From positions 378,040-442,039 of the forward strand of contig NZ_LMHY01000025.1 in the NCBI RefSeq assembly GCF_001429045.1: DNA of 64,000 nt, read 5' to 3'. Source of the stretch: Pseudomonas sp. Root71. GTDB taxonomy: Bacteria; Pseudomonadota; Gammaproteobacteria; Pseudomonadales; Pseudomonadaceae. Under the pieces are notes generated by a model, which saw nothing but the letters and a program-made list of their open reading frames with translations, ran no database searches and was not told the DNA's origin. Positions 1 to 64,000 of this stretch are shown here, one piece after another (position 1 is the first letter of the stretch; each line of letters starts with the position of its first letter). The translations under genes were made by a program, and so were the position numbers.

Positions 1-967
<967 letters not shown>

Positions 968-984
968 CCTGCAATCCCACGCAT

Positions 985-1016
985 AAAAAAGGCGATCCAT
1001 CTGGATCGCCTTTTTT
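985..1016. terminator. Bidirectional rho-independent terminator
   Basis: Stem GGCGATCC/GGATCGCC with an ATCT loop, flanked by six A on the left and six T on the right. It therefore works in both directions and separates the plus-strand BON lipoprotein gene from sspB on the minus strand. Confidence 0.9.
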
Positions 1017-1017
1017 A

Positions 1018-1431
1018 TTACTTCACCACTTTCAGACTGGGGCGACCGCTTGGACGCGGCGGCTCACTGTCGGGTGGCGGTAGATCGTCATCCGGTTCGA
1101 TCTCGTCGTCCTCGCCCATGGGCGACTCCAGATCGAACACCATGCCCTGGCCATTCTCCCGGGCGTAGATGCCCAGGATCGAAGCAATCGGCACGTACAA
1201 GGTGTGCGGTACGCCACCAAAGCGCCCTTCGAAACTGACCGCTTCGTTATCCATGTGCAAATGACGCACGGCTTGTGGCGATACGTTCAGGACGATCTGT
1301 CCGTCACTGGCAAACCCCTGAGGCACCTGCACCGACGGGTACTCGGAATTGACCAGCATGTGCGGGGTGCAATCGTTGTCCACAATCCACTCATAGAGCG
1401 CACGGACCAGATAAGGTCGACTGGAGTTCAT
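1018..1431 (-). CDS. sspB: ClpXP protease specificity-enhancing factor SspB
   Basis: 137 residues. SspB binds ssrA-tagged peptides from stalled ribosomes and delivers them to ClpXP in the cytosol. The N-terminal substrate-binding domain spans about residues 1-105 (SSRPYLVRALYEWIVDN; SFEGRFGGVPHTLYVPI). A flexible acidic and proline-rich linker follows, ending in the ClpX-docking (XB) tail GRPSLKVVK at the extreme C-terminus, as in E. coli. It lies 16 bases downstream of sspA and is probably cotranscribed with it. The stop codon abuts the bidirectional terminator. Confidence 0.95.
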   Translation of the reverse strand: MNSSRPYLVRALYEWIVDNDCTPHMLVNSEYPSVQVPQGFASDGQIVLNVSPQAVRHLHMDNEAVSFEGRFGGVPHTLYVPIASILGIYARENGQGMVFDLESPMGEDDEIEPDDDLPPPDSEPPRPSGRPSLKVVK

Positions 1432-1447
1432 AACGGCTCCTTAAGCC

Positions 1448-2065
1448 TTAGCGCATGTCGCGTTCGACACCAGACAGACTCGCCTGGAAAGCCTCACGCG
1501 CAAACTGGCGCTCCATATAATCAAGCAGCGGCTTGGCCGGCCGCGGCAGTTCTATACCCAGAATCGGCAATCGCCAGAGTATTGGCAATAGGCAGCAATC
1601 CACCAGACTTTGTTCCTCACTGAGGAAAAACGGTTTGTCGGCAAACAGTGGCGACACACCCGTCAGGCTTTCGCGCAACTCTTTTCGAGCCACGGCACGG
1701 GCCGCTTCCTTGGTCCGCGAATCCAGAATCAGGTCCACCAGACCACACCAGTCGCGCTGAATGCGGTGTATCAGCAGGCGACTGTTGGCACGCGCCACGG
1801 GATAAACCGGCAGTAGCGGCGGATGCGGGTAACGCTCATCCAGGTATTCCATCACCACAGTCGACTCCCACAACGCCAGGTCACGATCGACCAGTGTGGG
1901 CAGACTGCCATAAGGGTTCACCTCAATCAGTTTAGGCGGCTGGCGACCAGCCTCCACGTAAATGATCTCGGCGCTGACACCCTTCTCTGCCAGTACGATG
2001 CGCACTCGGTGGGAATAGTGGTCGGCGGGGTCGGAGTAACAGGCCAACCGATTGGTCACGCCCAT
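1448..2065 (-). CDS. sspA: Stringent starvation protein A
   Basis: 205 residues with an N-terminal thioredoxin-like domain and an all-helical GST C-domain, but no GST catalytic residue expected. The surface PHP motif needed for SspA function is present (RYPHPPLLP). SspA associates with sigma70 RNA polymerase and modulates stress, acid-tolerance and virulence transcription; this is family knowledge. The ATG at 2065 gives the usual N-terminus [12 protein letters not shown]. It forms a likely operon with sspB and follows petC on the same strand, separated by a 150-base gap containing a large inverted repeat. Confidence 0.95.
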
Positions 2066-2110
2066 GGCGATCCTCCTCGCTTGTAGAAATTATCGAAAGC
2101 TCAAAAACGA

Positions 2111-2188
2111 GCGCGCCCAGAGGGCGCCTCCCGTAACGACTGGATCACCAGTTTCGCTACATCTTCAGAGGCGCCCTTGGGCGCGCGC
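2111..2188. repeat. Large GC-rich inverted repeat between petC and sspA
   Basis: Left arm 2111-2130 and right arm 2168-2188 are reverse complements over about 18 pairs with a one-base bulge (GCGCGCCC-AG-AGGGCGCCTC against GAGGCGCCCT-T-GGGCGCGC), around a 37-base loop. There is no T-tract, so it is not a standard terminator. It lies downstream of petABC and upstream of sspA, so it could attenuate read-through, stabilise the pet mRNA 3' end, or be a dispersed repeat of another family. Confidence 0.7.
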
Positions 2189-2215
2189 GATTAACAGCAA
2201 TAGCTTGAAGCTTTA

Positions 2216-2998
2216 TCAGTGCACGTCTTTCCAGTATTCGCGCTTGAGCAGGTAAGCGAAGACGAAGAAGAACGCCAGGTACAACAATACGTATGTACCG
2301 ATGCGCTGATGTTGCAGCTTAACCGGGTTAGCCGAGTAAGCCAGGAAGGTTACCAGATTCTTGACCTTCTCATCGAACTGCTCTGCAGTCAGGGCACCGC
2401 TTTTCGGCACGATGGTCAACTGATCGCATGCTTCATGAGTCAGCGCCGTACCGGTCAGAGGATCATATTGCTTCTTGCCGCCCTCGACGATCTGAACCTG
2501 TTTGCAGCCAACCACCTGGCGACCTTGCAGGCCGGCCAGGACGTTAGGCATGCCCACGTTCGGGAAGACCTTGTTGTTCACGCCCCATGGACGCGCAGGG
2601 TCTTCGTAGAACGACCTCAGGTAACCGTAGAGCCAGTCGGTGCCGCGAACACGGGCAACCAGGGTCAGGTCCGGCGGCGCTGCGCCAAACCAGGCCTTGG
2701 CGTCCGCCGGCTGCATGCCGATGCTCATGTGGTCGCCGATCTTGGCGCCAGTGAACACCAGCTTCTCGAGCATCAACTCGTGGGGAATGCCCAGGTCGTC
2801 GGCAACACGCTCATAGCGTTGGAACTTGGCACTGTGGCAACCCATGCAGTAGTTGGCGAACGTACGCGCGCCGTCCTGCATGGCCGCTTTATCGGAAACG
2901 TCGATATCGACCTTTTCCAGCTCGGGGCCACCGTGCTCAGCCGCGAAAGCAAACACTGGCAGCGCAGCAAGCATCAATACAGCAAATAGTTTTTTCAT
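2216..2998 (-). CDS. petC: Cytochrome c1 subunit of the cytochrome bc1 complex
   Basis: 260 residues from ATG 2998. An upstream extension to 3091 is possible but would lie inside petB and lack the signal peptide at the N-terminus. Signal peptide residues 1-20 (LMLAALPVFAFAA). Heme c is attached through CMGCH at residues 51-55. One C-terminal membrane anchor lies near residues 230-252 and ends in LLKREYWKDVH. It accepts electrons from the Rieske centre in the periplasm and passes them to soluble cytochrome c. Its start overlaps the petB stop by one base (TGATG), so the pet genes form a tight operon. Confidence 0.96.
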   Translation of the reverse strand: MKKLFAVLMLAALPVFAFAAEHGGPELEKVDIDVSDKAAMQDGARTFANYCMGCHSAKFQRYERVADDLGIPHELMLEKLVFTGAKIGDHMSIGMQPADAKAWFGAAPPDLTLVARVRGTDWLYGYLRSFYEDPARPWGVNNKVFPNVGMPNVLAGLQGRQVVGCKQVQIVEGGKKQYDPLTGTALTHEACDQLTIVPKSGALTAEQFDEKVKNLVTFLAYSANPVKLQHQRIGTYVLLYLAFFFVFAYLLKREYWKDVH

Positions 2999-4209
2999 CA
3001 GCCAGTCACCCTTTCCGGAACCGGTTTGGTCTTCTCGAGCCTGGTGTAGAACGGCATCAGAATGAAGTAGGCGAAGTACAGGAAGGTACATACCTGCGAC
3101 AACAGCGTACGCTCAGGGGTTGGGGCCAATACGCCCAGCACGCCCAGGATCACGAACGAGATGCAGAACACCCAGAGCCAGATCTTGCTCAGCCAGCCCT
3201 TGTAGCGCATCGACTTGACCGGGCTACGGTCCAGCCATGGCAGGACGAACAGCACAGCGATGGCCGCACCCATGGCGATCACACCCAGGAGCTTGTCCGG
3301 AATCGCACGCAAGATGGCGTAGAACGGGGTGAAGTACCAGACCGGAGCGATGTGCTCTGGGGTCTTGAAGGCGTTCGCCACTTCAAAGTTCGGCTTTTCA
3401 AGGAAGTAGCCGCCCATTTCCGGGAAGAAGAACACGATCGAGCAGAAGATGAACAGGAACACCACCACACCGACGATATCTTTCACGGTGTAGTACGGGT
3501 GGAAGGCAATGCCGTCCAGCGGTATGCCGTTTTCGTCCTTGTGCTTCTTGATGTCGACGCCGTCCGGGTTGTTCGAACCGACTTCGTGCAACGCCAGGAT
3601 GTGCAGCACCACCAGACCCAGGATAACGATTGGCAGGGCAACCACGTGCAGGGCGAAGAAGCGGTTCAGGGTAATACCGGAAATCAGGTAGTCACCACGA
3701 ATCCACTGGGTCAGGTCGTTGCCGATGACCGGGATCGCACCGAACAGCGAGATGATCACCTGGGCCCCCCAGTAGGACATCTGGCCCCACGGCAGCAGGT
3801 AGCCCATGAAGGCTTCGGCCATCAGCGCCAGGTAGATCAGCATGCCGAAGACCCACACCAGCTCACGAGGCTTCTGGTACGAACCGTAGAGCAGGCCACG
3901 GAACATGTGCAGATAGACCACGATGAAGAACGCCGAAGCGCCGGTGGAGTGCAACAGACGCAGGATCGAGCCGTACTCGACGTCACGCATGATGTATTCG
4001 ACGGAGGCGAACGCCTCTTCCGCCGACGGGTTGTAGCTCATGGTCAGCCAGACACCGGTGACGATCTGGTTGACCAGAACGAGCAGCGCCAGGGAGCCAA
4101 AGAAGTAGAAGAAGTTGAAGTTCTTCGGTGCGTAATACTTGCTGAGATGGTCTTCCCACATTTTGGTGGCGGGAAAGCGCGCATCAACCCAATCCATGAA
4201 CTTGCTCAT
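2998..4209 (-). CDS. petB: Cytochrome b subunit of the cytochrome bc1 complex
   Basis: 403 residues from ATG 4209; a GTG directly before it (4212) is in frame, but the ATG overlaps the petA stop as TGATG and gives the family N-terminus MSKFMDWVDARFP. It is a multi-spanning membrane protein carrying both b hemes and the Qo and Qi quinone sites. Recognisable are the GYLLPWGQMSYWGA block (helix C/Qo region), a PEWY-like element seen as PVWYFTPFYAILR, and SGITLNRFFALHV with a heme-ligand His. It is an essential part of proton-pumping quinol:cytochrome c oxidoreductase. Confidence 0.97.
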   Translation of the reverse strand: MSKFMDWVDARFPATKMWEDHLSKYYAPKNFNFFYFFGSLALLVLVNQIVTGVWLTMSYNPSAEEAFASVEYIMRDVEYGSILRLLHSTGASAFFIVVYLHMFRGLLYGSYQKPRELVWVFGMLIYLALMAEAFMGYLLPWGQMSYWGAQVIISLFGAIPVIGNDLTQWIRGDYLISGITLNRFFALHVVALPIVILGLVVLHILALHEVGSNNPDGVDIKKHKDENGIPLDGIAFHPYYTVKDIVGVVVFLFIFCSIVFFFPEMGGYFLEKPNFEVANAFKTPEHIAPVWYFTPFYAILRAIPDKLLGVIAMGAAIAVLFVLPWLDRSPVKSMRYKGWLSKIWLWVFCISFVILGVLGVLAPTPERTLLSQVCTFLYFAYFILMPFYTRLEKTKPVPERVTG

Positions 4210-4802
4210 CACGCTTTCTCCGTATCGACGCCAATGATAATAATTTCATCGGTCTCATAGGAATGCGGGGGAACTGGCAGGTTCAAAGGCGCAGGCTGCG
4301 ACTTGTAGACGCGACCAGCCAGATCGTAGTGGGAGCCGTGGCAAGGGCAGAAATAGCCGCCTACCCAGTCTTTACCCAGATCCGCAGGTGCCACTTCGGG
4401 ACGGAAGGTCGGCGAGCAACCCAGGTGCGTGCAGATACCGATCAGCAGCAGGACCTCGGGTTTGATCGAACGGGTTTCCGGATCAACGTAAGTCGGTTGC
4501 GTCGAGTTCTTGGAGGTCGGGTCAGCGAGCTGGCCCTCGATCTTCTTCAGATTCCCCAGGATTTCCTGTGTACGGCGGACGATGAACACCGGCTGGCCGC
4601 GCCACTCAGCAATCATCTGCTGGCCTGGCTCGATCTTGCTGACATTCACTTTCACCGGTGCACCTGCGGCTTTCGCCTTGGCACTGGGAAACCATGACCC
4701 CACGAACGGGACCGCAGCCCCCACCGCTCCTGCAGCACCCACCACGGATGTGGCTGCTACCAAGAAGCGACGCCGGCCTGCATTCACGCCGTCATTGCTC
4801 AT
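4209..4802 (-). CDS. petA: Rieske iron-sulfur subunit of the cytochrome bc1 complex
   Basis: 197 residues. The N-terminus carries a twin-arginine motif (GRRRFLVAA, residues 10-18) followed by a hydrophobic segment that stays as the membrane anchor, consistent with Tat export of a folded [2Fe-2S] protein. Cluster ligands are visible as CTHLGC (124-129) and CPCHGSH (152-158). The head domain moves between cytochromes b and c1 during quinol oxidation. It is the first gene of petA-petB-petC. The promoter should lie in the 4803-4990 gap, but I could not pick a convincing -35/-10 pair. Confidence 0.97.
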   Translation of the reverse strand: MSNDGVNAGRRRFLVAATSVVGAAGAVGAAVPFVGSWFPSAKAKAAGAPVKVNVSKIEPGQQMIAEWRGQPVFIVRRTQEILGNLKKIEGQLADPTSKNSTQPTYVDPETRSIKPEVLLLIGICTHLGCSPTFRPEVAPADLGKDWVGGYFCPCHGSHYDLAGRVYKSQPAPLNLPVPPHSYETDEIIIIGVDTEKA

Positions 4803-5012
4803 TCAGTCCTCTCCCATCAGCTTTGTGGCCTGTTAAATCAGGCGTCTACTAAGTAAAACTATGTACTTATAAAAATTTTGCCGAATGGTAATGAAAAGCC
4901 CCAATTCTGACAAGGTAATTACCGGAACCCATCACCCCCAAGCCTTGTAGTATAGGGCGTCTGCGGATGTGGCAAGTTGTCACAGCGCAATTCTTTGATA
5001 AATCGCAGACAT

Positions 5013-5056
5013 AAAAAAACGCCCAGCTCCGTGAGGAAACTGGGCGTTCTTTTTTG
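5013..5056 (-). terminator. Rho-independent terminator after rpsI
   Basis: Stem ACGCCCAG/CTGGGCGT with A runs on the left and T runs on the right. Read on the minus strand it lies 15 bases past the rpsI stop and ends in a run of T. Confidence 0.85.
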
Positions 5057-5070
5057 AACGTGAAAGCGAA

Positions 5071-5463
5071 TTAACGCTTCGAGTACTGCGGACGCTTACG
5101 CGCTTTACGCAGACCGACTTTCTTACGTTCAACTTCACGAGCATCGCGGGTTACGAAGCCGGCTTTACGCAGGGCGCTGCGCAGAGTTTCGTCGTAGTCC
5201 ATCAGGGCACGAGTGATACCGTGGCGGATTGCGCCAGCCTGACCACTCACACCACCGCCGATCACGGTGACGTAGATGTCGAACTTCTCGACAGTCTCAG
5301 TCAGCTCCAGCGGCTGACGAACTACCATGCGGGCAGTTTCGCGGCCGAAGAAGTTATCCAGCGAACGGTTGTTGATGGAGATGTTACCAGTACCCGGACG
5401 CAGGAAAACGCGTGCGGTTGCGGTCTTGCGACGGCCAGTGCCGTAATTTTGAGTCGCCGACAT
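5071..5463 (-). CDS. rpsI: 30S ribosomal protein S9
   Basis: 130 residues, the standard bacterial length. Starts [20 protein letters not shown] and ends in the basic tail [12 protein letters not shown], whose terminal Lys-Arg reaches the P-site tRNA. The central [15 protein letters not shown] block is the S9 signature. It lies 14 bases after rplM in the universal rplM-rpsI operon. Confidence 0.98.
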
Positions 5464-5477
5464 AATGTACTATTCCG

Positions 5478-5906
5478 TTAAAACTTCAGTTCTTGGGGCT
5501 GCTGAGCAGTATGTGGGTGTGCAGCGCCCGCATAGACTTTCAGCTTACGGTACATGTCGCGACCCAGTGGGTTTTTAGGCAGCATGCCTTTAACCGCGGT
5601 CTCGATCACGCGCTCAGGGGCCTTGGCGATCAGCTTTTCAAAGTTGATCGACTTGATGCCGCCCGGGAAACCGGAGTGGGAGTAGTACATTTTGTCAGTG
5701 GTTTTAGCACCGGTAACACGGATCTGCTCAGCGTTGATTACGACGATGTAGTCGCCGGTGTCAACGTGAGGAGTGTACTCAGGCTTGTGCTTGCCACGCA
5801 GACGGCTCGCGATTTCGGTGGCCAGACGACCCAGGGTCTGACCAGCAGCGTCGACGACAAACCAGTCGCGCTTTACTGTTTCTGGTTTAGCAGTAAAAGT
5901 TTTCAT
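5478..5906 (-). CDS. rplM: 50S ribosomal protein L13
   Basis: 142 residues, the family length. Starts [20 protein letters not shown] with the L13 pattern [17 protein letters not shown] and the core [19 protein letters not shown]. It is an early-assembling 23S rRNA-binding protein. First gene of rplM-rpsI. A good sigma70-type promoter is seen about 40-70 bases upstream. In some bacteria this operon is autoregulated through L13 binding its leader; no such element is shown here. Confidence 0.98.
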
Positions 5907-5947
5907 TCTTTATAGCCTCAGGGGCCGCCCTGTAAATTAGACGGCGG

Positions 5948-5976
5948 ATCTTACTGAATAGTGCGTACTTTGACAA
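5948..5976 (-). promoter_or_regulatory. Probable sigma70 promoter of rplM-rpsI
   Basis: On the minus strand TTGTCA (5976-5971) and TAAGAT (5953-5948) are spaced by 17 bases, upstream of the rplM start at 5906. The match to the consensus and the spacing are read from sequence; use as a promoter is inferred. Confidence 0.55.
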
Positions 5977-6151
5977 GTCAAAGGCAGCCGGATACAGACG
6001 CTTTCGGGGGCTCGGGTCGGCGCGTCCGTTCAACGGCAAGATTCTTCGGCGGCGGCGCATCACTTCCACTGCAGAAAGAGGTGCGCAATTATGCAGATTG
6101 CGAAAAATAATTCAACCTGCTTTTATGATTGTTTTGCCCAAGGAGCACCCG

Positions 6152-7192
6152 ATGGACTATCGCCAGCTAGGCCGAACCAATCTGAACGTGAGTGCCCTCT
6201 GCCTCGGAACCATGACCTGGGGCGAGCAAAACAGCGAGGCAGAGGCCTTCGCCCAGATTGAGCGGGCCAAGCGTGCCGGGATCAACTTCATCGACACCGC
6301 CGAGATGTACCCGGTGCCACCCAAGGCCGAAACCTACGCCACCACCGAACGCTACATCGGCAACTACTTCAAAAGCCGCGGCGACCGCGGCGACTGGATC
6401 CTGGCCAGCAAGATCGCCGGCCCCGGCAACACCATCGACTACATTCGCGATAAAAACCTGCGCCACAACCGCCAGCACATCACCGAAGCGGTGGATGCCA
6501 GCCTCCAGCGCCTGCAGACTGACTACATCGACCTGTACCAACTGCACTGGCCGGAACGCAGCACCAACTTTTTCGGACAACTGGGCTACAAGCACAAGAT
6601 CGAAGCCAACCTGACCCCACTGGAGGACACCCTCGAAGCGCTGGACGAGCAGGTCCGCGCCGGCAAGATCCGCCACATCGGCCTGTCCAACGAGACACCA
6701 TGGGGCACCATGCGCTTCCTGGCCCTGGCCGAAGCCCGAGGCTGGCCGCGTGCGGTGTCGATCCAGAACCCGTACAACCTGCTCAACCGCAGCTTTGAAG
6801 TCGGCCTGGCGGAAATCGCCATCCGCGAACAGTGCGGGCTGCTGGCCTATTCACCGCTGGCGTTCGGCTTCCTGTCAGGCAAGTACGAAGGTGGCGCCCG
6901 CCCACCAAAAGGTCGCCTGAGCCTCTACAGCCGCTTCAGCCGCTATTTCAATCCGCAGTCGGAAGCCGCCTGCAGCCGTTACGTGGCCCTGGCTCGCGAG
7001 CACGGCCTGGACCCGGCGCAAATGGCCCTGGCGTTCGTCACGCAGCAGCCGTTCGTGACCAGCAACATCATTGGCGCAACGACGATGGAGCAACTGGAGA
7101 GCAACATCGGCAGTTTCGACTTGAAGCTGTCGGAGGAAGTGCTGGAAGGGATCGAGGCGATTCACAAGGATCATCCGAATCCGGCTCCATAA
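6152..7192 (+). CDS. tas: NADP(H)-dependent aldo/keto reductase, Tas-like
   Basis: 346 residues from ATG 6152, chosen because an AGGAG ribosome site lies at 6141 and the family N-terminus MDYRQLGRTNLNVSALCLGTMTWG begins there. The AKR barrel shows the catalytic Asp/Tyr region IDTAEMYPVPP and the Lys and His segments (ILASKIAG; DLYQLHWPERS). Tas-type enzymes reduce carbonyl compounds with NADPH; the physiological substrate is unknown. It is followed by a paired REP element and convergent acyl-CoA dehydrogenase. An aldo/keto reductase also follows rplM in P. aeruginosa. Confidence 0.85.
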   Translation: MDYRQLGRTNLNVSALCLGTMTWGEQNSEAEAFAQIERAKRAGINFIDTAEMYPVPPKAETYATTERYIGNYFKSRGDRGDWILASKIAGPGNTIDYIRDKNLRHNRQHITEAVDASLQRLQTDYIDLYQLHWPERSTNFFGQLGYKHKIEANLTPLEDTLEALDEQVRAGKIRHIGLSNETPWGTMRFLALAEARGWPRAVSIQNPYNLLNRSFEVGLAEIAIREQCGLLAYSPLAFGFLSGKYEGGARPPKGRLSLYSRFSRYFNPQSEAACSRYVALAREHGLDPAQMALAFVTQQPFVTSNIIGATTMEQLESNIGSFDLKLSEEVLEGIEAIHKDHPNPAP

Positions 7193-7206
7193 TTTGTCAT
7201 GACCAC

Positions 7207-7286
7207 GAAAAGATCGCAGCCTTCGGCAGCTCCTACAGGGTGTACGCCAATTCTGTGTAGGAGCTGCCGGAGGCTGCGATCTTTTC
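7207..7286. repeat. Paired REP palindrome, family A
   Basis: Two inverted copies of the unit GAGCTGCCGnAGGCTGCGATC lie about 30 bases apart between convergent genes. Related pairs occur at 29187-29271, 37317-37418 and 40764-40841. This is a typical Pseudomonas intergenic REP doublet and may also work as a transcription stop for both neighbours. Confidence 0.85.
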
Positions 7287-7301
7287 AACCATCAGCGCCA
7301 A

Positions 7302-8438
7302 TCAAAGCGACCGAGCAATAATCTCCTTCATGATTTCATTGGTGCCGGCATAGATCCGCTGCACCCGCGCATCCGCCCATGCCCGGGCAATCGGGTACTC
7401 CCACATGAACCCGTAGCCACCGTGCAACTGCACACACTCGTCGAGCACCTTGCACTGCAGGTCGGTGCCCCAGTACTTGGCCATCGCCGCCGTCGGCACG
7501 TCGAGTTTTCCTTGCAGGTGCAGTTCCAGGCAGCGGTCGACAAAGACGCGGCCGATCTGGATTTCCGTGGCCATCTCCGCCAGCTTGAACCGGGTATTCT
7601 GGAAATCCGCGATCGACTTGCCGAACGCCTTGCGCTCGCGAGTGTAGTCCAGCGTCCATTGCAGCGCCGCTTCGGCTGAAGCCAGCCCGCCAATGGCCAC
7701 GGTAAGGCGCTCCTGGGGCAATTCCTGCATCAGGTAGGCAAAGCCCATCCCGGCCTGGCCCAGCAGGTTTTCCTTGGGTACACGCACGTCCTGAAAGAAC
7801 AGCTCCGAGGTGTCCTGGGCTTTCATCCCGACTTTTTCCAGGCGCTTTCCCTTGTCGAAGCCCGGCGTATTGGCTTCCACCAGAAACAGACTGGTGCCCT
7901 TCGCGCCCGCCTTCGGATCGGTCTTGGCGACGACGATCACCAGATCGGCCAGATAGCCATTGGTGATAAAGGTCTTGGAGCCGTTGATCACGTACTCATC
8001 GCCATCGAGCACGGCCGTGGTTTTCACCCCTTGCAGATCGGAACCGGCGCCCGGTTCGGTCATGGCGATCGCGGTAACCATCTCGCCGGACACCAGTTTC
8101 GGCAGGTATTTATGCTTCAGCGCCTCACTGCCGTAATGCAGGATGTAGGGCGCCACGATGTCCGAGTGCAGGGAAAAACCGATGCCGGTCAGGCCCAGTC
8201 GCCCCACTTCTTCGATCACCACCGCACTGTAGAGAAAGTCCGCTCCCAGGCCGCCGTACTCTTCCGGCAAGTGCGAGCAAAGCATCCCCGCCTCCCCCGC
8301 CTTGTTCCACAGTTTGCGGTCGATATAGCCCTGTTTTTCCCATTGCCCATGGAACGGCACCGCCTCTTTTTCGAGGAACGTCCGCACGCTGTCGCGGAAA
8401 AGCTCGTGCTCGGAACTGAACAGGGTTCTGGGGATCAT
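7302..8438 (-). CDS. Acyl-CoA dehydrogenase
   Basis: 378 residues from ATG 8438 (MIPRTLFSSEHELFRDSVRTFLEKE), preceded by AAAGGTG. The upstream in-frame extension to 8525 has no ribosome site and no family match. Three-domain ACAD fold: N-terminal helices; a beta domain with FAD/substrate signature AIAMTEPGAGSDLQG; a C-terminal domain with QLHGGYGFMWEYPIARAWADARV and the C-terminal Glu region YAGTNEIMKEIIARSL that carries the catalytic base in many members. It catalyses alpha,beta-dehydrogenation of an acyl-CoA with transfer to ETF. Chain length is not predictable. It is divergent from the regulator at 8585, which may control it. Confidence 0.9.
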   Translation of the reverse strand: MIPRTLFSSEHELFRDSVRTFLEKEAVPFHGQWEKQGYIDRKLWNKAGEAGMLCSHLPEEYGGLGADFLYSAVVIEEVGRLGLTGIGFSLHSDIVAPYILHYGSEALKHKYLPKLVSGEMVTAIAMTEPGAGSDLQGVKTTAVLDGDEYVINGSKTFITNGYLADLVIVVAKTDPKAGAKGTSLFLVEANTPGFDKGKRLEKVGMKAQDTSELFFQDVRVPKENLLGQAGMGFAYLMQELPQERLTVAIGGLASAEAALQWTLDYTRERKAFGKSIADFQNTRFKLAEMATEIQIGRVFVDRCLELHLQGKLDVPTAAMAKYWGTDLQCKVLDECVQLHGGYGFMWEYPIARAWADARVQRIYAGTNEIMKEIIARSL

Positions 8439-8584
8439 GCGGCACCTTTTCTTTGTTTTTAGAATGAGTTGACCTTCAGAGACTAAGCCTCGCTTCCGAT
8501 ACAGGACACTGGACACATCCGACAAAAAATAAGACGATCCAGCCGTCTGGTGACCACTTCCCCCTATAAAAATAAAGTTGAATT

Positions 8585-9580
8585 ATGTCTAACCAAGCCT
8601 CCACGCCCCTGCGGCGCGTCAGCATCCTGGCCATCGACCGGGTTTTCGCTTCCACCCTCATGCAAGCCAAGGATTTCTTCCACCTCGCCAGCCTGCGCTA
8701 CGGCAAACAGCTGGGCCAGGGCCTGACACCGGCGTTCGAAACCCGTCTGGTCAGCCCCGACGGCAAACCGGTCAACACTTTCAGTGATGTGATGATTCCG
8801 GTGGACGGCGGGCTGGAAAACGCCGACATCATCGTTCTTCCGGCGTTCTGGGATGATTTCGACAGCCTCTGCAAGCGTTACCCGCAAGTCCTGCCCTGGC
8901 TACGCCAACAACATGCGCGCGGTGCCGTACTGTGCGGCGAAGCCACCGGTGTTTTCTGGCTGGCCGAAGCCGGGTTGCTCAATGGCAAGGAAGCGACCAC
9001 CTACTGGCGGTTCTTCAATGCCTTCGCCGAACGTTTCCCCCAGGTCCAGCTCAATCAGGACAAGCACCTGACCGACGCCGACAACCTGTACTGCGCCGGC
9101 GGCACCACCTCGGCCTGCGATTTGTACATTTACCTGATCGAGCGCTTCTGCGGCGCCAACGTGTCCCAGGCCGTGGCCCGGGACATCCTCTACGAAGTGC
9201 AGCGCAGTTATTCACCGGGACGGATTGGATTCGGCGGGCAGAAGCTGCACCAGGACGTGATCATCCTGCAGATCCAGCACTGGCTCGAAGATCACTTCGC
9301 CGACAAGTTCCGTTTCGAGGACGTCGCCCGCGAACACGGCATGAGCATCCGCAACTTCATGCGCCGCTTCCAGACCGCCACCGGCGACAAGCCACTGCAT
9401 TACCTGCAGCGCCTGCGCATCGAAACCGCCAAGGGCTTGCTGTCCGGCAGCCGCAAGAGCATCAAGACCATCAGCTATGAAGTCGGCTATGACGATGCGA
9501 GCTTCTTCGCCCGGTTGTTCCGCCAGCACACGGAGTTGTCGCCGAATCAGTATCGGCAGCAGTTTCAGCAGGCTGCGTAG
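8585..9580 (+). CDS. GlxA/CdhR-type transcriptional regulator (DJ-1/PfpI + AraC HTH)
   Basis: 331 residues. Residues about 10-190 form a class I glutamine amidotransferase-like (DJ-1/PfpI) domain with a nucleophile-elbow Cys in GAVLCGEATGVFWLAEAG. Residues about 225-330 form an AraC/XylS double helix-turn-helix (FEDVAREHGMSIRNFMRRFQ; IKTISYEVGYDDASFFARLFRQHTELSPNQYRQQF). Relatives sense amino acids and quaternary amines, for example ArgR, GbdR and CdhR of P. aeruginosa. The ligand here is unknown. It is divergent from the acyl-CoA dehydrogenase with a shared 146-base intergenic region, the most likely target. Confidence 0.88.
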   Translation: MSNQASTPLRRVSILAIDRVFASTLMQAKDFFHLASLRYGKQLGQGLTPAFETRLVSPDGKPVNTFSDVMIPVDGGLENADIIVLPAFWDDFDSLCKRYPQVLPWLRQQHARGAVLCGEATGVFWLAEAGLLNGKEATTYWRFFNAFAERFPQVQLNQDKHLTDADNLYCAGGTTSACDLYIYLIERFCGANVSQAVARDILYEVQRSYSPGRIGFGGQKLHQDVIILQIQHWLEDHFADKFRFEDVAREHGMSIRNFMRRFQTATGDKPLHYLQRLRIETAKGLLSGSRKSIKTISYEVGYDDASFFARLFRQHTELSPNQYRQQFQQAA

Positions 9581-9597
9581 CCGAACACCAACCGAAT

Positions 9598-9623
9598 GTG
9601 GAAGCGAGCCTGCTCGCTTCCAC
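9598..9623. repeat. Single REP-like perfect palindrome, family B variant
   Basis: GTGGAAGCGAGC and GCTCGCTTCCAC form a perfect 12-bp inverted repeat around CT. It is a variant of the GTGGGAGCGAGC REP unit found elsewhere in the window and lies just after the regulator gene, at the left border of the accessory cassette. Confidence 0.75.
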
Positions 9624-9778
9624 GCAGATCTTGCGCCGGCCACGCAGTTCTTTCGCTGTGCATTTTCCTACGCAAAAAGCGGAATACAGAGCGCCGAAGA
9701 ACCCAACCCCGCCCACAGACGCAGCCCCTTAAAAAACTTGAAAATCTTCCCTGCAAACACCATCAGGGAAGATCAACC

Positions 9779-11726
9779 ATGACTATCGGATCAAGCTACA
9801 ACTACCCTTCATACATCGCCAAGGAGGCCGCCCGAACAAAGCGCTCGGCTAAAAGCAAATGGGCGGCTCGCTTTCCCAATCCGCCGGATTTGTGCTTTGA
9901 CTATCGTGCACTGGTAGAACAGGAAAACGGCATCGCCAAGGCAACTGACCCGCAACATAAAATCTGCATCATCGGCGCCGGCGTCACAGGCCTGACCGCC
10001 GCCAGAGAACTCTATCGCTGCGGCTTTACCCATATCACTCTCATCGAACAATCCAGACGCATCGGCGGCAGGCATCTGACCGTTCCCGGTAGCCAAAACT
10101 CGGCAGTAAGCCATACACCGTTTGAAATGGGCGCCATGCGCATGCCCTTCTTTAACCGGGCGGATGAGCCACCGACAGAAGGTCGGTCGCTGATGGCTTA
10201 CTACGCCAATCAATTTGAATTGGCGTTTTCAGACTTCGCCAACCCCGGTAGCCAATGGGTTAACTCGACAGGCATCTATCTCCGAGAGGGCAGCATGGGC
10301 GGCGGGTCGGCGCCGCAAATGTTGATATGGAAAAACGAAGACGGCGCCACACCGCCTCCCGGCGATGAATTGCAAAAGGTTTATTCCAAGTGGAAAGCCT
10401 TTGCCGATCGCATGACCCGCCACGTTGCTGAGCTTTATGCGAGCCAGGAATGGGAAGCCATATGGGCTTCTATCGTTGAAAAATACGAGAGTGTCTCGTT
10501 CCGCGACCTGGTCAGCATGCCAGCACTGGAAACTTGGGATCGCCGCTCACCCGGGGATTTCGGCGGAATGGGAATGTCTGCGCAAGAGTCCGCAATTTTT
10601 TACGCGATAGGTATAGGTGACGGTAGCTGGGGAGCTTTTTACGACGTCTGCTGCCTCTACCCTCTGCGTACCGCGATTTTCGGTTTCAGCAGCCAATTGC
10701 AACTGATCCATGGTCGAGTGGACTCAAACGGCGATCCACTGGATTCGCCCTACCTCAATAGCGAAGCCGTTTTTGACTCAATGGGGGCAGAGTTTCGACA
10801 GGCCCCGCTACATCGGCCTCGCCGCTTTGGACGAATGCCTGCTATTTGTGAAAACCGACGAAACCGGAAAGTCCCTCTACGAACATTGCCTCGAAAGAAG
10901 CAATGGGCTTCTCACCAACTCATCCGTCACAAAACTGGAAAAACTGACCAATCAAAGAATACGCGTCTATTACAACTGGAAACACAGTCAACCCGAGCAA
11001 ATCCAGGAGCAATTTGATGACTTTGACTCGGTCATCATGACACTACCCTCCTGGCTGATTGAAACTCGAATCAAGCTCGAAAATTTCACCCGGGAGATGC
11101 TGCCTTTCGAGACGATTAACGCCTACAAAACCGCACACTGGGAAACTAGCTGCAAAGTGTTTGCACCGCTGAAAAAATCATTTCTCTCGAAAAACAAAAA
11201 CATCCCGCAAGCCATCGTAACCGACAGTTTCATCCATGATGTCTATACCTACCGCTACAACGACAATTACAGCTATGACTGCATCCTGCTGAGTTATACC
11301 TGGGAAGATGACGCAACCAAGCTGGCCTCATTCAGCGATAAGGAGCTGGTATCAAAATGCGCCGAAGAGCTGGATCGCATACTCATGAACTCTGCCAACG
11401 TCCAGGAAAAAATCTCTCCCTACATCGGCATTGATCAAGCGGTGGTTCAGCGTTGGATCACTGATAAAAATGCTCTGGGTTGTGCCAAGCTTTACCGACC
11501 GGGCACCTACTATGATGCCGTCGGCCTGATGAAGTACAACCGGGACTTTGCTCATGTATCTGGCTTGTATTTGTCCGGCGAGTCATTTTCCGTCGATGCC
11601 GGTTGGACGGAGCCATGTTTTCGCGGTGCTGTCGATGCAGTGATTCATATCTGCAACAAAACCGCCGCGACCTTCAATGGCGGATTTTCCTTGAGCGACT
11701 ACCCGCACTACCAACTCAAAATCTGA
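9779..11726 (+). pseudogene. IaaM-like flavin amino-acid monooxygenase, frameshifted
   Basis: Two overlapping frames together cover one flavin monoamine oxidase of about 648 residues. The 5' part starts at ATG 9779 and reads in frame to about 10785; the 3' part continues in the +1 frame to TAA-less stop TGA 11726. The first half has the FAD motif ICIIGAGVTGLTAARELYRCG, then SRRIGGRH and FEMGAMRMP. The second has LLSYTWEDDATKL, closely like tryptophan 2-monooxygenase IaaM, and GLYLSGESFSVDAGWTEPCFRGAV, the C-terminal FAD-binding block. Such enzymes oxidatively decarboxylate Trp, Lys or Phe to amides. The shift fits one extra base in the G5 run 10783-10787 or the C4 run 10803-10806. Lower GC and AT-rich codons suggest acquisition. 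It may be an inactive gene or a sequencing error. Confidence 0.8.
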
Positions 11727-11933
11727 TCACATCCCCGTTCCAGAGCCATGCAAGCAATACATGGCTCTACCTCTCGCGCCGGCTACCCACCGCCATCAAA
11801 CATCACCCTGATCCACTTTCGGACAAGGACTACGACCTAAACGGAAGTAGCTGACTTACATCCCACTCCTGACTCCCCTCTTATACACACGCCATTTAAC
11901 AGCTTGAAAAACAATAAAAAGAGGAACGACGGA

Positions 11934-12821
11934 ATGACTGAGCCAACAAGCCCTGTTCGTGTAGCAGTCGTGCAATTCGATCCACAAGTCGGCATCGAGA
12001 AATGTGTAGGTAATCTGCGTCGCAGCCTGGAATTGGCGCTTGAAGCGGTAAACAGCGGTGCGAATCTCATCGTTCTGCCCGAGCTTTCCAATACCGGCTA
12101 TTTCTTCAGCAATCGACAGGATGCCTTCGCCCATGCCGAAGCGGTTCCCGACGGGCCAAGCGTGCAGTGCTGGATCGACTTCGCCCGCGAACACAACGTT
12201 TACCTCGTGGCCGGCCTGGCCGAACGCGACGGCATGCGACTCTTCAACACCGGCGTTCTGGTGGGACCAGACGGTTTTATCGGCAAGTACCGCAAAGCCC
12301 ATTTGTGGAATCTGGAGAAGCTCTGGTTCACCCCCGGCGACCTGGGTTTCCCGGTTTTCGACACACCGATCGGCCGCATCGGGCTGTTGATCTGCTGGGA
12401 CATCTGGTTCCCGGAGGTGCCACGGATCCTCGCCCAGCAAGGCGCAGACATCATTTGCAGCCTGAACAACTGGGTCTGGACACCGCCGCCGCTGTTCGAC
12501 GATGCCGGTAAGTGCATGGCGTCGTATCTGACGATGACCGCCGCTCACGTCAACAACGTGTTTATCGCTGCCGCCAGCCGGATCGGCGAGGAGCGCGGCG
12601 CGCGCTACCTAGGTTGCTCGTTGATTGCCGGAACCAACGGCTGGCCGATTGGCGCCGTGGCTTCGGCAGACAGACAGGAAATCCTGTTTGCCGATGTCGA
12701 CCTGACCAGCTCCCGCAGTGCGCCCATCTGGAACAACCTGAACGATCTGCATCGCGATCGCCGAGCCGACCTTTACGATCAGATGCTCGGCTACACCCAA
12801 CACCCTTGCCTCCCACGTTGA
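11934..12821 (+). CDS. Nitrilase-superfamily amidohydrolase
   Basis: 295 residues from ATG 11934, with GAGGAA 9 bases upstream; an upstream in-frame TTG is rejected. The Glu-Lys-Cys triad is visible: E50 (VLPELSNTGYFF), K121 (KYRKAHLW) and C154 (LLICWDIWFPE). It resembles carbon-nitrogen hydrolases acting on small amides, such as 5-aminovaleramidase DavA or N-carbamoylputrescine amidase. Position directly after an amino-acid monooxygenase gene matches the DavB-DavA and IaaM-IaaH logic, in which the amide product is hydrolysed to acid and ammonia. The exact substrate is inference only. Confidence 0.85.
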   Translation: MTEPTSPVRVAVVQFDPQVGIEKCVGNLRRSLELALEAVNSGANLIVLPELSNTGYFFSNRQDAFAHAEAVPDGPSVQCWIDFAREHNVYLVAGLAERDGMRLFNTGVLVGPDGFIGKYRKAHLWNLEKLWFTPGDLGFPVFDTPIGRIGLLICWDIWFPEVPRILAQQGADIICSLNNWVWTPPPLFDDAGKCMASYLTMTAAHVNNVFIAAASRIGEERGARYLGCSLIAGTNGWPIGAVASADRQEILFADVDLTSSRSAPIWNNLNDLHRDRRADLYDQMLGYTQHPCLPR

Positions 12822-12837
12822 TCAGGAGGCCTATCCC

Positions 12838-14031
12838 ATGGAAGTTACAACCGACAAAAACCAACCATCGCGCAAATCACCGATTGATACAGCCGTCGTC
12901 CTGCTAATGATCGGCGCGACACTGCTGATCGTCTGGCTTTCTTTCAGCAACCGGACTTTCTGGGGAGCACATTGGCCCGGGTACGGCGACATGGTATCGC
13001 TGCTACCCGAACCGAGTGCCCGGCTGCGCTGGGTGTTAGGTGACATCAGCGAGGTGGCTTTCTACAAGCACGAGTTCGCCTCGATCGGCCTGCTGGCGGG
13101 CGCTTATCTGGCTTACTGGGCGAGTCGAACGGGGAAATCCTGGCAAGGGTTTGCCATCTCCTATGGAACGGGACTTTGGCCCTGGCTGGTCACCAGTTCG
13201 TTGCTCGGGCTGCTGCTGAGCAATCTGCTGTGGGGCTGGACGGTGACAGCCACAACCTGGCAACCCACATTCGTAGCATTCGTCTCGCTGCCAGCGGCGA
13301 TGGTGCTGATGTTTGGTGGAGGCTGGAAGGTCACAATCAACGGCGCACTCATGGGCGCCCTATTCGTCACACCGATGTGCCTGCTGATCGTCAACTACGT
13401 GTGCCAACCGCTGGCCTTACCTGCAGTGATTGGCAATGTGCTGGGCATGGCGATTGCCAGCGTCCTGGCGTTTCTATTCTGCCGCTATTGGCCGAGCCTG
13501 GTGAAATCCAGGTCGTCGCAAACGCCACCCGCCTCGATTGCTCCCGCCAAGGCGCCCGACTATGGCGTCATCTGGAGCCTGCGCCGGATTCTGGCGGACT
13601 TTTCCGAAGCACCGTTCTTCGGCAATGAGCTGGCTAGCCTTGGCCTGATACTGGGTGCATTGCTGGCGTACAGCTTGAACCCTTCAAGCCCCGCGTACGG
13701 ATCGGGCCTGTTGCTGCACATCATCGGCGCGCAGGCATTAGCCTCAGCCATCGGCGTGCTGATCTGGCGTCGACAATGGATGTTGCGCGGCTGGTATCCC
13801 ACTTACATCCCGCTGGTTTCAGTGGTGCCCGCGGCAATCCTGGCCTATGGCGGCAGCTGGCAGATTATCGTCTCAAGTGCACTGCTGGGGGCATTACTCG
13901 CACCACCGCTGGCCTGTGTGATTGCCAGGAAATTACCGGCCGACATGCACGCCTACATCGCTAATGTACTGTCGATGGCCATCAGCACACTGCTGATCGT
14001 GCCGCTGATCGGTTTTTTGATCGCTGATTAA
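12838..14031 (+). CDS. Unrecognised integral membrane protein with internal duplication
   Basis: 397 residues, start ATG 12838 preceded by AGGAGG 9-14 bases upstream, 16 bases after the amidase gene. After an N-terminal segment (residues 17-36 hydrophobic) come two homologous halves. Half 1, about 64-215, begins GDISEVAFYKHEFASIGLLAGAYLAY; half 2, about 249-395, begins ADFSEAPFFGNELASLGL. Both continue with W(Q/Y)PT...SxxPAA...GG.W...ssALxGAL..P and end xxxIxNVLxMAIxxxL. I count about 10-12 membrane spans. A polar Ser/Pro-rich linker (223-241) joins the halves. Duplicated architecture suggests a transporter, perhaps for the amino acid or amide of this cassette. No family recognised. Confidence 0.75.
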   Translation: MEVTTDKNQPSRKSPIDTAVVLLMIGATLLIVWLSFSNRTFWGAHWPGYGDMVSLLPEPSARLRWVLGDISEVAFYKHEFASIGLLAGAYLAYWASRTGKSWQGFAISYGTGLWPWLVTSSLLGLLLSNLLWGWTVTATTWQPTFVAFVSLPAAMVLMFGGGWKVTINGALMGALFVTPMCLLIVNYVCQPLALPAVIGNVLGMAIASVLAFLFCRYWPSLVKSRSSQTPPASIAPAKAPDYGVIWSLRRILADFSEAPFFGNELASLGLILGALLAYSLNPSSPAYGSGLLLHIIGAQALASAIGVLIWRRQWMLRGWYPTYIPLVSVVPAAILAYGGSWQIIVSSALLGALLAPPLACVIARKLPADMHAYIANVLSMAISTLLIVPLIGFLIAD

Positions 14032-14108
14032 TGCCCCAGCTATTCGGCTGTATCGCGGCCTCAAAAGCGGATACAGCCACTTTTCATTACAAACAAGCGA
14101 GGTATCCC

Positions 14109-15092
14109 ATGGACCTGCCCAAACTGTCCATCGCGGCACTTGGCGGCACGGTAAGCATGCAAGCGAGCAATGCCGGTGAAGGCGTCATCCCGACCGTCAG
14201 CGGCGAAGCCCTGCTGACTTCCATACCGGAACTGACGACACTGGCCGGAGTCACCGTCGAGACCCTCGGCCTGCTGCCCAGTGCATCCCTGGATTTCGAG
14301 CTTTTGCTGAACGTATTGTCCTGGGCTGAGTTTCAGGTCAAACAGGGAACCGATGGGGTCGTGATAACCCAGGGCACCGACACCCTCGAAGAAGCCGCGG
14401 TGTTTTTCGATTACCTGTGGCCCTACGACACCCCCTTGGTGCTGACCGGTGCCATGCGTTCCGCAGCGCAGCCAGGTGCCGATGGACCGGCCAATCTTCT
14501 GGATGCATGTCGCGTTGCCTTGGCGCAGAACAGCCAGCAACGCGGTGTCCAGGTCGTGATGAACGGACAGATTCATCAAGCGTGCAGCGTCCGCAAAACC
14601 GATTCGCTGGCATTACAGGCGTTTTCCTCTCCGGTCGTGGGGCCCGCGGGCCTACTGTTGGAAGACCGTGTTCGCTACCTGCGCCCGCCAGGGCCACGCA
14701 CGGTGTTACCGCTGCCGCAACAGACCACGCAGAAGGTTGCGCTGCTTGAGGCCTCACTTTCGGCCGACACCCTGCTACTGGAAAATATTCTCGCACTCGA
14801 TTACGACGGGCTGGTGATCGGCGGTTTCGGCGCCGGCCACATCTCGCAGCGCTGGGCGACAATGATTGAACATATTGCCGAACGAATCCCCGTGATCATT
14901 GCGACCCGAACCGGTTCCGGCTCCACCGCACGTGCCTCTTACGGTTTTGGCGGTGGTGAAATGGACTTAATTCGCAAGGGGGCATCGATGGCGGGTTTTC
15001 TATGTCCGCGAAAAGCCAGAATTCTGCTTTGGCTGCTGCTTGGTTGCCAACGGCAGCACGAGCTTGCGCATTATCTCAACGAGGACATTTGA
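14109..15092 (+). CDS. Asparaginase/glutaminase-family amidohydrolase
   Basis: 327 residues from ATG 14109, with GAGG at 14097; an in-frame ATG at 14031 overlaps the previous stop but lacks a Shine-Dalgarno site and adds a non-homologous 26-residue tail. The two catalytic-Thr motifs of the family are visible: IAALGGTVSMQ near the N-terminus and VITQGTDTLEE around residues 81-91, then LTGAMRSAAQPGADGP. The C-terminal domain is the usual small domain. No signal peptide is seen, so a cytosolic enzyme is likely. It hydrolyses a side-chain amide with release of ammonia; the link to the monooxygenase and amidase suggests amide-nitrogen catabolism. Confidence 0.85.
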   Translation: MDLPKLSIAALGGTVSMQASNAGEGVIPTVSGEALLTSIPELTTLAGVTVETLGLLPSASLDFELLLNVLSWAEFQVKQGTDGVVITQGTDTLEEAAVFFDYLWPYDTPLVLTGAMRSAAQPGADGPANLLDACRVALAQNSQQRGVQVVMNGQIHQACSVRKTDSLALQAFSSPVVGPAGLLLEDRVRYLRPPGPRTVLPLPQQTTQKVALLEASLSADTLLLENILALDYDGLVIGGFGAGHISQRWATMIEHIAERIPVIIATRTGSGSTARASYGFGGGEMDLIRKGASMAGFLCPRKARILLWLLLGCQRQHELAHYLNEDI

Positions 15093-15136
15093 CTTCAAAA
15101 CAATGTACAAACCTGTGGGCGGAGGATTTGCGCTGA

Positions 15137-15168
15137 CAAAAAAGGCCTGCAATCGCAGGCCTTTTTTA
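15137..15168. terminator. Bidirectional rho-independent terminator
   Basis: Stem AAGGCCTGC/GCAGGCCTT with AATC loop, A-tract to the left and T6 to the right, between the convergent asparaginase gene and zapE. Confidence 0.9.
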
Positions 15169-15182
15169 TTTTCCGAATCGTC

Positions 15183-16277
15183 CTACGGCTTGTGCGCCCG
15201 GGCCAGGAATTCGTGGGATTGCATTTCCAGCAGTCGGCTCAAGGTACGCTGGAACTCGAAGTTCAGGCGACCACCTGTGTACAGGTCTTTAAGCTCGACT
15301 TCGGCGGAAATGATCAGCTTCACGTTACGGTCGTAGAATTCGTCGACCATGTTGATGAAGCGTCGGGCGATGTCGTCGGTGGTAACGCTCATTTGCTCGA
15401 CATCGCTGAGCAGCACGGCGTGGAAGATCTTGCCCAACTCGATGTAGTCGTTCTGGCTGCGCGGGCCATCGCACAGTTCACGGAAGTTGAACCAGGCCAC
15501 GTCATCGCAGGTGCGCACGGCACGAATTTCACGGTTCTCGATCATCAGCACATCATTTTCGACCGCCGCCGTGCATTCCGGTGTCAGCGCACGGAAGCTC
15601 TTGCGCAGGCTTTCGTTGGCGGCTTCGTCGAGCGGATAGTGGAACAGCTCGGCTTGTTCGAGGTGACGCAGACGATAGTCGACGCCGCTGTCGACGTTGA
15701 CGATCTCGGTATTCTGCTTGATCAGCGCAATGGCCGGCAGGAAGCGCGCGCGTTGCAGGCCGTCCTTGTAGAGGCCGTCCGGCACGATGTTCGACGTCGC
15801 GACCAGGGTCACGCCGTTCTTGAACAGTTCTTCCATCAGGGTGCCAAGGATCATGGCGTCGGTGATGTCGGAAACGAAAAATTCATCGAAGCAGATGACC
15901 CGGGCTTCGGTGGCAAAACGCTTGGCGATGATGGTCAGCGGGTTTTTCTCGCCACCCAGGGTTTTCATCTCTTCGTGCACGCGCTTCATGAAGCGGTGGA
16001 AGTGCGTACGGGTCTTTTCCTTGAAGGGCAGCGCTTCAAAGAAGGTATCCACCAGGTAAGTCTTGCCGCGACCTACGCCGCCCCAGAAATACAGGCCCTT
16101 GACCGGGGTCTGATCCTTCTTGCCAAACAACTTGCCCAGCAGGCCCGGCTTGTTTTGCTCGGCCGCGACCAGGTCGTCGTACAGGCGCTGCAAATGACGC
16201 ACGGCAGTTTCCTGTGCGGCGTCATGGAAGAATTCCGGGCGTTTCAGATCAGCTTGATATCGTTCTAGGGGCGTCAT
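15183..16277 (-). CDS. zapE: Cell division ATPase ZapE (AFG1 family)
   Basis: 364 residues. AAA+-like ATPase with Walker A GGVGRGKT at 66-73 and Walker B VICFDEFFVSD near residue 127. In E. coli ZapE associates with the Z-ring and modulates FtsZ bundling, especially under low oxygen. The length and the ending (SRLLEMQSHEFLARAH) match the family. Adjacent to trpS on the same strand; 90 bases separate them. ZapE-trpS-hydrolase-YhcB is also the P. aeruginosa order, so the core chromosome resumes here. Confidence 0.93.
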   Translation of the reverse strand: MTPLERYQADLKRPEFFHDAAQETAVRHLQRLYDDLVAAEQNKPGLLGKLFGKKDQTPVKGLYFWGGVGRGKTYLVDTFFEALPFKEKTRTHFHRFMKRVHEEMKTLGGEKNPLTIIAKRFATEARVICFDEFFVSDITDAMILGTLMEELFKNGVTLVATSNIVPDGLYKDGLQRARFLPAIALIKQNTEIVNVDSGVDYRLRHLEQAELFHYPLDEAANESLRKSFRALTPECTAAVENDVLMIENREIRAVRTCDDVAWFNFRELCDGPRSQNDYIELGKIFHAVLLSDVEQMSVTTDDIARRFINMVDEFYDRNVKLIISAEVELKDLYTGGRLNFEFQRTLSRLLEMQSHEFLARAHKP

Positions 16278-16367
16278 AATTCGTTAGCAAGGCAACAAAA
16301 ACGGGCCGACACTGTAGCGACGGCCCCGAGGAATGGCAATCGGCCCTTGGTCGGGCCGAACCGTTGT

Positions 16368-17723
16368 TTATTCCTGAACAGGCGTCAGGGCGATGCGCAA
16401 AGCCTCGACGGCAGCGTCACGGGCGGCGCTGTCGGCAAACGCCGGGCTGTCGGCAACGCACTCGCCTTCCAGCCAGACGCTGAAGCTCAGGTCTTCACTG
16501 CGCACGTCCAGATCCTGGCCCGACTGCAGTTGCTTGGTCACCTGCCCTGCGGTTTTACCGTCGGCGAAGTTGCGCGACAGCAGCAGTTGTTCGCCATCGG
16601 CCGCCAGCAGACGGAAGCGGAAACTGCCGTCGTCTTCACGGAAGCTGACAAAACGTGCAGCCTTCACGGCTTTCTTCTTGGTGGTCGCCGCCACTTGGGT
16701 CTGGGCAACGAACGAGCGCAGGCCCACCGCCTCACGCAGTTCGTTGAGGAATGGCGTCGCCACCGCACGGGCTTTTTTCGCGCCGTGTTGCAGGATGTCT
16801 TCCAGATCCGCCGGGCGCTCGATCAGCTGGTTATAACGCTCGCGGGATTCGCCCAGTTCGTTGTCGAGCAACTGGAACAGACGATTCTTCGCCTCGCCCC
16901 AACCCAGGCCCTGCAACAGTTCGCTACGGAACTCGTCGGCCTGCGCCGCAGTGGCGAACGCCTGGAACAAGGTGAACAGGTGCGAATTGTCCGGATCCTT
17001 GGCTTCGCCCGGCGCGCGGGAGTCGGTGACGATCCGCGAAATCGCGTCCTTCATCTCTTTGGCGCTGGAGAACAGCGGGATGGTGTTGTCGTAGCTCTTC
17101 GACATCTTGCGGCCATCCAGGCCCGGCAACGTGGCGACGCTCTCTTCGATCAACGCCTCGGGCATGGTGAAGAACTCCTTGCCCTGGCCAAACAGGTGGT
17201 TGAAGCGCTGGCCGATGTCCCGCGCCATTTCCACGTGCTGGATCTGGTCACGACCGACCGGCACCTTGTGCGCGTTGAACATCAGGATGTCCGCGGCCAT
17301 CAGCACCGGGTAGCTGTACAGGCCCATGGTGATGCCGGCGTCCGGGTCTTCACCGGTCTCGACGTTCTTGTCCACCGAAGCCTTGTAGGCGTGGGCGCGA
17401 TTGAGCAGGCCCTTGGCGGCAACGCAGGTCAGCAGCCAGGTCAGTTCGGGGATTTCCGGGATGTCGGACTGGCGATAGAAGGTCACGCGGTCCACATCCA
17501 GGCCACCGGCCAGCCAGGTCGCGGCGATTTCCAGTCGCGAGCGCTGGATGCGCAGCGGGTCATCGCACTTGATCAGGGCGTGGTAGTCGGCCAGGAAGTA
17601 GAACGAATCGGCATTGCTGTCACGGCTGGCGACGATCGCCGGGCGGATGGCGCCGGCGTAGTTGCCCAGGTGCGGCGTGCCGGTGGTGGTGATGCCGGTG
17701 AGGATACGGGTACGAGTCGTCAT
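16368..17723 (-). CDS. trpS: Tryptophanyl-tRNA synthetase with C-terminal extension
   Basis: 451 residues from ATG 17723; the upstream ATG at 17747 lacks support. Class I synthetase: HIGH-type TPHLGN at 17-22 and KMSKS at 206-210. The core ends near residue 335, after which there are about 110 extra residues. These include a Lys/Ala-rich linker and an RFVSFREDDGSFRFRLLAADG segment resembling YegP/DUF1508 repeats, ending GECVADSPAFADSAARDAAVEALR. Canonical E. coli TrpS is about 334 residues, so the tail is an added domain. It charges tRNA-Trp in the cytosol. Confidence 0.95.
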   Translation of the reverse strand: MTTRTRILTGITTTGTPHLGNYAGAIRPAIVASRDSNADSFYFLADYHALIKCDDPLRIQRSRLEIAATWLAGGLDVDRVTFYRQSDIPEIPELTWLLTCVAAKGLLNRAHAYKASVDKNVETGEDPDAGITMGLYSYPVLMAADILMFNAHKVPVGRDQIQHVEMARDIGQRFNHLFGQGKEFFTMPEALIEESVATLPGLDGRKMSKSYDNTIPLFSSAKEMKDAISRIVTDSRAPGEAKDPDNSHLFTLFQAFATAAQADEFRSELLQGLGWGEAKNRLFQLLDNELGESRERYNQLIERPADLEDILQHGAKKARAVATPFLNELREAVGLRSFVAQTQVAATTKKKAVKAARFVSFREDDGSFRFRLLAADGEQLLLSRNFADGKTAGQVTKQLQSGQDLDVRSEDLSFSVWLEGECVADSPAFADSAARDAAVEALRIALTPVQE

Positions 17724-17747
17724 GGGTAATCGCTTGTCAGACTGCAA

Positions 17748-18377
17748 TCAATTCGAGAGACGCGGCAGGATCAGATCCTTGAGATCGGTCAGCTTGCCAT
17801 GAAAAAAGTGTCCGCATTCTGCCACTTTCAGCAGCTCATGGGGGCGTTCGAGCTTGTCGGACCATTCGTAAACCAACTGCGGATCGATCACTTCGTCGGT
17901 TTCCGGCTGGATCAGGGTCAGTTCGCCCTGTTGCGGCAGCTGATCCTGATCGCCGAGGCGCATGACCGCCGGCGCGACCATGAACAGGTGCTTGAGCTGT
18001 TCGCCCTTCGCTTCCAGACGTCCACCGAGACTTGCTGCAACAAATCCGCCGAAGGAGAAACCGAACAGCGTCAGTGGCAACTCCGGGTGTTTGGCCCTGA
18101 ACCAATCAGCCACAGCCTGGGCATCATCGACTTCGCCGGTGCCCATGTCGTGGGTGCCTTCGCTGGCGCCGACACCACGGTAGTTGAAACGCAGGGTGAT
18201 CAAACCGGCATCACGCGCAGTGCGCTGCAGGGTCGAGACCACTTTGTTGAGCATGGTGCCGCCCTGCACCGGGTTCGGATGGCAGATCAGTGCCAGGCCG
18301 CGAGGCCGCTCGTTGTCCAGGTACAGTGCTTCCAGTTGACCCACCGGGCCATCAATCACTACAGGGGTTTCACGCAT
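17748..18377 (-). CDS. Alpha/beta hydrolase (dienelactone hydrolase-like)
   Basis: 209 residues from ATG 18377 (MRETPVVIDGPVGQLEALYL). Catalytic Ser108 is in the elbow GFSFGG; the acid lies in the ETDEVID region and the His in ECGHFFHG. The oxyanion-hole region is ICHPNPVQGGTM. This is the small cytosolic hydrolase conserved beside trpS in Pseudomonas; substrate unknown. It lies 24 bases upstream of trpS and may be cotranscribed with it. The N-terminal extension to 18530 would overlap the divergent zapG start and is rejected. Confidence 0.85.
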   Translation of the reverse strand: MRETPVVIDGPVGQLEALYLDNERPRGLALICHPNPVQGGTMLNKVVSTLQRTARDAGLITLRFNYRGVGASEGTHDMGTGEVDDAQAVADWFRAKHPELPLTLFGFSFGGFVAASLGGRLEAKGEQLKHLFMVAPAVMRLGDQDQLPQQGELTLIQPETDEVIDPQLVYEWSDKLERPHELLKVAECGHFFHGKLTDLKDLILPRLSN

Positions 18378-18521
18378 AAGCAAGGAAGGAACTCCGTGAC
18401 CTCGGATCAGGTCGACTCGTCTAGCAAATTGTCTGTGGCTGTCTATTGCGAGTGAATCGCGGTATACAGCGCAGGTTCGAGCCGTTAACGTAAAGCAAAG
18501 CCGTTTATAGAGGAAGGACTC

Positions 18522-18956
18522 GTGGAACACTCGCTCTTAGTTTGGTTGTTACCGACTCTTGCCCTGGTTGTGGGTGTCGCCATTGGGTTCCTGATCGCTC
18601 GCGTTGCACCGAACGCCGCGCCCAGCCGCACGCAGCGTCAGCTGGACGATATTCAGGAACGTTTCGACAGTTATCAGAACGAGGTGGTGACCCACTTCAA
18701 CAGCACCGCGACACTGGTCAAGAAACTGACTCAGAGCTATCAGGAAGTGCAGGACCATCTCGCCGAGGGCGCCAACCGCCTGGCCCTGGACGAACAGACC
18801 CGCCAACGCCTGCTGGCCTCCCTGCACGCCGATGCGACGCAGGCACCCCGTGAGCGCCTGACGCCACCGCGCGATCAGGAGCCGCCGCGCGACTACGCAC
18901 CGAAAGCCCCGAACTCGCCGGGCATGCTTGATGAGCATTATGGCCTGAAGAAGTAA
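18522..18956 (+). CDS. zapG: DUF1043 / YhcB family inner-membrane division protein
   Basis: 144 residues with a GTG start at 18522 preceded by AGGAAGGA. One N-terminal membrane span (LLVWLLPTLALVVGVAIGFLIA) is followed by a predicted coiled-coil stretch about residues 35-95 (QRQLDDIQERFDSYQNEVVTHFNSTATLVKK has heptad-like spacing) and a Pro-rich tail ending GMLDEHYGLKK. In E. coli YhcB/ZapG links cell division, envelope synthesis and shape. The C-terminal PxxYGLKK ending is typical of the pseudomonad members. Confidence 0.88.
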   Translation: MEHSLLVWLLPTLALVVGVAIGFLIARVAPNAAPSRTQRQLDDIQERFDSYQNEVVTHFNSTATLVKKLTQSYQEVQDHLAEGANRLALDEQTRQRLLASLHADATQAPRERLTPPRDQEPPRDYAPKAPNSPGMLDEHYGLKK

Positions 18957-18975
18957 TCAGCTTTCGCGCATGGCA

Positions 18976-19014
18976 AAAAGCCCCCGGACAATCACTTGTC
19001 CGGGGGCTTTTTTG
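18976..19014 (+). terminator. Rho-independent terminator after zapG
   Basis: Stem AAGCCCCCGGACA/TGTCCGGGGGCTT with a short ATCACT loop, followed by T6. Confidence 0.9.
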
Positions 19015-19040
19015 TTTCTGCATTCTTCTTTGCCTGTACT

Positions 19041-19144
19041 GGCCCCATCGCGAGCAAGCTCGCTCCCACAGGGTTCTACTTCGATCACAGAATTTGTGTC
19101 TATTGAAGATCAATTGTGGGAGCGAGCCTGCTCGCGATGGGGCC
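19041..19144. repeat. Paired REP palindrome, family B
   Basis: CATCGCGAGCAAGCTCGCTCCCACA and its inverted partner TGTGGGAGCGAGCCTGCTCGCGATG flank a 50-base spacer between the convergent zapG and OmpA-like genes. Other family B elements are at 32892-32982, 41755-41846, 45013-45080 and 53031-53056. Confidence 0.85.
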
Positions 19145-19159
19145 GGAATCGACGACACA

Positions 19160-19200
19160 AAAAAACCGCTCGACCCCAAAAGGACCGAACGGTTTTATTT
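19160..19200 (-). terminator. Probable terminator after the OmpA-like lipoprotein gene
   Basis: AAACCG-TCG pairs with CGA-CGGTTT across a loop; read on the minus strand it is followed by a run of T (the AAAAAAA on the plus strand). Confidence 0.65.
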
Positions 19201-19223
19201 ACGCCTGGGGTTCAATCAGACGA

Positions 19224-19964
19224 TCAAGGGTACTGCTGAACCTGACCTTGCTGCTGACCACCATACTGCTGGCCTGGAATCGCCTTGAGGTTAACCTCTA
19301 CACGGCGGTTCTGTGCACGGCCATTGACGTCAGCGTTGCTGGCAACCGGGCCATCCGGGCCGGCACCGCGAGCGCTCAGGTTGGCACCGCTGACACCTTG
19401 CGAGGTCAGGTAGGTTGCCACGCTCTGGGCGCGACGCTGGGACAGGTCCATGTTGTGCTGGCGGCTGCCGGTGCTGTCGGTATAACCGACAATCTCGATC
19501 TGGTTCTGGTTGAACTCTTTCAGCGAGCCCGCCAGGTTGTTCAGCGGCTGATAGAAACCTGGGGCAATGTTCGCCGAATCGGTCGCGAACGTGATGTTGC
19601 CCGGCATGATCAGCTTGATCTGGTCGCCCTGGCGCTGCACTTCAACACCGGTGTTGGCCATGCTGGCGCGCAGCTTTTTCTCTTGCTGATCGGCGTAGTA
19701 GCCGTAGCCGGCGGCGGAAGCACCGACCACCGCAGCACCAATCAGTGCGCCCTTGCCACGGTTATCGTGGTTGATCGCAGCACCGGCCAACGCACCGGCC
19801 AGAGCGCCGAGGCCACCGTATTTCGCGGTCTTGCTCATGCCTTCGGAGCCGCTATCCGTCTGGCCCTGAGCCTGGCCCTGACCGCCGTAAGGGTTAGGCG
19901 AGGCACAACCGGACAAAACGGCCACAGCTGTAGCGACAATCATCAAACGACGCGTGGTGAACAT
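19224..19964 (-). CDS. OmpA-family peptidoglycan-binding lipoprotein (YiaD-like)
   Basis: 246 residues. Lipoprotein signal peptide with AVLSGCA, Cys20 lipidated. Then a glycine-rich glycine-zipper region (GALAGALAGAAINHDNRGKGALIGAA, about residues 50-86), and an OmpA C-terminal domain about 110-225 with the peptidoglycan-contact residues in TFATDSANI and YTDSTGSRQHNMDLSQRRAQSVATYL plus NRRVEV. The tail is a Gln/Gly-rich low-complexity stretch. It is likely an outer-membrane anchor to the wall. Monocistronic, with its own terminator. Confidence 0.9.
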   Translation of the reverse strand: MFTTRRLMIVATAVAVLSGCASPNPYGGQGQAQGQTDSGSEGMSKTAKYGGLGALAGALAGAAINHDNRGKGALIGAAVVGASAAGYGYYADQQEKKLRASMANTGVEVQRQGDQIKLIMPGNITFATDSANIAPGFYQPLNNLAGSLKEFNQNQIEIVGYTDSTGSRQHNMDLSQRRAQSVATYLTSQGVSGANLSARGAGPDGPVASNADVNGRAQNRRVEVNLKAIPGQQYGGQQQGQVQQYP

Positions 19965-20068
19965 GTAAAGCTCCTACTTTTTTTGCATTCTGTGGTGCAA
20001 CGGTCCAAGGCATCAGCCTTTGCGGGCGTTGGATCACTTCCTGGAATAAAAATTCCGCTCGTTACAAA

Positions 20069-20710
20069 TCAGGCCCGTACAAACGGGTTTTCGCGCATTT
20101 CATCGCCCAGACGGGTATCCGGACCATGCCCGGCCACCACTATCGCCTCCTCGTCGAGGGTGTACAAACGCTGCTTGATCGAACGCACGATGGTGGCCTG
20201 GTCGCCGCCCCACAAATCCGTGCGCCCTACCCCACGCTTGAACAACGTATCACCGGCAATCAGCAGCTTGGCCTCGGAAAACCAGAAGCTCATGGAGCCC
20301 GGCGTATGACCTGGCGTGTGCAGCGCCACGCCACAACCGCAGGCCAGTTCTTCATCATCGGCCAGCCAGCGATCCGGGGACGGCACCGGGGTATAAGGAA
20401 CGCCGAACATCTGGCACTGCATTTCCAGGTTGTCCCACAGAAACTGGTCTTCCTTGTGCAGATGCAGGGTCGCGCCGGTTTTCTCCTTGAGTTGGCCGGA
20501 AGCCAGGAAATGATCGAGGTGCGCATGGGTGTGAATGATGCTGACCACTTTCAGCCCCAGGGCATCGAGACGCGCCAGGATCAGTTCATGATTGCCACCC
20601 GGATCGACGACGATGGCCTTTTTCGTTACCGGATCGCCGATGATCGTGCAGTTGCACTGCAAAGGCCCGACGGGGAAGGTTTCGCGGATGAGGGTGGGCT
20701 GCTGGGACAT
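20069..20710 (-). CDS. MBL-fold hydrolase, glyoxalase II-like (YcbL type)
   Basis: 213 residues from ATG 20710 (MSQQPTLIRETFPVGPLQCNCTIIGD). The metal-binding motif HTHAHLDH (HxHxDH) is present, with later His/Asp ligands in LHTPGHTPGSM, IAGDTLF and VVAGHGPDTRLG. The short form lacking the C-terminal glutathione-binding domain is YcbL type, which hydrolyses S-lactoylglutathione-like thioesters. Physiological substrate not certain. Stands alone between the OmpA-like gene and the large regulator gene. Confidence 0.88.
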   Translation of the reverse strand: MSQQPTLIRETFPVGPLQCNCTIIGDPVTKKAIVVDPGGNHELILARLDALGLKVVSIIHTHAHLDHFLASGQLKEKTGATLHLHKEDQFLWDNLEMQCQMFGVPYTPVPSPDRWLADDEELACGCGVALHTPGHTPGSMSFWFSEAKLLIAGDTLFKRGVGRTDLWGGDQATIVRSIKQRLYTLDEEAIVVAGHGPDTRLGDEMRENPFVRA

Positions 20711-20796
20711 CGTGGCCTGCTCGATTAACGGGGACGAGCGATTTTCGCACAATTGAGCAGCGAACCAATGGCTGCGATGGGTAACGTGAAAAATCC

Positions 20797-23535
20797 TTAA
20801 CCCAACACCCCCAATTCCTTGGCCCGTGCCACCGCCTGTGTACGCCGCTCGACCCCGAGCTTGCTGTTGATGTGACTGGCGTGGGTCTTGACCGTGTGCA
20901 GGGAAATAAACAGTTGATCGCTGATTTCCTGATTCGAACAGCCCTGGGCGATCAATCGCAGGACCGCCATTTCCCGGGTGCTGAGTTGTTCCGCGGTCGC
21001 GCAGGATTCCGGCCCGGAACGGGCAGCCAATGCCGGCAATTTCTCACTGAGGCTCAGGGATACGGGGGTTTGTGGACAGTTTTGAAGCTGCCCACGCAGC
21101 CAGTCCGGGTGCTCGGCCAACAAGCCCTCAAAGGGTTGCAGCCCTCCTCCGCCAGCAGCGTCCAGCGCCTGGGCCAGCGCCCTGCGTGCTTCCGGTTCCC
21201 GGCCGCTGCCCAGCAACAACGCCACTTTCTGGGTGAGCGCCATGGCACTGAGCATCTGACGACCGCTTTGCTGGCCATGTTCAAGCAGCGCATTCAAACG
21301 CCCTTCGGCCAGCATCGGCTGGCCCTGGATGACGTCGAGCAAGGCTTGTTGCAATTCGATATGCAACGGCAGTTGCGGGTGGAACTCCGGTGGTGCCGCC
21401 CCGTTTTCGCCGTTATAGGTCTGCCCCAGGCGCGCTAGCCAGGCTTCGGCCAGATCGGTGCGCCCCTGGGCCAGCCAGAGTTCACATTTGACCAGGGTGA
21501 TCATGGCCAGGTAGTAGATCGGTGGTACGTCCCAGATGTGCATGAGGCGTTCGGCTTCGGCAAGTTCGGCAAAGGCCTTGGCGAACTCGCCGCTGCTGCC
21601 TTCCAGCCTGGCAATCACGCAGTGACCGATCAGCACGCTGATATCACGGCAGGCCCGCGCCTCGCTCAAACCGGCCTGCAATCGCAAGCGCGCCACTTGC
21701 GGCTGCATGCGCAGTGCCAGTAAAAAGCCTTCGTACAAGGTCAGCCGGGCGCGAACCGCATACAGCCGTTGCGCAGGCAAGCTCTGCAGGCGCTGCATTC
21801 CCTGACGGACCTCCTCCAGCGCCCGACAGATTTCCCCGCGCGCTTGCAGCACCCGGGCGCGGTCGTAGTGCGCCAGTGCTTCGAACAGGGGGTTGCCGAC
21901 CCGTTGCGCCAGCTCCAGCGATTCGCGGTTAAGCCCTCGTGCCCGCCACAAATCACCGTCGGCAATGGCCAGGTTGGACAGGGTCGAGAGGCACATCAGG
22001 CGCTGACCGTAACGTTTGGGTGGAAGGCTTTCCAACGCTTCGCCGCAGTACCGCAGCGTCAGTTCGCGGTTGCCGCGCCCACGGGCAATAATGCCGCTCA
22101 ATGCCAGCCATTGGGCCAACATGGACTTCTGGGCGGTGGCCGACGGAGCGGGCAGGAAGCGGCTCAAATGGCTGGCCAGTTCTTCCGCGGCATCCAGTTG
22201 GCATGCCATCCCCAGCGCCCAGCTATAGAGCACAATCAGTCGCGGCGTGCTGATCAGCAAGCTGTCAGGCAAGTCCATTTTCCAGCGCAGCAACATGCCG
22301 ACATTCTGCTCGGCCAGCAGTTGCTCTTCGGAGAGGTTCTGTACCAGGTTCGCCGCGACGTCCAGGTGACCGGCGCGCAAGGCCTGCTCCACGGCCTCAT
22401 CGAGCAGCCCCTGGGCATTGAACCAGCGGCAGGCACGCAGGTGCAGGCTGGCGGCCGGCACCATCGACTGGGAAGTCGGGCGCGTGCGCAACAGATCGGA
22501 AAACAGGTGGTGGTAACGATACCAGTGGCCATGCTCGTCCAGAGGCACCAGGAACACTTGGTGGGCGAGCAGGAAACGCAGGATCTCTGCGCTGTCATGT
22601 GCGTCGCGAACGGCGTCGCACAGTTCGCTGCAAAAACGCTCCTGGGGCGCCGTGTCATAGAGGAACGACTGGACCTCGGCGGGCAGGCAATCGATGACCT
22701 CTTCTAGCAGGTAATCGCGGATCAGTCCTTCCCCGCCGTGCAACGATTGCGGCAACGCGCCATCGGTGCCCGCCTCCGAGGCGGCCAGCAGCCAGAAACG
22801 CAACCCCGCGACCCAACCTTCACTGCGCTCGATCAGGTTCTCCAGTGCCTCACCGCGCAGGGAACTGCTGTGCCGGTCGAGCAGGCTCAAGGCCTCGTCG
22901 TGGGTCAGGCGCAGATCCTGTTCATGCAACTCAAGCAGTTGCCGCGATAGCCGCAGCCGCGCCAGATGCCAGTCGGGACGCTGGCGACTGGTGACCATCA
23001 CCAGCAAGCCATCGGGGAGATGATTGAGGAAAAATTGCAGGCAACGGTCCAGCACCGGCCCCTGGGCCAGATGGTAATCATCCAGCACCAGCAGTAATGG
23101 TGTCGCGGTGGACAGGTGCTCGGCCAATTCGTCGAGCAGGCCGTCCAGCCATTCTTCAAACGCGAACGGCTGATGGCGCTGGCGCATTTTCAACAGCCCG
23201 AGGGATTGCCTGCCCAGGTGCGGAAAATAGTCCTGGAGGCCTTCCAGCAGGCGCTCGAGAAAACGCCCAGGGTCACTGTCGCGCGGGCTCAACCCCAGCC
23301 AGAGACTTTGCCAGTGCGCCGGCAACCCCTGACAAAACTCCACCGCCAACGAACTCTTGCCGAACCCTGCTGGTGCGCTGACGAGCAATAACCTGCCACC
23401 GAGCCCGGCACTCAGGCGCTCGCACAAGCGTGGACGCAGCACATGGCCGTCGGGCAACGGCGGGCGGAAGAAGCGCCCGTCGAGTGTCGCGACAGCAACG
23501 TTTGCAGAACCTGGGAGTGTAGACAAATCAGTCAT
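20797..23535 (-). CDS. MalT/LAL-type LuxR-family transcriptional activator
   Basis: 912 residues. Walker A SAPAGFGKSS at 53-62 and Walker B-like LLLVLDDYHLA near residue 150 mark the STAND NTPase module. A long TPR-like helical region follows, about residues 360-820. The C-terminal LuxR helix-turn-helix is at about 845-905 (STREMAVLRLIAQGCSNQEISDQLFISLHTVKTHASHINSKLG). Large ATP-binding LuxR regulators respond to a bound inducer and multimerise. It is next to DUF1329, DUF1302 and an AlkK-like ligase, an arrangement I recall near alkK in P. putida, so control of this fatty-acid/envelope module is a reasonable inference. Confidence 0.9.
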   Translation of the reverse strand: MTDLSTLPGSANVAVATLDGRFFRPPLPDGHVLRPRLCERLSAGLGGRLLLVSAPAGFGKSSLAVEFCQGLPAHWQSLWLGLSPRDSDPGRFLERLLEGLQDYFPHLGRQSLGLLKMRQRHQPFAFEEWLDGLLDELAEHLSTATPLLLVLDDYHLAQGPVLDRCLQFFLNHLPDGLLVMVTSRQRPDWHLARLRLSRQLLELHEQDLRLTHDEALSLLDRHSSSLRGEALENLIERSEGWVAGLRFWLLAASEAGTDGALPQSLHGGEGLIRDYLLEEVIDCLPAEVQSFLYDTAPQERFCSELCDAVRDAHDSAEILRFLLAHQVFLVPLDEHGHWYRYHHLFSDLLRTRPTSQSMVPAASLHLRACRWFNAQGLLDEAVEQALRAGHLDVAANLVQNLSEEQLLAEQNVGMLLRWKMDLPDSLLISTPRLIVLYSWALGMACQLDAAEELASHLSRFLPAPSATAQKSMLAQWLALSGIIARGRGNRELTLRYCGEALESLPPKRYGQRLMCLSTLSNLAIADGDLWRARGLNRESLELAQRVGNPLFEALAHYDRARVLQARGEICRALEEVRQGMQRLQSLPAQRLYAVRARLTLYEGFLLALRMQPQVARLRLQAGLSEARACRDISVLIGHCVIARLEGSSGEFAKAFAELAEAERLMHIWDVPPIYYLAMITLVKCELWLAQGRTDLAEAWLARLGQTYNGENGAAPPEFHPQLPLHIELQQALLDVIQGQPMLAEGRLNALLEHGQQSGRQMLSAMALTQKVALLLGSGREPEARRALAQALDAAGGGGLQPFEGLLAEHPDWLRGQLQNCPQTPVSLSLSEKLPALAARSGPESCATAEQLSTREMAVLRLIAQGCSNQEISDQLFISLHTVKTHASHINSKLGVERRTQAVARAKELGVLG

Positions 23536-23647
23536 AGCCGGCTCTTGTTTGAATTGCGGGTGGCGGCGTTGCAGATGTCCGCAGACTAGCCGTAAACGGA
23601 TAGGGAATGAAGGTAATTGCTACAAATGGCTACAAAAAGTCTGCACG

Positions 23648-23684
23648 CAAAAAAAAACGCCCCGAACCAGTCGGGGCGTTTCAG
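23648..23684 (-). terminator. Rho-independent terminator after the DUF1329 gene
   Basis: Stem ACGCCCCGA/TCGGGGCGT with an ACCAG loop; on the minus strand it ends in nine T, 27 bases past the stop at 23711. Confidence 0.9.
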
Positions 23685-23710
23685 AGGGTGCGGCCTCTAC
23701 TCAGTTCACC

Positions 23711-25075
23711 TTAGCGAACACCATCCTGGCGCAAGGCGGCCGGGGTGAAATCGCTGGTGGTGGCAGTGAAGCCGAAGTCATAAGCCGACTTCTCTTCGTT
23801 TTTCATGCCCAGCGCCAGGTAACGACCCGATTGCAGGTCGTACAGGGCTTCAAGGGCATACCACGGCACTTGCTTGTCGTAGTAGTTCTCGGCATGGGCT
23901 TCACCTACACGCCACAGCTGGCCACGACCGTCGTAATGGTCGATCACCGCAGCTTGCCAGGTGTCTTCGTCGATGTAGAAATCACGCTTGGCGTAGATGT
24001 GACGCTGACCTTCCTTCAGGGTTGCAACCACATGCCACACACGACGCAACTCGTAACGCGCCAGGTCCTGGTTGATGTGACCGGCCTTGATGATGTCGGT
24101 GTACTTGAGCTTCGGATCGTCGAGCTTGTAGGCATCGGAGCCGATGTACATCTCTTTCTTGCCTTCAAGCTTCCAGTCGTAACGATCCGGTGCACCGTTG
24201 AACATGTCCAGGTTGTCGGAAGTACGCAGGCCGTCGGCCGCAGTACCCGGGCCGTCATAGGACACTTGCGGCGCACGGCGCACACGACGCTGACCGGCGT
24301 TGTAGACCCACGCCGAACGCGGTTCCTTCACCTGGTCGAGGGTCTCGTGCACCAGCAGCACACCACCGGCCAGTCGTGCCGGGGCAGTCACTTTCTGCTT
24401 GAAGTAGAACAGGATGTTGCCCGGGTTCGCCGGATCGTAGTCCTTCATCTTGTCGCGGAACACGAACTGGTCCTGGAAGTACACCAGGCTGAACGAGCCG
24501 TTCGGTTGTGGCGTGGCCTGGGTTACCAGGCGGGTCACGCTACCACCGCGATAACGGGTGATGTGGTTCCAGATGACTTCAACGCCGCTTTTCGGAATCG
24601 GGAACGGAATGGCGGTTTCAAAGTTCTCCAGGCCGTTGCCGCCGGACACCAGTTTGGTGTTGGTGGCGTTCTTCTTGATGGCGGCGAACACCTCATCCGG
24701 CACGGTGGCACCGCGATGGGACGGATAGACCGGCATCTTGAAGGTTTCCGGGTAGCGCTTGAACATCGCGTACTGGCCCGGGGCGAGCTTGTCCTTGTAC
24801 TGGTCGACGTTCTGCGCCGTGATGGTGAACAGCGGCTTTTCGCTGGCGAACGGATTGGACAGGAAGCCTTTGCTGTCGACCGTACCGGCGTTCTTCGCCA
24901 TCGGCTTCCAGGCCGGGATCGAACCGTCGGCGTTACCCGCCATTTCGGCACCCATCGGGGTCAGGCTCTTGCCCAGTTTGTCGGCCTCGGCCTGGGGAAC
25001 CGCTGCGATGACGCTGGTCGCCAGCAGCGAAAGGCCCAGAACACCGGCGTGGAACAGACTTTTTGTTATTTTCAT
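23711..25075 (-). CDS. DUF1329 periplasmic/outer-membrane-associated protein
   Basis: 454 residues. Signal peptide MKITKSLFHAGVLGLSLLA to about residue 25 (VIAA), no lipobox. DUF1329 proteins have a LolB/LolA-like fold by family knowledge and nearly always lie beside DUF1302 genes, often with an RND/MMPL exporter or a LuxR regulator. Function unproven; a role in handling a lipid or hydrophobic substrate in the envelope is inference. It follows the DUF1302 gene by 28 bases, a likely two-gene operon, and ends at a strong terminator. Confidence 0.88.
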   Translation of the reverse strand: MKITKSLFHAGVLGLSLLATSVIAAVPQAEADKLGKSLTPMGAEMAGNADGSIPAWKPMAKNAGTVDSKGFLSNPFASEKPLFTITAQNVDQYKDKLAPGQYAMFKRYPETFKMPVYPSHRGATVPDEVFAAIKKNATNTKLVSGGNGLENFETAIPFPIPKSGVEVIWNHITRYRGGSVTRLVTQATPQPNGSFSLVYFQDQFVFRDKMKDYDPANPGNILFYFKQKVTAPARLAGGVLLVHETLDQVKEPRSAWVYNAGQRRVRRAPQVSYDGPGTAADGLRTSDNLDMFNGAPDRYDWKLEGKKEMYIGSDAYKLDDPKLKYTDIIKAGHINQDLARYELRRVWHVVATLKEGQRHIYAKRDFYIDEDTWQAAVIDHYDGRGQLWRVGEAHAENYYDKQVPWYALEALYDLQSGRYLALGMKNEEKSAYDFGFTATTSDFTPAALRQDGVR

Positions 25076-25103
25076 TTATGCGTTCGTCCTGAAAATACTG
25101 TGC

Positions 25104-27005
25104 TTAGAAGTTCACGCCGAGGCTGAGCGCAACGAAGTCGCGGTCATCCACGGTGGTGTACCTGCCGTCGAAGAAGTTGGTGTAAGCCAGGCTCGCGGTG
25201 TAGGTGTTCTGGTACTCGGCATCGACACCCAGGCTCACCGCCTTGCGGCCTTCCTCGAAGTTGCCGCCAGGGCCAGGGGAGTAACCGCTCACGTCATGGG
25301 ACCAGGCAACGTTCGGCTTGAGGTTCACACCGGCAAACACGTCGTTGTATTCCCAGATGGCACGACCGCGATAGCCCCACGAAGTCGCCGTGGTGAAGCC
25401 TTCGTCGGTGCAGTTGCGGCTGCGGTTGTTGGTCGGCGTACCCGCACCGGCACCGTTGATGGTGCTGGTGTTGAGCGCCACGCAGGTATCAAGCGCGCCA
25501 GAGGCAGGCAACTCACCCGGACCGTAGACCGGATCGCGGCCATAACGAACGTCGGAAGTGCTTTCCAGGCCGCCAACGTGGGTCACGCCCACTTCGCCCA
25601 CCAGGGTCAGACGGCTGGCGCCCATGACCTGGTCGAAGAAGTGCGTCAGGGTGGTCTGGAACTGGGTGATTTCCTTGCGACGATACCCGTGCAGGTCCTG
25701 ACCTGGCACGCCGGTAAGCAGCGATGCATTGGTCAACGGGTTGTTCGGGTTGTTATTGCCTATAGGACGGACACCGGAGAACAGGATGTCGGTGGAGTTG
25801 AGCTGCACCGGAGCGTTCGGACGGTAGCTGATCTCACCGCTCCACGCCGTACCGGTAGGCAGGGTGGTGGAGAAGCTCAGGCCATACAGGCGAATGTCTT
25901 CCGGGTATTCGATGAAGTACTGCGAATTACCCGCTACCAACAATGGCGCCAGCGCGGCGAACGGGCCCGGGAGCCCCGCTGCCGTGTTGTAGACCGACTG
26001 CGGCGCACCGGTGGCGCTGAAGATCGGCGCACGGCTGTGGTAGTTCATGAAGTAGGCGCCGAACTCGGTGTCCAGCGGGTCGAACATGTATTTGAAGGAC
26101 GCGCCCCACTGACCGCTGTCACGGGCATCGCGATCAGGGCCACGACGCACCAGAACACCCTCGTTGTTGACGTCGACGCCGTTGGCGGCCAACGGCCCCA
26201 AGGCAATGGCCGGAATTTGCGAGCGCTTGGCCAGTACGCGCAGGTTGTCGTTGCAGCCGTCGGCAACGATGTCCGGCTGAGAGAAGAACGTGCCGCAGTT
26301 GTCGACGACGGTCTGGTCCCATTCAATTTGGTAGAACGCTTCGGCCGAGAGGTTTTCGGTCAGGCTCTGGGACACATAGAACATGTTGACCGGGATCAGG
26401 CCTTCCTTGATCTCGGCACCCGGACGACGGAACGCGGACACGTCGATCGGGTTGATCGAGTTGATGCCACCGCCGATGAAGGTACTTTCACCCCAGCTCA
26501 CGACCTGCTTGCCCAGACGCACGGAGCCTGGTTGATCGGCAATGGCGTAGTTGTGGTAGACGAAGGCGTCGAGGATCTGGCCGCCGGCAGACTTGGCGCC
26601 TTCCTTGCGGCCCTCGTCGCTGATGTCCTTGAACGGACGGCTTTCGTCCTTCAGTTCAAAGTCGTACCAGTATTTGCCACGGACGAAAACACCGGTATCG
26701 CCGTATTTCAGTTCAAGGTCATGGATGCCCTTGAAGATCTTCGAGAAGGTTTCCCCGCTCTTGAAGTTCAGGTGACCGTCATCAGAAGTCTGGGACAGAC
26801 CCTTGCCGCCATTGTTGACACCGATGAGGTTCTTGTTGGCACTTTCGGTAGACCAACTGGCACCGATCGACAGGGATGAGTCGAATTGACCTTCGATTTC
26901 ACCGACGTTGAAACTGACGCCGAATGCTGGCCCGGCGAGCGTAGAGGCAAGACTGACAGCCAGGGGCAGTTTCGCCCGGCGCCAGAACTGGTTAACTGAT
27001 GTCAT
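25104..27005 (-). CDS. DUF1302 outer-membrane protein
   Basis: 633 residues. N-terminal signal peptide (RRAKLPLAVSLASTLAGPAFG) and a C-terminus ending in aromatic FVALSLGVNF, both typical of an outer-membrane beta-barrel. Many alternating strands rich in Tyr/Trp/Asn (YHSRAPIFSATG, WGYRGRAIWEYNDVF) fit a large barrel. Paired with DUF1329 as in many proteobacteria. The family is linked to uptake or export of hydrophobic compounds such as alkanes, steroids or polyhydroxyalkanoate precursors, but no substrate is proven. The 338 bases upstream carry its promoter region. Confidence 0.88.
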   Translation of the reverse strand: MTSVNQFWRRAKLPLAVSLASTLAGPAFGVSFNVGEIEGQFDSSLSIGASWSTESANKNLIGVNNGGKGLSQTSDDGHLNFKSGETFSKIFKGIHDLELKYGDTGVFVRGKYWYDFELKDESRPFKDISDEGRKEGAKSAGGQILDAFVYHNYAIADQPGSVRLGKQVVSWGESTFIGGGINSINPIDVSAFRRPGAEIKEGLIPVNMFYVSQSLTENLSAEAFYQIEWDQTVVDNCGTFFSQPDIVADGCNDNLRVLAKRSQIPAIALGPLAANGVDVNNEGVLVRRGPDRDARDSGQWGASFKYMFDPLDTEFGAYFMNYHSRAPIFSATGAPQSVYNTAAGLPGPFAALAPLLVAGNSQYFIEYPEDIRLYGLSFSTTLPTGTAWSGEISYRPNAPVQLNSTDILFSGVRPIGNNNPNNPLTNASLLTGVPGQDLHGYRRKEITQFQTTLTHFFDQVMGASRLTLVGEVGVTHVGGLESTSDVRYGRDPVYGPGELPASGALDTCVALNTSTINGAGAGTPTNNRSRNCTDEGFTTATSWGYRGRAIWEYNDVFAGVNLKPNVAWSHDVSGYSPGPGGNFEEGRKAVSLGVDAEYQNTYTASLAYTNFFDGRYTTVDDRDFVALSLGVNF

Positions 27006-27343
27006 CGACGCTACTCCATGTGCATTTTATTTTTATGGCAAGAGCACTTCTAAAAACGTTGTGGATAACCGGGAGCCATGGCATCCCAAAGTCATTCCAA
27101 AGTTGCATCGCCCCTGTTCGTGCGGTTGCCCCGTTCTTAAAAATCCTTGAGCGGACTATAGCCAGCAGGTAGTAGCGCTTGATCCCTCTAAAGTGTGATT
27201 TGCAGTTGCCAGCCACTCTGGAACAGTCCTTTCGCCAGTCCGACACCCGTCGGCACGGCAAGGATGGCTGAAAATTTCGATTTGACAAGCCAAGCGCTTG
27301 CTTGGTGGGGCTGGCGTGCCCTTTCGGGCACGCCGGGAGACGC
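27006..27343. other. Intergenic region upstream of the DUF1302 gene
   Basis: 338 bases with no gene. It holds two structures: a site CAAGCCAAGCGCTTGCTTGG at 27286-27305 with dyad CCAAGC/GCTTGG, resembling a TetR-family operator, and a GC-rich hairpin GGCGTGCCC-TTTC-GGGCACGCC at 27310-27331 without a T-tract, just past the acyl-CoA ligase stop codon. The stop itself lies in the palindrome GACGCTTAAAGCGTC. A promoter for the DUF1302 gene is expected here but I do not see a clear -35/-10 pair. Confidence 0.6.
27310..27331 (-). terminator. GC-rich hairpin downstream of the acyl-CoA ligase gene
   Basis: Perfect 9-bp stem GGCGTGCCC/GGGCACGCC with TTTC loop, 13 bases after the stop. No T-tract follows, so it may be a weak or Rho-assisted terminator or an mRNA 3' stabiliser. 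Confidence 0.5.
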
Positions 27344-29026
27344 TTAAAGCGTCGAGAGGAAGGTGCTGTTGGTGGCCTGCCATTCGCTGATATCGACGCG
27401 AATGCGCTTCTTGTCGAGTTTGCCGACGCTGGTCTTGGGAATTTCAGTAACAAGGGCGATCTGGCTCGGAATCGCCCACTTGCTCAAGTGTCCCAGCTCC
27501 ACAAACGGCTTGAGGTGTTCCTTGAGTTCCCGTGCCCCGATTGCATGCCCTTCACGCAGCACCAGCAGGGCAAACGGCCGCTCGCCCCACTGCGGATCGG
27601 GGATCCCCACCACTGCTACTTCACGTACCGCCGCATGACGACTGATCAGGTCTTCCAGGTCCAGGGAGGAGACCCATTCGCCACCGGTCTTGATCACGTC
27701 CTTGATCCGGTCACGAATGTCGATCACACCCATGCTGTCCAGGGTCGCCACGTCACCGGTGTGCAGCCAGCCTCCGGCCCAGAGCTCGGCGCCCTTCTGC
27801 GGCTCATTGAAATAACCCTCGGTCAGCCATGGCGCGCGTAGTACCAGTTCGCCCTGGGTCTCGCCATCTGCGGGCAGGAAGTTGCCCTCGGTGTCGACGA
27901 TCGCCGCCTCCACCAGTGGCCCCGGCACGCCGGCCTTGATCCGGTAAGTGGTGCGTTCGTCTTCGGTACCGGCCATCAATTCGTCGTTGAGGTGCGCGCA
28001 CGACACCAGCGGCCCGGTTTCCGACATGCCATAGGCGGCGGTCAACTGAATGCCTTTGGCCTTGGCAGCCTCGTACAAGGTGCGGTTCAGGGCGCTGCCG
28101 CCGATGACGATTTTCCATCCGCCGAAGTCGACGTCCTGCGCGGCCTTGGCATTGAGGACCATCTGCAAAATGGTCGGTACGCAATGGGAGAACGTGACTT
28201 TCTCCTTGCGCCACAACTCCACCAGGTATTCCGGGTCATAGCGGCCGGGATACACCTGCTTGAGCCCGAGCATGGTCGCCACATACGGCAAGCCCCAGGC
28301 GTGCACGTGGAACATCGGGGTGATCGGCATGTACACGTCGTTGGTGCCCAGCAGGCGCACGCTATCGATCGCGCCCATGATGGTTGACACGCCCATGGTG
28401 TGCAGCACCAGTTGCCGGTGGGTGAAGTACACGCCCTTGGGATTGCCGGTGGTACCAGTGGTATAGAACGTGGTCGCGACCGAGTTTTCGTCGAAATCCT
28501 GGAAGTCGTACTGCGGGCTCGCCGCGGCCAGCAGCTGTTCGTATTCGCCGACGAGGTTCGGCAGGTCTGCGGTTTTTTCCGGCAGGTCAGTCAGCAGCAG
28601 GGTTTTGTCGACCGTGGTCAGTTGCCCCTCGATGGCCTTGTAGAGGCCGACGAACTCGCTGTTGACCAGCACAAAGCGGTCCTCGGCGTGGTTCATGGTG
28701 TAGAGGATCTGTTCCGGCGACAGGCGCACGTTGATGGTGTGGATCACCGCACCGATCATCGGGATGGCGAACATGCATTCCAGGTAGCGATGGCTGTCCC
28801 AGTCCATCACACCCACGGCATCCCCGGGCTTGACCCCGGCCGCTGTCAGCACGTTGGCCAGGCGGGCCACCCGTTCGATCAGGGTCGGGTAGCTATAGCG
28901 CAACTTGTCGCGGTAAATGATCTCGCGGGTTTTCTCATAACGGGCACCGGACATCAGCAGCCGTTTGATCAACAGCGGGTACTGGTAAGCGCCTTCGGCC
29001 GGGGGGATAACGCGAGTCTGCAACAT
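27344..29026 (-). CDS. alkK: AMP-dependent fatty-acyl-CoA synthetase (AlkK type)
   Basis: 560 residues from ATG 29026 (MLQTRVIPPAEGAYQYPLLIKRLL). Adenylate-forming motif TFYTTGTTGNPKGVYFTH near residue 190, then AYGMSETGPL, YFNEPQK-GWLHTGDVATLD and the C-terminal catalytic Lys region TSVGKLDKKRIR. It activates fatty acids to CoA thioesters through acyl-AMP, with the AlkK subgroup preferring medium chains by family knowledge. The length is near AlkK (about 546). It is on the same strand as the DUF1302/DUF1329 genes, suggesting a shared module. Confidence 0.88.
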   Translation of the reverse strand: MLQTRVIPPAEGAYQYPLLIKRLLMSGARYEKTREIIYRDKLRYSYPTLIERVARLANVLTAAGVKPGDAVGVMDWDSHRYLECMFAIPMIGAVIHTINVRLSPEQILYTMNHAEDRFVLVNSEFVGLYKAIEGQLTTVDKTLLLTDLPEKTADLPNLVGEYEQLLAAASPQYDFQDFDENSVATTFYTTGTTGNPKGVYFTHRQLVLHTMGVSTIMGAIDSVRLLGTNDVYMPITPMFHVHAWGLPYVATMLGLKQVYPGRYDPEYLVELWRKEKVTFSHCVPTILQMVLNAKAAQDVDFGGWKIVIGGSALNRTLYEAAKAKGIQLTAAYGMSETGPLVSCAHLNDELMAGTEDERTTYRIKAGVPGPLVEAAIVDTEGNFLPADGETQGELVLRAPWLTEGYFNEPQKGAELWAGGWLHTGDVATLDSMGVIDIRDRIKDVIKTGGEWVSSLDLEDLISRHAAVREVAVVGIPDPQWGERPFALLVLREGHAIGARELKEHLKPFVELGHLSKWAIPSQIALVTEIPKTSVGKLDKKRIRVDISEWQATNSTFLSTL

Positions 29027-29186
29027 AATAATCCCTTTAATCTGACTGCACGGTCGTGACTGAAAGTACGCACTGTAGTGCCCTTGAAGGTCAGCCAAAT
29101 CAGCCAAAGGAATGATTTGCAGAACCGCATGAATACTGGCGTTGCGCCAGCCCTCACAGAAGTTTGGTGATTGCAGTTGGATCCGG

Positions 29187-29271
29187 TGTAGGAGCTGCCG
29201 CAGGCTGCGATCTTTAGGCGATTCCAATAATGCTGAAGATCAAAAGATCGCAGCCTGCGGCAGCTCCTACG
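29187..29271. repeat. Paired REP palindrome, family A
   Basis: TGTAGGAGCTGCCGCAGGCTGCGATCTT and its inverted copy 40 bases on, between the acyl-CoA ligase and the LysE-family gene. Matches the family at 7207-7286. Confidence 0.85.
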
Positions 29272-29274
29272 GAA

Positions 29275-29904
29275 TCAATGCATCTCGGTAAAAGCCAGCT
29301 TCACGCCAATTGCAATCAGCACCGCGCCCATGGTCCGGTCGAACCAGTGACCCATGCGGGCGAAACCGGCGCGTACGCGCTGCTGGCTGAACAGCATCGC
29401 CACCAGGCAGAACCAGATCGCTGTCGCCACCGCCAGGTAAACCCCGTAACCGGCCTGCACGGCCAGTGGCGTTTGCGGATTGATGACCACAGTGAACAGC
29501 GACAGGAAGAACAGGGTGGCTTTCGGGTTGAGACCATTGGTGACGAAACCCGAAGTGAAGGCACCACGGGCGGTGCGCTCCCCGGCTTCCTTGTGCAGAT
29601 CGTCCGCCACAGGCTTGGCCGGCTGCGCGCGCAACGCCTTGTAACCGATGTACAGCAGGTAAGCGGCGGCCGCCCATTTCAAGGCATTGAACAGCACGAT
29701 CGACTGGGACACGATCAGGCCGATCCCCAACAGCGAGTAACCCACGTGCAGGAAAATCGCCGTCCCCACACCCAGCGCGGTCCAGGTGCCAGCGCGGCGA
29801 CCGTGGGTAACACTTTCGCGCACCACCACGGCAAAGTCCGGGCCAGGGCTAGCCACGGCCAGCAGGTGAATCAGGGCAACGGTCAAGAACTCTGTCCAGT
29901 ACAT
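29275..29904 (-). CDS. LysE/RhtB-family amino-acid exporter
   Basis: 209 residues with about six membrane spans, the family length. The signature near the N-terminus ASPGPDFAVVVRESVTHGRRAGTWTALGVGTA is characteristic of RhtB members. It exports amino acids (homoserine, threonine, leucine or related) across the inner membrane; the specificity is not readable. The stop codon lies against the REP element. Confidence 0.9.
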   Translation of the reverse strand: MYWTEFLTVALIHLLAVASPGPDFAVVVRESVTHGRRAGTWTALGVGTAIFLHVGYSLLGIGLIVSQSIVLFNALKWAAAAYLLYIGYKALRAQPAKPVADDLHKEAGERTARGAFTSGFVTNGLNPKATLFFLSLFTVVINPQTPLAVQAGYGVYLAVATAIWFCLVAMLFSQQRVRAGFARMGHWFDRTMGAVLIAIGVKLAFTEMH

Positions 29905-29995
29905 GGGGGCTCCTTCAGGCCAAGCGTAACTATTTATTTCATCTGGTAGGCTCGGCAGATTACGCCTTCAGTTCAATGCACAAAAGGTACAGTTG

Positions 29996-30961
29996 ATGAC
30001 GAACACTCGCCGCGCCGTTTTCCTCGACCACCCGTCCCTGGACCTTGGCGACCTTGACCTCAACCCACTGCGCAGTTGTTTCAGCGAATTGCAGTTGTTC
30101 GCCCAGACCTTGCCCGATCAAGTCATCGAACACCTCAAGGGCGCCACCGTCGCCATCAGCAACAAGATCCTGATCGATGCCGCCGCCATGGCGGCCAGCC
30201 CTGATCTCAAGCTGATCCTGATCACCGCCACTGGCACCAACAATGTCGACCTCGCCGCCGCCCGCTCTCACGAGATCACCGTGTGCAACTGCCAGGGTTA
30301 TGGCACGCCATCGGTGGCGCAGCACACGATCATGCTGCTGCTCAACCTGGCCACGCGCCTGGCCGATTATCAAAAAGCCGTCGGCGAAGGCCGCTGGCAG
30401 CAGGCCAGACAGTTCTGTTTGCTGGATTACCCGATCGTCGAACTCGAAGGCAAAACCCTTGGCCTGCTGGGTCATGGCGAATTGGGCGGCGCGGTCGCAC
30501 GACTGGCTGAAGCCTTCGGCATGCGCGTTCTGCTGGGGCAAATTCCCGGACGCCCTGCCCGGCCGGACCGCTTGCCACTGGATGAACTGTTACCGCAAAT
30601 CGACGCACTGACTCTGCACTGCCCGCTCAACGAGCACACCCGCCACTTCATCGGCGCCCGCGAACTGGCCTCAATGAAACCCGGCGCGTTCGTGGTCAAT
30701 ACCGCTCGCGGTGGATTGATTGATGAGCAGGCGCTGGCCGACGCCTTGCGCAACGGCCATCTGGGGGGCGCCGCCACTGACGTGCTGAGCGTGGAGCCTC
30801 CCGTCAATGGCAATCCACTGCTGGCCCATGACATCCCGCGCCTGATCGTCACTCCTCACAACGCCTGGGGCAGCCGCGAAGCGCGCCAGAGAATCGTTGG
30901 TCAAGTCACCGAAAACGCACTGGGATACTTCAGCGGTAAGGCGCTGCGGGTCGTCAGTTGA
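29996..30961 (+). CDS. D-isomer-specific 2-hydroxyacid dehydrogenase
   Basis: 321 residues from ATG 29996 with AAGG about 9 bases upstream; an in-frame TTG immediately before is rejected. NAD-binding glycine motif LGLLGHGELGGAVARLAEAFG near residue 155. The catalytic Arg lies in NTARGGLIDE, Glu in DVLSVEPP and His in VTPHNAWGS. Closest type is glycerate/hydroxypyruvate reductase (HprA-like). It reduces 2-oxoacids with NAD(P)H in the cytosol. Lies 33 bases ahead of rsmC on the same strand. Confidence 0.9.
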   Translation: MTNTRRAVFLDHPSLDLGDLDLNPLRSCFSELQLFAQTLPDQVIEHLKGATVAISNKILIDAAAMAASPDLKLILITATGTNNVDLAAARSHEITVCNCQGYGTPSVAQHTIMLLLNLATRLADYQKAVGEGRWQQARQFCLLDYPIVELEGKTLGLLGHGELGGAVARLAEAFGMRVLLGQIPGRPARPDRLPLDELLPQIDALTLHCPLNEHTRHFIGARELASMKPGAFVVNTARGGLIDEQALADALRNGHLGGAATDVLSVEPPVNGNPLLAHDIPRLIVTPHNAWGSREARQRIVGQVTENALGYFSGKALRVVS

Positions 30962-30994
30962 TAAACTGCGGCACTTTTTTCCACGGGAGCAGTT

Positions 30995-31993
30995 ATGGAT
31001 CCGCGCAGTGAAGTACTGCTTCGTCAGGCCGAGTTATTCCAGGGTTCGGTGTTGTTGGCCGGTTTGCCCGCCGACGACTTGCTGGGCCGTCTGCCCAAAG
31101 CGCATGGCTGGTGCTGGCACGCCGGCGATCAGGCCGCGCTGGACGCCCGCTTCGCCGAGCGCAGCCATTTTGGCGTGAATGCACCCGAGCGCGAGTTCGA
31201 TACAGCGGTGGTGTTTCTGCCCAAGGCCAAGGACTTGACCGACTACATCCTCAACGCCCTCGCCTCGCGGCTGGCCGGCCGCGAGCTGTACCTGGTCGGC
31301 GAGAAAAAAAGCGGCATCGAAGGTGCCGCCAAACAACTCAACCCGTTCGGCAAGCCACGTAAACTCGACAGCGCGCGCCACTGCCAGCTCTGGCTGGTCA
31401 CCGTGGCCAACGCGCCTGAAGCCAAACCGTTGGAAAGCCTGGCGCAGACCTACGAACTGCCGCTGGCCGAAGGCCCGTTGAAGGTCATCAGCCTGCCGGG
31501 GGTGTTCAGCCATGGTCGCCTCGATCGCGGCAGCGCGCTGCTGCTGGAGCATCTGGACAAACTGCCCGGCGGTCACTTGCTCGATTTCGGTTGCGGCGCA
31601 GGAGTCTTGGGCGCGGCGGTGAAACGTCGTTACCCGCATAACCAGGTCACGTTACTGGACGTGGATGCCTTTGCCGCTGCCAGCAGTCGCTTGACCCTGG
31701 CTGCCAATGGTCTGGAAGCCGAAGTGATTACCGGCGACGGAATCGATGCCGCACCGATGGGGTTGAGTGCGATCCTGAGCAATCCGCCGTTCCATGTCGG
31801 CGTGCACACCGATTATTTCGCAACGGAAAACCTGCTGCGAAAAGCAGCCAAACATCTGAAAAACGGCGGCGAACTGCGCTTGGTGGCGAATAGTTTCCTG
31901 AAGTATCAACCGCTGATCGAAGAGCATCTTGGCGTGTGTGCGATCAAGGCCGAAGGACAGGGCTTCCGGATCTATCGAGCCAAACGCGGTTGA
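30995..31993 (+). CDS. rsmC: 16S rRNA (guanine-1207-N2)-methyltransferase RsmC
   Basis: 332 residues, the family length, with a degenerate N-terminal and a catalytic C-terminal methyltransferase domain. SAM motif [15 protein letters not shown] and the N2-guanine catalytic motif NPPF ([15 protein letters not shown]) are visible in the C-terminal half. It methylates G1207 of 16S rRNA in the 30S subunit. It precedes the manganese riboswitch. Confidence 0.93.
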
Positions 31994-32044
31994 AATTCTT
32001 TTGATAAAGAAGGCTTGCCGAATGGTTTTTGCCTAGGCAGAATC

Positions 32045-32150
32045 CGCTCCGTCCTAGGGGAGTAGTCTCCCACGAGCGCCACGCTCGTCCGGCATGCGTC
32101 AACATACTTGGTCCTCAGACCATGGCGCATGCGACCCAAGCATCCACTTC
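32045..32150 (+). ncRNA. yybP-ykoY manganese riboswitch (aptamer)
   Basis: The sequence CTAGGGGAGTAG at 32054-32065 is the conserved yybP-ykoY core. Stems are visible: GAGCG-CC-ACGCTC at 32074-32086 region, GGTC-CTCA-GACC at 32110-32121, and the closing pair GCATGCG (32092-32098) with CGCATGC (32126-32132). The class binds Mn(II) and controls Mn exporters; the gene immediately downstream is a TMEM165/GDT1-type transporter, which fits exactly. Confidence 0.85.
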
Positions 32151-32178
32151 AGATGGATTGCAGGGTTTGACAAGACCT

Positions 32179-32250
32179 ATGACACGAACACCTTACCCGG
32201 GGCGGGAAGGCTGTACGTGTCATAGCCGTGTCGACCCGCCCCTTAGGAAA
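32179..32250 (+). promoter_or_regulatory. Riboswitch expression platform with competing hairpins and RBS
   Basis: Two mutually exclusive helices: ATGACACG (32179-32186) with CGTGTCAT (32216-32223), and GGGGCGGG (32199-32206) with CCCGCCCC (32235-32242). The second helix abuts the AGGAA ribosome site at 32245, so it would hide it; the first would prevent or delay that pairing. No T-tract follows, so translational control is the best reading. Confidence 0.7.
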
Positions 32251-32257
32251 ACCCCTG

Positions 32258-32842
32258 ATGCTGGATTCACTACTCGTACCTACCGCAATCGTTGCCTTGG
32301 CCGAAATCGGCGACAAGACGCAACTGCTCGCGCTCATTCTCGCTGCCCGTTTCCGCAAGCCCTGGCCGATCATTGCCGGTATCGTCGCCGCGACCCTGGC
32401 CAACCACGCGGCCGCCGGTGCGGTAGGCGCCTGGGTCGGCAGTTTCTTCTCGGATACGATGCTGCACTGGATCCTCGCCGCGAGCTTCGCCGCCACGGCG
32501 CTATGGACCCTGGTTCCGGACAAGATGGATGACGACGAGGCCAGCACCGCCCGCAAGTTCGGGCCGTTCCTGACCACGCTGATCGCGTTCTTCCTGGCGG
32601 AAATCGGCGACAAGACGCAGATCGCGACCGTGATGCTAGCTGCGCAATATCCGGAGTTGTGGCTGGTGATCATCGGCACCACCCTTGGCATGCTGATTGC
32701 CAACGTGCCCGTGGTATTGGCCGGTAACTTTGCCGCTGACAAGCTGCCATTGACCCTGATCCGTCGACTGGCGGCGTCGGCGTTCTTCATCCTGGCGATT
32801 GTCGCGGTGTACAAGGCGATGCAGAGCAGCGGGTGGGTTTGA
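32258..32842 (+). CDS. TMEM165/GDT1 family (UPF0016) manganese transporter
   Basis: 194 residues from ATG 32258 after AGGAAAAC; the upstream frame is inside the riboswitch platform and rejected. Six membrane spans with the two family signatures E-x-G-D-K-T: AEIGDKTQLLALILAAR at about residue 17 and AEIGDKTQIATVMLAAQ at about residue 118, on antiparallel halves. Bacterial members (MneA) export Mn(II), with Ca/H exchange in eukaryotes. The Mn riboswitch upstream supports Mn efflux. Confidence 0.93.
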   Translation: MLDSLLVPTAIVALAEIGDKTQLLALILAARFRKPWPIIAGIVAATLANHAAAGAVGAWVGSFFSDTMLHWILAASFAATALWTLVPDKMDDDEASTARKFGPFLTTLIAFFLAEIGDKTQIATVMLAAQYPELWLVIIGTTLGMLIANVPVVLAGNFAADKLPLTLIRRLAASAFFILAIVAVYKAMQSSGWV

Positions 32843-32891
32843 CGCGATAGAGTCTATAGACCGCGTTATCGTTCTTCGTCGGAACGCTGCC

Positions 32892-32982
32892 CGGAGCAAG
32901 CCCGCTCCCACATTGGGTCTCCAGTGCACACAAAGTTTGCAGTCAATGGAGGTTTATTGTGGGAGCGGGCTTGCTCGCGAAG
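32892..32982. repeat. Paired REP palindrome, family B
   Basis: GAGCAAGCCCGCTCCCACA and the inverted TGTGGGAGCGGGCTTGCTCGCGA 40 bases later, between the transporter and the convergent M48 protease gene. Confidence 0.85.
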
Positions 32983-33008
32983 AGGCCAGCAGCCTCACCA
33001 CATGACTA

Positions 33009-33827
33009 TCAGGACTTCCTGGCTTGCTCGTAAAGCGGCATGACCTTCGGAATCGCCGCCTGCAACGCCGCAATACGGCTCGACGATGCCGGGTGAGTGC
33101 TCATGAACTCAGGTGGCGAACCTTCCGAGACTTTGCTCATCTTGTTCCACAGGGTGATCGCGGCATTCGGGTTGTAACCGGCGCGGGCGGCCAGTTCCAG
33201 GCCGATCAGGTCCGCCTCGTTTTCATTGGCGCGGCTGTTGGGCAGGGTCATGCCGTAGTTGGCCACAGTATCGGCCAGGGCCAGGCTGTCCTGCCCCAAT
33301 CCCAACAAGGCACCGGCGCCCTGCTTGGCCATTTCCATGCCGTACGCCTTGGACATCGCTTCACGACCGTGCTCGCGCAGGGCGTGGGCGATTTCATGGC
33401 CCATGATCGCGGCGATTTCATCGTCGGTCAGTTTCAGTTTATCGATCAGGCCGGTGTAAAAGATGATCTTGCCGCCAGGACCGCAGTTGGCGTTGAGTTC
33501 ATCGCTCTTGATCAGGTTGACTTCCCACTTCCACTGAGCCGCGTCCGGACGGAAGTTCGGCGCCTGGGCAATCAGCCGGTCGGCAATCGCCTGAACCCGC
33601 CGGGCTTCATTGCTGGTCTTGTCCAGCACACCTTTGCTGGACGCCTCGCCCACTGTCTTCTGATAGGACTGGGCGTACATCTGGTCGACTTCTTGCGCAG
33701 ACAACATGCTGAACATGTACTGCTTGCGCTCCACCCCCACGGCACCGCCACTGGTGGTATTGACCGACTGGCAACCGCTGAGCAAAAGTGCTGCGCCCAG
33801 TGCACTGACAACCAAAATCTTGTTCAT
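33009..33827 (-). CDS. M48-family metalloprotease lipoprotein (LoiP-like)
   Basis: 272 residues from ATG 33827 with AGGGAG just upstream. Lipoprotein signal peptide with LLLSGCQ, Cys19 lipidated. Zinc site HEIAHALREHG (HExxH) near residue 134, third ligand Glu in ENEADLIGLELAARAGYNP, and the terminal STHPASSSRI block typical of YcaL/LoiP/BepA relatives. Predicted outer-membrane-anchored periplasmic protease that degrades or remodels envelope proteins. Confidence 0.92.
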   Translation of the reverse strand: MNKILVVSALGAALLLSGCQSVNTTSGGAVGVERKQYMFSMLSAQEVDQMYAQSYQKTVGEASSKGVLDKTSNEARRVQAIADRLIAQAPNFRPDAAQWKWEVNLIKSDELNANCGPGGKIIFYTGLIDKLKLTDDEIAAIMGHEIAHALREHGREAMSKAYGMEMAKQGAGALLGLGQDSLALADTVANYGMTLPNSRANENEADLIGLELAARAGYNPNAAITLWNKMSKVSEGSPPEFMSTHPASSSRIAALQAAIPKVMPLYEQARKS

Positions 33828-34135
33828 CAAAAAACTCCCTGAAAACATGCCGAGTATCCTAGGCGTGGAAATGTATCGACGCCAGATACAATGGACGTAA
33901 GACGCGCAATTCGGACAAAGCTCTCATCGCCGTAGAAAAAATTCACATACGGCGACAACCCGCAGCCCATCACGCCACGCCTTGATTCAATTAAGACATC
34001 CAGCACGCAAAAACAGTCATTTCAACTGCCCGCGCTCATACCCGCCCGCTCAAGCAGGTGGCCGAGATCGATCAGGTGACCAATGAAGTGGGCGGTGATG
34101 CGGATGAGTCGAGCGCGGCCGGTAGCGGCGCCTGA
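33828..34135. other. Intergenic region between the M48 protease and SRAP genes
   Basis: 308 bases. From 33995 to the TGA at 34133-34135 there is an open plus-strand frame with strongly Pseudomonas-like codon use: STARAHTRPLKQVAEIDQVT and on to SSAAGSGA. It has no clear start codon or ribosome site and I do not recognise the protein, so it is probably the remnant of a gene 3' end. The rest (33828-33994) is AT-richer and should contain the M48 promoter; nothing else is visible. Confidence 0.5.
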
Positions 34136-34759
34136 CTAACCGGGAGTGAGGCACTCCGGCCCATTGAGCTTCGGATCATTCACCATGTTGGCCAGCACCC
34201 GCTCGCGCAATGCGGCGGGTTCACTGGCCAGCAAGGCTTGCAGTGCATACAACGGCGTCTCGGGATCCAGCCACGCAGCCTGCCCCGCCTCATCAAGAAT
34301 CAACGGTCGCCGCTGGCTTGCCGCCGGCTGGGTAATCACGGCGGTACTCAGCCACACCTGCTCCTGTACCGGATACGCCTCCCAGATTGCCGCAAAAAAT
34401 AATGACGAGCCCTCCCCCGGTGTCAGCCAGTACGGGCGCTTTCGCGTTGTGCCGCGCCATTCGTAAAAACCATTGGCCGGCAACAGGCAGCGGCGCTCGC
34501 GCAAGGCCTGGCGAAACATGGGCTGTTCGGCAACCGTTTCGGCACGGGCGTGGGCCGGGGTGCGGGACAGATCGGTCAACCAGGGTGGCGTCAGGCCCCA
34601 GCGGGCGCGGGCCAGCGAGCGCTGGCCGTCAGGCTCGGCCCGCAGCATCAACACCGAATCATTGGGGGAAATGTTCCACTGCGCCTGCTGGTCGGCGGGA
34701 AAACCGGGCAGTGCCGCGAAGGCAGGGTTCCAGCGAAACAGGGCATAACGTCCACACAT
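34136..34759 (-). CDS. SRAP (YedK/HMCES) family DNA-protein crosslink protein, atypical active site
   Basis: 207 residues. N-terminal MCGRYALF supplies the catalytic Cys2 after Met removal, and FYEW gives the active-site Glu (E100). HMCES/YedK enzymes crosslink to abasic sites in single-stranded DNA through Cys2 to protect replication forks. Two other residues conserved in E. coli YedK differ here by my alignment: the NARSET Asn is His70 (HARAET), and the HDRRP His is Ser148 (SQRRP). The gene may be SOS-associated by family, but I see no clear LexA box. Confidence 0.88.
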   Translation of the reverse strand: MCGRYALFRWNPAFAALPGFPADQQAQWNISPNDSVLMLRAEPDGQRSLARARWGLTPPWLTDLSRTPAHARAETVAEQPMFRQALRERRCLLPANGFYEWRGTTRKRPYWLTPGEGSSLFFAAIWEAYPVQEQVWLSTAVITQPAASQRRPLILDEAGQAAWLDPETPLYALQALLASEPAALRERVLANMVNDPKLNGPECLTPG

Positions 34760-34794
34760 GGGGCAACACGACTCTTGATCAAACGAACGCCAGC

Positions 34795-35055
34795 CTAACA
34801 GACCAGCGTGCCGGGAAAGCTGTCCGGTTCATCGCCAGACAGCGGCAGCGCGGCATTGTACGCGGTGATCAGCTCGCGGGCGTATTCGGCCTGGTCGTTC
34901 TCGACCGACAGCCCGAGCAGGCCATAGATCGGCAACTCGCCGCTGCCCCCGAGCAAATCACGGCCCATCAGATGCGCTTCGATGCCCTCGCTGGCGAGCA
35001 TGCCTTGCAGCAATTCGCCTTCCATCAGGTTTTCCGGGTCGTAGATGCGCTGCAT
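34795..35055 (-). CDS. DUF2007 small protein
   Basis: 86 residues, MQRIYDPENLMEGELLQGML, with the DUF2007 pattern of a small alpha/beta domain resembling GlnB-like signal transducers (EGIEAHLMGRDLLGGSGELP, VENDQAEYARELI). Function unknown. It lies 9 bases after the CPXCG protein gene, a small-protein operon conserved in Pseudomonas. Confidence 0.82.
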   Translation of the reverse strand: MQRIYDPENLMEGELLQGMLASEGIEAHLMGRDLLGGSGELPIYGLLGLSVENDQAEYARELITAYNAALPLSGDEPDSFPGTLVC

Positions 35056-35064
35056 ACACGCTCC

Positions 35065-35247
35065 TCACTCGTTTTCGCTGAACACTTCGAGATGCCATTC
35101 CCCTTCATGAACCTGCAACACGAAGGTTATCGGCCGGCAGCACACCTGACAGTCTTCAATATAGGTCTGATCACCACCGGACAAGTCCAGCGTCGTCTCG
35201 ACTTCCTCACCACAATACGGACATTCATATCGCGTAGTTTCCAGCAT
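35065..35247 (-). CDS. CPXCG-motif cysteine-rich protein
   Basis: 60 residues with two Cys pairs, YECPYCGEEV (residues 8-17) and EDCQVCCRPITF (31-42), a small zinc-ribbon-like fold. The family (CPXCG) has no assigned function. A short upstream region to 35386 is shared with the divergent acyltransferase gene and should hold both promoters. Confidence 0.85.
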   Translation of the reverse strand: MLETTRYECPYCGEEVETTLDLSGGDQTYIEDCQVCCRPITFVLQVHEGEWHLEVFSENE

Positions 35248-35386
35248 CGCGGTCTCCCAGGTGACTTGTGCGTATAATCGCCGGTCTATTTGCAGGGCTA
35301 TTTTTGTCTGGCTACTTTTTCAGACCGTACCCCGCCGGTTTTCGATCAAAACCTTTACTTACCCTAGCCGTTTCTAACAAGAGAGC

Positions 35387-36553
35387 ATGATGGGCGAATT
35401 CGATGCCATCCGACCTTACGACGACAGCGAAGTCCCGGCAGTGCTGGCACGACTGCTAGGCGACAAGGCGTTTCTAGATATCCTCACCCACTTCCGCTTC
35501 CCGCGTTTCGCCGGCGCTTTAGGCTGGGCACTCAAACCTCTTATAGCCCATCGGCTGCGCCGTGAGTTTGCCGGCATAACCTCCGTGGCCACGTTACAGG
35601 ACAAAGTCGAGCATTACGTCGACCATACCATCGAGCGCGCCACCGACGGTGTTACCTATACCGGGGTGGAGCAATTCAAGTCCGGCAGCGCCTACCTGTT
35701 CATCGCCAACCACCGCGACATCGTGATGGACCCGGCCTTCGTCAACTATGCCGTGTACCACGCCGGCCTGCCGACCCCGCGCATCGCCATTGGCGACAAC
35801 CTGCTGCAAAAGCCTTTCGTCAGCGACCTGATGCGTCTGAACAAGAGCTTCATCGTGCACCGCTCGATCAGCGGACGCCGGGAGAAAATGGCGGCTTATC
35901 AACTGTTGTCGGCATACATCAACCATTCGATCCGCAACGATTGCGCCTCGATCTGGATTGCCCAGGCCGAAGGCCGCGCCAAGGACGGTGACGACCGTAC
36001 CGAATCGGCGATCCTCAAGATGTTCCACATGAGCCGCAAGGACGAGCCGTTCGGTGAAGTCATCCAGTCGCTGAACCTGACCCCGGTGTCGATCAGCTAC
36101 GAGTACGACCCGTGCGACCAGGCCAAGGCCCGCGAGCTTTTCATCCGCGCCAGCACCGGCAGCTACACCAAGGTGCCGGGCGAGGATGACGTGAGCATCG
36201 CCAAGGGCATCACCGGCTACAAGGGCCGGGTGCATGTGAACTTTGCCGCGCCGATCACCGAACTGTTCGAAGACACCAAGCAATTGGCGGTCGAGATGGA
36301 CAGGCAAATCCTCAGCGGATACCGCTTGTTCCCGGTGCACTACCTGGCTTATGCACAGTGGAAGGACGCCGATCCGCAGTTGCAGGTACCGAAGGCCGCT
36401 GAAGTGTTCCCGACCGAGGAACTGACCAAGGCCCAGGAAGAATGGCAACGCCGCCTGGACGCCTGCCCTGAAGAGCATCGTCCATTCCTGGTGCTTCAAT
36501 ATGCGATGCCGGTACGCAATCAGTACCGGGTGAAGGCCGGATTGCCGCTGTAA
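35387..36553 (+). CDS. PlsC-like glycerolipid acyltransferase
   Basis: 388 residues (or 387 from the second ATG at 35390, which sits better from GAGAG). The acyltransferase motif I appears as ANHRDIVMDPAFVNYA (NHxxxxD). Motif II-like region FVSDLMRLNKSFIVHRSISGRREK and motif III-like WIAQAEGRAKDGDDRTE follow. No signal peptide; the N-terminus contains a membrane-associated segment. It is longer than PlsC (about 245), with about 140 C-terminal residues of unknown role. Acceptor lipid unknown. Confidence 0.85.
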   Translation: MMGEFDAIRPYDDSEVPAVLARLLGDKAFLDILTHFRFPRFAGALGWALKPLIAHRLRREFAGITSVATLQDKVEHYVDHTIERATDGVTYTGVEQFKSGSAYLFIANHRDIVMDPAFVNYAVYHAGLPTPRIAIGDNLLQKPFVSDLMRLNKSFIVHRSISGRREKMAAYQLLSAYINHSIRNDCASIWIAQAEGRAKDGDDRTESAILKMFHMSRKDEPFGEVIQSLNLTPVSISYEYDPCDQAKARELFIRASTGSYTKVPGEDDVSIAKGITGYKGRVHVNFAAPITELFEDTKQLAVEMDRQILSGYRLFPVHYLAYAQWKDADPQLQVPKAAEVFPTEELTKAQEEWQRRLDACPEEHRPFLVLQYAMPVRNQYRVKAGLPL

Positions 36554-36576
36554 GCGGTATCGGCTGGATGTGAAAA

Positions 36577-36601
36577 CGGCGCCCTCGAGGCGCCGCTTTT
36601 G
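36577..36601 (+). terminator. Rho-independent terminator after the acyltransferase gene
   Basis: Stem CGGCGCC/GGCGCCG with TCGA-containing loop, followed by a short CTTTT tract. Confidence 0.7.
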
Positions 36602-36629
36602 TATCTGTTCACCACAGTTTTGCGGTTAC

Positions 36630-36908
36630 TCAAACCTGAGTGCTGATCCACGACACCAGCAGCGCCATCCCCATGCAGGCAAAACCGAAGATGTAGAAAA
36701 ACCGGTTCATGCGCAAGGTCGCCCAGTCCAGCGTGGGCTCTGCGTTGGGACTGCTCTGGCGCTGCGCCTGCAAACTGGCCATCGCACGCAGTTCGCGACG
36801 ACGGGTGGCGTGCAGCAACCAGCCACCCGGGAAGGCAAAGAGCAAGGCCAGCAGATTGATCAATTTGGCGGGATGGGCGGTAAACAGCGTCATCAAGTGC
36901 AGCGACAT
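36630..36908 (-). CDS. Small two-span membrane protein, unknown
   Basis: 92 residues from ATG 36908, with GAGG 9 bases upstream. Hydrophobic segments at about 7-27 (AKLINLLALLFAFPGGWLL) and 68-90 (FFYIFGFACMGMALLVSWI) suggest two spans with an Arg-rich inside loop (HATRRRELRAM). No family recognised. Convergent with the acyltransferase gene. Confidence 0.65.
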   Translation of the reverse strand: MSLHLMTLFTAHPAKLINLLALLFAFPGGWLLHATRRRELRAMASLQAQRQSSPNAEPTLDWATLRMNRFFYIFGFACMGMALLVSWISTQV

Positions 36909-37023
36909 CACGAACCTCAAGTAAAACAGGTGGCAGGTGCCGGGCCGGCGACCGCGGCGCGGATTCTACCGAAAGCCTGCGCACCTGCCCTCGTTTTCCG
37001 ACAAATAACGAAGCTTTTGATCA

Positions 37024-37305
37024 ATGGCTGTCCTGAGTCACGGCTTCGTCATCTGTATCGGCGAACATGCGCACCTCGAAACCGACACGGATCACGTCAT
37101 GCTCCACGCCGAAAACCAGGATCGTCTTTACCTCATCACCCCCAGCGAAGAACAGCAAGCCCTCGTCGGCAGCCTCGCCTTCAATGTTCAAGACCGCCAT
37201 TGGCTGGTGTATTGCGCACTCGGTGGCCACCAGCATGCCGATTTACCGGAGGCGGATTTGCTGACGGGCGTGAGCGTGCTGGACTTTTACTCGCAAGCGG
37301 CCTGA
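37024..37305 (+). CDS. Hypothetical protein
   Basis: 93 residues from ATG 37024 with Pseudomonas-like codon use and balanced composition (MAVLSHGFVICIGEHAHLET; TPSEEQQALVGSLAFNVQDRHWLVYCALGG). No recognisable family, signal or membrane segment. The ribosome site is poor, so the start is uncertain. The stop lies 12 bases before a REP element. Confidence 0.5.
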   Translation: MAVLSHGFVICIGEHAHLETDTDHVMLHAENQDRLYLITPSEEQQALVGSLAFNVQDRHWLVYCALGGHQHADLPEADLLTGVSVLDFYSQAA

Positions 37306-37316
37306 CGATCTCTTCC

Positions 37317-37418
37317 TGTAGGAGCTGCCGCAGGCTGCGATCTTTTGATTTTGATCTTCGGCGGCTCCAAACCTTAAAAAACAAGATCAAAAGATCGCAG
37401 CCTGCGGCAGCTCCTACA
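37317..37418. repeat. Paired REP palindrome, family A
   Basis: TGTAGGAGCTGCCGCAGGCTGCGATCTTTTGAT and its inverted copy, with a longer 45-base spacer, between the hypothetical gene and the YajG-like gene. Confidence 0.85.
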
Positions 37419-37427
37419 TGGCTCGCA

Positions 37428-38012
37428 TTACTCGCCGAGAACCTGACCCACAGTCGGGTCCTTGAACAGGCGGGTCAACGCATCACTGAGCACATCGCTG
37501 ACCAGCTTGGTGTTGGTTTCCTGGTTAGGCGCCATACCGAAGCGCTGGTCCAGGGACGCACCGTAACGGCCGCTGTAGCGACGGTTGGCGTTTTGCACAT
37601 CTGAGCGGAAAGTCGCGCCGATGGTCGCTTCGGTCACGTACATGCCTTCTTTAGGCGACTGATACTTCAGCTCGGCGAGGGTCACGGTGATTTGCGGTGC
37701 ATTCGCCGCATTGGCGGTCGGGGTGAAGCCCAACAGGCGCACGGCAGCTTCGGCCTGAGCCTGCAGTTTCGGCAGGATCTGCGCGCCCTGCACGGTGATC
37801 GCGCTGGTCTCCGGGTACAGGCCACCACGGGTGCCGAGGGTTGGCGACGGACGTCCGTCCACCACACGCACCACAACAGGCTGACCGTGGCCGACGGGCG
37901 CCAGTTGAGCCGTCAACTTGGGTTCCGGGTTCAGTTGTTGCGGGCTGTGGGCGCAGCCAACCAGGGTCAAACTGGTCACAGTGATCAAACCGAACAACAG
38001 GCGTTGCAACAT
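37428..38012 (-). CDS. YajG family lipoprotein
   Basis: 194 residues from ATG 38012. Signal peptide with lipobox TLVGCAH, Cys20 lipidated. YajG fold: PVVVRVVDGRPSPTLGTRGG, RLLGFTPTANAANAPQITVTLAELKY, then DVLSDALTRLFKDP. In E. coli YajG is an outer-membrane lipoprotein of unknown function, often next to ampG. The upstream extension to 38087 lacks a signal peptide at its N-terminus and is rejected. Confidence 0.85.
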   Translation of the reverse strand: MLQRLLFGLITVTSLTLVGCAHSPQQLNPEPKLTAQLAPVGHGQPVVVRVVDGRPSPTLGTRGGLYPETSAITVQGAQILPKLQAQAEAAVRLLGFTPTANAANAPQITVTLAELKYQSPKEGMYVTEATIGATFRSDVQNANRRYSGRYGASLDQRFGMAPNQETNTKLVSDVLSDALTRLFKDPTVGQVLGE

Positions 38013-38216
38013 GCTCTTCTCTCCAGAATCAGGCACAAACAGGCCGGCAGTATAGCGGTGCGCCACTGCGGGGAACCAGCACCGCACAGTGTTTGATTAT
38101 ATCTCTGACAAACCCTTGCTCATGCGGTTCCTGTCACACAGATGTCACCCCCCATACACTTGCACGTAATGGCCTGCAGGCAACCTTCTCGGCAGTCACC
38201 CAAACGGTATTTTGCC

Positions 38217-38456
38217 ATGCGCCATCTGATCTCTCTGTTCGCGCCACGCCCACTGCATCGCTGCTTCGCCCTGCTCGACCGCAACGGCCGCTGCCAGGCC
38301 TTCAGGCAGTGCAGCCTCCAGCCCATGGGCGATGGCTGGGTTGAAATCGAAGAGATTCGCCTGAACTGGCTGAATCAGCCACTGCCTGCCGGTGCCCGCG
38401 TCGTTTCCCGGCAGCACCGGCCACGCTCGCGTGCACAGCATCTGATGACGACCTGA
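38217..38456 (+). CDS. Hypothetical small protein
   Basis: 79 residues, MRHLISLFAPRPLHRCFALL..WVEIEEIRLNWLNQPLP.. from ATG 38217. Codon use fits the genome. No ribosome site is obvious and no family recognised. The C-terminus is Arg-rich (SRQHRPRSRAQH). Could be a conserved Pseudomonas orphan or a spurious frame. Confidence 0.45.
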   Translation: MRHLISLFAPRPLHRCFALLDRNGRCQAFRQCSLQPMGDGWVEIEEIRLNWLNQPLPAGARVVSRQHRPRSRAQHLMTT

Positions 38457-39194
38457 CCAAACACCTAATAAAAGTCATTAAACACGACCATTTCCCTGCG
38501 TTTCTTAGATACAATCTCCCCCCGATTATAAGGACGTCTCCTGATCGGGCCTCGCAGCATCGTCAATGCGCTTGTATTGACACCCCGAACCGCCCACAGA
38601 GAGCCGCCCACACAGATCGAGTGAAGCTGGCGCGCTTGCTGTTTTATTGAGCAAAACCTCCACTTTTCGCGAATCTGCAGAGCTGTCATTACGCTCGGTC
38701 ACTGAGCTGTTTGCCCGTTTTGCCTGCCCTGTATCCCATGGCGGCAATCCATCCGGGCACGGTGCCAGCCTGGGACAGCCCTTTTTTGAGGTTCACGTCT
38801 TCAAAAGAGCGTGAAAAAAACGGGTTTTCACAACTTCACAAGAGTGTGGCGAGCAAATGAATAGTTTTGCGTCTGAACATGCACCATTAGCGTCTACAAC
38901 AGCCCAACGACACAGGACCGAGTATTCCTCGAACACCGGAGCCTGAAGCCTGTCCGCTACGGATTTGGTTGCACAAACGGATGTATCGACCATAAGTCGA
39001 ATTGCCTCCCGCGCGCCGAAATGAGTTCATATGGCTCATAGGCCCGGCAGGTAGCGTCCGTCGAAGTTGCGATAAATTGCGAAGATTCGGACATGGCGAT
39101 ACTGCCATGAGATCCAGGGGCATCACTGACTCGCCCCGGAACGCCTGGCAGCCATGCCGACAATTTGGTGCTGCAGATTTTGGAGACGCGTTAA
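38457..39194 (+). other. Long non-coding leader region upstream of mqo
   Basis: 738 bases with no convincing gene. Visible elements: dense competing hairpins at 38792-38831 (TTCACG/CGTGAA and GTGAAAA/TTTTCAC overlapping each other); a 29-codon frame at 38857-38946 (ATG AAT AGT.. to TGA, beginning MNSFASEHAPLA); TTGCAC-N16-CATAAG at 38969-38996 as a possible promoter; and TACAAT at 38510. The mqo ribosome site TTGGAGA is at 39180. A long 5' UTR, a small RNA or a degraded gene are all possible. Confidence 0.5.
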
Positions 39195-40703
39195 ATGGCG
39201 CATAACGAAGCAGTCGACGTAGTACTGGTTGGGGCCGGCATCATGAGTGCCACCCTTGCAGTACTGCTCAAAGAGCTCGACCCCGCGATCAAGCTGGAAG
39301 TCGTCGAGCTGATGGATTCCGGTGCCGCGGAGAGTTCCAACCCGTGGAACAACGCCGGTACCGGTCACGCCGGGCTGTGTGAGCTCAACTACACGCCGCA
39401 GGCCGCCGATGGCACCGTCGACATCAAGAAAGCCGTGCACATCAACACCCAGTTCGAGGTGTCGAAGCAGTTCTGGTCGTACCTGACCAAAAAAGGCACG
39501 TTCGGCTCGTGCAAATCGTTTATCAGCCCGGTGCCTCACCTGAGTTTCGTGCAGGGCGACAGCGGCGTGTCCTTCCTCAAGGAGCGCTTCAAGGTGCTGA
39601 GCAAGCACCACGCCTTTTCGGACATGGAGTACACCGAAGACAAGGCCAAGATGGCCGAGTGGATGCCGCTGATGATGCCTGGCCGCGATCCTGGCGAAAC
39701 CCTCGCCGCGACCCGCGTGATCAATGGCACCGACGTCAACTTCGGCGCCCTGACCAACCAGTTGCTCAAGCACCTGACCAGCGCACCCGATGCCCAGGTC
39801 AAGTACTGCAAGCGCGTGACCGGCCTCAAGCGCAGCAACGGCGGCTGGACCGTGAGCATCAAGGACGTCAACAGCGGCAACACCCGTGAAGTCGACGCCA
39901 AGTTCGTCTTCCTCGGCGCTGGCGGCGCGGCACTGCCGCTGCTGCAGGCTTCGGGCATCGAAGAGAGCAAAGGCTTCGGCGGCTTCCCGATCAGCGGCCA
40001 ATGGCTGCGTTGCGACAACCCGGAAGTGGTCAAGCACCACCAGGCCAAGGTCTACAGCCAGGCTGCCGTAGGTTCGCCGCCAATGTCCGTGCCGCACCTG
40101 GACACCCGCGTGGTCGAAGGCAAGAAGTCCCTGCTGTTCGGACCTTATGCCGGTTTCACCACCAAGTTCCTCAAGCACGGCTCCTTCATGGACCTGCCGA
40201 TGTCGGTTCGCGCCGGCAACATCGGGCCGATGCTTTCCGTGGCAAAAAACAACATGGACCTGACCAAGTACCTGGTCAGCGAAGTGATGCAGTCGATGGA
40301 GCAGCGCCTGGAGTCCCTGCGCCGCTTCTACCCTGAGGCGAAAGCTGAAGACTGGCGCCTGGAAGTGGCCGGCCAACGAGTGCAGATCATCAAGAAAGAC
40401 CCGAAAAAAGGCGGCATCCTGCAATTCGGTACCGAACTGGTCGCGGCCAAGGACGGTTCCCTGGCGGCACTGCTCGGCGCTTCGCCAGGTGCCTCGGTGA
40501 CCGTTTCGATCATGCTTGAGCTGATCGAAAAATGCTTCCCGGGCAAAGCCAAGGGCGAATGGGCCAGCAAACTGGCAGAAATCTTCCCGGCCCGGGAAAA
40601 GGTCCTGGAAACCGACGCTGCGCTGTATCGAAAGATCAATACGCAGAACAACGTTGCCCTGGAATTGGTTGAAGCCAGCAGCGAGACCGAAAGCTACGCT
40701 TGA
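39195..40703 (+). CDS. mqo: Malate:quinone oxidoreductase
   Basis: 502 residues. FAD-binding [24 protein letters not shown] at the N-terminus, then [23 protein letters not shown], the Mqo signature, and [13 protein letters not shown]. The peripheral membrane enzyme oxidises malate to oxaloacetate and reduces quinone, the main malate-oxidising step in many pseudomonads. ATG 39195 with GGAGA upstream. Followed by a strong terminator. PA4640 (mqoB) has the same neighbours in P. aeruginosa. Confidence 0.95.
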
Positions 40704-40714
40704 TTCGGCCTTAT

Positions 40715-40754
40715 AAAAAACGCCCCGTTCTCACTGAGAGCGGGGCGTTTTTTT
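40715..40754 (+). terminator. Rho-independent terminator after mqo
   Basis: Stem AACGCCCCG/CGGGGCGTT around TTCTCACTGAGAG, with A6 before and T7 after; efficient in the plus direction. Confidence 0.9.
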
Positions 40755-40763
40755 ATGCCTTTA

Positions 40764-40841
40764 TAAGATCGCAGCCTTCGGCAGCTCCTACAGGAGGTAC
40801 GCCGTTCCAAAGTAGGAGCTGCCGAAGGCTGCGATCTTTTG
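40764..40841. repeat. Paired REP palindrome, family A
   Basis: AAGATCGCAGCCTTCGGCAGCTCCTACA and its inverted copy 20 bases later. The convergent gene stop at 40846 lies immediately beyond. Confidence 0.85.
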
Positions 40842-40845
40842 ATCT

Positions 40846-41133
40846 TTAACCGCGAGCTTTTTCGATCAGCTCGATGTAATCCGGCGCGTTGCGCTGATCC
40901 TTGATCAGGGCAACGAAGTCATTTCCGTGCTCATCCTTGCCATTGACGTCGTAACCCGCTTCGACGAAGAACGTCAGGAAACGCGCGAAATCGTCGATGC
41001 GCAGGCCACGGTAGGCCTTGACCAGTTTGTGCAGGGACGGCGAAGTCGCGTCGACCGGTTCGAAATCGAGAAACAATTTGATCTGCTCATCGCCGATCTC
41101 GTCACCAATCACTTGTTTTTTATCTTTACGCAT
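40846..41133 (-). CDS. PA4642-like conserved hypothetical protein
   Basis: 95 residues, MRKDKKQVIGDEIGDEQIKL. Acidic, no signal or membrane segment, with FLDFEPVDATSPSLHKLVKAYRGLRIDDFARFLTFFVEAGYDVNGKDEHGNDF, an ankyrin-like fragment by eye. Matches in place and size a conserved Pseudomonas protein next to mqoB. Function unknown. Confidence 0.75.
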   Translation of the reverse strand: MRKDKKQVIGDEIGDEQIKLFLDFEPVDATSPSLHKLVKAYRGLRIDDFARFLTFFVEAGYDVNGKDEHGNDFVALIKDQRNAPDYIELIEKARG

Positions 41134-41196
41134 TGCCGACTCCAGCTCGCAGACATTTCACGGGGCGGGCAGTTTACCCCTGCGCAGGCACAAGGC

Positions 41197-41682
41197 TCAA
41201 CGCGGACGAGTACTGCCGGTGTGCAGATCGGCCCAGACATGGCCATTGGCATAGCTGAGAAACTGGCAATACACCGTGTCGTTGCGCAACAAGTCGATCA
41301 CCACCCGGTATTGCGCCAGCGGGTAATAGAGGGTCAGGGTCTTGCTCGCCTCGTCGTAAACCGGCTTCTTCAGGCTTTTGCTTTCACCATCGAAGTTGAT
41401 CAGCACCTGACTGATGGTGGCACCCTTGTTCAGGGATTTGCCCTTGAGACGAATCATTAATGGGGACGTGACCGGAATCGGCTGTTGATTGGATTGACGC
41501 TGAGCACCGACCACCACCGAATAATCGGTGACCTGCATCAGTTGCTGCTGTTCGGGATCACTGTCACGCAGGGTCAAGTCATCGGGCGGCAGGAACTGCG
41601 CATGCATGGGCGCCGGCGCGGCGGCCAGGGGCAGGCTGAGGGTCAGCAACAGGGCTGTGCAGCAGCGGATCGAACGGCTCAT
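41197..41682 (-). CDS. Secreted protein of unknown function
   Basis: 161 residues from ATG 41682. Signal peptide IRCCTALLLTLSLPLAAAPA, with cleavage near residue 22. The mature part has DDLTLRDSDPEQQQLMQVTDYSVVVG and a beta-rich stretch SLKKPVYDEASKTLTLYYPLAQYRVVIDLL. No lipobox, no family recognised. Periplasmic location predicted. Confidence 0.7.
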   Translation of the reverse strand: MSRSIRCCTALLLTLSLPLAAAPAPMHAQFLPPDDLTLRDSDPEQQQLMQVTDYSVVVGAQRQSNQQPIPVTSPLMIRLKGKSLNKGATISQVLINFDGESKSLKKPVYDEASKTLTLYYPLAQYRVVIDLLRNDTVYCQFLSYANGHVWADLHTGSTRPR

Positions 41683-41754
41683 GGCAGGCTCCGGAATCGG
41701 GGCCGAGCACTCTAGCATGGGCTGAAGGAAGTGGTTCAAGTGCACAGAAACCCC

Positions 41755-41846
41755 TGTGGGAGCGGGCTTGCTCGCGAAAGCGGTGTGTCAGCTAATTTGA
41801 TGTCGGCTGACACGCCCTCTTCGCGAGCAAGCCCGCTCCCACAGGG
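41755..41846. repeat. Paired REP palindrome, family B
   Basis: TGTGGGAGCGGGCTTGCTCGCGAAAG and the inverted copy TTCGCGAGCAAGCCCGCTCCCACA about 40 bases later, between two same-strand genes. Confidence 0.85.
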
Positions 41847-41853
41847 GCAAAGA

Positions 41854-42327
41854 TCAGTCGAACTGCGCGCGCATCCAGGCCTGATACTCGGCAACACCAG
41901 GCTCGCCTTCGCGTGGCGCCCAATGCGCCAGCTCACCCTCACCGACCGGGCGATAAGGTCCGGCCTTGCATTCGAACATCAGGCTGTCGGCCTCGAGCAC
42001 CACCAAACCGTGGAACACACCGGTTGGCAGGTCCACGCCAACACAGTCGCCACCGGCCTGGAGCACGGTCTTGCTGAGCACCGCACCGGTCTCGTCAAAG
42101 ATCAACACACCCAGCCGCCCCTTGAGAACCAACAGGGTTTCGGCCTTGTTGTCGCCCAAATGCCGGTGAGGCGGGATATACGTGGACGGCTGCAACCCCA
42201 CCGCCATGCGATGGCAGGCGTCTTCCATCTGATGGAAGTTGTGATGCTGGCGCCCACGAGGACTGGCCGCGGCTTTCCCGGCCAGCTCGGCGAACAGGGT
42301 CTGATCCAGAAAGCGAGGCGTATCCAT
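41854..42327 (-). CDS. WbuC-family cupin-fold metalloprotein
   Basis: 157 residues. Cupin motifs: TYIPPHRHLGDNKAETLLVLKGRLGVLIFD (metal ligands His..His..Glu) and LPTGVFHGLVVLEADSLMFECKAGPY with the third His. WbuC proteins are uncharacterised, found near polysaccharide loci in some bacteria. Start ATG 42327, 3 bases after hpt, so cotranscribed with it. Confidence 0.85.
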   Translation of the reverse strand: MDTPRFLDQTLFAELAGKAAASPRGRQHHNFHQMEDACHRMAVGLQPSTYIPPHRHLGDNKAETLLVLKGRLGVLIFDETGAVLSKTVLQAGGDCVGVDLPTGVFHGLVVLEADSLMFECKAGPYRPVGEGELAHWAPREGEPGVAEYQAWMRAQFD

Positions 42328-42330
42328 GTC

Positions 42331-42888
42331 TTACATTCCTTTAACGGCGAAAATCCCGTTGGCGTTACGCCAGTAGCCTTTGTAGTCCATGCCGTAACCG
42401 AAGATGTAGCGATCGATGCACGGCAGGCCGACGAAGTCGGCCTTGAGGTCCGGACGGGCCTTGCGGTCGTGGTCTTTGTCGATCAGCACGGCGGTGTGCA
42501 CTTTGCGGGCACCGGCGTGTTTGCAGAAGTCGATGATCGCGCCCAGGGTGTGACCTTCGTCGAGGATGTCGTCGATGATCAGCACGTCACGGTCGATGAA
42601 GGAAACTTCCGGCTTGGCTTTCCAGAACAGGTCGCCGCCGCTGGTTTCGTTGCGATAGCGGGTGGCGTGCAGGTAGGACGCTTCCAGCGGGAAGTGCAGG
42701 TAGGTCAGCAGCTTGCCGGAGAAAATCAGCCCGCCGTTCATCACGCAGAACACCACCGGGTTGCTGTCCGCCAGTTGATCGTTGATTTGTGCACCGACGC
42801 GGGCGATGGCCGCCTCGACTTCAGCTTCGGTGTACAGGCAGTCAGCCTCTCGCATGATTTGACGGATATGCTCGAGATCAGCGGACAT
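42331..42888 (-). CDS. hpt: Hypoxanthine-guanine phosphoribosyltransferase
   Basis: 185 residues from ATG 42888 (MSADLEHIRQIMREADCLYT). PRPP-binding motif VLIIDDILDEGHTL at about residues 97-110. It converts hypoxanthine and guanine to IMP and GMP in purine salvage. Divergent from upp; the 170-base gap holds both promoters. Order hpt/upp/uraA as in P. putida PP_0745-0747. Confidence 0.93.
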   Translation of the reverse strand: MSADLEHIRQIMREADCLYTEAEVEAAIARVGAQINDQLADSNPVVFCVMNGGLIFSGKLLTYLHFPLEASYLHATRYRNETSGGDLFWKAKPEVSFIDRDVLIIDDILDEGHTLGAIIDFCKHAGARKVHTAVLIDKDHDRKARPDLKADFVGLPCIDRYIFGYGMDYKGYWRNANGIFAVKGM

Positions 42889-43062
42889 GGCGCTCTCCAA
42901 GGTTTTGGGGGGAGGGACGGATTCGGAAAAGCGGGCAAAGGTACGCATCAAGCGAGGCCAGATCAAGTGTTTGTGGACTAACGTACTGTATGTCTATAGG
43001 ACAACACCCTCGGATAGATTAATCTAGGCCGGTTTTTTTGCCCGCCGCCGGAGCCTTTCCCC

Positions 43063-43701
43063 ATGCCCATCCATGAGATCCGCCACCCGCTGATCCGTCA
43101 TAAACTTGGCCTGATGCGCCGCGCAGACATCAGCACCAAGAATTTCCGTGAGCTCGCTCAGGAAGTCGGCGCCTTGCTGACCTATGAAGCCACCAAAGAC
43201 CTGCCGCTGGAATCCTACGATATCGAAGGCTGGTGCGGCACGGTGTCGGTCGAGAAAATCGCCGGCAAGAAGATTACTGTCGTGCCGATCCTGCGTGCCG
43301 GCATCGGCATGCTTGAGGGCGTGCTCAGCCTGATCCCGGGGGCCAAGGTCAGCGCCGTCGGCGTTGCCCGCAACGAAGAAACCCTGCAGGCCCACACCTA
43401 CCTGGAAAAGCTGGTTCCGGAAATCAACGAACGCCTGGCGATGATCATCGACCCGATGCTCGCCACCGGCAGCTCCATGGTTGCCACCATCGACTTGCTG
43501 AAAAAGGCCGGCTGCCGCGACATCCGCGCCATGGTGCTGGTTGCCGCCCCGGAAGGCATCGCCGCCGTAGAGAAAGCTCACCCGGACGTGATCATCTACA
43601 CCGCTTCCATTGATCAGAAACTGAACGAACACGGTTACATCATCCCTGGACTGGGCGATGCCGGTGACAAGATCTTCGGCACCAAGCAGAAGGACGCGTG
43701 A
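43063..43701 (+). CDS. upp: Uracil phosphoribosyltransferase
   Basis: 212 residues. Starts [24 protein letters not shown] motif [25 protein letters not shown] and the C-terminal uracil-binding [16 protein letters not shown]. It converts uracil and PRPP to UMP. Stop TGA is 2 bases before the uraA ATG, an operon. Confidence 0.96.
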
Positions 43702-43703
43702 CC

Positions 43704-44978
43704 ATGCAGCAAGAGTTCAACGATCCGCTCTGGCGCACGGTGCTGTCGGGTGCACAGATGCTGTTCGTGGCCTTCGGCGCCCTGGTGTTGATGCCGCTGA
43801 TTACCGGACTCGACCCGAACGTGGCGCTGTTCACGGCCGGCCTGGGGACGATCCTGTTCCAGATCGTCACCGGGCGTCAGGTGCCAGTGTTCCTGGCATC
43901 TAGCTTTGCCTTCATCACCCCGATCATTCTCGCCAAGGGCCAGTTCGGCCTGGCCGCGACCATGGGCGGCGTGATGGCGGCAGGTTTCGTCTACACCTTC
44001 CTCGGCCTCGCGGTGAAGATCAAAGGCACCGGTTTCATCGACCGCTTGCTGCCGCCGGTGGTAATCGGTCCGGTGATTATTTCGATCGGCCTGGCCATGG
44101 CGCCGATTGCCGCCAACATGGCCATGGGCAAGGCCGGCGATGGCAGTGAATTGATTCATTACCAGACGGCAATGATGATTTCGATGCCCGCACTGCTGAC
44201 CACACTGATCGTCGCGGTATTCGGCAAGGGCATCTTCCGCCTGGTGCCGATCATCTCCGGCGTGCTGGTGGGCTTTGGCATGGCGTTCTACTTCGGTGTG
44301 GTCGATACCGCGAAGATTGCGGCGGCACCCTGGTTCGCCATCCCGCACTTCACCGCGCCGGAATTCAACTGGCAGGCGATTCTGTTCATCGTACCGGTGG
44401 CCCTGGCCCCGGCCATCGAACACATCGGCGGCGTGATTGCCGTGGGTAGCGTGACCGGTCGCGATTACCTGAAGAAGCCCGGCCTGCACCGCACCCTGCT
44501 CGGTGACGGCATTGCCACCACGGCGGCCGGTCTGTTCGGCGGTCCGCCCAACACCACCTACGCCGAAGTGACCGGCGCGGTGATGCTGACCAAGAACTAC
44601 AACCCGAAAATCATGACCTGGGCGGCGATCTTCGCCATCAGCCTGGCGTTCATCGGCAAGTTCGGCGCACTGCTGCAAAGCATTCCGGTACCGGTGATGG
44701 GCGGGATTCTGTGCCTGTTGTTCGGTTCGATCGCGGCGGTGGGGATGAACACGCTGATCCGCCACAAGATCGATCTGGGCGAGGCGCGCAATCTGGTGAT
44801 TGTGTCGGTGACCCTGGTTTTCGGGATCGGCGGCGTGCTGATCGGCACCGGCACCGGGCCGGACGATTTCGGCCTCAAGGGCATCGCGCTGTGCGCGGTG
44901 GTGGCGATTGGCTTGAACCTGATCCTGCCGGGCAACGACAGCTGGAAGCACAAGAAAGCGGATGAGCCGCTGATCTAA
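43704..44978 (+). CDS. uraA: Uracil-xanthine permease
   Basis: 424 residues from ATG 43704. NCS2-family transporter with about 12-14 spans, FVAFGALVLMPLITGLDPN at the N-terminus and the NAT signature-like GGPPNTTYAEVTGAVMLTKNYN near residue 276. It brings uracil into the cell with protons and feeds upp. The gene ends at a REP element. Confidence 0.93.
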   Translation: MQQEFNDPLWRTVLSGAQMLFVAFGALVLMPLITGLDPNVALFTAGLGTILFQIVTGRQVPVFLASSFAFITPIILAKGQFGLAATMGGVMAAGFVYTFLGLAVKIKGTGFIDRLLPPVVIGPVIISIGLAMAPIAANMAMGKAGDGSELIHYQTAMMISMPALLTTLIVAVFGKGIFRLVPIISGVLVGFGMAFYFGVVDTAKIAAAPWFAIPHFTAPEFNWQAILFIVPVALAPAIEHIGGVIAVGSVTGRDYLKKPGLHRTLLGDGIATTAAGLFGGPPNTTYAEVTGAVMLTKNYNPKIMTWAAIFAISLAFIGKFGALLQSIPVPVMGGILCLLFGSIAAVGMNTLIRHKIDLGEARNLVIVSVTLVFGIGGVLIGTGTGPDDFGLKGIALCAVVAIGLNLILPGNDSWKHKKADEPLI

Positions 44979-45012
44979 GCAGGTTCGGATTCTTCGCTGA
45001 CTGAAAGACCCT

Positions 45013-45080
45013 CTTCGCGAGCAAGCCCGCTCCCACATTTGGAATGCATTCCACCTGTGGGAGCGGGCTTGCTCGCGAAG
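45013..45080. repeat. Paired REP palindrome, family B
   Basis: TTCGCGAGCAAGCCCGCTCCCACA and the inverted TGTGGGAGCGGGCTTGCTCGCGAA, 20 bases apart, between convergent uraA and hemH. It overlaps almost to the hemH stop at 45084. Confidence 0.88.
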
Positions 45081-45083
45081 CTT

Positions 45084-46106
45084 TTAAAGCGCCAACGGCG
45101 CTCGCTCGCACAATGTACTCAATGCCCGAGCCCAATGCGGGTCATCGTTGAGGCACGGCACCAGCACCAGGTCCTCTCCCCCCGCTGCGCGGAATTGTTC
45201 CTTGCCGCGATCACCGATTTCTTCCAGGGTCTCGATGCAATCGGCAACGAACGCCGGGCACATCACCAGAATCTTTTTCACGCCGCTTTTGGCCAACTCA
45301 TCCAGGCGCGCCTCGGTATAGGGTTCAATCCATTTGGCGCGTCCCAGGCGCGACTGGAACGACACCGACCACTTGCCCTCAGGCAACCCCATGCGCTTGG
45401 CAAACTCTGCCGCCGTACGCAGGCACTGGGCGCGATAACAGGTGGCGACCACCGCCGGCGACGCTCCGGCGCAGCAATCACCGCCACCCTCGAAGCAGTG
45501 ACCGGGGTTGAGTTTCTTCAGATGCCGTTCCGGCAAGCCGTGAAAGCTCATCAGCAAGTGATCGAAATCCTGCTCCAGATAGGGCCGGGTCGTGGCCACC
45601 AACGCATCGAGGTATTCCGGTTGGTCGTAGAACGGCTGGAGCACCGACAACTGCACGTCGAGATTTTTCTCGCGCACCACGCGCCTGGCCTCCTCGATGA
45701 CCGTCGTCGTGGTGCTGTCGGCGAACTGTGGATAAAGCGGGGCCAGGGTAATTCGCTTGTGTCCCGCCACGACCAGGCGCACCAGCGTCGATTCAATCGA
45801 CGGTTCGCCGTAACGCATCGCCAATTCGACCGGACCGTGCTGCCATTGACTGATCATCGCTTGTTGCAGGCGACGGCTGAGCACCACCAGCGGCGAGCCC
45901 TCGTCCCACCAGATCGAGGCATAGGCATGGGCCGACTGCTCGGGACGCTTGATCAGGATCAGCGACACCAACAGCCGTCGAACCGGCCATGGCAAGTCGA
46001 TCACGTACGGGTCCATCAGAAATTGATTGAGGTAGCTGCGCACATCCGCCACCGAGGTGGAGGCAGGTGAACCCAGGTTGACCAGAAGCAACGCGTGATC
46101 GGTCAT
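45084..46106 (-). CDS. hemH: Ferrochelatase
   Basis: 340 residues from ATG 46106 ([20 protein letters not shown]). The ferrochelatase signature is visible as [13 protein letters not shown] with catalytic His, and [20 protein letters not shown] with the active-site Glu later in the chain. It inserts Fe(II) into protoporphyrin IX in the last step of heme synthesis. 13 bases after the TIGR01777 gene, so likely an operon. Confidence 0.94.
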
Positions 46107-46119
46107 GCAACGTCCTATT

Positions 46120-47022
46120 TCAAAGGCGACTGGACAGATCGTCCAAAGCCGCGCGCAAATCCGTGAACTTAAAAGTGAAACCAGCCTGTAACAAACGCAC
46201 CGGAGTGGCGCGCTGGCCACCCAGCAATAACAGCGACAACTCGCCCAACCCCACCTTCAATACGAAGGCCGGCATCGGCATGAACGTCGGGCGATGCAAT
46301 ACGCTGCCCAGCGCCTCGGCAAACTCGCGGTTGCGCACCGGTTTGGGCGCGCACGCATTATAGGGACCGCTGGCCTCGTTGCGATGCAGAAGAAAATCAA
46401 TCAGGGCGATTTGATCGTCGATATGAATCCACGGCATCCACTGCCGGCCGTTGCCTATCGGCCCTCCCAGGCCCAGTTTGAACGGCAGTAACAGACGCGA
46501 CAAAAAGCCGCCCTGCGCCGACAGCACCAACCCGGTTCGAATGAGGATGACGCGAATGCCCAACGCCTCAGCCCGCTGCGCGGTCTCTTCCCAGGCGATG
46601 CATAACTGGCTGGCGAAATCATCGATGACCGGTGGCGACTCTTCGGTCAACTCACGTTCGCCACCATCGCCATACCAACCAACAGCGGAACCGGAGATCA
46701 GCACCCGGGGTTTCTGTTCGCGGCTTTCCAGCCAGGCCAGCAGGGTTTCGGTCAGCGAGATGCGACTGCTCCACAACAGGGCTTTGCGTTTGTGCGTCCA
46801 GGGCCGGGCGGCAATCGGCGCACCGGCAAGATTGATAATCCCATCGACAGGTTCCTGCCCGAGATCCTCCAAACGGGCAATTCCACGCACTTGGGCACCA
46901 CATATTTTCGCGACATTTTCAGGTTGGCGACTCCAGACTGTCAGGCGATGACCTTGGCCCAACCAGTGCCGGCAGAGCTGACGTCCTATCAAACCAGTAC
47001 CGCCGGTCAGCAATATGTGCAT
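46120..47022 (-). CDS. TIGR01777 family NAD(P)-binding epimerase (YfcH-like)
   Basis: 300 residues. Rossmann motif [22 protein letters not shown] at the N-terminus, [11 protein letters not shown] with the SDR Tyr, and DUF1731 C-terminal region [20 protein letters not shown] to [22 protein letters not shown]. The family is uncharacterised in function. Precedes hemH on the same strand; its upstream region faces the light-response cluster. Confidence 0.88.
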
Positions 47023-47143
47023 GACTTCTTCCTCGCGTGGCGTTTTACCTTGTCCATTAGTCTATTTTTATAAGCAGGGATCTTTGGTATCGAGCAGGCT
47101 CTATGTTTAACAATAGGCCAAGCTGTCAGATCGAGAACGCTAA

Positions 47144-48205
<1,062 letters not shown>

Positions 48206-48263
48206 AGGGCATCGATCCGAGCAAATCGCTGCTGTCGCCTTGGACAGCAGCCCGCCAAAAACC

Positions 48264-48337
48264 TATACAAAAAATTTGACTTGTATAACTTCGAATCTAT
48301 GATGAAGTTATCTTGTACAGACGCGAATGTTTGTACA
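48264..48337 (+). promoter_or_regulatory. Operator/promoter region of the photolyase operon
   Basis: TATACAA-AAAATTTGAC-TTGTATA at 48264-48287 is a perfect 7-bp inverted repeat with a 10-base spacer. TTGACT (48276-48281), 16 bases, TATGAT (48298-48303) form the promoter, whose -35 lies in the box. Two direct TGTACAG copies follow, at about 48313-48319 and 48331-48337, 18 bases apart. The arrangement fits a repressor blocking RNA polymerase. Confidence 0.65.
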
Positions 48338-48359
48338 GGTTCAGATTCGAGGTGCTCCG

Positions 48360-49319
48360 ATGCTCCACTCCCCCGCCAAACCGAAAATCGCCATCAGCGC
48401 CTGCCTGATGGGCCTTGATGTGCGCTACAACGGCGGGCACAAAGAGTCGCGGCTGTGCAGCCGCACCCTCACTGACTACTTCGATTTCATCCCGGTCTGC
48501 CCGGAAGTGGCCATCGGCCTGGGTGTACCGCGCCAACCGATTCGACTGGTGGGCAGCGCGGATCAACCCGAAGCCGTGGGCACCCTCGATCACAAGCTTA
48601 ACGTGACGCAACCACTGGACACCTACGGCCGGGACATGGCAGCGCAGTTGGGGGATATCTGCGGCTATATTTTCATGCAAAATTCCCCGTCCTGCGGGCT
48701 GGAGCGGGTCAAGGTCTACCACGCCAACGGCGCGCGGGCGGACAGAGACGGGCGCGGGATCTATGCCCGGGCCTTCTGCCTGCGGCACCCGGACTTGCCG
48801 GTGGAGGAAGACGGTCGGCTCAACGATCCGGTGCTACGGGAAAACTTCCTTACCCGGGTGTTCGCCTACGGCGCCTGGCAGCAATTGCGCCAGCAGGGCA
48901 TGACCCGGCGTGGTCTCACGGACTTTCACTCGCGCTACAAATACCTGCTGATGGCCCACAACCCGGTGCAGTACAAAACCCTGGGCCACCTGCTGGGCAA
49001 CATGGGCAAAACCGATCCGCATGAACTGGGCCCCCGCTATTTCAGCGAACTGATGGCGGCGCTGAAAAAATGCGCCACCCGCCGTACTCACACCAACGTC
49101 CTGCAACACCTCAGCGGCTACCTGAAACAGGCCATCAGCGGCGAAGACAAGCAGGAAGTGCAGCACGTGATCAGCCAGTACCGCCTGGGCATCGTGCCGC
49201 TGGTGGTGCCGCTGACGCTGCTCAAGCATCACTTTCGCCAACACCCCGATCCGTACATCGCACAGCAGGTTTACCTGCAACCGCACCCGGAAAACCTCAG
49301 CCTGCGAAACGCCATCTGA
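48360..49319 (+). CDS. DUF523/DUF1722 fusion (YbgA-like) protein
   Basis: 319 residues from ATG 48360, with CGAGG 10 bases upstream. N-terminal DUF523 about residues 8-150 with AISACLMGLDVRYNGGHKESRL and Cys pairs (CPEV; FMQNSPSCGLERVKVY). C-terminal DUF1722 about 180-300 (DFHSRYKYLLMAHNPVQYKTLG). The family is often in photolyase operons and has been linked to thiouracil-type or radical chemistry, but function is not proven. Its stop overlaps the regulator start (TGATG). Confidence 0.88.
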   Translation: MLHSPAKPKIAISACLMGLDVRYNGGHKESRLCSRTLTDYFDFIPVCPEVAIGLGVPRQPIRLVGSADQPEAVGTLDHKLNVTQPLDTYGRDMAAQLGDICGYIFMQNSPSCGLERVKVYHANGARADRDGRGIYARAFCLRHPDLPVEEDGRLNDPVLRENFLTRVFAYGAWQQLRQQGMTRRGLTDFHSRYKYLLMAHNPVQYKTLGHLLGNMGKTDPHELGPRYFSELMAALKKCATRRTHTNVLQHLSGYLKQAISGEDKQEVQHVISQYRLGIVPLVVPLTLLKHHFRQHPDPYIAQQVYLQPHPENLSLRNAI

Positions 49320-50260
49320 TGAAAAAAGGACTCGACACCAGCGCCCGCGAAGACCTCGGCGATGACTTTAAAAAGGCGCTGGACGAAGGCTGGCTGCCGA
49401 TCCGTGAAGTGGCGCGGCAAACCGGGGTCAATGCCGTGACCTTGCGCGCCTGGGAGCGGCGCTATGGTCTGATCGTGCCGCTGCGCACGCCCAAGGGCCA
49501 TCGGTTGTTCTCGGCCGACCACGTACAACGCATCCAGACCATCCTCACCTGGCTCAACCGTGGCGTTGCCGTCAGCCAGGTCAAGCCATTGCTCGACACG
49601 CCTCAAGCCTTCAGCGAGTCCGTCGACAACGATTGGCACGCCTTGCTGCAAACGTTACTGCTGGCGGTCAGCCGATTGCAGGAGCGTGCCCTGGACGACA
49701 GCGTCAATCAGGCGATGGCGCTGTATCCGCCGCGAACCCTGTGCGAGCAATTGCTGATGCCCTTGCTGGCCGCTCTGGAGCAACGCTGGCAAGGCCAGTT
49801 CGGGGCGCAGATGGAGCGGGGCTTTTTTTGTGCCTGGCTGCGCAGCAAGTTCGGTGCGCGCATCTACCATAACAACCGTCAGTTGCGCACCGCGCCGTTG
49901 CTGCTGGTCAACCATTCGGACCTGCCCATGGAACCGCACCTGTGGCTCACGGCTTGGCTGGTCAGCAGTGCGGATTGCCCGGTGGAGGTCTTCGACTGGC
50001 CGCTGCCTGTCGGCGAACTGGCACTGGCAGTCGAACTTCTGCAACCCCGCGGGGTTCTGCTGTACTCAAGCAAAGCCCTGAATCCGGCGCAACTGCCGAA
50101 ACTTTTCAAAGGCGTCAGTTGCCCAAAAATGATTGCCGGACCAACGGTATGCATCCACCACGCCGAGTTGTCTGCAAGTACTGCCGAGATCGCTGATTTG
50201 TACCTGGCCGAAGATCCGTTGTCGGCACATCAGGCACTCGTTCAGCGAGGACTGATTTAA
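49319..50260 (+). CDS. MerR-family light-response regulator (LitR/PplR-like)
   Basis: 313 residues, ATG 49319 overlapping the previous stop. N-terminal MerR winged helix about 25-95 (LPIREVARQTGVNAVTLRAWERRYGLIVPLRTPKGHRLFSADHVQRI). The C-terminal part has the helical bundle and Rossmann-like region of CarH/LitR. The CarH adenosyl-B12 ligands are not present: the W-x9-EH motif reads W..MERGFF and no DxHxxG is seen. P. putida PplR1, at the same locus, is a class II LitR of this type. It likely represses the photolyase operon through the nearby boxes. Confidence 0.85.
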   Translation: MKKGLDTSAREDLGDDFKKALDEGWLPIREVARQTGVNAVTLRAWERRYGLIVPLRTPKGHRLFSADHVQRIQTILTWLNRGVAVSQVKPLLDTPQAFSESVDNDWHALLQTLLLAVSRLQERALDDSVNQAMALYPPRTLCEQLLMPLLAALEQRWQGQFGAQMERGFFCAWLRSKFGARIYHNNRQLRTAPLLLVNHSDLPMEPHLWLTAWLVSSADCPVEVFDWPLPVGELALAVELLQPRGVLLYSSKALNPAQLPKLFKGVSCPKMIAGPTVCIHHAELSASTAEIADLYLAEDPLSAHQALVQRGLI

Positions 50261-51724
50261 ATGGATCCCGTGGATAACAAAATGCAATTGATCTGGCTGC
50301 GCAGCGACTTGCGCCTGCATGACAACACCGCCCTCTCGGCCGCCGCGGCTCGCGGCCCGTGCGTGGCGGTGTATCTGCTGAGTCCGGAACAATGGCTGGT
50401 ACACGATGATGCGCCCTGCAAAGTGGACTTCTGGCTGCGTAACCTGCGCGAAATGAGCCGCGAGCTGGGTCAACTGAACATTCCCCTGCTGATCCGCCAG
50501 GCTCCCCGCTGGGATGACGTGCCCAGCGTATTGCTGAACCTGTGCCGAGAGTGGCAGGTCGACGCGTTGCACCTCAACGAGGAATACGGCATCCACGAGT
50601 CCCGTCGCGATGCAGCGGTCGCCCGGACGCTACAGGCCGAAGGCATCGAAGTTCACCGCTACCTCGATCAATTGCTGTTCAGGCCCGGGAGCGTGCTGAC
50701 CCGCACCGGCACTTACTTCCAGGTCTTCAGCCAGTTCCGCAAAGTCTGCTACGAGCGCCTGCACCACTCGCTGCCCAGCCTGGTAGGGGCGCCGCACAAA
50801 CAAGCGCCGCTGAACATTGCCAGCGATGCGATCCCCTTGAGGATCGACGGTTTCGCAACACCTGCTGCTAACCTGCGCAACCTGTGGCCGGCGGGAGAAG
50901 CCGCAGCCCGGCATCGCCTCGACAGCTTTAGCGATGCACAGATCGAGCACTATCAAAGCGAACGGGATTTCCCGGCGAAGCCCGGTACCAGTCAGCTCTC
51001 GGCCTATCTCGCCGCCGGGGTGATTTCTGTACGCCAATGCCTGCACGCGGCCTTGAACAGCAATCAAGGTGAATTCGAAAGCGGCAAGACCGGCGCCGTC
51101 ACCTGGATCAACGAACTGCTGTGGCGCGAGTTTTACAAACACATCCTGGTGGGTTACCCACGGGTTTCCCGGCACCGCGCGTTTCGTCCGGAAACCGAAG
51201 CCCTGGCCTGGCGCAACGCCCCAGAAGAACTGGCCGCCTGGCAACAGGCGCGTACCGGCTTGCCGATCATCGACGCCGCCATGCGCCAACTGCTGGCAAC
51301 CGGCTGGATGCACAACCGCCTGCGCATGGTGGTGGCGATGTTCCTGACCAAAAACCTGCTGATCGACTGGCGCGAAGGCGAACGCTTTTTCATGCGTCAC
51401 CTGATTGACGGCGACCTGGCGGCGAACAATGGTGGCTGGCAGTGGAGTTCGTCCACCGGCACCGACTCGGCGCCTTACTTCCGGATTTTCAACCCGTTGA
51501 GCCAGTCGGAAAAATTCGACCCCGAAGGCGTGTTCATTAAGCAGTGGTTGCCGGAACTGGCCGGACTGAACAAAAAGGACGTGCACAACCCCGCCAATCT
51601 CGGCGGCCTTTTCGGTGTTGTGGATTACCCCCCACCGATCGTCGACTTGAGCGCTTCCCGTACGCGTGCGTTGACGGTATTCAAAAACCTGCCCTTGCGG
51701 CAGTATGCCGCCGTTGGATCATGA
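50261..51724 (+). CDS. phrB: Cyclobutane pyrimidine dimer photolyase
   Basis: 487 residues if started at ATG 50261, directly after the regulator stop, with CGAGG 11 bases upstream; ATG 50282 (MQLIWLRSDLRLHDN) gives the usual N-terminus and is an alternative. N-terminal antenna-binding Rossmann domain, then the FAD-binding domain with INELLWREFYKHILVGYPRV, PIIDAAMRQLLATGWMHNRLRM, and the catalytic DLAANNGGWQWSSSTGTDSAPYFRIFNP (electron-transfer Trp, N..D). Repairs UV dimers with blue light. Confidence 0.95.
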   Translation: MDPVDNKMQLIWLRSDLRLHDNTALSAAAARGPCVAVYLLSPEQWLVHDDAPCKVDFWLRNLREMSRELGQLNIPLLIRQAPRWDDVPSVLLNLCREWQVDALHLNEEYGIHESRRDAAVARTLQAEGIEVHRYLDQLLFRPGSVLTRTGTYFQVFSQFRKVCYERLHHSLPSLVGAPHKQAPLNIASDAIPLRIDGFATPAANLRNLWPAGEAAARHRLDSFSDAQIEHYQSERDFPAKPGTSQLSAYLAAGVISVRQCLHAALNSNQGEFESGKTGAVTWINELLWREFYKHILVGYPRVSRHRAFRPETEALAWRNAPEELAAWQQARTGLPIIDAAMRQLLATGWMHNRLRMVVAMFLTKNLLIDWREGERFFMRHLIDGDLAANNGGWQWSSSTGTDSAPYFRIFNPLSQSEKFDPEGVFIKQWLPELAGLNKKDVHNPANLGGLFGVVDYPPPIVDLSASRTRALTVFKNLPLRQYAAVGS

Positions 51725-51825
51725 ATTATCGCCTCCGGGATGACTTCGATGCCGGGGCTTTGCATGATGGACATTTACCCGTATTGGGCCGGGCAATTGC
51801 CCGGCTGAAAAGGAGATTGGGATGA
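51721..51825 (+). CDS. 34-codon ORF coupled between phrB and the SDR gene
   Basis: MNYRLRDDFDAGALHDGHLP.. to RLKRRLG, stop TGA 51823-51825. Its ATG overlaps the phrB stop (ATGA) and its stop overlaps the SDR ATG (GGATGA). Codons are all common Pseudomonas ones. The AAAGGAG ribosome site of the SDR lies inside its 3' end. It may be a small protein or only the translational bridge between neighbours. Confidence 0.55.
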   Translation: MNYRLRDDFDAGALHDGHLPVLGRAIARLKRRLG

Positions 51826-52604
51826 GTCGTACGCTCGCACGACGATACTGGCTGACCGGTGCCAGCAGTGGCATTGGTGCCGCCCTGGCCGAAGAAATCC
51901 TCAAAACCGGTGCGCACCTGGCCGTCAGTTCGCGCACCGTGGCACCACTGAAAGACTTGTCGCTCCGTTACCCGGGGCAGGTGCTGGTGGTCGCCGGAGA
52001 CCTGACCAACAGCCAGACCGTGCGCGAGATCGGCGAGCAGATTGCCGAAGACTGGGGCTCGCTGGACACCGTGATACTCAACGCCGGTACCTGCGAGTAC
52101 GTGGATGCCAAGCAGTTCGATGCGTCGATTGTCGAGCACGTGGTGCGTACCAACCTGTTGGCCAGCAGTTATTGCATCGAGGCCGCCCTGCCTTTGCTGC
52201 GGGCCGGTACCGCACCGCATATGATCGCCATGGCCAGCACGGTGACTTACCTGCCACTGCCCAAGGCAGAAGCCTGCGGCACCTCAAAGGCCGGGCTGCG
52301 TTACCTGTTCGAGTCACTGCGCATCGACCTGGCCCCGGAAGGCATAGAACTCACGGTGATCAGCCCCGGGTTTGTCGAGACGCCGCTGACAGCGAAAAAC
52401 GACTCCTCCATGGCTTTGAGCTGGCCGGTGGAGAAAGCCGCGCGGCACATCTTCGAAAAACTCAAGGACCGCCCGCTGGAAATCGCTTTCCCGGCGGCGT
52501 TCATGGGCGCCCTCTGGCCACTCGCCAAACGGCCGGACCAAGTGAAACTGGAAATCGGCAAGCGCATGATACGCAGCCAGCCGCCGATCAAGGATCAACC
52601 CTGA
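51822..52604 (+). CDS. Short-chain dehydrogenase with altered catalytic site
   Basis: 260 residues. NAD(P)-binding YWLTGASSGIGAALAEEIL, LNAGTCEYVDA and SPGFVETPLT. The catalytic Ser is present in MASTVTYLPLP, and the YxxxK position reads AEACGTSKAG: a Cys (TGC) replaces the expected Tyr (TAC) four residues before Lys. Part of the photolyase cluster by coupling to the 34-codon ORF. Substrate unknown; the substitution may make it a non-catalytic or redirected member. Confidence 0.85.
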   Translation: MSRTLARRYWLTGASSGIGAALAEEILKTGAHLAVSSRTVAPLKDLSLRYPGQVLVVAGDLTNSQTVREIGEQIAEDWGSLDTVILNAGTCEYVDAKQFDASIVEHVVRTNLLASSYCIEAALPLLRAGTAPHMIAMASTVTYLPLPKAEACGTSKAGLRYLFESLRIDLAPEGIELTVISPGFVETPLTAKNDSSMALSWPVEKAARHIFEKLKDRPLEIAFPAAFMGALWPLAKRPDQVKLEIGKRMIRSQPPIKDQP

Positions 52605-52703
52605 AAATCGCCATTATCGGCATCGGTATCCCGGACGTTCCGATACTTGAGCGTCCGTCCGACCTTTCACACAGCACCCGGTGACTGCCTTACACTGCGC
52701 ACC

Positions 52704-53009
52704 ATGAAAACCATCCCCCATACGCAAATCGCGGAACCCGCAGTCACCTGCTCGACCTGCGCGGCCTGCTGCTGCCAGCTCGAAGTCATGCTGATCACCG
52801 ATACGGGCGTGCCTGAACGGTTCATCGATACCGATGACTGGGGTGGGGAAGTGATGCTGCGCCTGGATGACGGCTGGTGTGCCGCGCTGGATCGCAACAC
52901 GATGATGTGCACCATCTACGAAAAACGCCCGCTGATCTGCCGGGAGTTCGAGATGGGCGCACCGGAGTGCATCGAAGAGCGCCAGGGGATTTCGACGGCG
53001 TATCGCTAG
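52704..53009 (+). CDS. YkgJ-family cysteine-cluster protein
   Basis: 101 residues from ATG 52704. Cys-rich metal-cluster motif CSTCAACCCQLEV (residues about 13-25), then CTIYEKRPLICREFEMGAPEC, the typical YkgJ/UPF0153 second cluster. Family of unknown function predicted to bind zinc or iron-sulfur. No ribosome site is clear. Confidence 0.8.
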   Translation: MKTIPHTQIAEPAVTCSTCAACCCQLEVMLITDTGVPERFIDTDDWGGEVMLRLDDGWCAALDRNTMMCTIYEKRPLICREFEMGAPECIEERQGISTAYR

Positions 53010-53030
53010 TTTGAAGTTGTCCCAATACCA

Positions 53031-53056
53031 ATGTGGGAGCAAGCCCGCTCCCACAT
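53031..53056. repeat. Single REP palindrome, family B
   Basis: TGTGGGAGCAAGCCCGCTCCCACA, a near-perfect palindrome, between YkgJ-like and the convergent pagL. Confidence 0.8.
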
Positions 53057-53074
53057 TTAGTAAAGCGTTGCGCC

Positions 53075-53593
53075 TTACAACGGCATCGTGTAATGCAATG
53101 CGTAACTTTCTACACCATCGTTCGGAGTGGTGATCCCGGCATTGGAATAGTGCGTCGCGCGGACCCCGACTTCATGCCCGCCGGCAAAGCGCAAACCGAA
53201 ACCAAAGCGGTCTTCAAACTGGAAGGCGCTGCCCAGATCGTTGTTTTCGACTTCGGTGCTGGCAAAGGCTGCCACGCCAACCCCAAACTCGATGTAGGGT
53301 TTGACGTTCTGGCCGGAAAATTCATAAACAAGCACGGGCGAGAACGACAGGCTGTGGTTACTGGATGTCTTGTCACCTTCCCAATAGGTGTAGGCGCCGT
53401 CCCAATAACCGGTCAGACGACCCACGTCACTCTGACACCAGCTCTGGTCCCAATCGAATTGCATCCCCAATCGATAGGTCATGGTCGACTCGCCGGTTTG
53501 CCCCACGGCAAACTCCACACCTGCCGCCTGCGCGGTAAAAGTGTGCCCCAAAAGTGCGGCCGCAATCGCGGCCAAGCAGAATAGTCGCTTCAC
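53075..53593 (-). CDS. pagL: Lipid A 3-O-deacylase PagL
   Basis: 172 residues with a GTG start at 53593, preceded by AAAGGAAG 7 bases upstream; upstream in-frame ATG at 53650 has no signal peptide at its start. Signal peptide KRLFCLAAIAAALLGHTFTAQA. An 8-stranded outer-membrane barrel; the catalytic His-Ser-Glu triad appears in THYSNAGITTPNDGVE. PagL removes the 3-hydroxyacyl chain from the 3-position of lipid A. In P. aeruginosa it lies next to murI and phr too. Confidence 0.9.
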   Translation of the reverse strand: MKRLFCLAAIAAALLGHTFTAQAAGVEFAVGQTGESTMTYRLGMQFDWDQSWCQSDVGRLTGYWDGAYTYWEGDKTSSNHSLSFSPVLVYEFSGQNVKPYIEFGVGVAAFASTEVENNDLGSAFQFEDRFGFGLRFAGGHEVGVRATHYSNAGITTPNDGVESYALHYTMPL

Positions 53594-53715
53594 TTGAAAC
53601 TTCCTTTTGCGAACGATTTCGTATGGTTTTTTTGTTGCCAAGCCCTGCAAAACTATAGAAGTCAGCGATTTATCAGAAGTTCACCCGACTCTTCGTATTC
53701 CCCCCGGACAGCCTT

Positions 53716-54507
53716 CTACCTGCTGAAGCTTCGCACAACGCCAGCCGTATTCCACAATATCGGCAAGATATTTCTGAAATGTAGCGGATCGGCGCTGGTC
53801 CAGAACTGTGCCTCACGGGCCGGCCCATCGGCGAGCAGCTCGCCTTCGGCCAGCAGACGCTGAAGTTGCCGCGCGACGGCGGCGCCGGTGTCGATCAGGC
53901 TGATGTCCTCGGGGATCATCTGCCGCAGCATCGGCTTGAGAAAGGGGTAGTGGGTGCAGCCGAGAATCAGGGTGTCCGCGCCGGCAGCCAGCAGTGGCCG
54001 AACATATCCAGCCAACAGCTGACGCAACTCCGGGCTGCGCAGGTCGCCGTTTTCAATCAGCTCCACCAGCCCGGGGCAGGGCTGGGTGATCACTTTCACG
54101 TCCGTGGCGAAGCGGTCGAGCAACGCGGCGAACTTGGCGCTCTGCAAGGTACCGGTGGTGGCCAGCACCCCCACCACGCCGGAGCGGGTTGCGGCGGCGG
54201 CCGGCTTGACTGCCGGCTCCATGCCAACGATGGGCCATTCTGGATAGTCGCGACGCAAGTCGGCGACACCGGCAACCGTCGCCGTGTTACACGCCAGCAC
54301 CAAGGCCTTGGCGCCCTGTTGCCGAAAGAAGTCGGCCATCACGCTGCAACGCTGCCGGATAAATTCCGGGGTTTTCTCGCCGTAGGGAACATTCCCGCAG
54401 TCGGCGACGTACAGCAGAGATTCATTAGGCAGCAAACGCTGGATCTCGGCCAGTACCGAGAGCCCGCCGACACCGGAGTCGAACACGCCAATCGGCGCTT
54501 CACGCAT
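53716..54507 (-). CDS. murI: Glutamate racemase
   Basis: 263 residues from ATG 54507 ([22 protein letters not shown]). The two active-site Cys are in [15 protein letters not shown] and [11 protein letters not shown], with the DSGVGG phosphate-loop-like motif at the start. It makes D-glutamate for peptidoglycan. Start overlaps the moeB 3' end by 8 bases, so the murI-moeB-prmC-prfA-hemA genes form one tightly packed operon. Confidence 0.95.
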
Positions 54508-55255
54508 GTTTCGACCCACAGACACTGCAGCCCGGATCGCGCTTGACCCGCAATTCACGGAAGCGCGTGCCCAAGGCATCGATCAACAGCAGGCGCCCCA
54601 CTAACGGCTCGCCGAATCCGGCCAGCAACTTCAGCGCTTCAAGCGCTTGCAGACTGCCGACCAGCCCCACCAGCGGACCGACCACGCCGGCCTCGCTACA
54701 GGTCAATTCGGCTTCGCTGCCGTGCCCGTATAAACAGTGGTAGCACGGACTCTCCGGTCGACGCGGATCGAACACCGACAGTTGCCCTTCGAGGCGAATC
54801 GCCGCACCGCTGACCAGCGGTTTGCCGGCCGCCACGCAAGCGGCATTGACCGCTTCACGGGTGGAAAAATTGTCGGAACAATCGAGGACCAGATCCACCC
54901 CGCCCACCACGGCGGCCAGGGAGTCCTCATCCAGCGCAGCGCGATGGGCGATCAGTTGAATCTCGGGATTGATCGCGCCCAGGCGCTTGAGCGCCGAATC
55001 GACCTTGGTCATGCCGACGCTGTCGGTGTCGTGAATGATCTGGCGTTGCAGGTTGGTCAGGTCGACCGTGTCGAAGTCCGCCAGGTGCAACTCGCCAACC
55101 CCGGCGGCCGCCAGATACAGCGCCACGGGCGCGCCAAGGCCGCCAAGGCCGACGATCAATACGCGGCTTTGCTTGAGCCGCAACTGGCCGTCGATATCGA
55201 TGTGTTGCAGCAGAATCTGCCGGCTGTAACGCAACAATTCCTGATCATTCAGCAC
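54500..55255 (-). CDS. moeB: Molybdopterin-synthase adenylyltransferase
   Basis: 251 residues. Adenylation site [23 protein letters not shown], and [16 protein letters not shown]; zinc Cys pairs CYHCLYG and CSVCGSKHA at the C-terminus. It adenylates the C-terminal Gly of MoaD for molybdopterin synthesis. Overlaps prmC and murI by a few bases each. Confidence 0.92.
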
Positions 55256-56079
55256 GGCAGGCGCCCCAGACTGATGCGTTGGTGACCGCCCAGATCGGTG
55301 CGGCTGTGGACTTCTTCAAAACCCCGGGTCAGCAGCAAATCGCGGACCGCCTCGGCCTGATCATAGCCGTGTTCGAGCATCAGCCAACCACCGGCATCCA
55401 GATGGTCCGGTGCCTGGGCGACGATCAGGCGCAGATCGTCGAGCCCGTCGATACCCGCCACCAGGGCGCTGGCCGGTTCGAAGCGCACATCGCCCTCGAC
55501 CAGATGCGGATCGGCCGCTGCGATGTAGGGCGGATTGCTGATGATCAGTTGAAAGCGCTGACCTTCCAGAGCGCTGAACCAATGGCTGCTCAGCACGGTG
55601 GCGTTACCCAGATGCAGGCGCTGGCGATTGCGTTCGGCCAGGGCCACGGCCTCCAGCACGCGATCCACGGCGGTGACATTCCATGCCGGGCGTTCGCTGG
55701 CCAGGGCCAGGGCGATGGCGCCGCTGCCGGTGCCGAGGTCGAGTACCCTGGCCGGTGTGGCCGGCAACAGTTCCAGCGCGGCTTCCACCAACAACTCGGT
55801 GTCGGGGCGTGGGATCAGCGTGTGCGGTGCCACTTCCAGGTCCAGTTTCCAGAAACCCTGCTGGCCAAGAATATAGGCCACCGGCTCACCGCTGCGGCGG
55901 CGTTGCAAGTATTCGGCAAACGTCAGCGCCGCTTCGCTCGGTACGATGCGCTCCGGCCAGGTGTGCAAAAAACTGCGGGACTTGCCCAACGCCGCCGCCA
56001 GTAGCAGTTCGGCATCCAGACGCGCCGTCGGCGAGTCGGGTAAATCGGCGGCGCGCAACAAACTGGCAATGATCGTCAT
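55249..56079 (-). CDS. prmC: Peptide chain release factor N5-glutamine methyltransferase
   Basis: 276 residues. SAM motif RVLDLGTGSGAIALALASERP and the catalytic NPPY in LIISNPPYIAAADPH. It methylates the Gln of the GGQ motif in release factors 1 and 2. Downstream of prfA, whose product is its substrate, a functionally obvious pairing. Confidence 0.95.
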   Translation of the reverse strand: MTIIASLLRAADLPDSPTARLDAELLLAAALGKSRSFLHTWPERIVPSEAALTFAEYLQRRRSGEPVAYILGQQGFWKLDLEVAPHTLIPRPDTELLVEAALELLPATPARVLDLGTGSGAIALALASERPAWNVTAVDRVLEAVALAERNRQRLHLGNATVLSSHWFSALEGQRFQLIISNPPYIAAADPHLVEGDVRFEPASALVAGIDGLDDLRLIVAQAPDHLDAGGWLMLEHGYDQAEAVRDLLLTRGFEEVHSRTDLGGHQRISLGRLPC

Positions 56080-57162
56080 TTACTCACCTATCGCTGCCAG
56101 TTGATCGGCCTGGTACTCGGCCAGCAACGGCTCGATCACCGCCTCGACACCGCCGGCGAGGATCTCGTCGAGGGAATACAGGGTCAGGTTGACCCGGTGG
56201 TCGGTGACCCGGCCCTGGGCAAAATTGTAGGTGCGGATGCGCTCGGAGCGATCACCGGAGCCGACCAGCAACTTGCGCTCGCTGGCGATGGCGTTGGCCG
56301 CAGCGGAGGTCTGCTGATCGTTCAGCTTGGCCGACAACCAGGACATCGCCCGGGCGCGGTTCTTGTGCTGTGAACGTTCCTCCTGGCACTCGACGACGAT
56401 GCCGGACGGCAAGTGCGTGATACGGATCGCCGAGTCGGTCTTGTTGACGTGCTGGCCACCGGCGCCGGAGGAGCGATAGGTATCGACGCGCAGGTCGGCC
56501 GGGTTGATCTCGATGGCCTCCTGTTCGTCCGGCTCGGGCAATACCGCCACGGTGCAGGCCGACGTGTGGATGCGGCCCTGGGATTCCGTCGCCGGAACCC
56601 GCTGCACACGGTGCGCGCCGGATTCGAACTTCAGCTTGCCGTAGACGTTGTCGCCCTCGACCCGGGCAATCACCTCTTTATAGCCGCCGTGTTCACCCTC
56701 GTTTTCCGAGAGGATCTCCACCCGCCAACCACGACGCTCGGCGTAACGCGAATACATGCGGAACAGGTCGCCGGAGAAAATCGCCGCCTCGTCACCGCCG
56801 GTACCGGCACGGATCTCGAGGAACACATTGCGCCCGTCGTTCGGGTCCTTGGGCAGCAGCATGCGTTGCAGGTCGGCTTCGAGCGTGACCAGGCGTTCCT
56901 TGGCCTCGCGGACTTCTTCCACGGCCATTTCACGCATGTCCGGGTCGCTGTCCTTGAGCAGTGCCTGGGCGCCTTCGAGGTCGTCCTGCACTTTCAGCAG
57001 CTGTTTATAGGCGCCCACGATCGGTTCAACTTCCGCGTACTCCTTGGAATAGGTGCGGAACTTGTTTTGATCGGAAATGACCTCGCCGTCGCCCAGCAGG
57101 GCAGTCAATTCCTCGAAACGGTCCTGGAGGATATCCAGCTTATTGAGCAGTGACGCTTTCAT
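56080..57162 (-). CDS. prfA: Peptide chain release factor 1
   Basis: 360 residues, the family length. Codon-recognition PAT motif in [16 protein letters not shown], and the catalytic GGQ in [17 protein letters not shown] near residue 233. Recognises UAA and UAG stop codons. Overlaps hemA (ATGA) upstream and touches prmC downstream. Confidence 0.97.
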
Positions 57163-58448
57163 TGCGGTTTTTTATCCGAAAAGCTATCCGATGAGCCCTC
57201 ACCGAGGGCAAAGAGTTCCTGGGCCATCGCCAGCGCATCCAGGCGACCTTCGGCAGAGAGCTTTTTCAACTGCACGCTCGGTGCATGCAACAGTTTGTTG
57301 GTCAGCCCGCGAGCCAGTTGCACCAGCACCTCTTCGGCACTGCTGCCGTTGGCCAGCATGCGCTGGGCCTTTTGCAATTCTTCGTCGCGCAGGCGTTCGC
57401 TCTGTTGACGATAGGCCTTGAGCACGTCCACCGCCGCCAACTCACGCAGGCGGACCATGAAGTCTTCGGCGCCGATCGAGACCATCTCTTCAGCGGCCTG
57501 GGCTGCGCCCTGACGACTCTTGAGATTCTCGGCAACCACTTCGTGGAGATCGTCGACGCTATACAGGTAAACGTCGTCCAGCTCGCCGACTTCTGGCTCG
57601 ATGTCGCGGGGAACAGCGATATCCACCATGAAGATCGGTTTGTGCTTGCGCAGTTTCAAGGCGCTTTCCACTGCACCCTTGCCCAGGATCGGCAACTGGC
57701 TGGCGGTGGAACTGATGACGATGTCGCTGCGCACCAGCTCTGCCGGAATATCCGACAACAACACCGCATGAGCACCGAACTGTTCGGCCAGGATGCTTGC
57801 GCGCTCCAGGGTACGGTTGGCGACCACAATGCGCTTTACACCCAGGTCATGCAGATGGCGGGCGACCAGGGTGATGGTCTCGCCGGCACCGATCAGCAAG
57901 GCCTGGCTGCGTTGCAGGTCGCTGAAAATCTGCTTGGCCAGGCTCACCGCGGCAAACGCCACCGATACCGGGTTCTCGCCGATAGCCGTGTCGGTGCGCA
58001 CCTGCTTGGCCGCATTGAACGTGGCCTGGAACAGCCTCCCGAGCAACGGCCCGATGGTCCCGGCCTCGCGAGCCACGGCATAGGCCGACTTCATCTGGCC
58101 GAGAATCTGCGGTTCGCCCAACACCAGCGAGTCGAGCCCGGAAGCGACCCGCATCATGTGACGAACTGCCGCATCATCTTCATGCACATAGGCGCTTTCG
58201 CGCAGCTCGTCGTAGCTCAAATGATGATATTCGGCCAGCCAGCGCAGCACGACGTCTGCCGACAGGTGATCCTGTTCTATATAGAGTTCACTGCGATTGC
58301 AGGTGGAGAGGATCGCAGCTTCGCGGCTGTCGGTGAGTCGGCAGAGCTGCTGCAAGGCCTCAACCAGCTGCTCAGGGGTAAAAGCCACGCGCTCGCGGAC
58401 GTCTACTGAAGCAGTCTTGTGGTTAATACCGAGTGCAAGGAAGGCCAT
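57159..58448 (-). CDS. hemA: Glutamyl-tRNA reductase
   Basis: 429 residues. Starts [21 protein letters not shown]; catalytic Cys in [10 protein letters not shown] at about residue 50, NADPH domain [29 protein letters not shown] and C-terminal dimerisation helix. It makes glutamate-1-semialdehyde, the first committed step of tetrapyrrole synthesis. First gene of the hemA-prfA-prmC-moeB-murI operon, divergent from the TPR lipoprotein gene. The 233-base gap 58449-58681 carries both promoters, which I could not place. Confidence 0.96.
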
Positions 58449-58681
58449 TCAAAGTCGCTGATTGTGACGTGAAGCCGACAATTGTCCTACTTCGACGGAA
58501 TCAGAACAACTACTCGATATCTATCGTGCCAGTAGACGACGCCGACGTTGCGAGCGGTTCTCGTTTAAAGGATCCCCAAGAGTCTTCTATCGGGCTGGCA
58601 GGTAAATTGCCGGGCCGGTTATGTTTGGCCGAAAGCTTGTGTCATGATGATCCGACCGCAGGTTAGTCGTCCTCCTCCTAT

Positions 58682-60406
58682 ATGAATAGATCTTCCGCGT
58701 TGCTCCTCGCTCTTGCCTTCCTCAGCGGCTGCCAGGCCTTGGCCCCCGTGTCGTCGGACGGTGCGCCACCGGTTGAAGACAGCACCCCGGCCCCTGAAAA
58801 GCCCAAGGTCTACAGCTCATTCAGCGAGGAAACCATTTTCAGCCTGTTGAGTGCCGAACTGGCGGGCCAGCGCAATCGTTTCGACATTGCCCTGGACAAC
58901 TATGTGACCCAGGCCATCAACACCCAGGATCCGGGCATCTCCGAGCGCGCATTTCGTATCGCCGAATATCTGGGCGCCGATCAGGCAGCCCTGGACACTG
59001 CGCTGATCTGGGCCAGGAACGCCCCCGACGACCTCGAAGCGCAACGCGCCGCTGCCGTGCAGCTGGCACGCACCGGTCGTTATGACGACTCCATGGTCTA
59101 TATGGAGAAAGTCCTGCAAGGCAAGGGCGACACCCATTTCGACTTCCTTGCGCTGTCCGCGGCCGACACCGACCAGGACACCCGCAACGGTTTGATGAAA
59201 AGTTTCGACCGTTTGTTGCAACGTCATCCGGACAACAGCCAGCTGATTTTCGGCAAGGCCTTGCTGATGCAACAGGACGGCGACACCAAAGGCGCGTTGA
59301 AGTTGCTGGAAGACAATCCGCCGGACGACGGTGAAATCGCGCCGATCCTGCTGCGCGCACGCCTGCTGCAAACCCTCGATCGCGGTGACGAGGCCTTGCC
59401 GCTGCTGCAAAAAAGCATCAAGAAGTACCCGGACGACAAACGCCTGCGCCTGACTTACGCGCGGATGCTGGTTGAACAGGACCGCATGGACGACGCCAAG
59501 GCCGAGTTCTCGAGCCTGGTCCAGCAATACCCGGAAGACGACGAACTGCGTTACTCCCTGGCACTGGTCTGCCTGGAAGCCAAGGCCTGGAACGAGGCCA
59601 AGGGTTATCTTGAAGACCTGATCGCCCGGGAAAGCCATGTCGACTCGGCACACCTGAACCTCGGCCGCATCGCCGAAGAACAGAACGACCCGCAAGGCGC
59701 GCTGATCGAATACGCCAAGGTTGGTCCGGGCAGCGACTACCTGCCGGCGCAATTGCGCCAGGCCGACATTCTGATCGACAACGGCAAGACCGCCGAAGCC
59801 CAACGCAAACTGGCGGCTGAGCGCGACGAGCAGCCCGATTACGCGATCCAGTTGTACCTGATCGAAGTCGAAACCCTGTCCGCCAACAATCAGGGCGACA
59901 AGGCCTGGAACGTTCTGCAACAAGCCTTGCAGCAATATCCGGACGATTTGAACCTGCTCTACACCCGCGCCATGCAGGCGGAAAAACGCAATGACCTGGC
60001 GCAGATGGAAAAAGACCTGCGCACGATCATCAAGCGCGACCCGGACAATGCCATGGCGTTGAACGCCCTCGGCTACACCCTGTCCGACCGCACCACGCGC
60101 TACGCCGAAGCCAAGGCCCTGATCGAACAGGCGCACCGGATCAGCCCGGAAGACCCGGCGGTGCTCGACAGCCTTGGCTGGGTGAATTACCGCATGGGCA
60201 ATCTCGACGAAGCCGAGCGCCTGCTGCGCCAGGCCCTGGAACGCTTCCCCGACCAGGAAGTCGCTGCGCACCTGGGCGAAGTCCTGTGGGCCAACGGCAA
60301 ACAGCGTGAAGCGAAACAAGTCTGGGGCAAGTTCCTCAAGGAACAACCCGACAGCCCGACCCTGCGCGGCACCATCAAACGCCTGACCGGATCAGAGACT
60401 CTTTAA
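58682..60406 (+). CDS. TPR-repeat lipoprotein
   Basis: 574 residues. Lipoprotein signal with FLSGCQA, Cys17 lipidated. At least ten tetratricopeptide-type helix pairs span residues about 55-560 (for example [63 protein letters not shown]). Predicted outer-membrane or periplasmic scaffold. It precedes lolB in all pseudomonads I know of. Function uncertain; protein-protein interactions are expected. Confidence 0.88.
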
Positions 60407-60410
60407 GATT

Positions 60411-61028
60411 ATGTTTTTGCGCCATTTCATCGTTTTCAGTTTTATCGCCCTGCTCGCCGGCTGCGCAGGCCTGGGTCCCCGCGAATCGGTCGAGGGTCAT
60501 GGCAACGCCGCCCAATGGCGCGAGCACAAACAGCAACTGACCGGCCTCGATGGCTGGCAGATCGACGGCAAGATCGGCATCCGCGCCCCGAAAGACTCGG
60601 GCAGCGGCACGCTGTTCTGGTTGCAGCGCCAGGATTACTACGACATCCGCCTGTCCGGACCACTGGGCCGCGGCGCCGCTCGCCTGACCGGACGTCCGGG
60701 CAAGGTGTCGCTGGAAGTCGCCAACCAGGGACGCTACGACGCGCCGAACCCGGAAGTGCTGCTCGAAGAACAGCTGGGCTGGAAATTGCCGGTATCCAAC
60801 CTGGCCTGGTGGGTGCGCGGGCTCCCGGCTCCCGACACTAAAAGTCGCCTGACCCTGGACGGCGACAGCCGCCTGGCCAGCCTGGAACAGGATGGCTGGA
60901 AGGTCGACTACACCGCCTACACCGAGCAAAACGGTTACTGGTTGCCCGAGCGTATCAAGCTCAGCGGCACCGACCTTGATGTCACGCTGGTGATCAAGGT
61001 CTGGCAACCGCGCAAACTGGGGCAATGA
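60411..61028 (+). CDS. lolB: Outer-membrane lipoprotein receptor LolB
   Basis: 205 residues. Lipobox LLAGCAG, Cys18. LolB fold with [40 protein letters not shown], and W-rich [15 protein letters not shown]. It receives lipoproteins from LolA and inserts them in the outer membrane. 4 bases after the TPR lipoprotein gene and 1 base before ispE. Confidence 0.94.
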
Positions 61029-61029
61029 C

Positions 61030-61881
61030 ATGCCGGACAATCGCCTGACGCTGCCCTCGCCGGCCAAACTCAATCTGATGCTGCACATTCTGGGTCGCCG
61101 CGAAGACGGCTACCACGAACTGCAGACAATGTTTCAGTTTCTCGATTACGGCGACGAAATCACCTACGCCCTGCGCGATGACGGTGTCATTCAATTGCAC
61201 ACCGAATTCCCGGGTGTCCCCCACGACAGCAACCTGATCGTCAAGGCCGCCAGAAAACTTAAGGAGCAATCCGCTTGCCCGCTGGGCGTCGATATCTGGA
61301 TCGACAAGATCCTTCCAATGGGCGGCGGCATCGGTGGCGGCAGCTCGAATGCCGCAACGACTTTGCTTGGTTTGAATCATCTGTGGCAATTGGGCTGGGA
61401 TGAAGATCGCCTTGCCGGGCTGGGGTTGACGCTGGGCGCCGACGTCCCGGTTTTCGTACGTGGCCACGCGGCTTTCGCCGAGGGCGTGGGGGAGAAACTG
61501 ACCCCTGTCGACCCGGAAGAACCGTGGTATCTGGTGCTGGTGCCGCAAGTCTCTGTAAGTACGGCAGAAATTTTTTCAGATCCGTTGTTGACACGTAACA
61601 CTCCTCCCATTAAAGTGCGCCCCGTTCCCAAGGGAAACAGTCGTAATGACTGCTTGCCGGTGGTAACAAGGCGTTACCCAGAGGTACGTAACGCTTTGAA
61701 TTTGTTAGGTAAATTTACCGAAGCAAAACTCACCGGAACTGGAAGTTGTGTGTTTGGGGGCTTCCCAAGCAAAGCTGAAGCTGATAAAGTCTCGGCCCTT
61801 CTTACAGAGACCCTTACAGGGTTTGTGGCAAAAGGAAGCAACGTTTCGATGTTGCATCGCAAGCTGCAAAGTCTGCTCTAA
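61030..61881 (+). CDS. ispE: 4-diphosphocytidyl-2-C-methyl-D-erythritol kinase
   Basis: 283 residues. GHMP kinase: [25 protein letters not shown] and the ATP-binding [23 protein letters not shown]-terminal [13 protein letters not shown]. Phosphorylates CDP-ME in the non-mevalonate isoprenoid pathway. The last 300 bases turn AT-richer with unusual codons, coinciding with a promoter-like pair at 61589-61617 that would serve tRNA-Gln and prs. Confidence 0.95.
61589..61617 (+). promoter_or_regulatory. Probable promoter for tRNA-Gln/prs inside ispE
   Basis: TTGACA (61589-61594), 17 bases, TAAAGT (61612-61617), inside the ispE coding region about 300 bases before the tRNA. In E. coli prs is also expressed from sequences inside the upstream ispE gene. 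Confidence 0.6.
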
Positions 61882-61917
61882 AGGAACCGATTACTGGGTA
61901 ATCGTTGCAACAGATAC

Positions 61918-61992
61918 AGGGGCGTCGCCAAGCGGTAAGGCAGCAGGTTTTGATCCTGCCATGCGTTGGTTCGAATCCAGCCGCCCCTGCCA
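61918..61992 (+). tRNA. tRNA-Gln (anticodon TTG)
   Basis: 75 bases with encoded CCA. Acceptor arms AGGGGCG (61918-61924) and CGCCCCT (61982-61988), D arm with AAGCGGTAAGGC, anticodon stem GCAGG/CCTGC with loop TTTTGAT, anticodon TTG at 61950-61952, T arm TTGGTTCGAATCCAG. Reads CAA/CAG. Lies between ispE and prs, as in other pseudomonads. Confidence 0.95.
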
Positions 61993-62038
61993 TTTTCCTA
62001 TACTCATCCAGGTTACCCTCAGCCTTCAGGTACTGCGC

Positions 62039-62980
62039 GTGTCCAAGATGATGGTCTTTACGGGGAACGCTAACCCCGATCTGGCTCGGCGTGTTGTACG
62101 TCAGCTGCATATCCCTCTCGGTGACATCTCTGTCGGTAAATTCTCCGACGGCGAAATTACAGCCGAGATCAATGAAAACGTTCGCGGTAAAGACGTCTTC
62201 ATTATTCAGCCGACTTGCGCTCCGACCAACGATAACCTGATGGAACTGGTAGTGATGGCTGATGCCTTCCGCCGCTCCTCGGCTACTCGTATCACTGCTG
62301 TTATTCCTTACTTTGGTTATGCCCGACAGGATCGCCGTCCGCGTTCCGCACGTGTGGCTATCAGCGCGAAAGTCGTTGCTGACATGCTTACCGTAGTCGG
62401 CATCGACCGTGTTCTCACGGTTGATCTGCATGCTGACCAAATCCAGGGTTTCTTCGATATTCCGGTAGATAACATCTACGGCTCCCCGGTTCTGGTGGAT
62501 GACATCGAAGATCAGCGCTTCGAAAACCTGATGATCGTGTCCCCGGACATTGGCGGCGTCGTGCGTGCACGTGCCGTTGCCAAATCCCTGGGCGTGGATC
62601 TCGGGATCATCGACAAACGCCGTGAGAAAGCCAATCACTCTGAAGTGATGCATATCATCGGTGATGTCGAAGGGCGTACCTGTATTCTGGTCGATGACAT
62701 GGTCGATACCGCCGGCACCCTGTGCCATGCGGCCAAGGCCCTGAAAGAGCATGGCGCAGCCAAGGTTTTCGCCTACTGCACGCACCCTGTGCTGTCGGGT
62801 CGGGCGATCGAAAACATTGAAAATTCCGTGCTGGACGAGCTGGTGGTGACTAACACCATCCCGCTGTCCGCTGCAGCACAAGCCTGTGCGCGTATCCGCC
62901 AACTGGATATCGCACCGGTAGTTGCCGAGGCGGTCCGCCGCATCAGCAATGAAGAATCGATCAGCGCGATGTTCCGCTAA
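62039..62980 (+). CDS. prs: Ribose-phosphate pyrophosphokinase
   Basis: 313 residues with a GTG start at 62039 (reads [20 protein letters not shown]). PRPP synthetase signature [17 protein letters not shown] and PRPP loop [20 protein letters not shown]. Makes PRPP from ribose-5-phosphate and ATP, feeding hpt, upp and other pathways in this window. No strong Shine-Dalgarno is seen. Confidence 0.96.
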
Positions 62981-63014
62981 GGGCCCTGCCCTTCTCGAAA
63001 TGTCTCGTTGACGA

Positions 63015-63057
63015 AAAGCGCCCCGCCCCGGCATTCCTGTCGGGGCGGGGCTTTTTT
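63015..63057 (+). terminator. Rho-independent terminator after prs
   Basis: Stem AAGCGCCCCGCCCCG/CGGGGCGGGGCTT with a GCATTCCTGT loop and T6 after it. Confidence 0.9.
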
Positions 63058-63122
63058 GCCCATATCGCCTTTAGCGCTGGTCGCAAACGCTGGGGCGAGT
63101 GTGGTTATTTTGGAGATACAAC

Positions 63123-63722
63123 ATGAACGATTTTACCCTGAATGCTGAAGTGCGTTCCGACCTGGGGAAAGGTGCGAGCCGCCGCCTGCGTCGTCTCGCC
63201 GCCCTGGTTCCAGCTGTAGTTTACGGTGGCGAAAAAGCCCCTGAATCCATCAGCATGCTGGCCAAAGAAGTTGCCAAACTGCTCGAAAACGAAGCGGCTT
63301 ACAGCCACATCATCGAGCTGAACGTTGGTGGCACCAAGCAGAACGTCGTGATCAAAGCCCTGCAGCGTCACCCGGCCAAAGGCCACGTGATGCACGCTGA
63401 CTTCGTACGCGTAGTAGCTGGCCAGAAACTGACCGCTATCGTTCCAGTGCACTTCATCAACGAAGAAGCACCGACCAAGAAAGGCGGCGAAATCTCGCAC
63501 GTTGTTGCCGAGATCGAAGTTTCCTGCCTGCCGAAAGATCTGCCTGAGTTCATCGAAGTCGACCTGGCTAACGCTGAAATCGGTTCGATCATTCACCTGT
63601 CGGACCTCAAGGCTCCTAAAGGCGTTGAGTTCGTTGCCCTGGCACACGGTGATGACAAGGCTGTTGCCAACGTCCACGCTCCACGTGTTGCTCCAGAAGC
63701 TGCAGAAGGCGCTGCAGAGTAA
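63123..63722 (+). CDS. rplY: 50S ribosomal protein L25 / general stress protein Ctc
   Basis: 199 residues from ATG 63123, with TTTGGAGA upstream. N-terminal 5S rRNA-binding L25 domain ([21 protein letters not shown]) and the C-terminal TL5/Ctc beta domain. Alanine-rich C-terminus ([11 protein letters not shown]). Longer than E. coli L25 (94), as usual in Pseudomonas. Confidence 0.95.
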
Positions 63723-63891
63723 TTTTACTCTGTACGCCGGAGTGACCGGAAACATCGCGGACTAGAGCATAGCGAGAAAGCGGGCGAGAACGCGGAGTTT
63801 ACATCATGGTAAATGAGCAATTTTCGTCCACTTTCGCCGCTTTCCCTGATTGCGGCGATGTTATCCACCACTCCAAGGAAGGGCCCCTATC

Positions 63892-64000
63892 GTGACTGCC
63901 ATCAAACTGATCGTTGGCCTGGGAAATCCAGGCGCTGAATACGAACAGACCCGGCATAACGCAGGGGCCCTTTTTGTTGAGCGCATCGCGAACGCACAAG
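63892..64000 (+). CDS. pth: Peptidyl-tRNA hydrolase (5' part)
   Basis: GTG start at 63892 preceded by AAGGAAGG. The first 36 residues are in the window: [20 protein letters not shown] then [12 protein letters not shown], with Asn of the GLGNPG motif and the catalytic His20-equivalent in RHNAG. It cleaves peptidyl-tRNA released from stalled ribosomes. Truncated by the window edge. The 169 bases before it after rplY show no clear terminator. Confidence 0.93.

Follow-up and report, generated by a model that had tools for sequence, protein, structure and literature searches.

A set of four genes inserted between two core genes of Pseudomonas is described here from a window of 64,000 nucleotides, the whole stretch of DNA that was analysed. 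In the reading that we favour, which we regard as fairly probable, the core of this cassette is a module for the utilisation of small amides, in which a membrane protein (mem) would take up the amide, a carbon-nitrogen hydrolase (nit) would hydrolyse it and an asparaginase-family enzyme (asn) would serve as a second amidohydrolase, a monooxygenase-like gene (mo) having been added in Pseudomonas. We propose this because of the predicted fold of mem, its linkage to nit, the exchange of mem for other transporters, the operon partners of nit relatives and the dispensability of mo. We further suggest, with about even chances of being right, that mem founds an undescribed family of amide channels of urea-transporter fold, whose members occur in Actinobacteria as well as in Gamma- and Alphaproteobacteria, accompany amidases of unrelated folds and can trade places with urea-type ABC importers, and that in Pseudomonas it has been joined to an amino-acid monooxygenase to give one module for external and amino-acid-derived amides. 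We recognised no description of the cassette in the literature searched, and we do not claim its absence from print.

Insertion site and conservation of the cassette

The four coding regions, confirmed in the window, all lie on the plus strand at 9779-11726 (mo, an L-amino-acid 2-monooxygenase/oxidase-like flavoprotein), 11934-12821 (nit, a nitrilase-superfamily amidase), 12838-14031 (mem, the proposed small-amide channel) and 14109-15092 (asn, with a conserved start at 14109 and a longer open frame from 14031). Pfam assigns them, in order, to Amino_oxidase (PF01593, in both parts of mo), CN_hydrolase (PF00795), no family and Asparaginase (PF00710). A previous sequence-only reading had described four genes in one direction, with their own transporter and a second amidase, inserted between a GlxA-type regulator and zapE. 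The orientation holds, as do the presence of a protein resembling a transporter and that of a second enzyme of amidase type. The insertion is borne out as well: the flanking AraC/DJ-1 (FtrA/GlxA-like) regulator (8585-9580, plus strand) and zapE (15183-16277, minus strand; NF040713, 462 bits for a cut-off of 140) are each found in 78 of 79 Pseudomonas genomes and stand 38-279 bp apart in 61 of the 76 genomes carrying both on one contig, versus 5608 bp here. By blastn, the nearest relative among those searched (L180), whose flanking proteins are 99% identical, has an empty site of 82 bp where the window has 9581-15137. The cassette is a movable gene set. The upstream regulator was considered as a cassette member and rejected, because it is a core gene that genomes carry with or without the cassette.

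No inverted pair was found among the repeats of at least 16 bases in 9500-15250, which comprise two direct families. Sigma-54 nitrogen-control promoters were found in none of 56 sequences upstream of mo and none of 82 upstream of nit; sigma-70-like sites occurred at chance level (3 found, 3.1 expected), and 9 terminator-like sites were found for 5.5 expected (sd 2.9).

The survey of Pseudomonas covered 298 genomes, 103 with mem and 74 with mo. Among the former, nit is present in 101 and adjacent to mem in 99 (one genome, G308, has mem without nit); among the latter, it is present in 73 and adjacent to mo in 72. The genes sought in other Pseudomonas genomes thus form a conserved unit, and since 73 of the 74 mo genomes carry nit, the idea that these homologues are never found together elsewhere fails.

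The duplicated membrane protein

The model of mem (pLDDT 79.1, pTM 0.79) predicts a urea-transporter fold. Six urea-transporter chains were its only Foldseek matches at E<=1e-3, and with VIA-align urea transporters took every rank from 1 to 16 (Z 22.3-23.5, 281-304 residues aligned), the next family being the Rh/Amt ammonia channels (Z 12.6). That the protein is duplicated, as had been noticed from the sequence, is confirmed by HHalign, in which its halves find each other at 99.7% (E 2e-24, 165 columns) against 0.5% for the reversed control. The fold with two homologous halves that characterises the UT family is thus present in mem at the level of a predicted model and an internal repeat.

No Pfam family claims mem. 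PF03253 (UT urea transporters) gave no match at E<=1 in 29 mem members, and HHalign of mem with PF03253 reached probabilities of 2.6% and 2.0% with shallow alignments (Neff 1.8-3.1). Merged half-profiles aligned best with urea transporters at the pore-helix motif, yet at just 8.2% and 10.5% (E 0.003), the reversed controls giving 1.4% and 2.4% (E 0.019). With single halves the range was 0.4-18%, the 18% match sitting in another register. As a yardstick, comparing the halves of genuine urea transporters with one another gives 99.3%. Homology in sequence between mem and the canonical urea transporters could therefore not be shown, the profile-profile similarity not being significant. No match to AmiS/UreI (PF02293) was obtained.

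There is a minor but real possibility that mem is an exporter, or a transporter of ammonium or another small molecule, which removes the product of nit instead of importing an amide. The ThrE exporter family (PF06738) matches weakly in 14 of the 29 members at E<=1 (best E 7e-4), the window protein scoring 16.6 bits, below the curated cut-off of 26.3, and the Rh/Amt channels are the second structural match. However, urea transporters are far ahead of these, and related operons fill the mem slot with importers that have periplasmic binding proteins (UrtA-like).

Amidohydrolases, relatives and the optional monooxygenase

With 176.9 bits against PF00795 (cut-off 23.2), nit belongs to the carbon-nitrogen hydrolase superfamily, and its Glu49, Lys120, Glu127 and Cys153, which we take to be the catalytic residues, are invariant in 19 sequences. 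It stays below the NCBIfam equivalog cut-offs for AguB (N-carbamoylputrescine amidase, 156 of 410 bits) and nitrilase (NF040852, 222 of 500 bits). Similarly, asn matches PF00710 with 168.9 bits (cut-off 22.5) and stays below the subfamily cut-off for type II asparaginase (TIGR00520, 182.9 of 314.3 bits). The Met at 14109 is invariant in 13 aligned asn sequences, including that of the window, and asn is probably cytoplasmic, no signal peptide being apparent by eye. At 21 of 80 loci no asn was found. A Paraburkholderia plasmid carries a relative of 48% identity, with an ABC importer and an amidase nearby and no nit or mem annotated.

A restriction of mem to Pseudomonas was considered and discarded: the whole-genome samples yielded only the genome itself (1 of 369 in the class, 1 of 100 in the phylum), and a plasmid search found six distant homologues. 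In five of these six records (Actinobacteria, Phyllobacterium), mem abuts an amidase, of one or other of two unrelated folds: a CN hydrolase (plus an asparaginase) in Paenarthrobacter, an amidase-signature enzyme in Rhodococcus (twice) and Prescottella, and both types adjoining mem in Phyllobacterium. In the Arthrobacter record, a tblastn search of the 19 kb surrounding mem revealed no homologue of an amidase. A mem tied to no amidase system would fit that record and G308 and was rejected as it does not fit the remaining ones.

The transporter itself is exchanged between related operons. Phyllobacterium has the order nit-mem-amidase-tautomerase and Variovorax has UrtA/B/CD/E-like importer-nit-amidase-tautomerase, with identities of 73% for nit, 57% for the amidase and 70% for the tautomerase. 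Two Pseudomonas genomes without mem (G069 and G194) combine a nit-like gene, an Urt-like importer and an asparaginase; the asparaginases of these genomes and of Paenarthrobacter are just 33-35% identical to asn. A nit relative in Rhizobium is accompanied by an AmiR_N/ANTAR regulator, a Peripla_BP_5 protein and a urea-type importer. The nit relatives of Streptomyces and Embleya have neither importer nor second amidase in the stretches seen. The Urt-like proteins fall below NCBIfam's urea cut-offs. AmiS/UreI genes lie near other amidases in the mem region of Rhodococcus CS98 and Prescottella.

That the true substrate is a derivative of urea, either a ureido compound or an alkylurea, in place of a simple carboxamide, and mem in effect a divergent urea/ureide channel, is a slim possibility. 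It would agree with the urease gamma/beta and alpha genes that follow a nit relative and its importer in Ancylobacter, and with the N-carbamoyl amidohydrolases that come next after four nitrilase/CN-hydrolase chains among the solved relatives of nit. Against it, the second enzymes of the other operons are amidases and asparaginases, one operon has an AmiR-type regulator, and a canonical urea transporter is already present in this genome.

The sequence-only reading had overlooked a frameshift in the monooxygenase gene. In this genome mo is split into an N part (about 9779-10780, frame of 9779) and a C part (about 10785-11726, frame of 10710) by an extra base in GGGGG at 10783-10787, which is missing from all seven aligned relatives (GGGG or GGGA in L017-L021 and L023; L025 is diverged at this position). 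Either a genuine mutation or a mistake of the assembly in the G run could account for this frameshift. The two parts are 96-98% identical in L017-L021, whose copies were counted as intact. Among solved structures, tryptophan 2-monooxygenase (4iv9) is the closest to mo (119 bits), ranking first for the profile, for the intact copy of L017 and for the C part, the N part alone scoring slightly better on L-amino-acid oxidases; an AlphaFold model of mo was too poor for use (pLDDT 46.3). Both the PF01593 match and the conserved active-site residues place mo among the L-amino-acid 2-monooxygenases (TMO, DavB, PAO). R121, K459, W559 and W609 are invariant in 17 sequences and align with 4iv9 positions that are presumably the substrate-carboxylate Arg, the active-site Lys and two active-site Trp.

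The gene is nevertheless an optional part of the cassette. Because it is missing from 30 of the 103 genomes with mem and broken or partial at 8 of 80 loci, mo is dispensable; among the 74 genomes with mo, 14 carry it fragmented or disrupted (as read off from the listing), and tblastn did not find it at the six non-Pseudomonas mem loci. These absences and breaks speak against the earlier proposal that the cassette is at heart a self-contained route by which an amino acid becomes an amide and then an acid. Outputs of the indole-3-acetic-acid or 5-aminovalerate kind, also proposed, are unlikely, and amide scavenging, another of the suggested outputs, is the best supported.

An auxin-type route, in which mo converts tryptophan to indole-3-acetamide, nit forms indole-3-acetic acid and mem exports it, would account for the closest solved relative of mo and for its four invariant active-site positions. 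We consider it distinctly unlikely: mo shares no more than 26.6% identity with plasmid proteins of Agrobacterium, Rhizobium, Pantoea and Paraburkholderia (ten listed of 163 records), nit is a CN hydrolase and not an amidase-signature IaaH, nit and mem persist where mo is missing, several nit relatives lie in short-amide/urea operons beside urea/amide importers, and the pore of the urea-transporter fold is narrow.

A DavBA-like route, with mo acting on lysine (or arginine) and nit on 5-aminovaleramide or 4-guanidinobutyramide, is highly improbable: despite the consecutive KT2440 genes PP0382/PP0383 of the same two superfamilies (PMC2563689) and the AguB match of nit, a charged amide is unsuited to a neutral-amide channel fold, and Asp238 of L-AAO/MOG, which binds the substrate charge and is equated with Val247 of TMO in PMC5832979, falls tentatively on the invariant Phe287 of mo, in a weakly aligning stretch (3.2 and -0.5 bits). 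A diamide hypothesis (mo acting on Gln or Asn, followed by the action of two amidases) explains the two hydrolases and was set aside, since the tentative Phe287/Trp284 pocket disfavours polar substrates.

Proposed function and comparison with known systems

In the small-amide module that we favour, a neutral amide of small size, or a compound resembling urea, would cross the inner membrane through mem, acting as a channel of urea-transporter fold, and nit would hydrolyse it in the cytoplasm to the acid and ammonia, asn acting as a second amidohydrolase on the same or a related amide. The tryptophan-2-monooxygenase-like mo would, as an addition in Pseudomonas, supply nit with an amide formed within the cell from an L-amino acid that is probably uncharged. 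The analysis establishes which genes are present, their order and conservation, the frameshift, the insertion, the internal repeat, the predicted fold and the replacement of mem by a urea-type ABC importer; the direction of transport, its substrate, the use of one compound by all the enzymes and the amino acid of mo are points that we infer. Against the module, a channel that equilibrates an amide sits uneasily beside an enzyme producing that amide within the cell. The missing sequence homology with PF03253, the weak ThrE match, the Arthrobacter record and G308, the Streptomyces and Embleya nit relatives, the failure to find sigma-54 promoters, the low scores of the Urt-like proteins, and the asparaginases that are absent or divergent at some loci also count against it.

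If the proposal is true, proteins that are annotated as 'hypothetical' and stand beside amidases in three classes of soil bacteria may act as amide channels of urea-transporter fold, and more solutes would be known for this fold. A family outside the versions of Pfam and NCBIfam that were searched would receive a name, and an accessory gene set that is common in Pseudomonas would be explained.

Among known systems, the UT/SLC14 urea transporters (PF03253; dvUT 3k3f, UT-B 4ezc) share with mem the predicted fold, the division into two homologous halves and, within each of these, a pore-helix-like motif, where mem has Glu and they have Gln or Glu. In contrast to them, mem lacks a PF03253 match or significant profile-profile similarity, keeps this Glu invariant in both halves and stands beside an amidase in most of its non-Pseudomonas records. 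Known amidase operons have a small amide channel, AmiS/UreI (PF02293), and AmiC/AmiR control. They resemble the cassette in pairing an amidase with a dedicated small amide permease, and the nit relative of Rhizobium in its AmiR-like regulator and Peripla_BP_5 protein, whereas mem itself is unlike AmiS/UreI. The Urt/Fmd-type ABC importers of urea and short-chain amides occupy the mem slot in Variovorax and in two Pseudomonas genomes and adjoin nit relatives in Rhizobium and Ancylobacter; unlike mem, to which they are unrelated, they are energised and use a binding protein. To our knowledge, no permease or asparaginase accompanies the P. putida DavBA genes. Like the cassette, DavBA joins a TMO-like flavoenzyme to a CN hydrolase under consecutive gene numbers (PMC2563689), and its predicted specificity residue differs, tentatively, from that of mo. 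Finally, mo is a distant relative of IaaM (tryptophan 2-monooxygenase) of the IaaM/IaaH auxin pathway, but it has no amidase-signature IaaH beside it, nit is of another superfamily and nit and mem occur without mo; caution is due before cassette-type monooxygenases are read as auxin genes.

Gene content and insertion site of the cassette

The 6.25 Mb Root71 assembly comprises 30 contigs and the window lies on contig 25. Between an AraC/DJ-1 regulator gene (8585-9580, + strand) and zapE (15183-16277, - strand), four coding regions follow one another on the + strand: mo (9779-11726), a monooxygenase/oxidase-like flavoprotein (Pfam Amino_oxidase), nit (11934-12821), a nitrilase-superfamily amidase (CN_hydrolase), mem (12838-14031), a duplicated membrane protein assigned to no Pfam family, and asn (14109-15092), an asparaginase-family amidohydrolase (Asparaginase). 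The two flanking genes belong to the core genome: of 79 Pseudomonas genomes, 78 have the regulator and 78 have zapE, 77 have both, and 76 have both on the same contig. The gap between them is 38-279 bp in 61 of these 76 genomes and larger in 15, eight with mem (3.4-7.4 kb) and seven without it (1.1-43 kb). It is closed in 14 genomes despite the presence of mem, so their cassette sits elsewhere.

In G021, the nearest relative among the genomes searched, the flanking proteins are 99% identical to those of the window and the site is empty, 82 bp replacing window positions 9581-15137. At its left end, the insert has a palindrome (9596-9625) that we take to be REP-like; a similar one lies in this empty site. 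Two families of direct repeats of at least 16 bases, and no inverted repeat pair of at least that length, were detected within 9500-15250. The site may receive other DNA as well, because mem-less genomes show wide gaps: the regulator and zapE homologues are 43 kb apart in the small genome G014 and separated by 1.1-4.6 kb in six others.

The mo gene is not intact in the Root71 assembly, its two parts being read in different frames. A GGGGG run lies at 10783-10787, and the extra base is present in 0 of 7 aligned relatives; six of them (L017-L021 and L023) have GGGG or GGGA there, L025 is diverged at this point, and the mo of L017 is read in a single frame throughout. The extra G is possibly an assembly error. 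Root71 mo is probably inactive, and the module here would then consist of nit, mem and asn.

Distribution and linkage in Pseudomonas

With mem as query, a scan covering 84,980 species genomes confirmed 183 relatives, and the locus statistics refer to the 80 retained of these 183, Pseudomonas records throughout. At these 80 loci, nit adjoins mem in 79 and asn is present in 59; for mo, 51 loci have an intact copy, eight a broken or partial one and 21 none. The regulator and zapE flank 56 of the loci, 22 are at other sites and two have a single flank in view. Among 298 Pseudomonas genomes (thresholds of E<=1e-100 for nit and E<=1e-60 for mo), mem was found in 103, nit in 109 and mo in 74. As raw counts, 101 genomes have both mem and nit (side by side in 99), 73 have both mo and nit (side by side in 72), and mo is absent from 30 of the 103 mem genomes; because such counts ignore the relatedness of genomes, the Fisher values calculated from them do not amount to probabilities. 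According to the match list, mo exists solely in pieces in 12 of the 74 mo genomes, Root71 included, and carries one in-frame stop in two more; G227, whose mo is split between contigs, was left out of this count. Eight genomes contain nit without mem, among them G069 and G194, with distant nit homologues in a different operon type, and two contain mem without nit at E<=1e-100, namely G308 and G180, the latter retaining a remnant of nit.

In genome G023, mem is present twice (L016, 5967-7148 and 16239-17429) with about 10 kb between the copies, and no nit adjoins the first. Upstream of the cassette of Pseudomonas fluorescens FW300-N2E3 lies a second AraC/DJ-1 regulator (L045, 2802-3890), which shares about 25% identity with the core regulator and is perhaps the cassette's own; L073 contains a similar match (2814-3782). 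No sigma-54 site was found upstream of mo (0/56) or nit (0/82).

Predicted functions of the components

mem gave no match in NCBIfam and nothing above the Pfam cut-off; 14 of 29 members matched ThrE weakly (best E 7e-4). Profile comparison shows its two halves to be homologous (99.7%, E 2e-24); when distant members are added, the values are 99.7% and E 2.9e-27. An AlphaFold2 model built from 29 aligned sequences (pLDDT 79.1, pTM 0.79) retrieved urea transporters in all six Foldseek matches to the PDB at E<=1e-3. VIA-align ranks 1-16 were also urea transporters (Z 22.3-23.5, 281-304 residues, rmsd 3.1-4.5, identity 11-16%), followed by Rh/Amt ammonia channels (Z at most 12.6) and NqrB (Z 8.8). 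Each half of the window mem contains a D-x-S-E-x-x-F motif similar to the one that canonical urea transporters have in the pore helix, which reads G-x-x-Q/E-V-x-F in dvUT; Glu72 and Glu257 are invariant across 19 sequences that represent three classes. The model thereby supports a urea-transporter fold. Membership of the Pfam urea transporter family PF03253 is not supported by sequence: profile-profile comparison with 20 PF03253 proteins did not find homology (2.6%; 2.0% in a second comparison), and canonical halves detect each other at 99.3% by the same procedure. Merged mem/PF03253 half-profiles matched weakly at the pore-helix motif (8.2%; 10.5%, E 0.003, in a second run), against 1.4% and 2.4% for reversed controls; a single-half pair reached 18%, in a different register. 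Root71 also encodes a canonical PF03253 transporter at another place in its genome.

The closest match of solved structure to mo is the tryptophan 2-monooxygenase 4iv9 (97 bits with intact L017, 119 bits with a 17-sequence profile), and the invariant R121, K459, W559 and W609 of mo align with the active-site residues Arg98, Lys365, Trp466 and Trp519 of 4iv9. Among 274 genomes sampled from the class, no close relative outside Pseudomonas was seen (best other 75 bits); identity to plasmid proteins is 24.6-26.6% in the best ten of 163 records, leaving out two Pseudomonas plasmids among the 163. Excerpts of PMC5832979 place Asp238 of the lysine enzyme, Val247 of TMO and Leu319 of PAO at the specificity position, and describe a D238F mutant of the lysine enzyme active on Leu, Met and Phe. 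The invariant Phe287 of mo appears to fall at this position, and Trp284 at the neighbouring Trp235/Phe244 position, in an alignment that is weak over this stretch (3.2 and -0.5 bits). Phe287 and Trp284 would thus speak against Lys as substrate and, with less confidence, in favour of an uncharged amino acid. In strain UW4, a gene for tryptophan 2-monooxygenase, which may or may not belong to the mo family, is given an auxin role in an excerpt of PMC3596284.

In the module we propose, a small amide would enter the cell through mem, nit and asn would release ammonia, and an intact mo would supply amide made from an amino acid. All these substrates and directions are our inference; the components, their linkage and the exchange of the transporter are established at the level of gene and sequence comparison. 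We found no phenotype, expression or enzyme data on the cassette in the open-access literature.

Amidase neighbours and transporter exchange outside and within Pseudomonas

Searching plasmids with mem (tblastn) yielded homologues in six records (42-50% identical), named 'hypothetical protein' in all five annotated ones. The gene orders are LacI regulator, asparaginase, nitrilase and mem in Paenarthrobacter; nitrilase, mem, amidase and tautomerase in Phyllobacterium; and amidase and mem in two Rhodococcus records and one of Prescottella. The Rhodococcus CS98 enzyme belongs to the amidase-signature type, and the amidases adjoining mem in the other Rhodococcus and in Prescottella are 83% identical to it. 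In the Arthrobacter record, tblastn for nit, asn and two amidase-signature proteins found no homologue in 19 kb around mem. From the gene content of these loci, mem thus adjoins an amidase in five of six records, with two unrelated amidase folds. Near the amidase-mem pair of Prescottella (L187, 12362-16039) and Rhodococcus CS98 (L185, 13841-17546) lie AmiS/UreI, another amidase and a glutamine-synthetase-like gene, with an acetate-CoA ligase gene beyond this cluster.

Homologues of nit (E<=1e-40) occur in 101 plasmid records, of which six were inspected beyond the mem records (Variovorax, Rhizobium, Ancylobacter, Shinella, Streptomyces and Embleya); tblastn did not find mo at these six loci or at any of the six mem loci. 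In Streptomyces, the nitrilase has no importer or second amidase as partner in the stretch inspected, and transposases lie nearby; the unannotated Embleya record yielded no homologue of mem, the importer, asn or the two amidase-signature proteins. In Shinella, a glutamine amidotransferase adjoins the nitrilase and other ABC importers are present. The Rhizobium locus contains a Peripla_BP_5 protein, an AmiR_N-ANTAR regulator, nitrilase, Urt-like importer and amidase, and that of Ancylobacter nitrilase, Urt-like importer and urease. On the latter plasmid (A. polymorphus pC, from activated sludge and typed as conjugative), the nit relative and urea-type ABC importer lead directly into the urease genes (L193, 7031-14834). 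A separate amide-related neighbourhood, on Paraburkholderia aromaticivorans plasmid pBN1 (L195, 6001-11692), has an asparaginase 48% identical to asn, then an ABC importer and amidase, with neither nit nor mem in the annotation.

Within Pseudomonas, the mem-less G069 and G194 have a nit homologue (50-52% identical), then a Urt-like importer, then an asparaginase, the last two being 81-97% identical between the two genomes. For the binding proteins of the importers, the best urea model gives 227-348 bits, whereas the urea cut-offs stand at 493-495; the importers beside nit relatives are therefore considered urea-type, as putative rather than proven urea importers. Finally, the Variovorax locus combines an importer of UrtA/UrtB/UrtC-D/UrtE layout with nitrilase, amidase and tautomerase, whose identities to the Phyllobacterium proteins are 73%, 57% and 70%, and in the Phyllobacterium operon mem occupies the place of the Variovorax importer.
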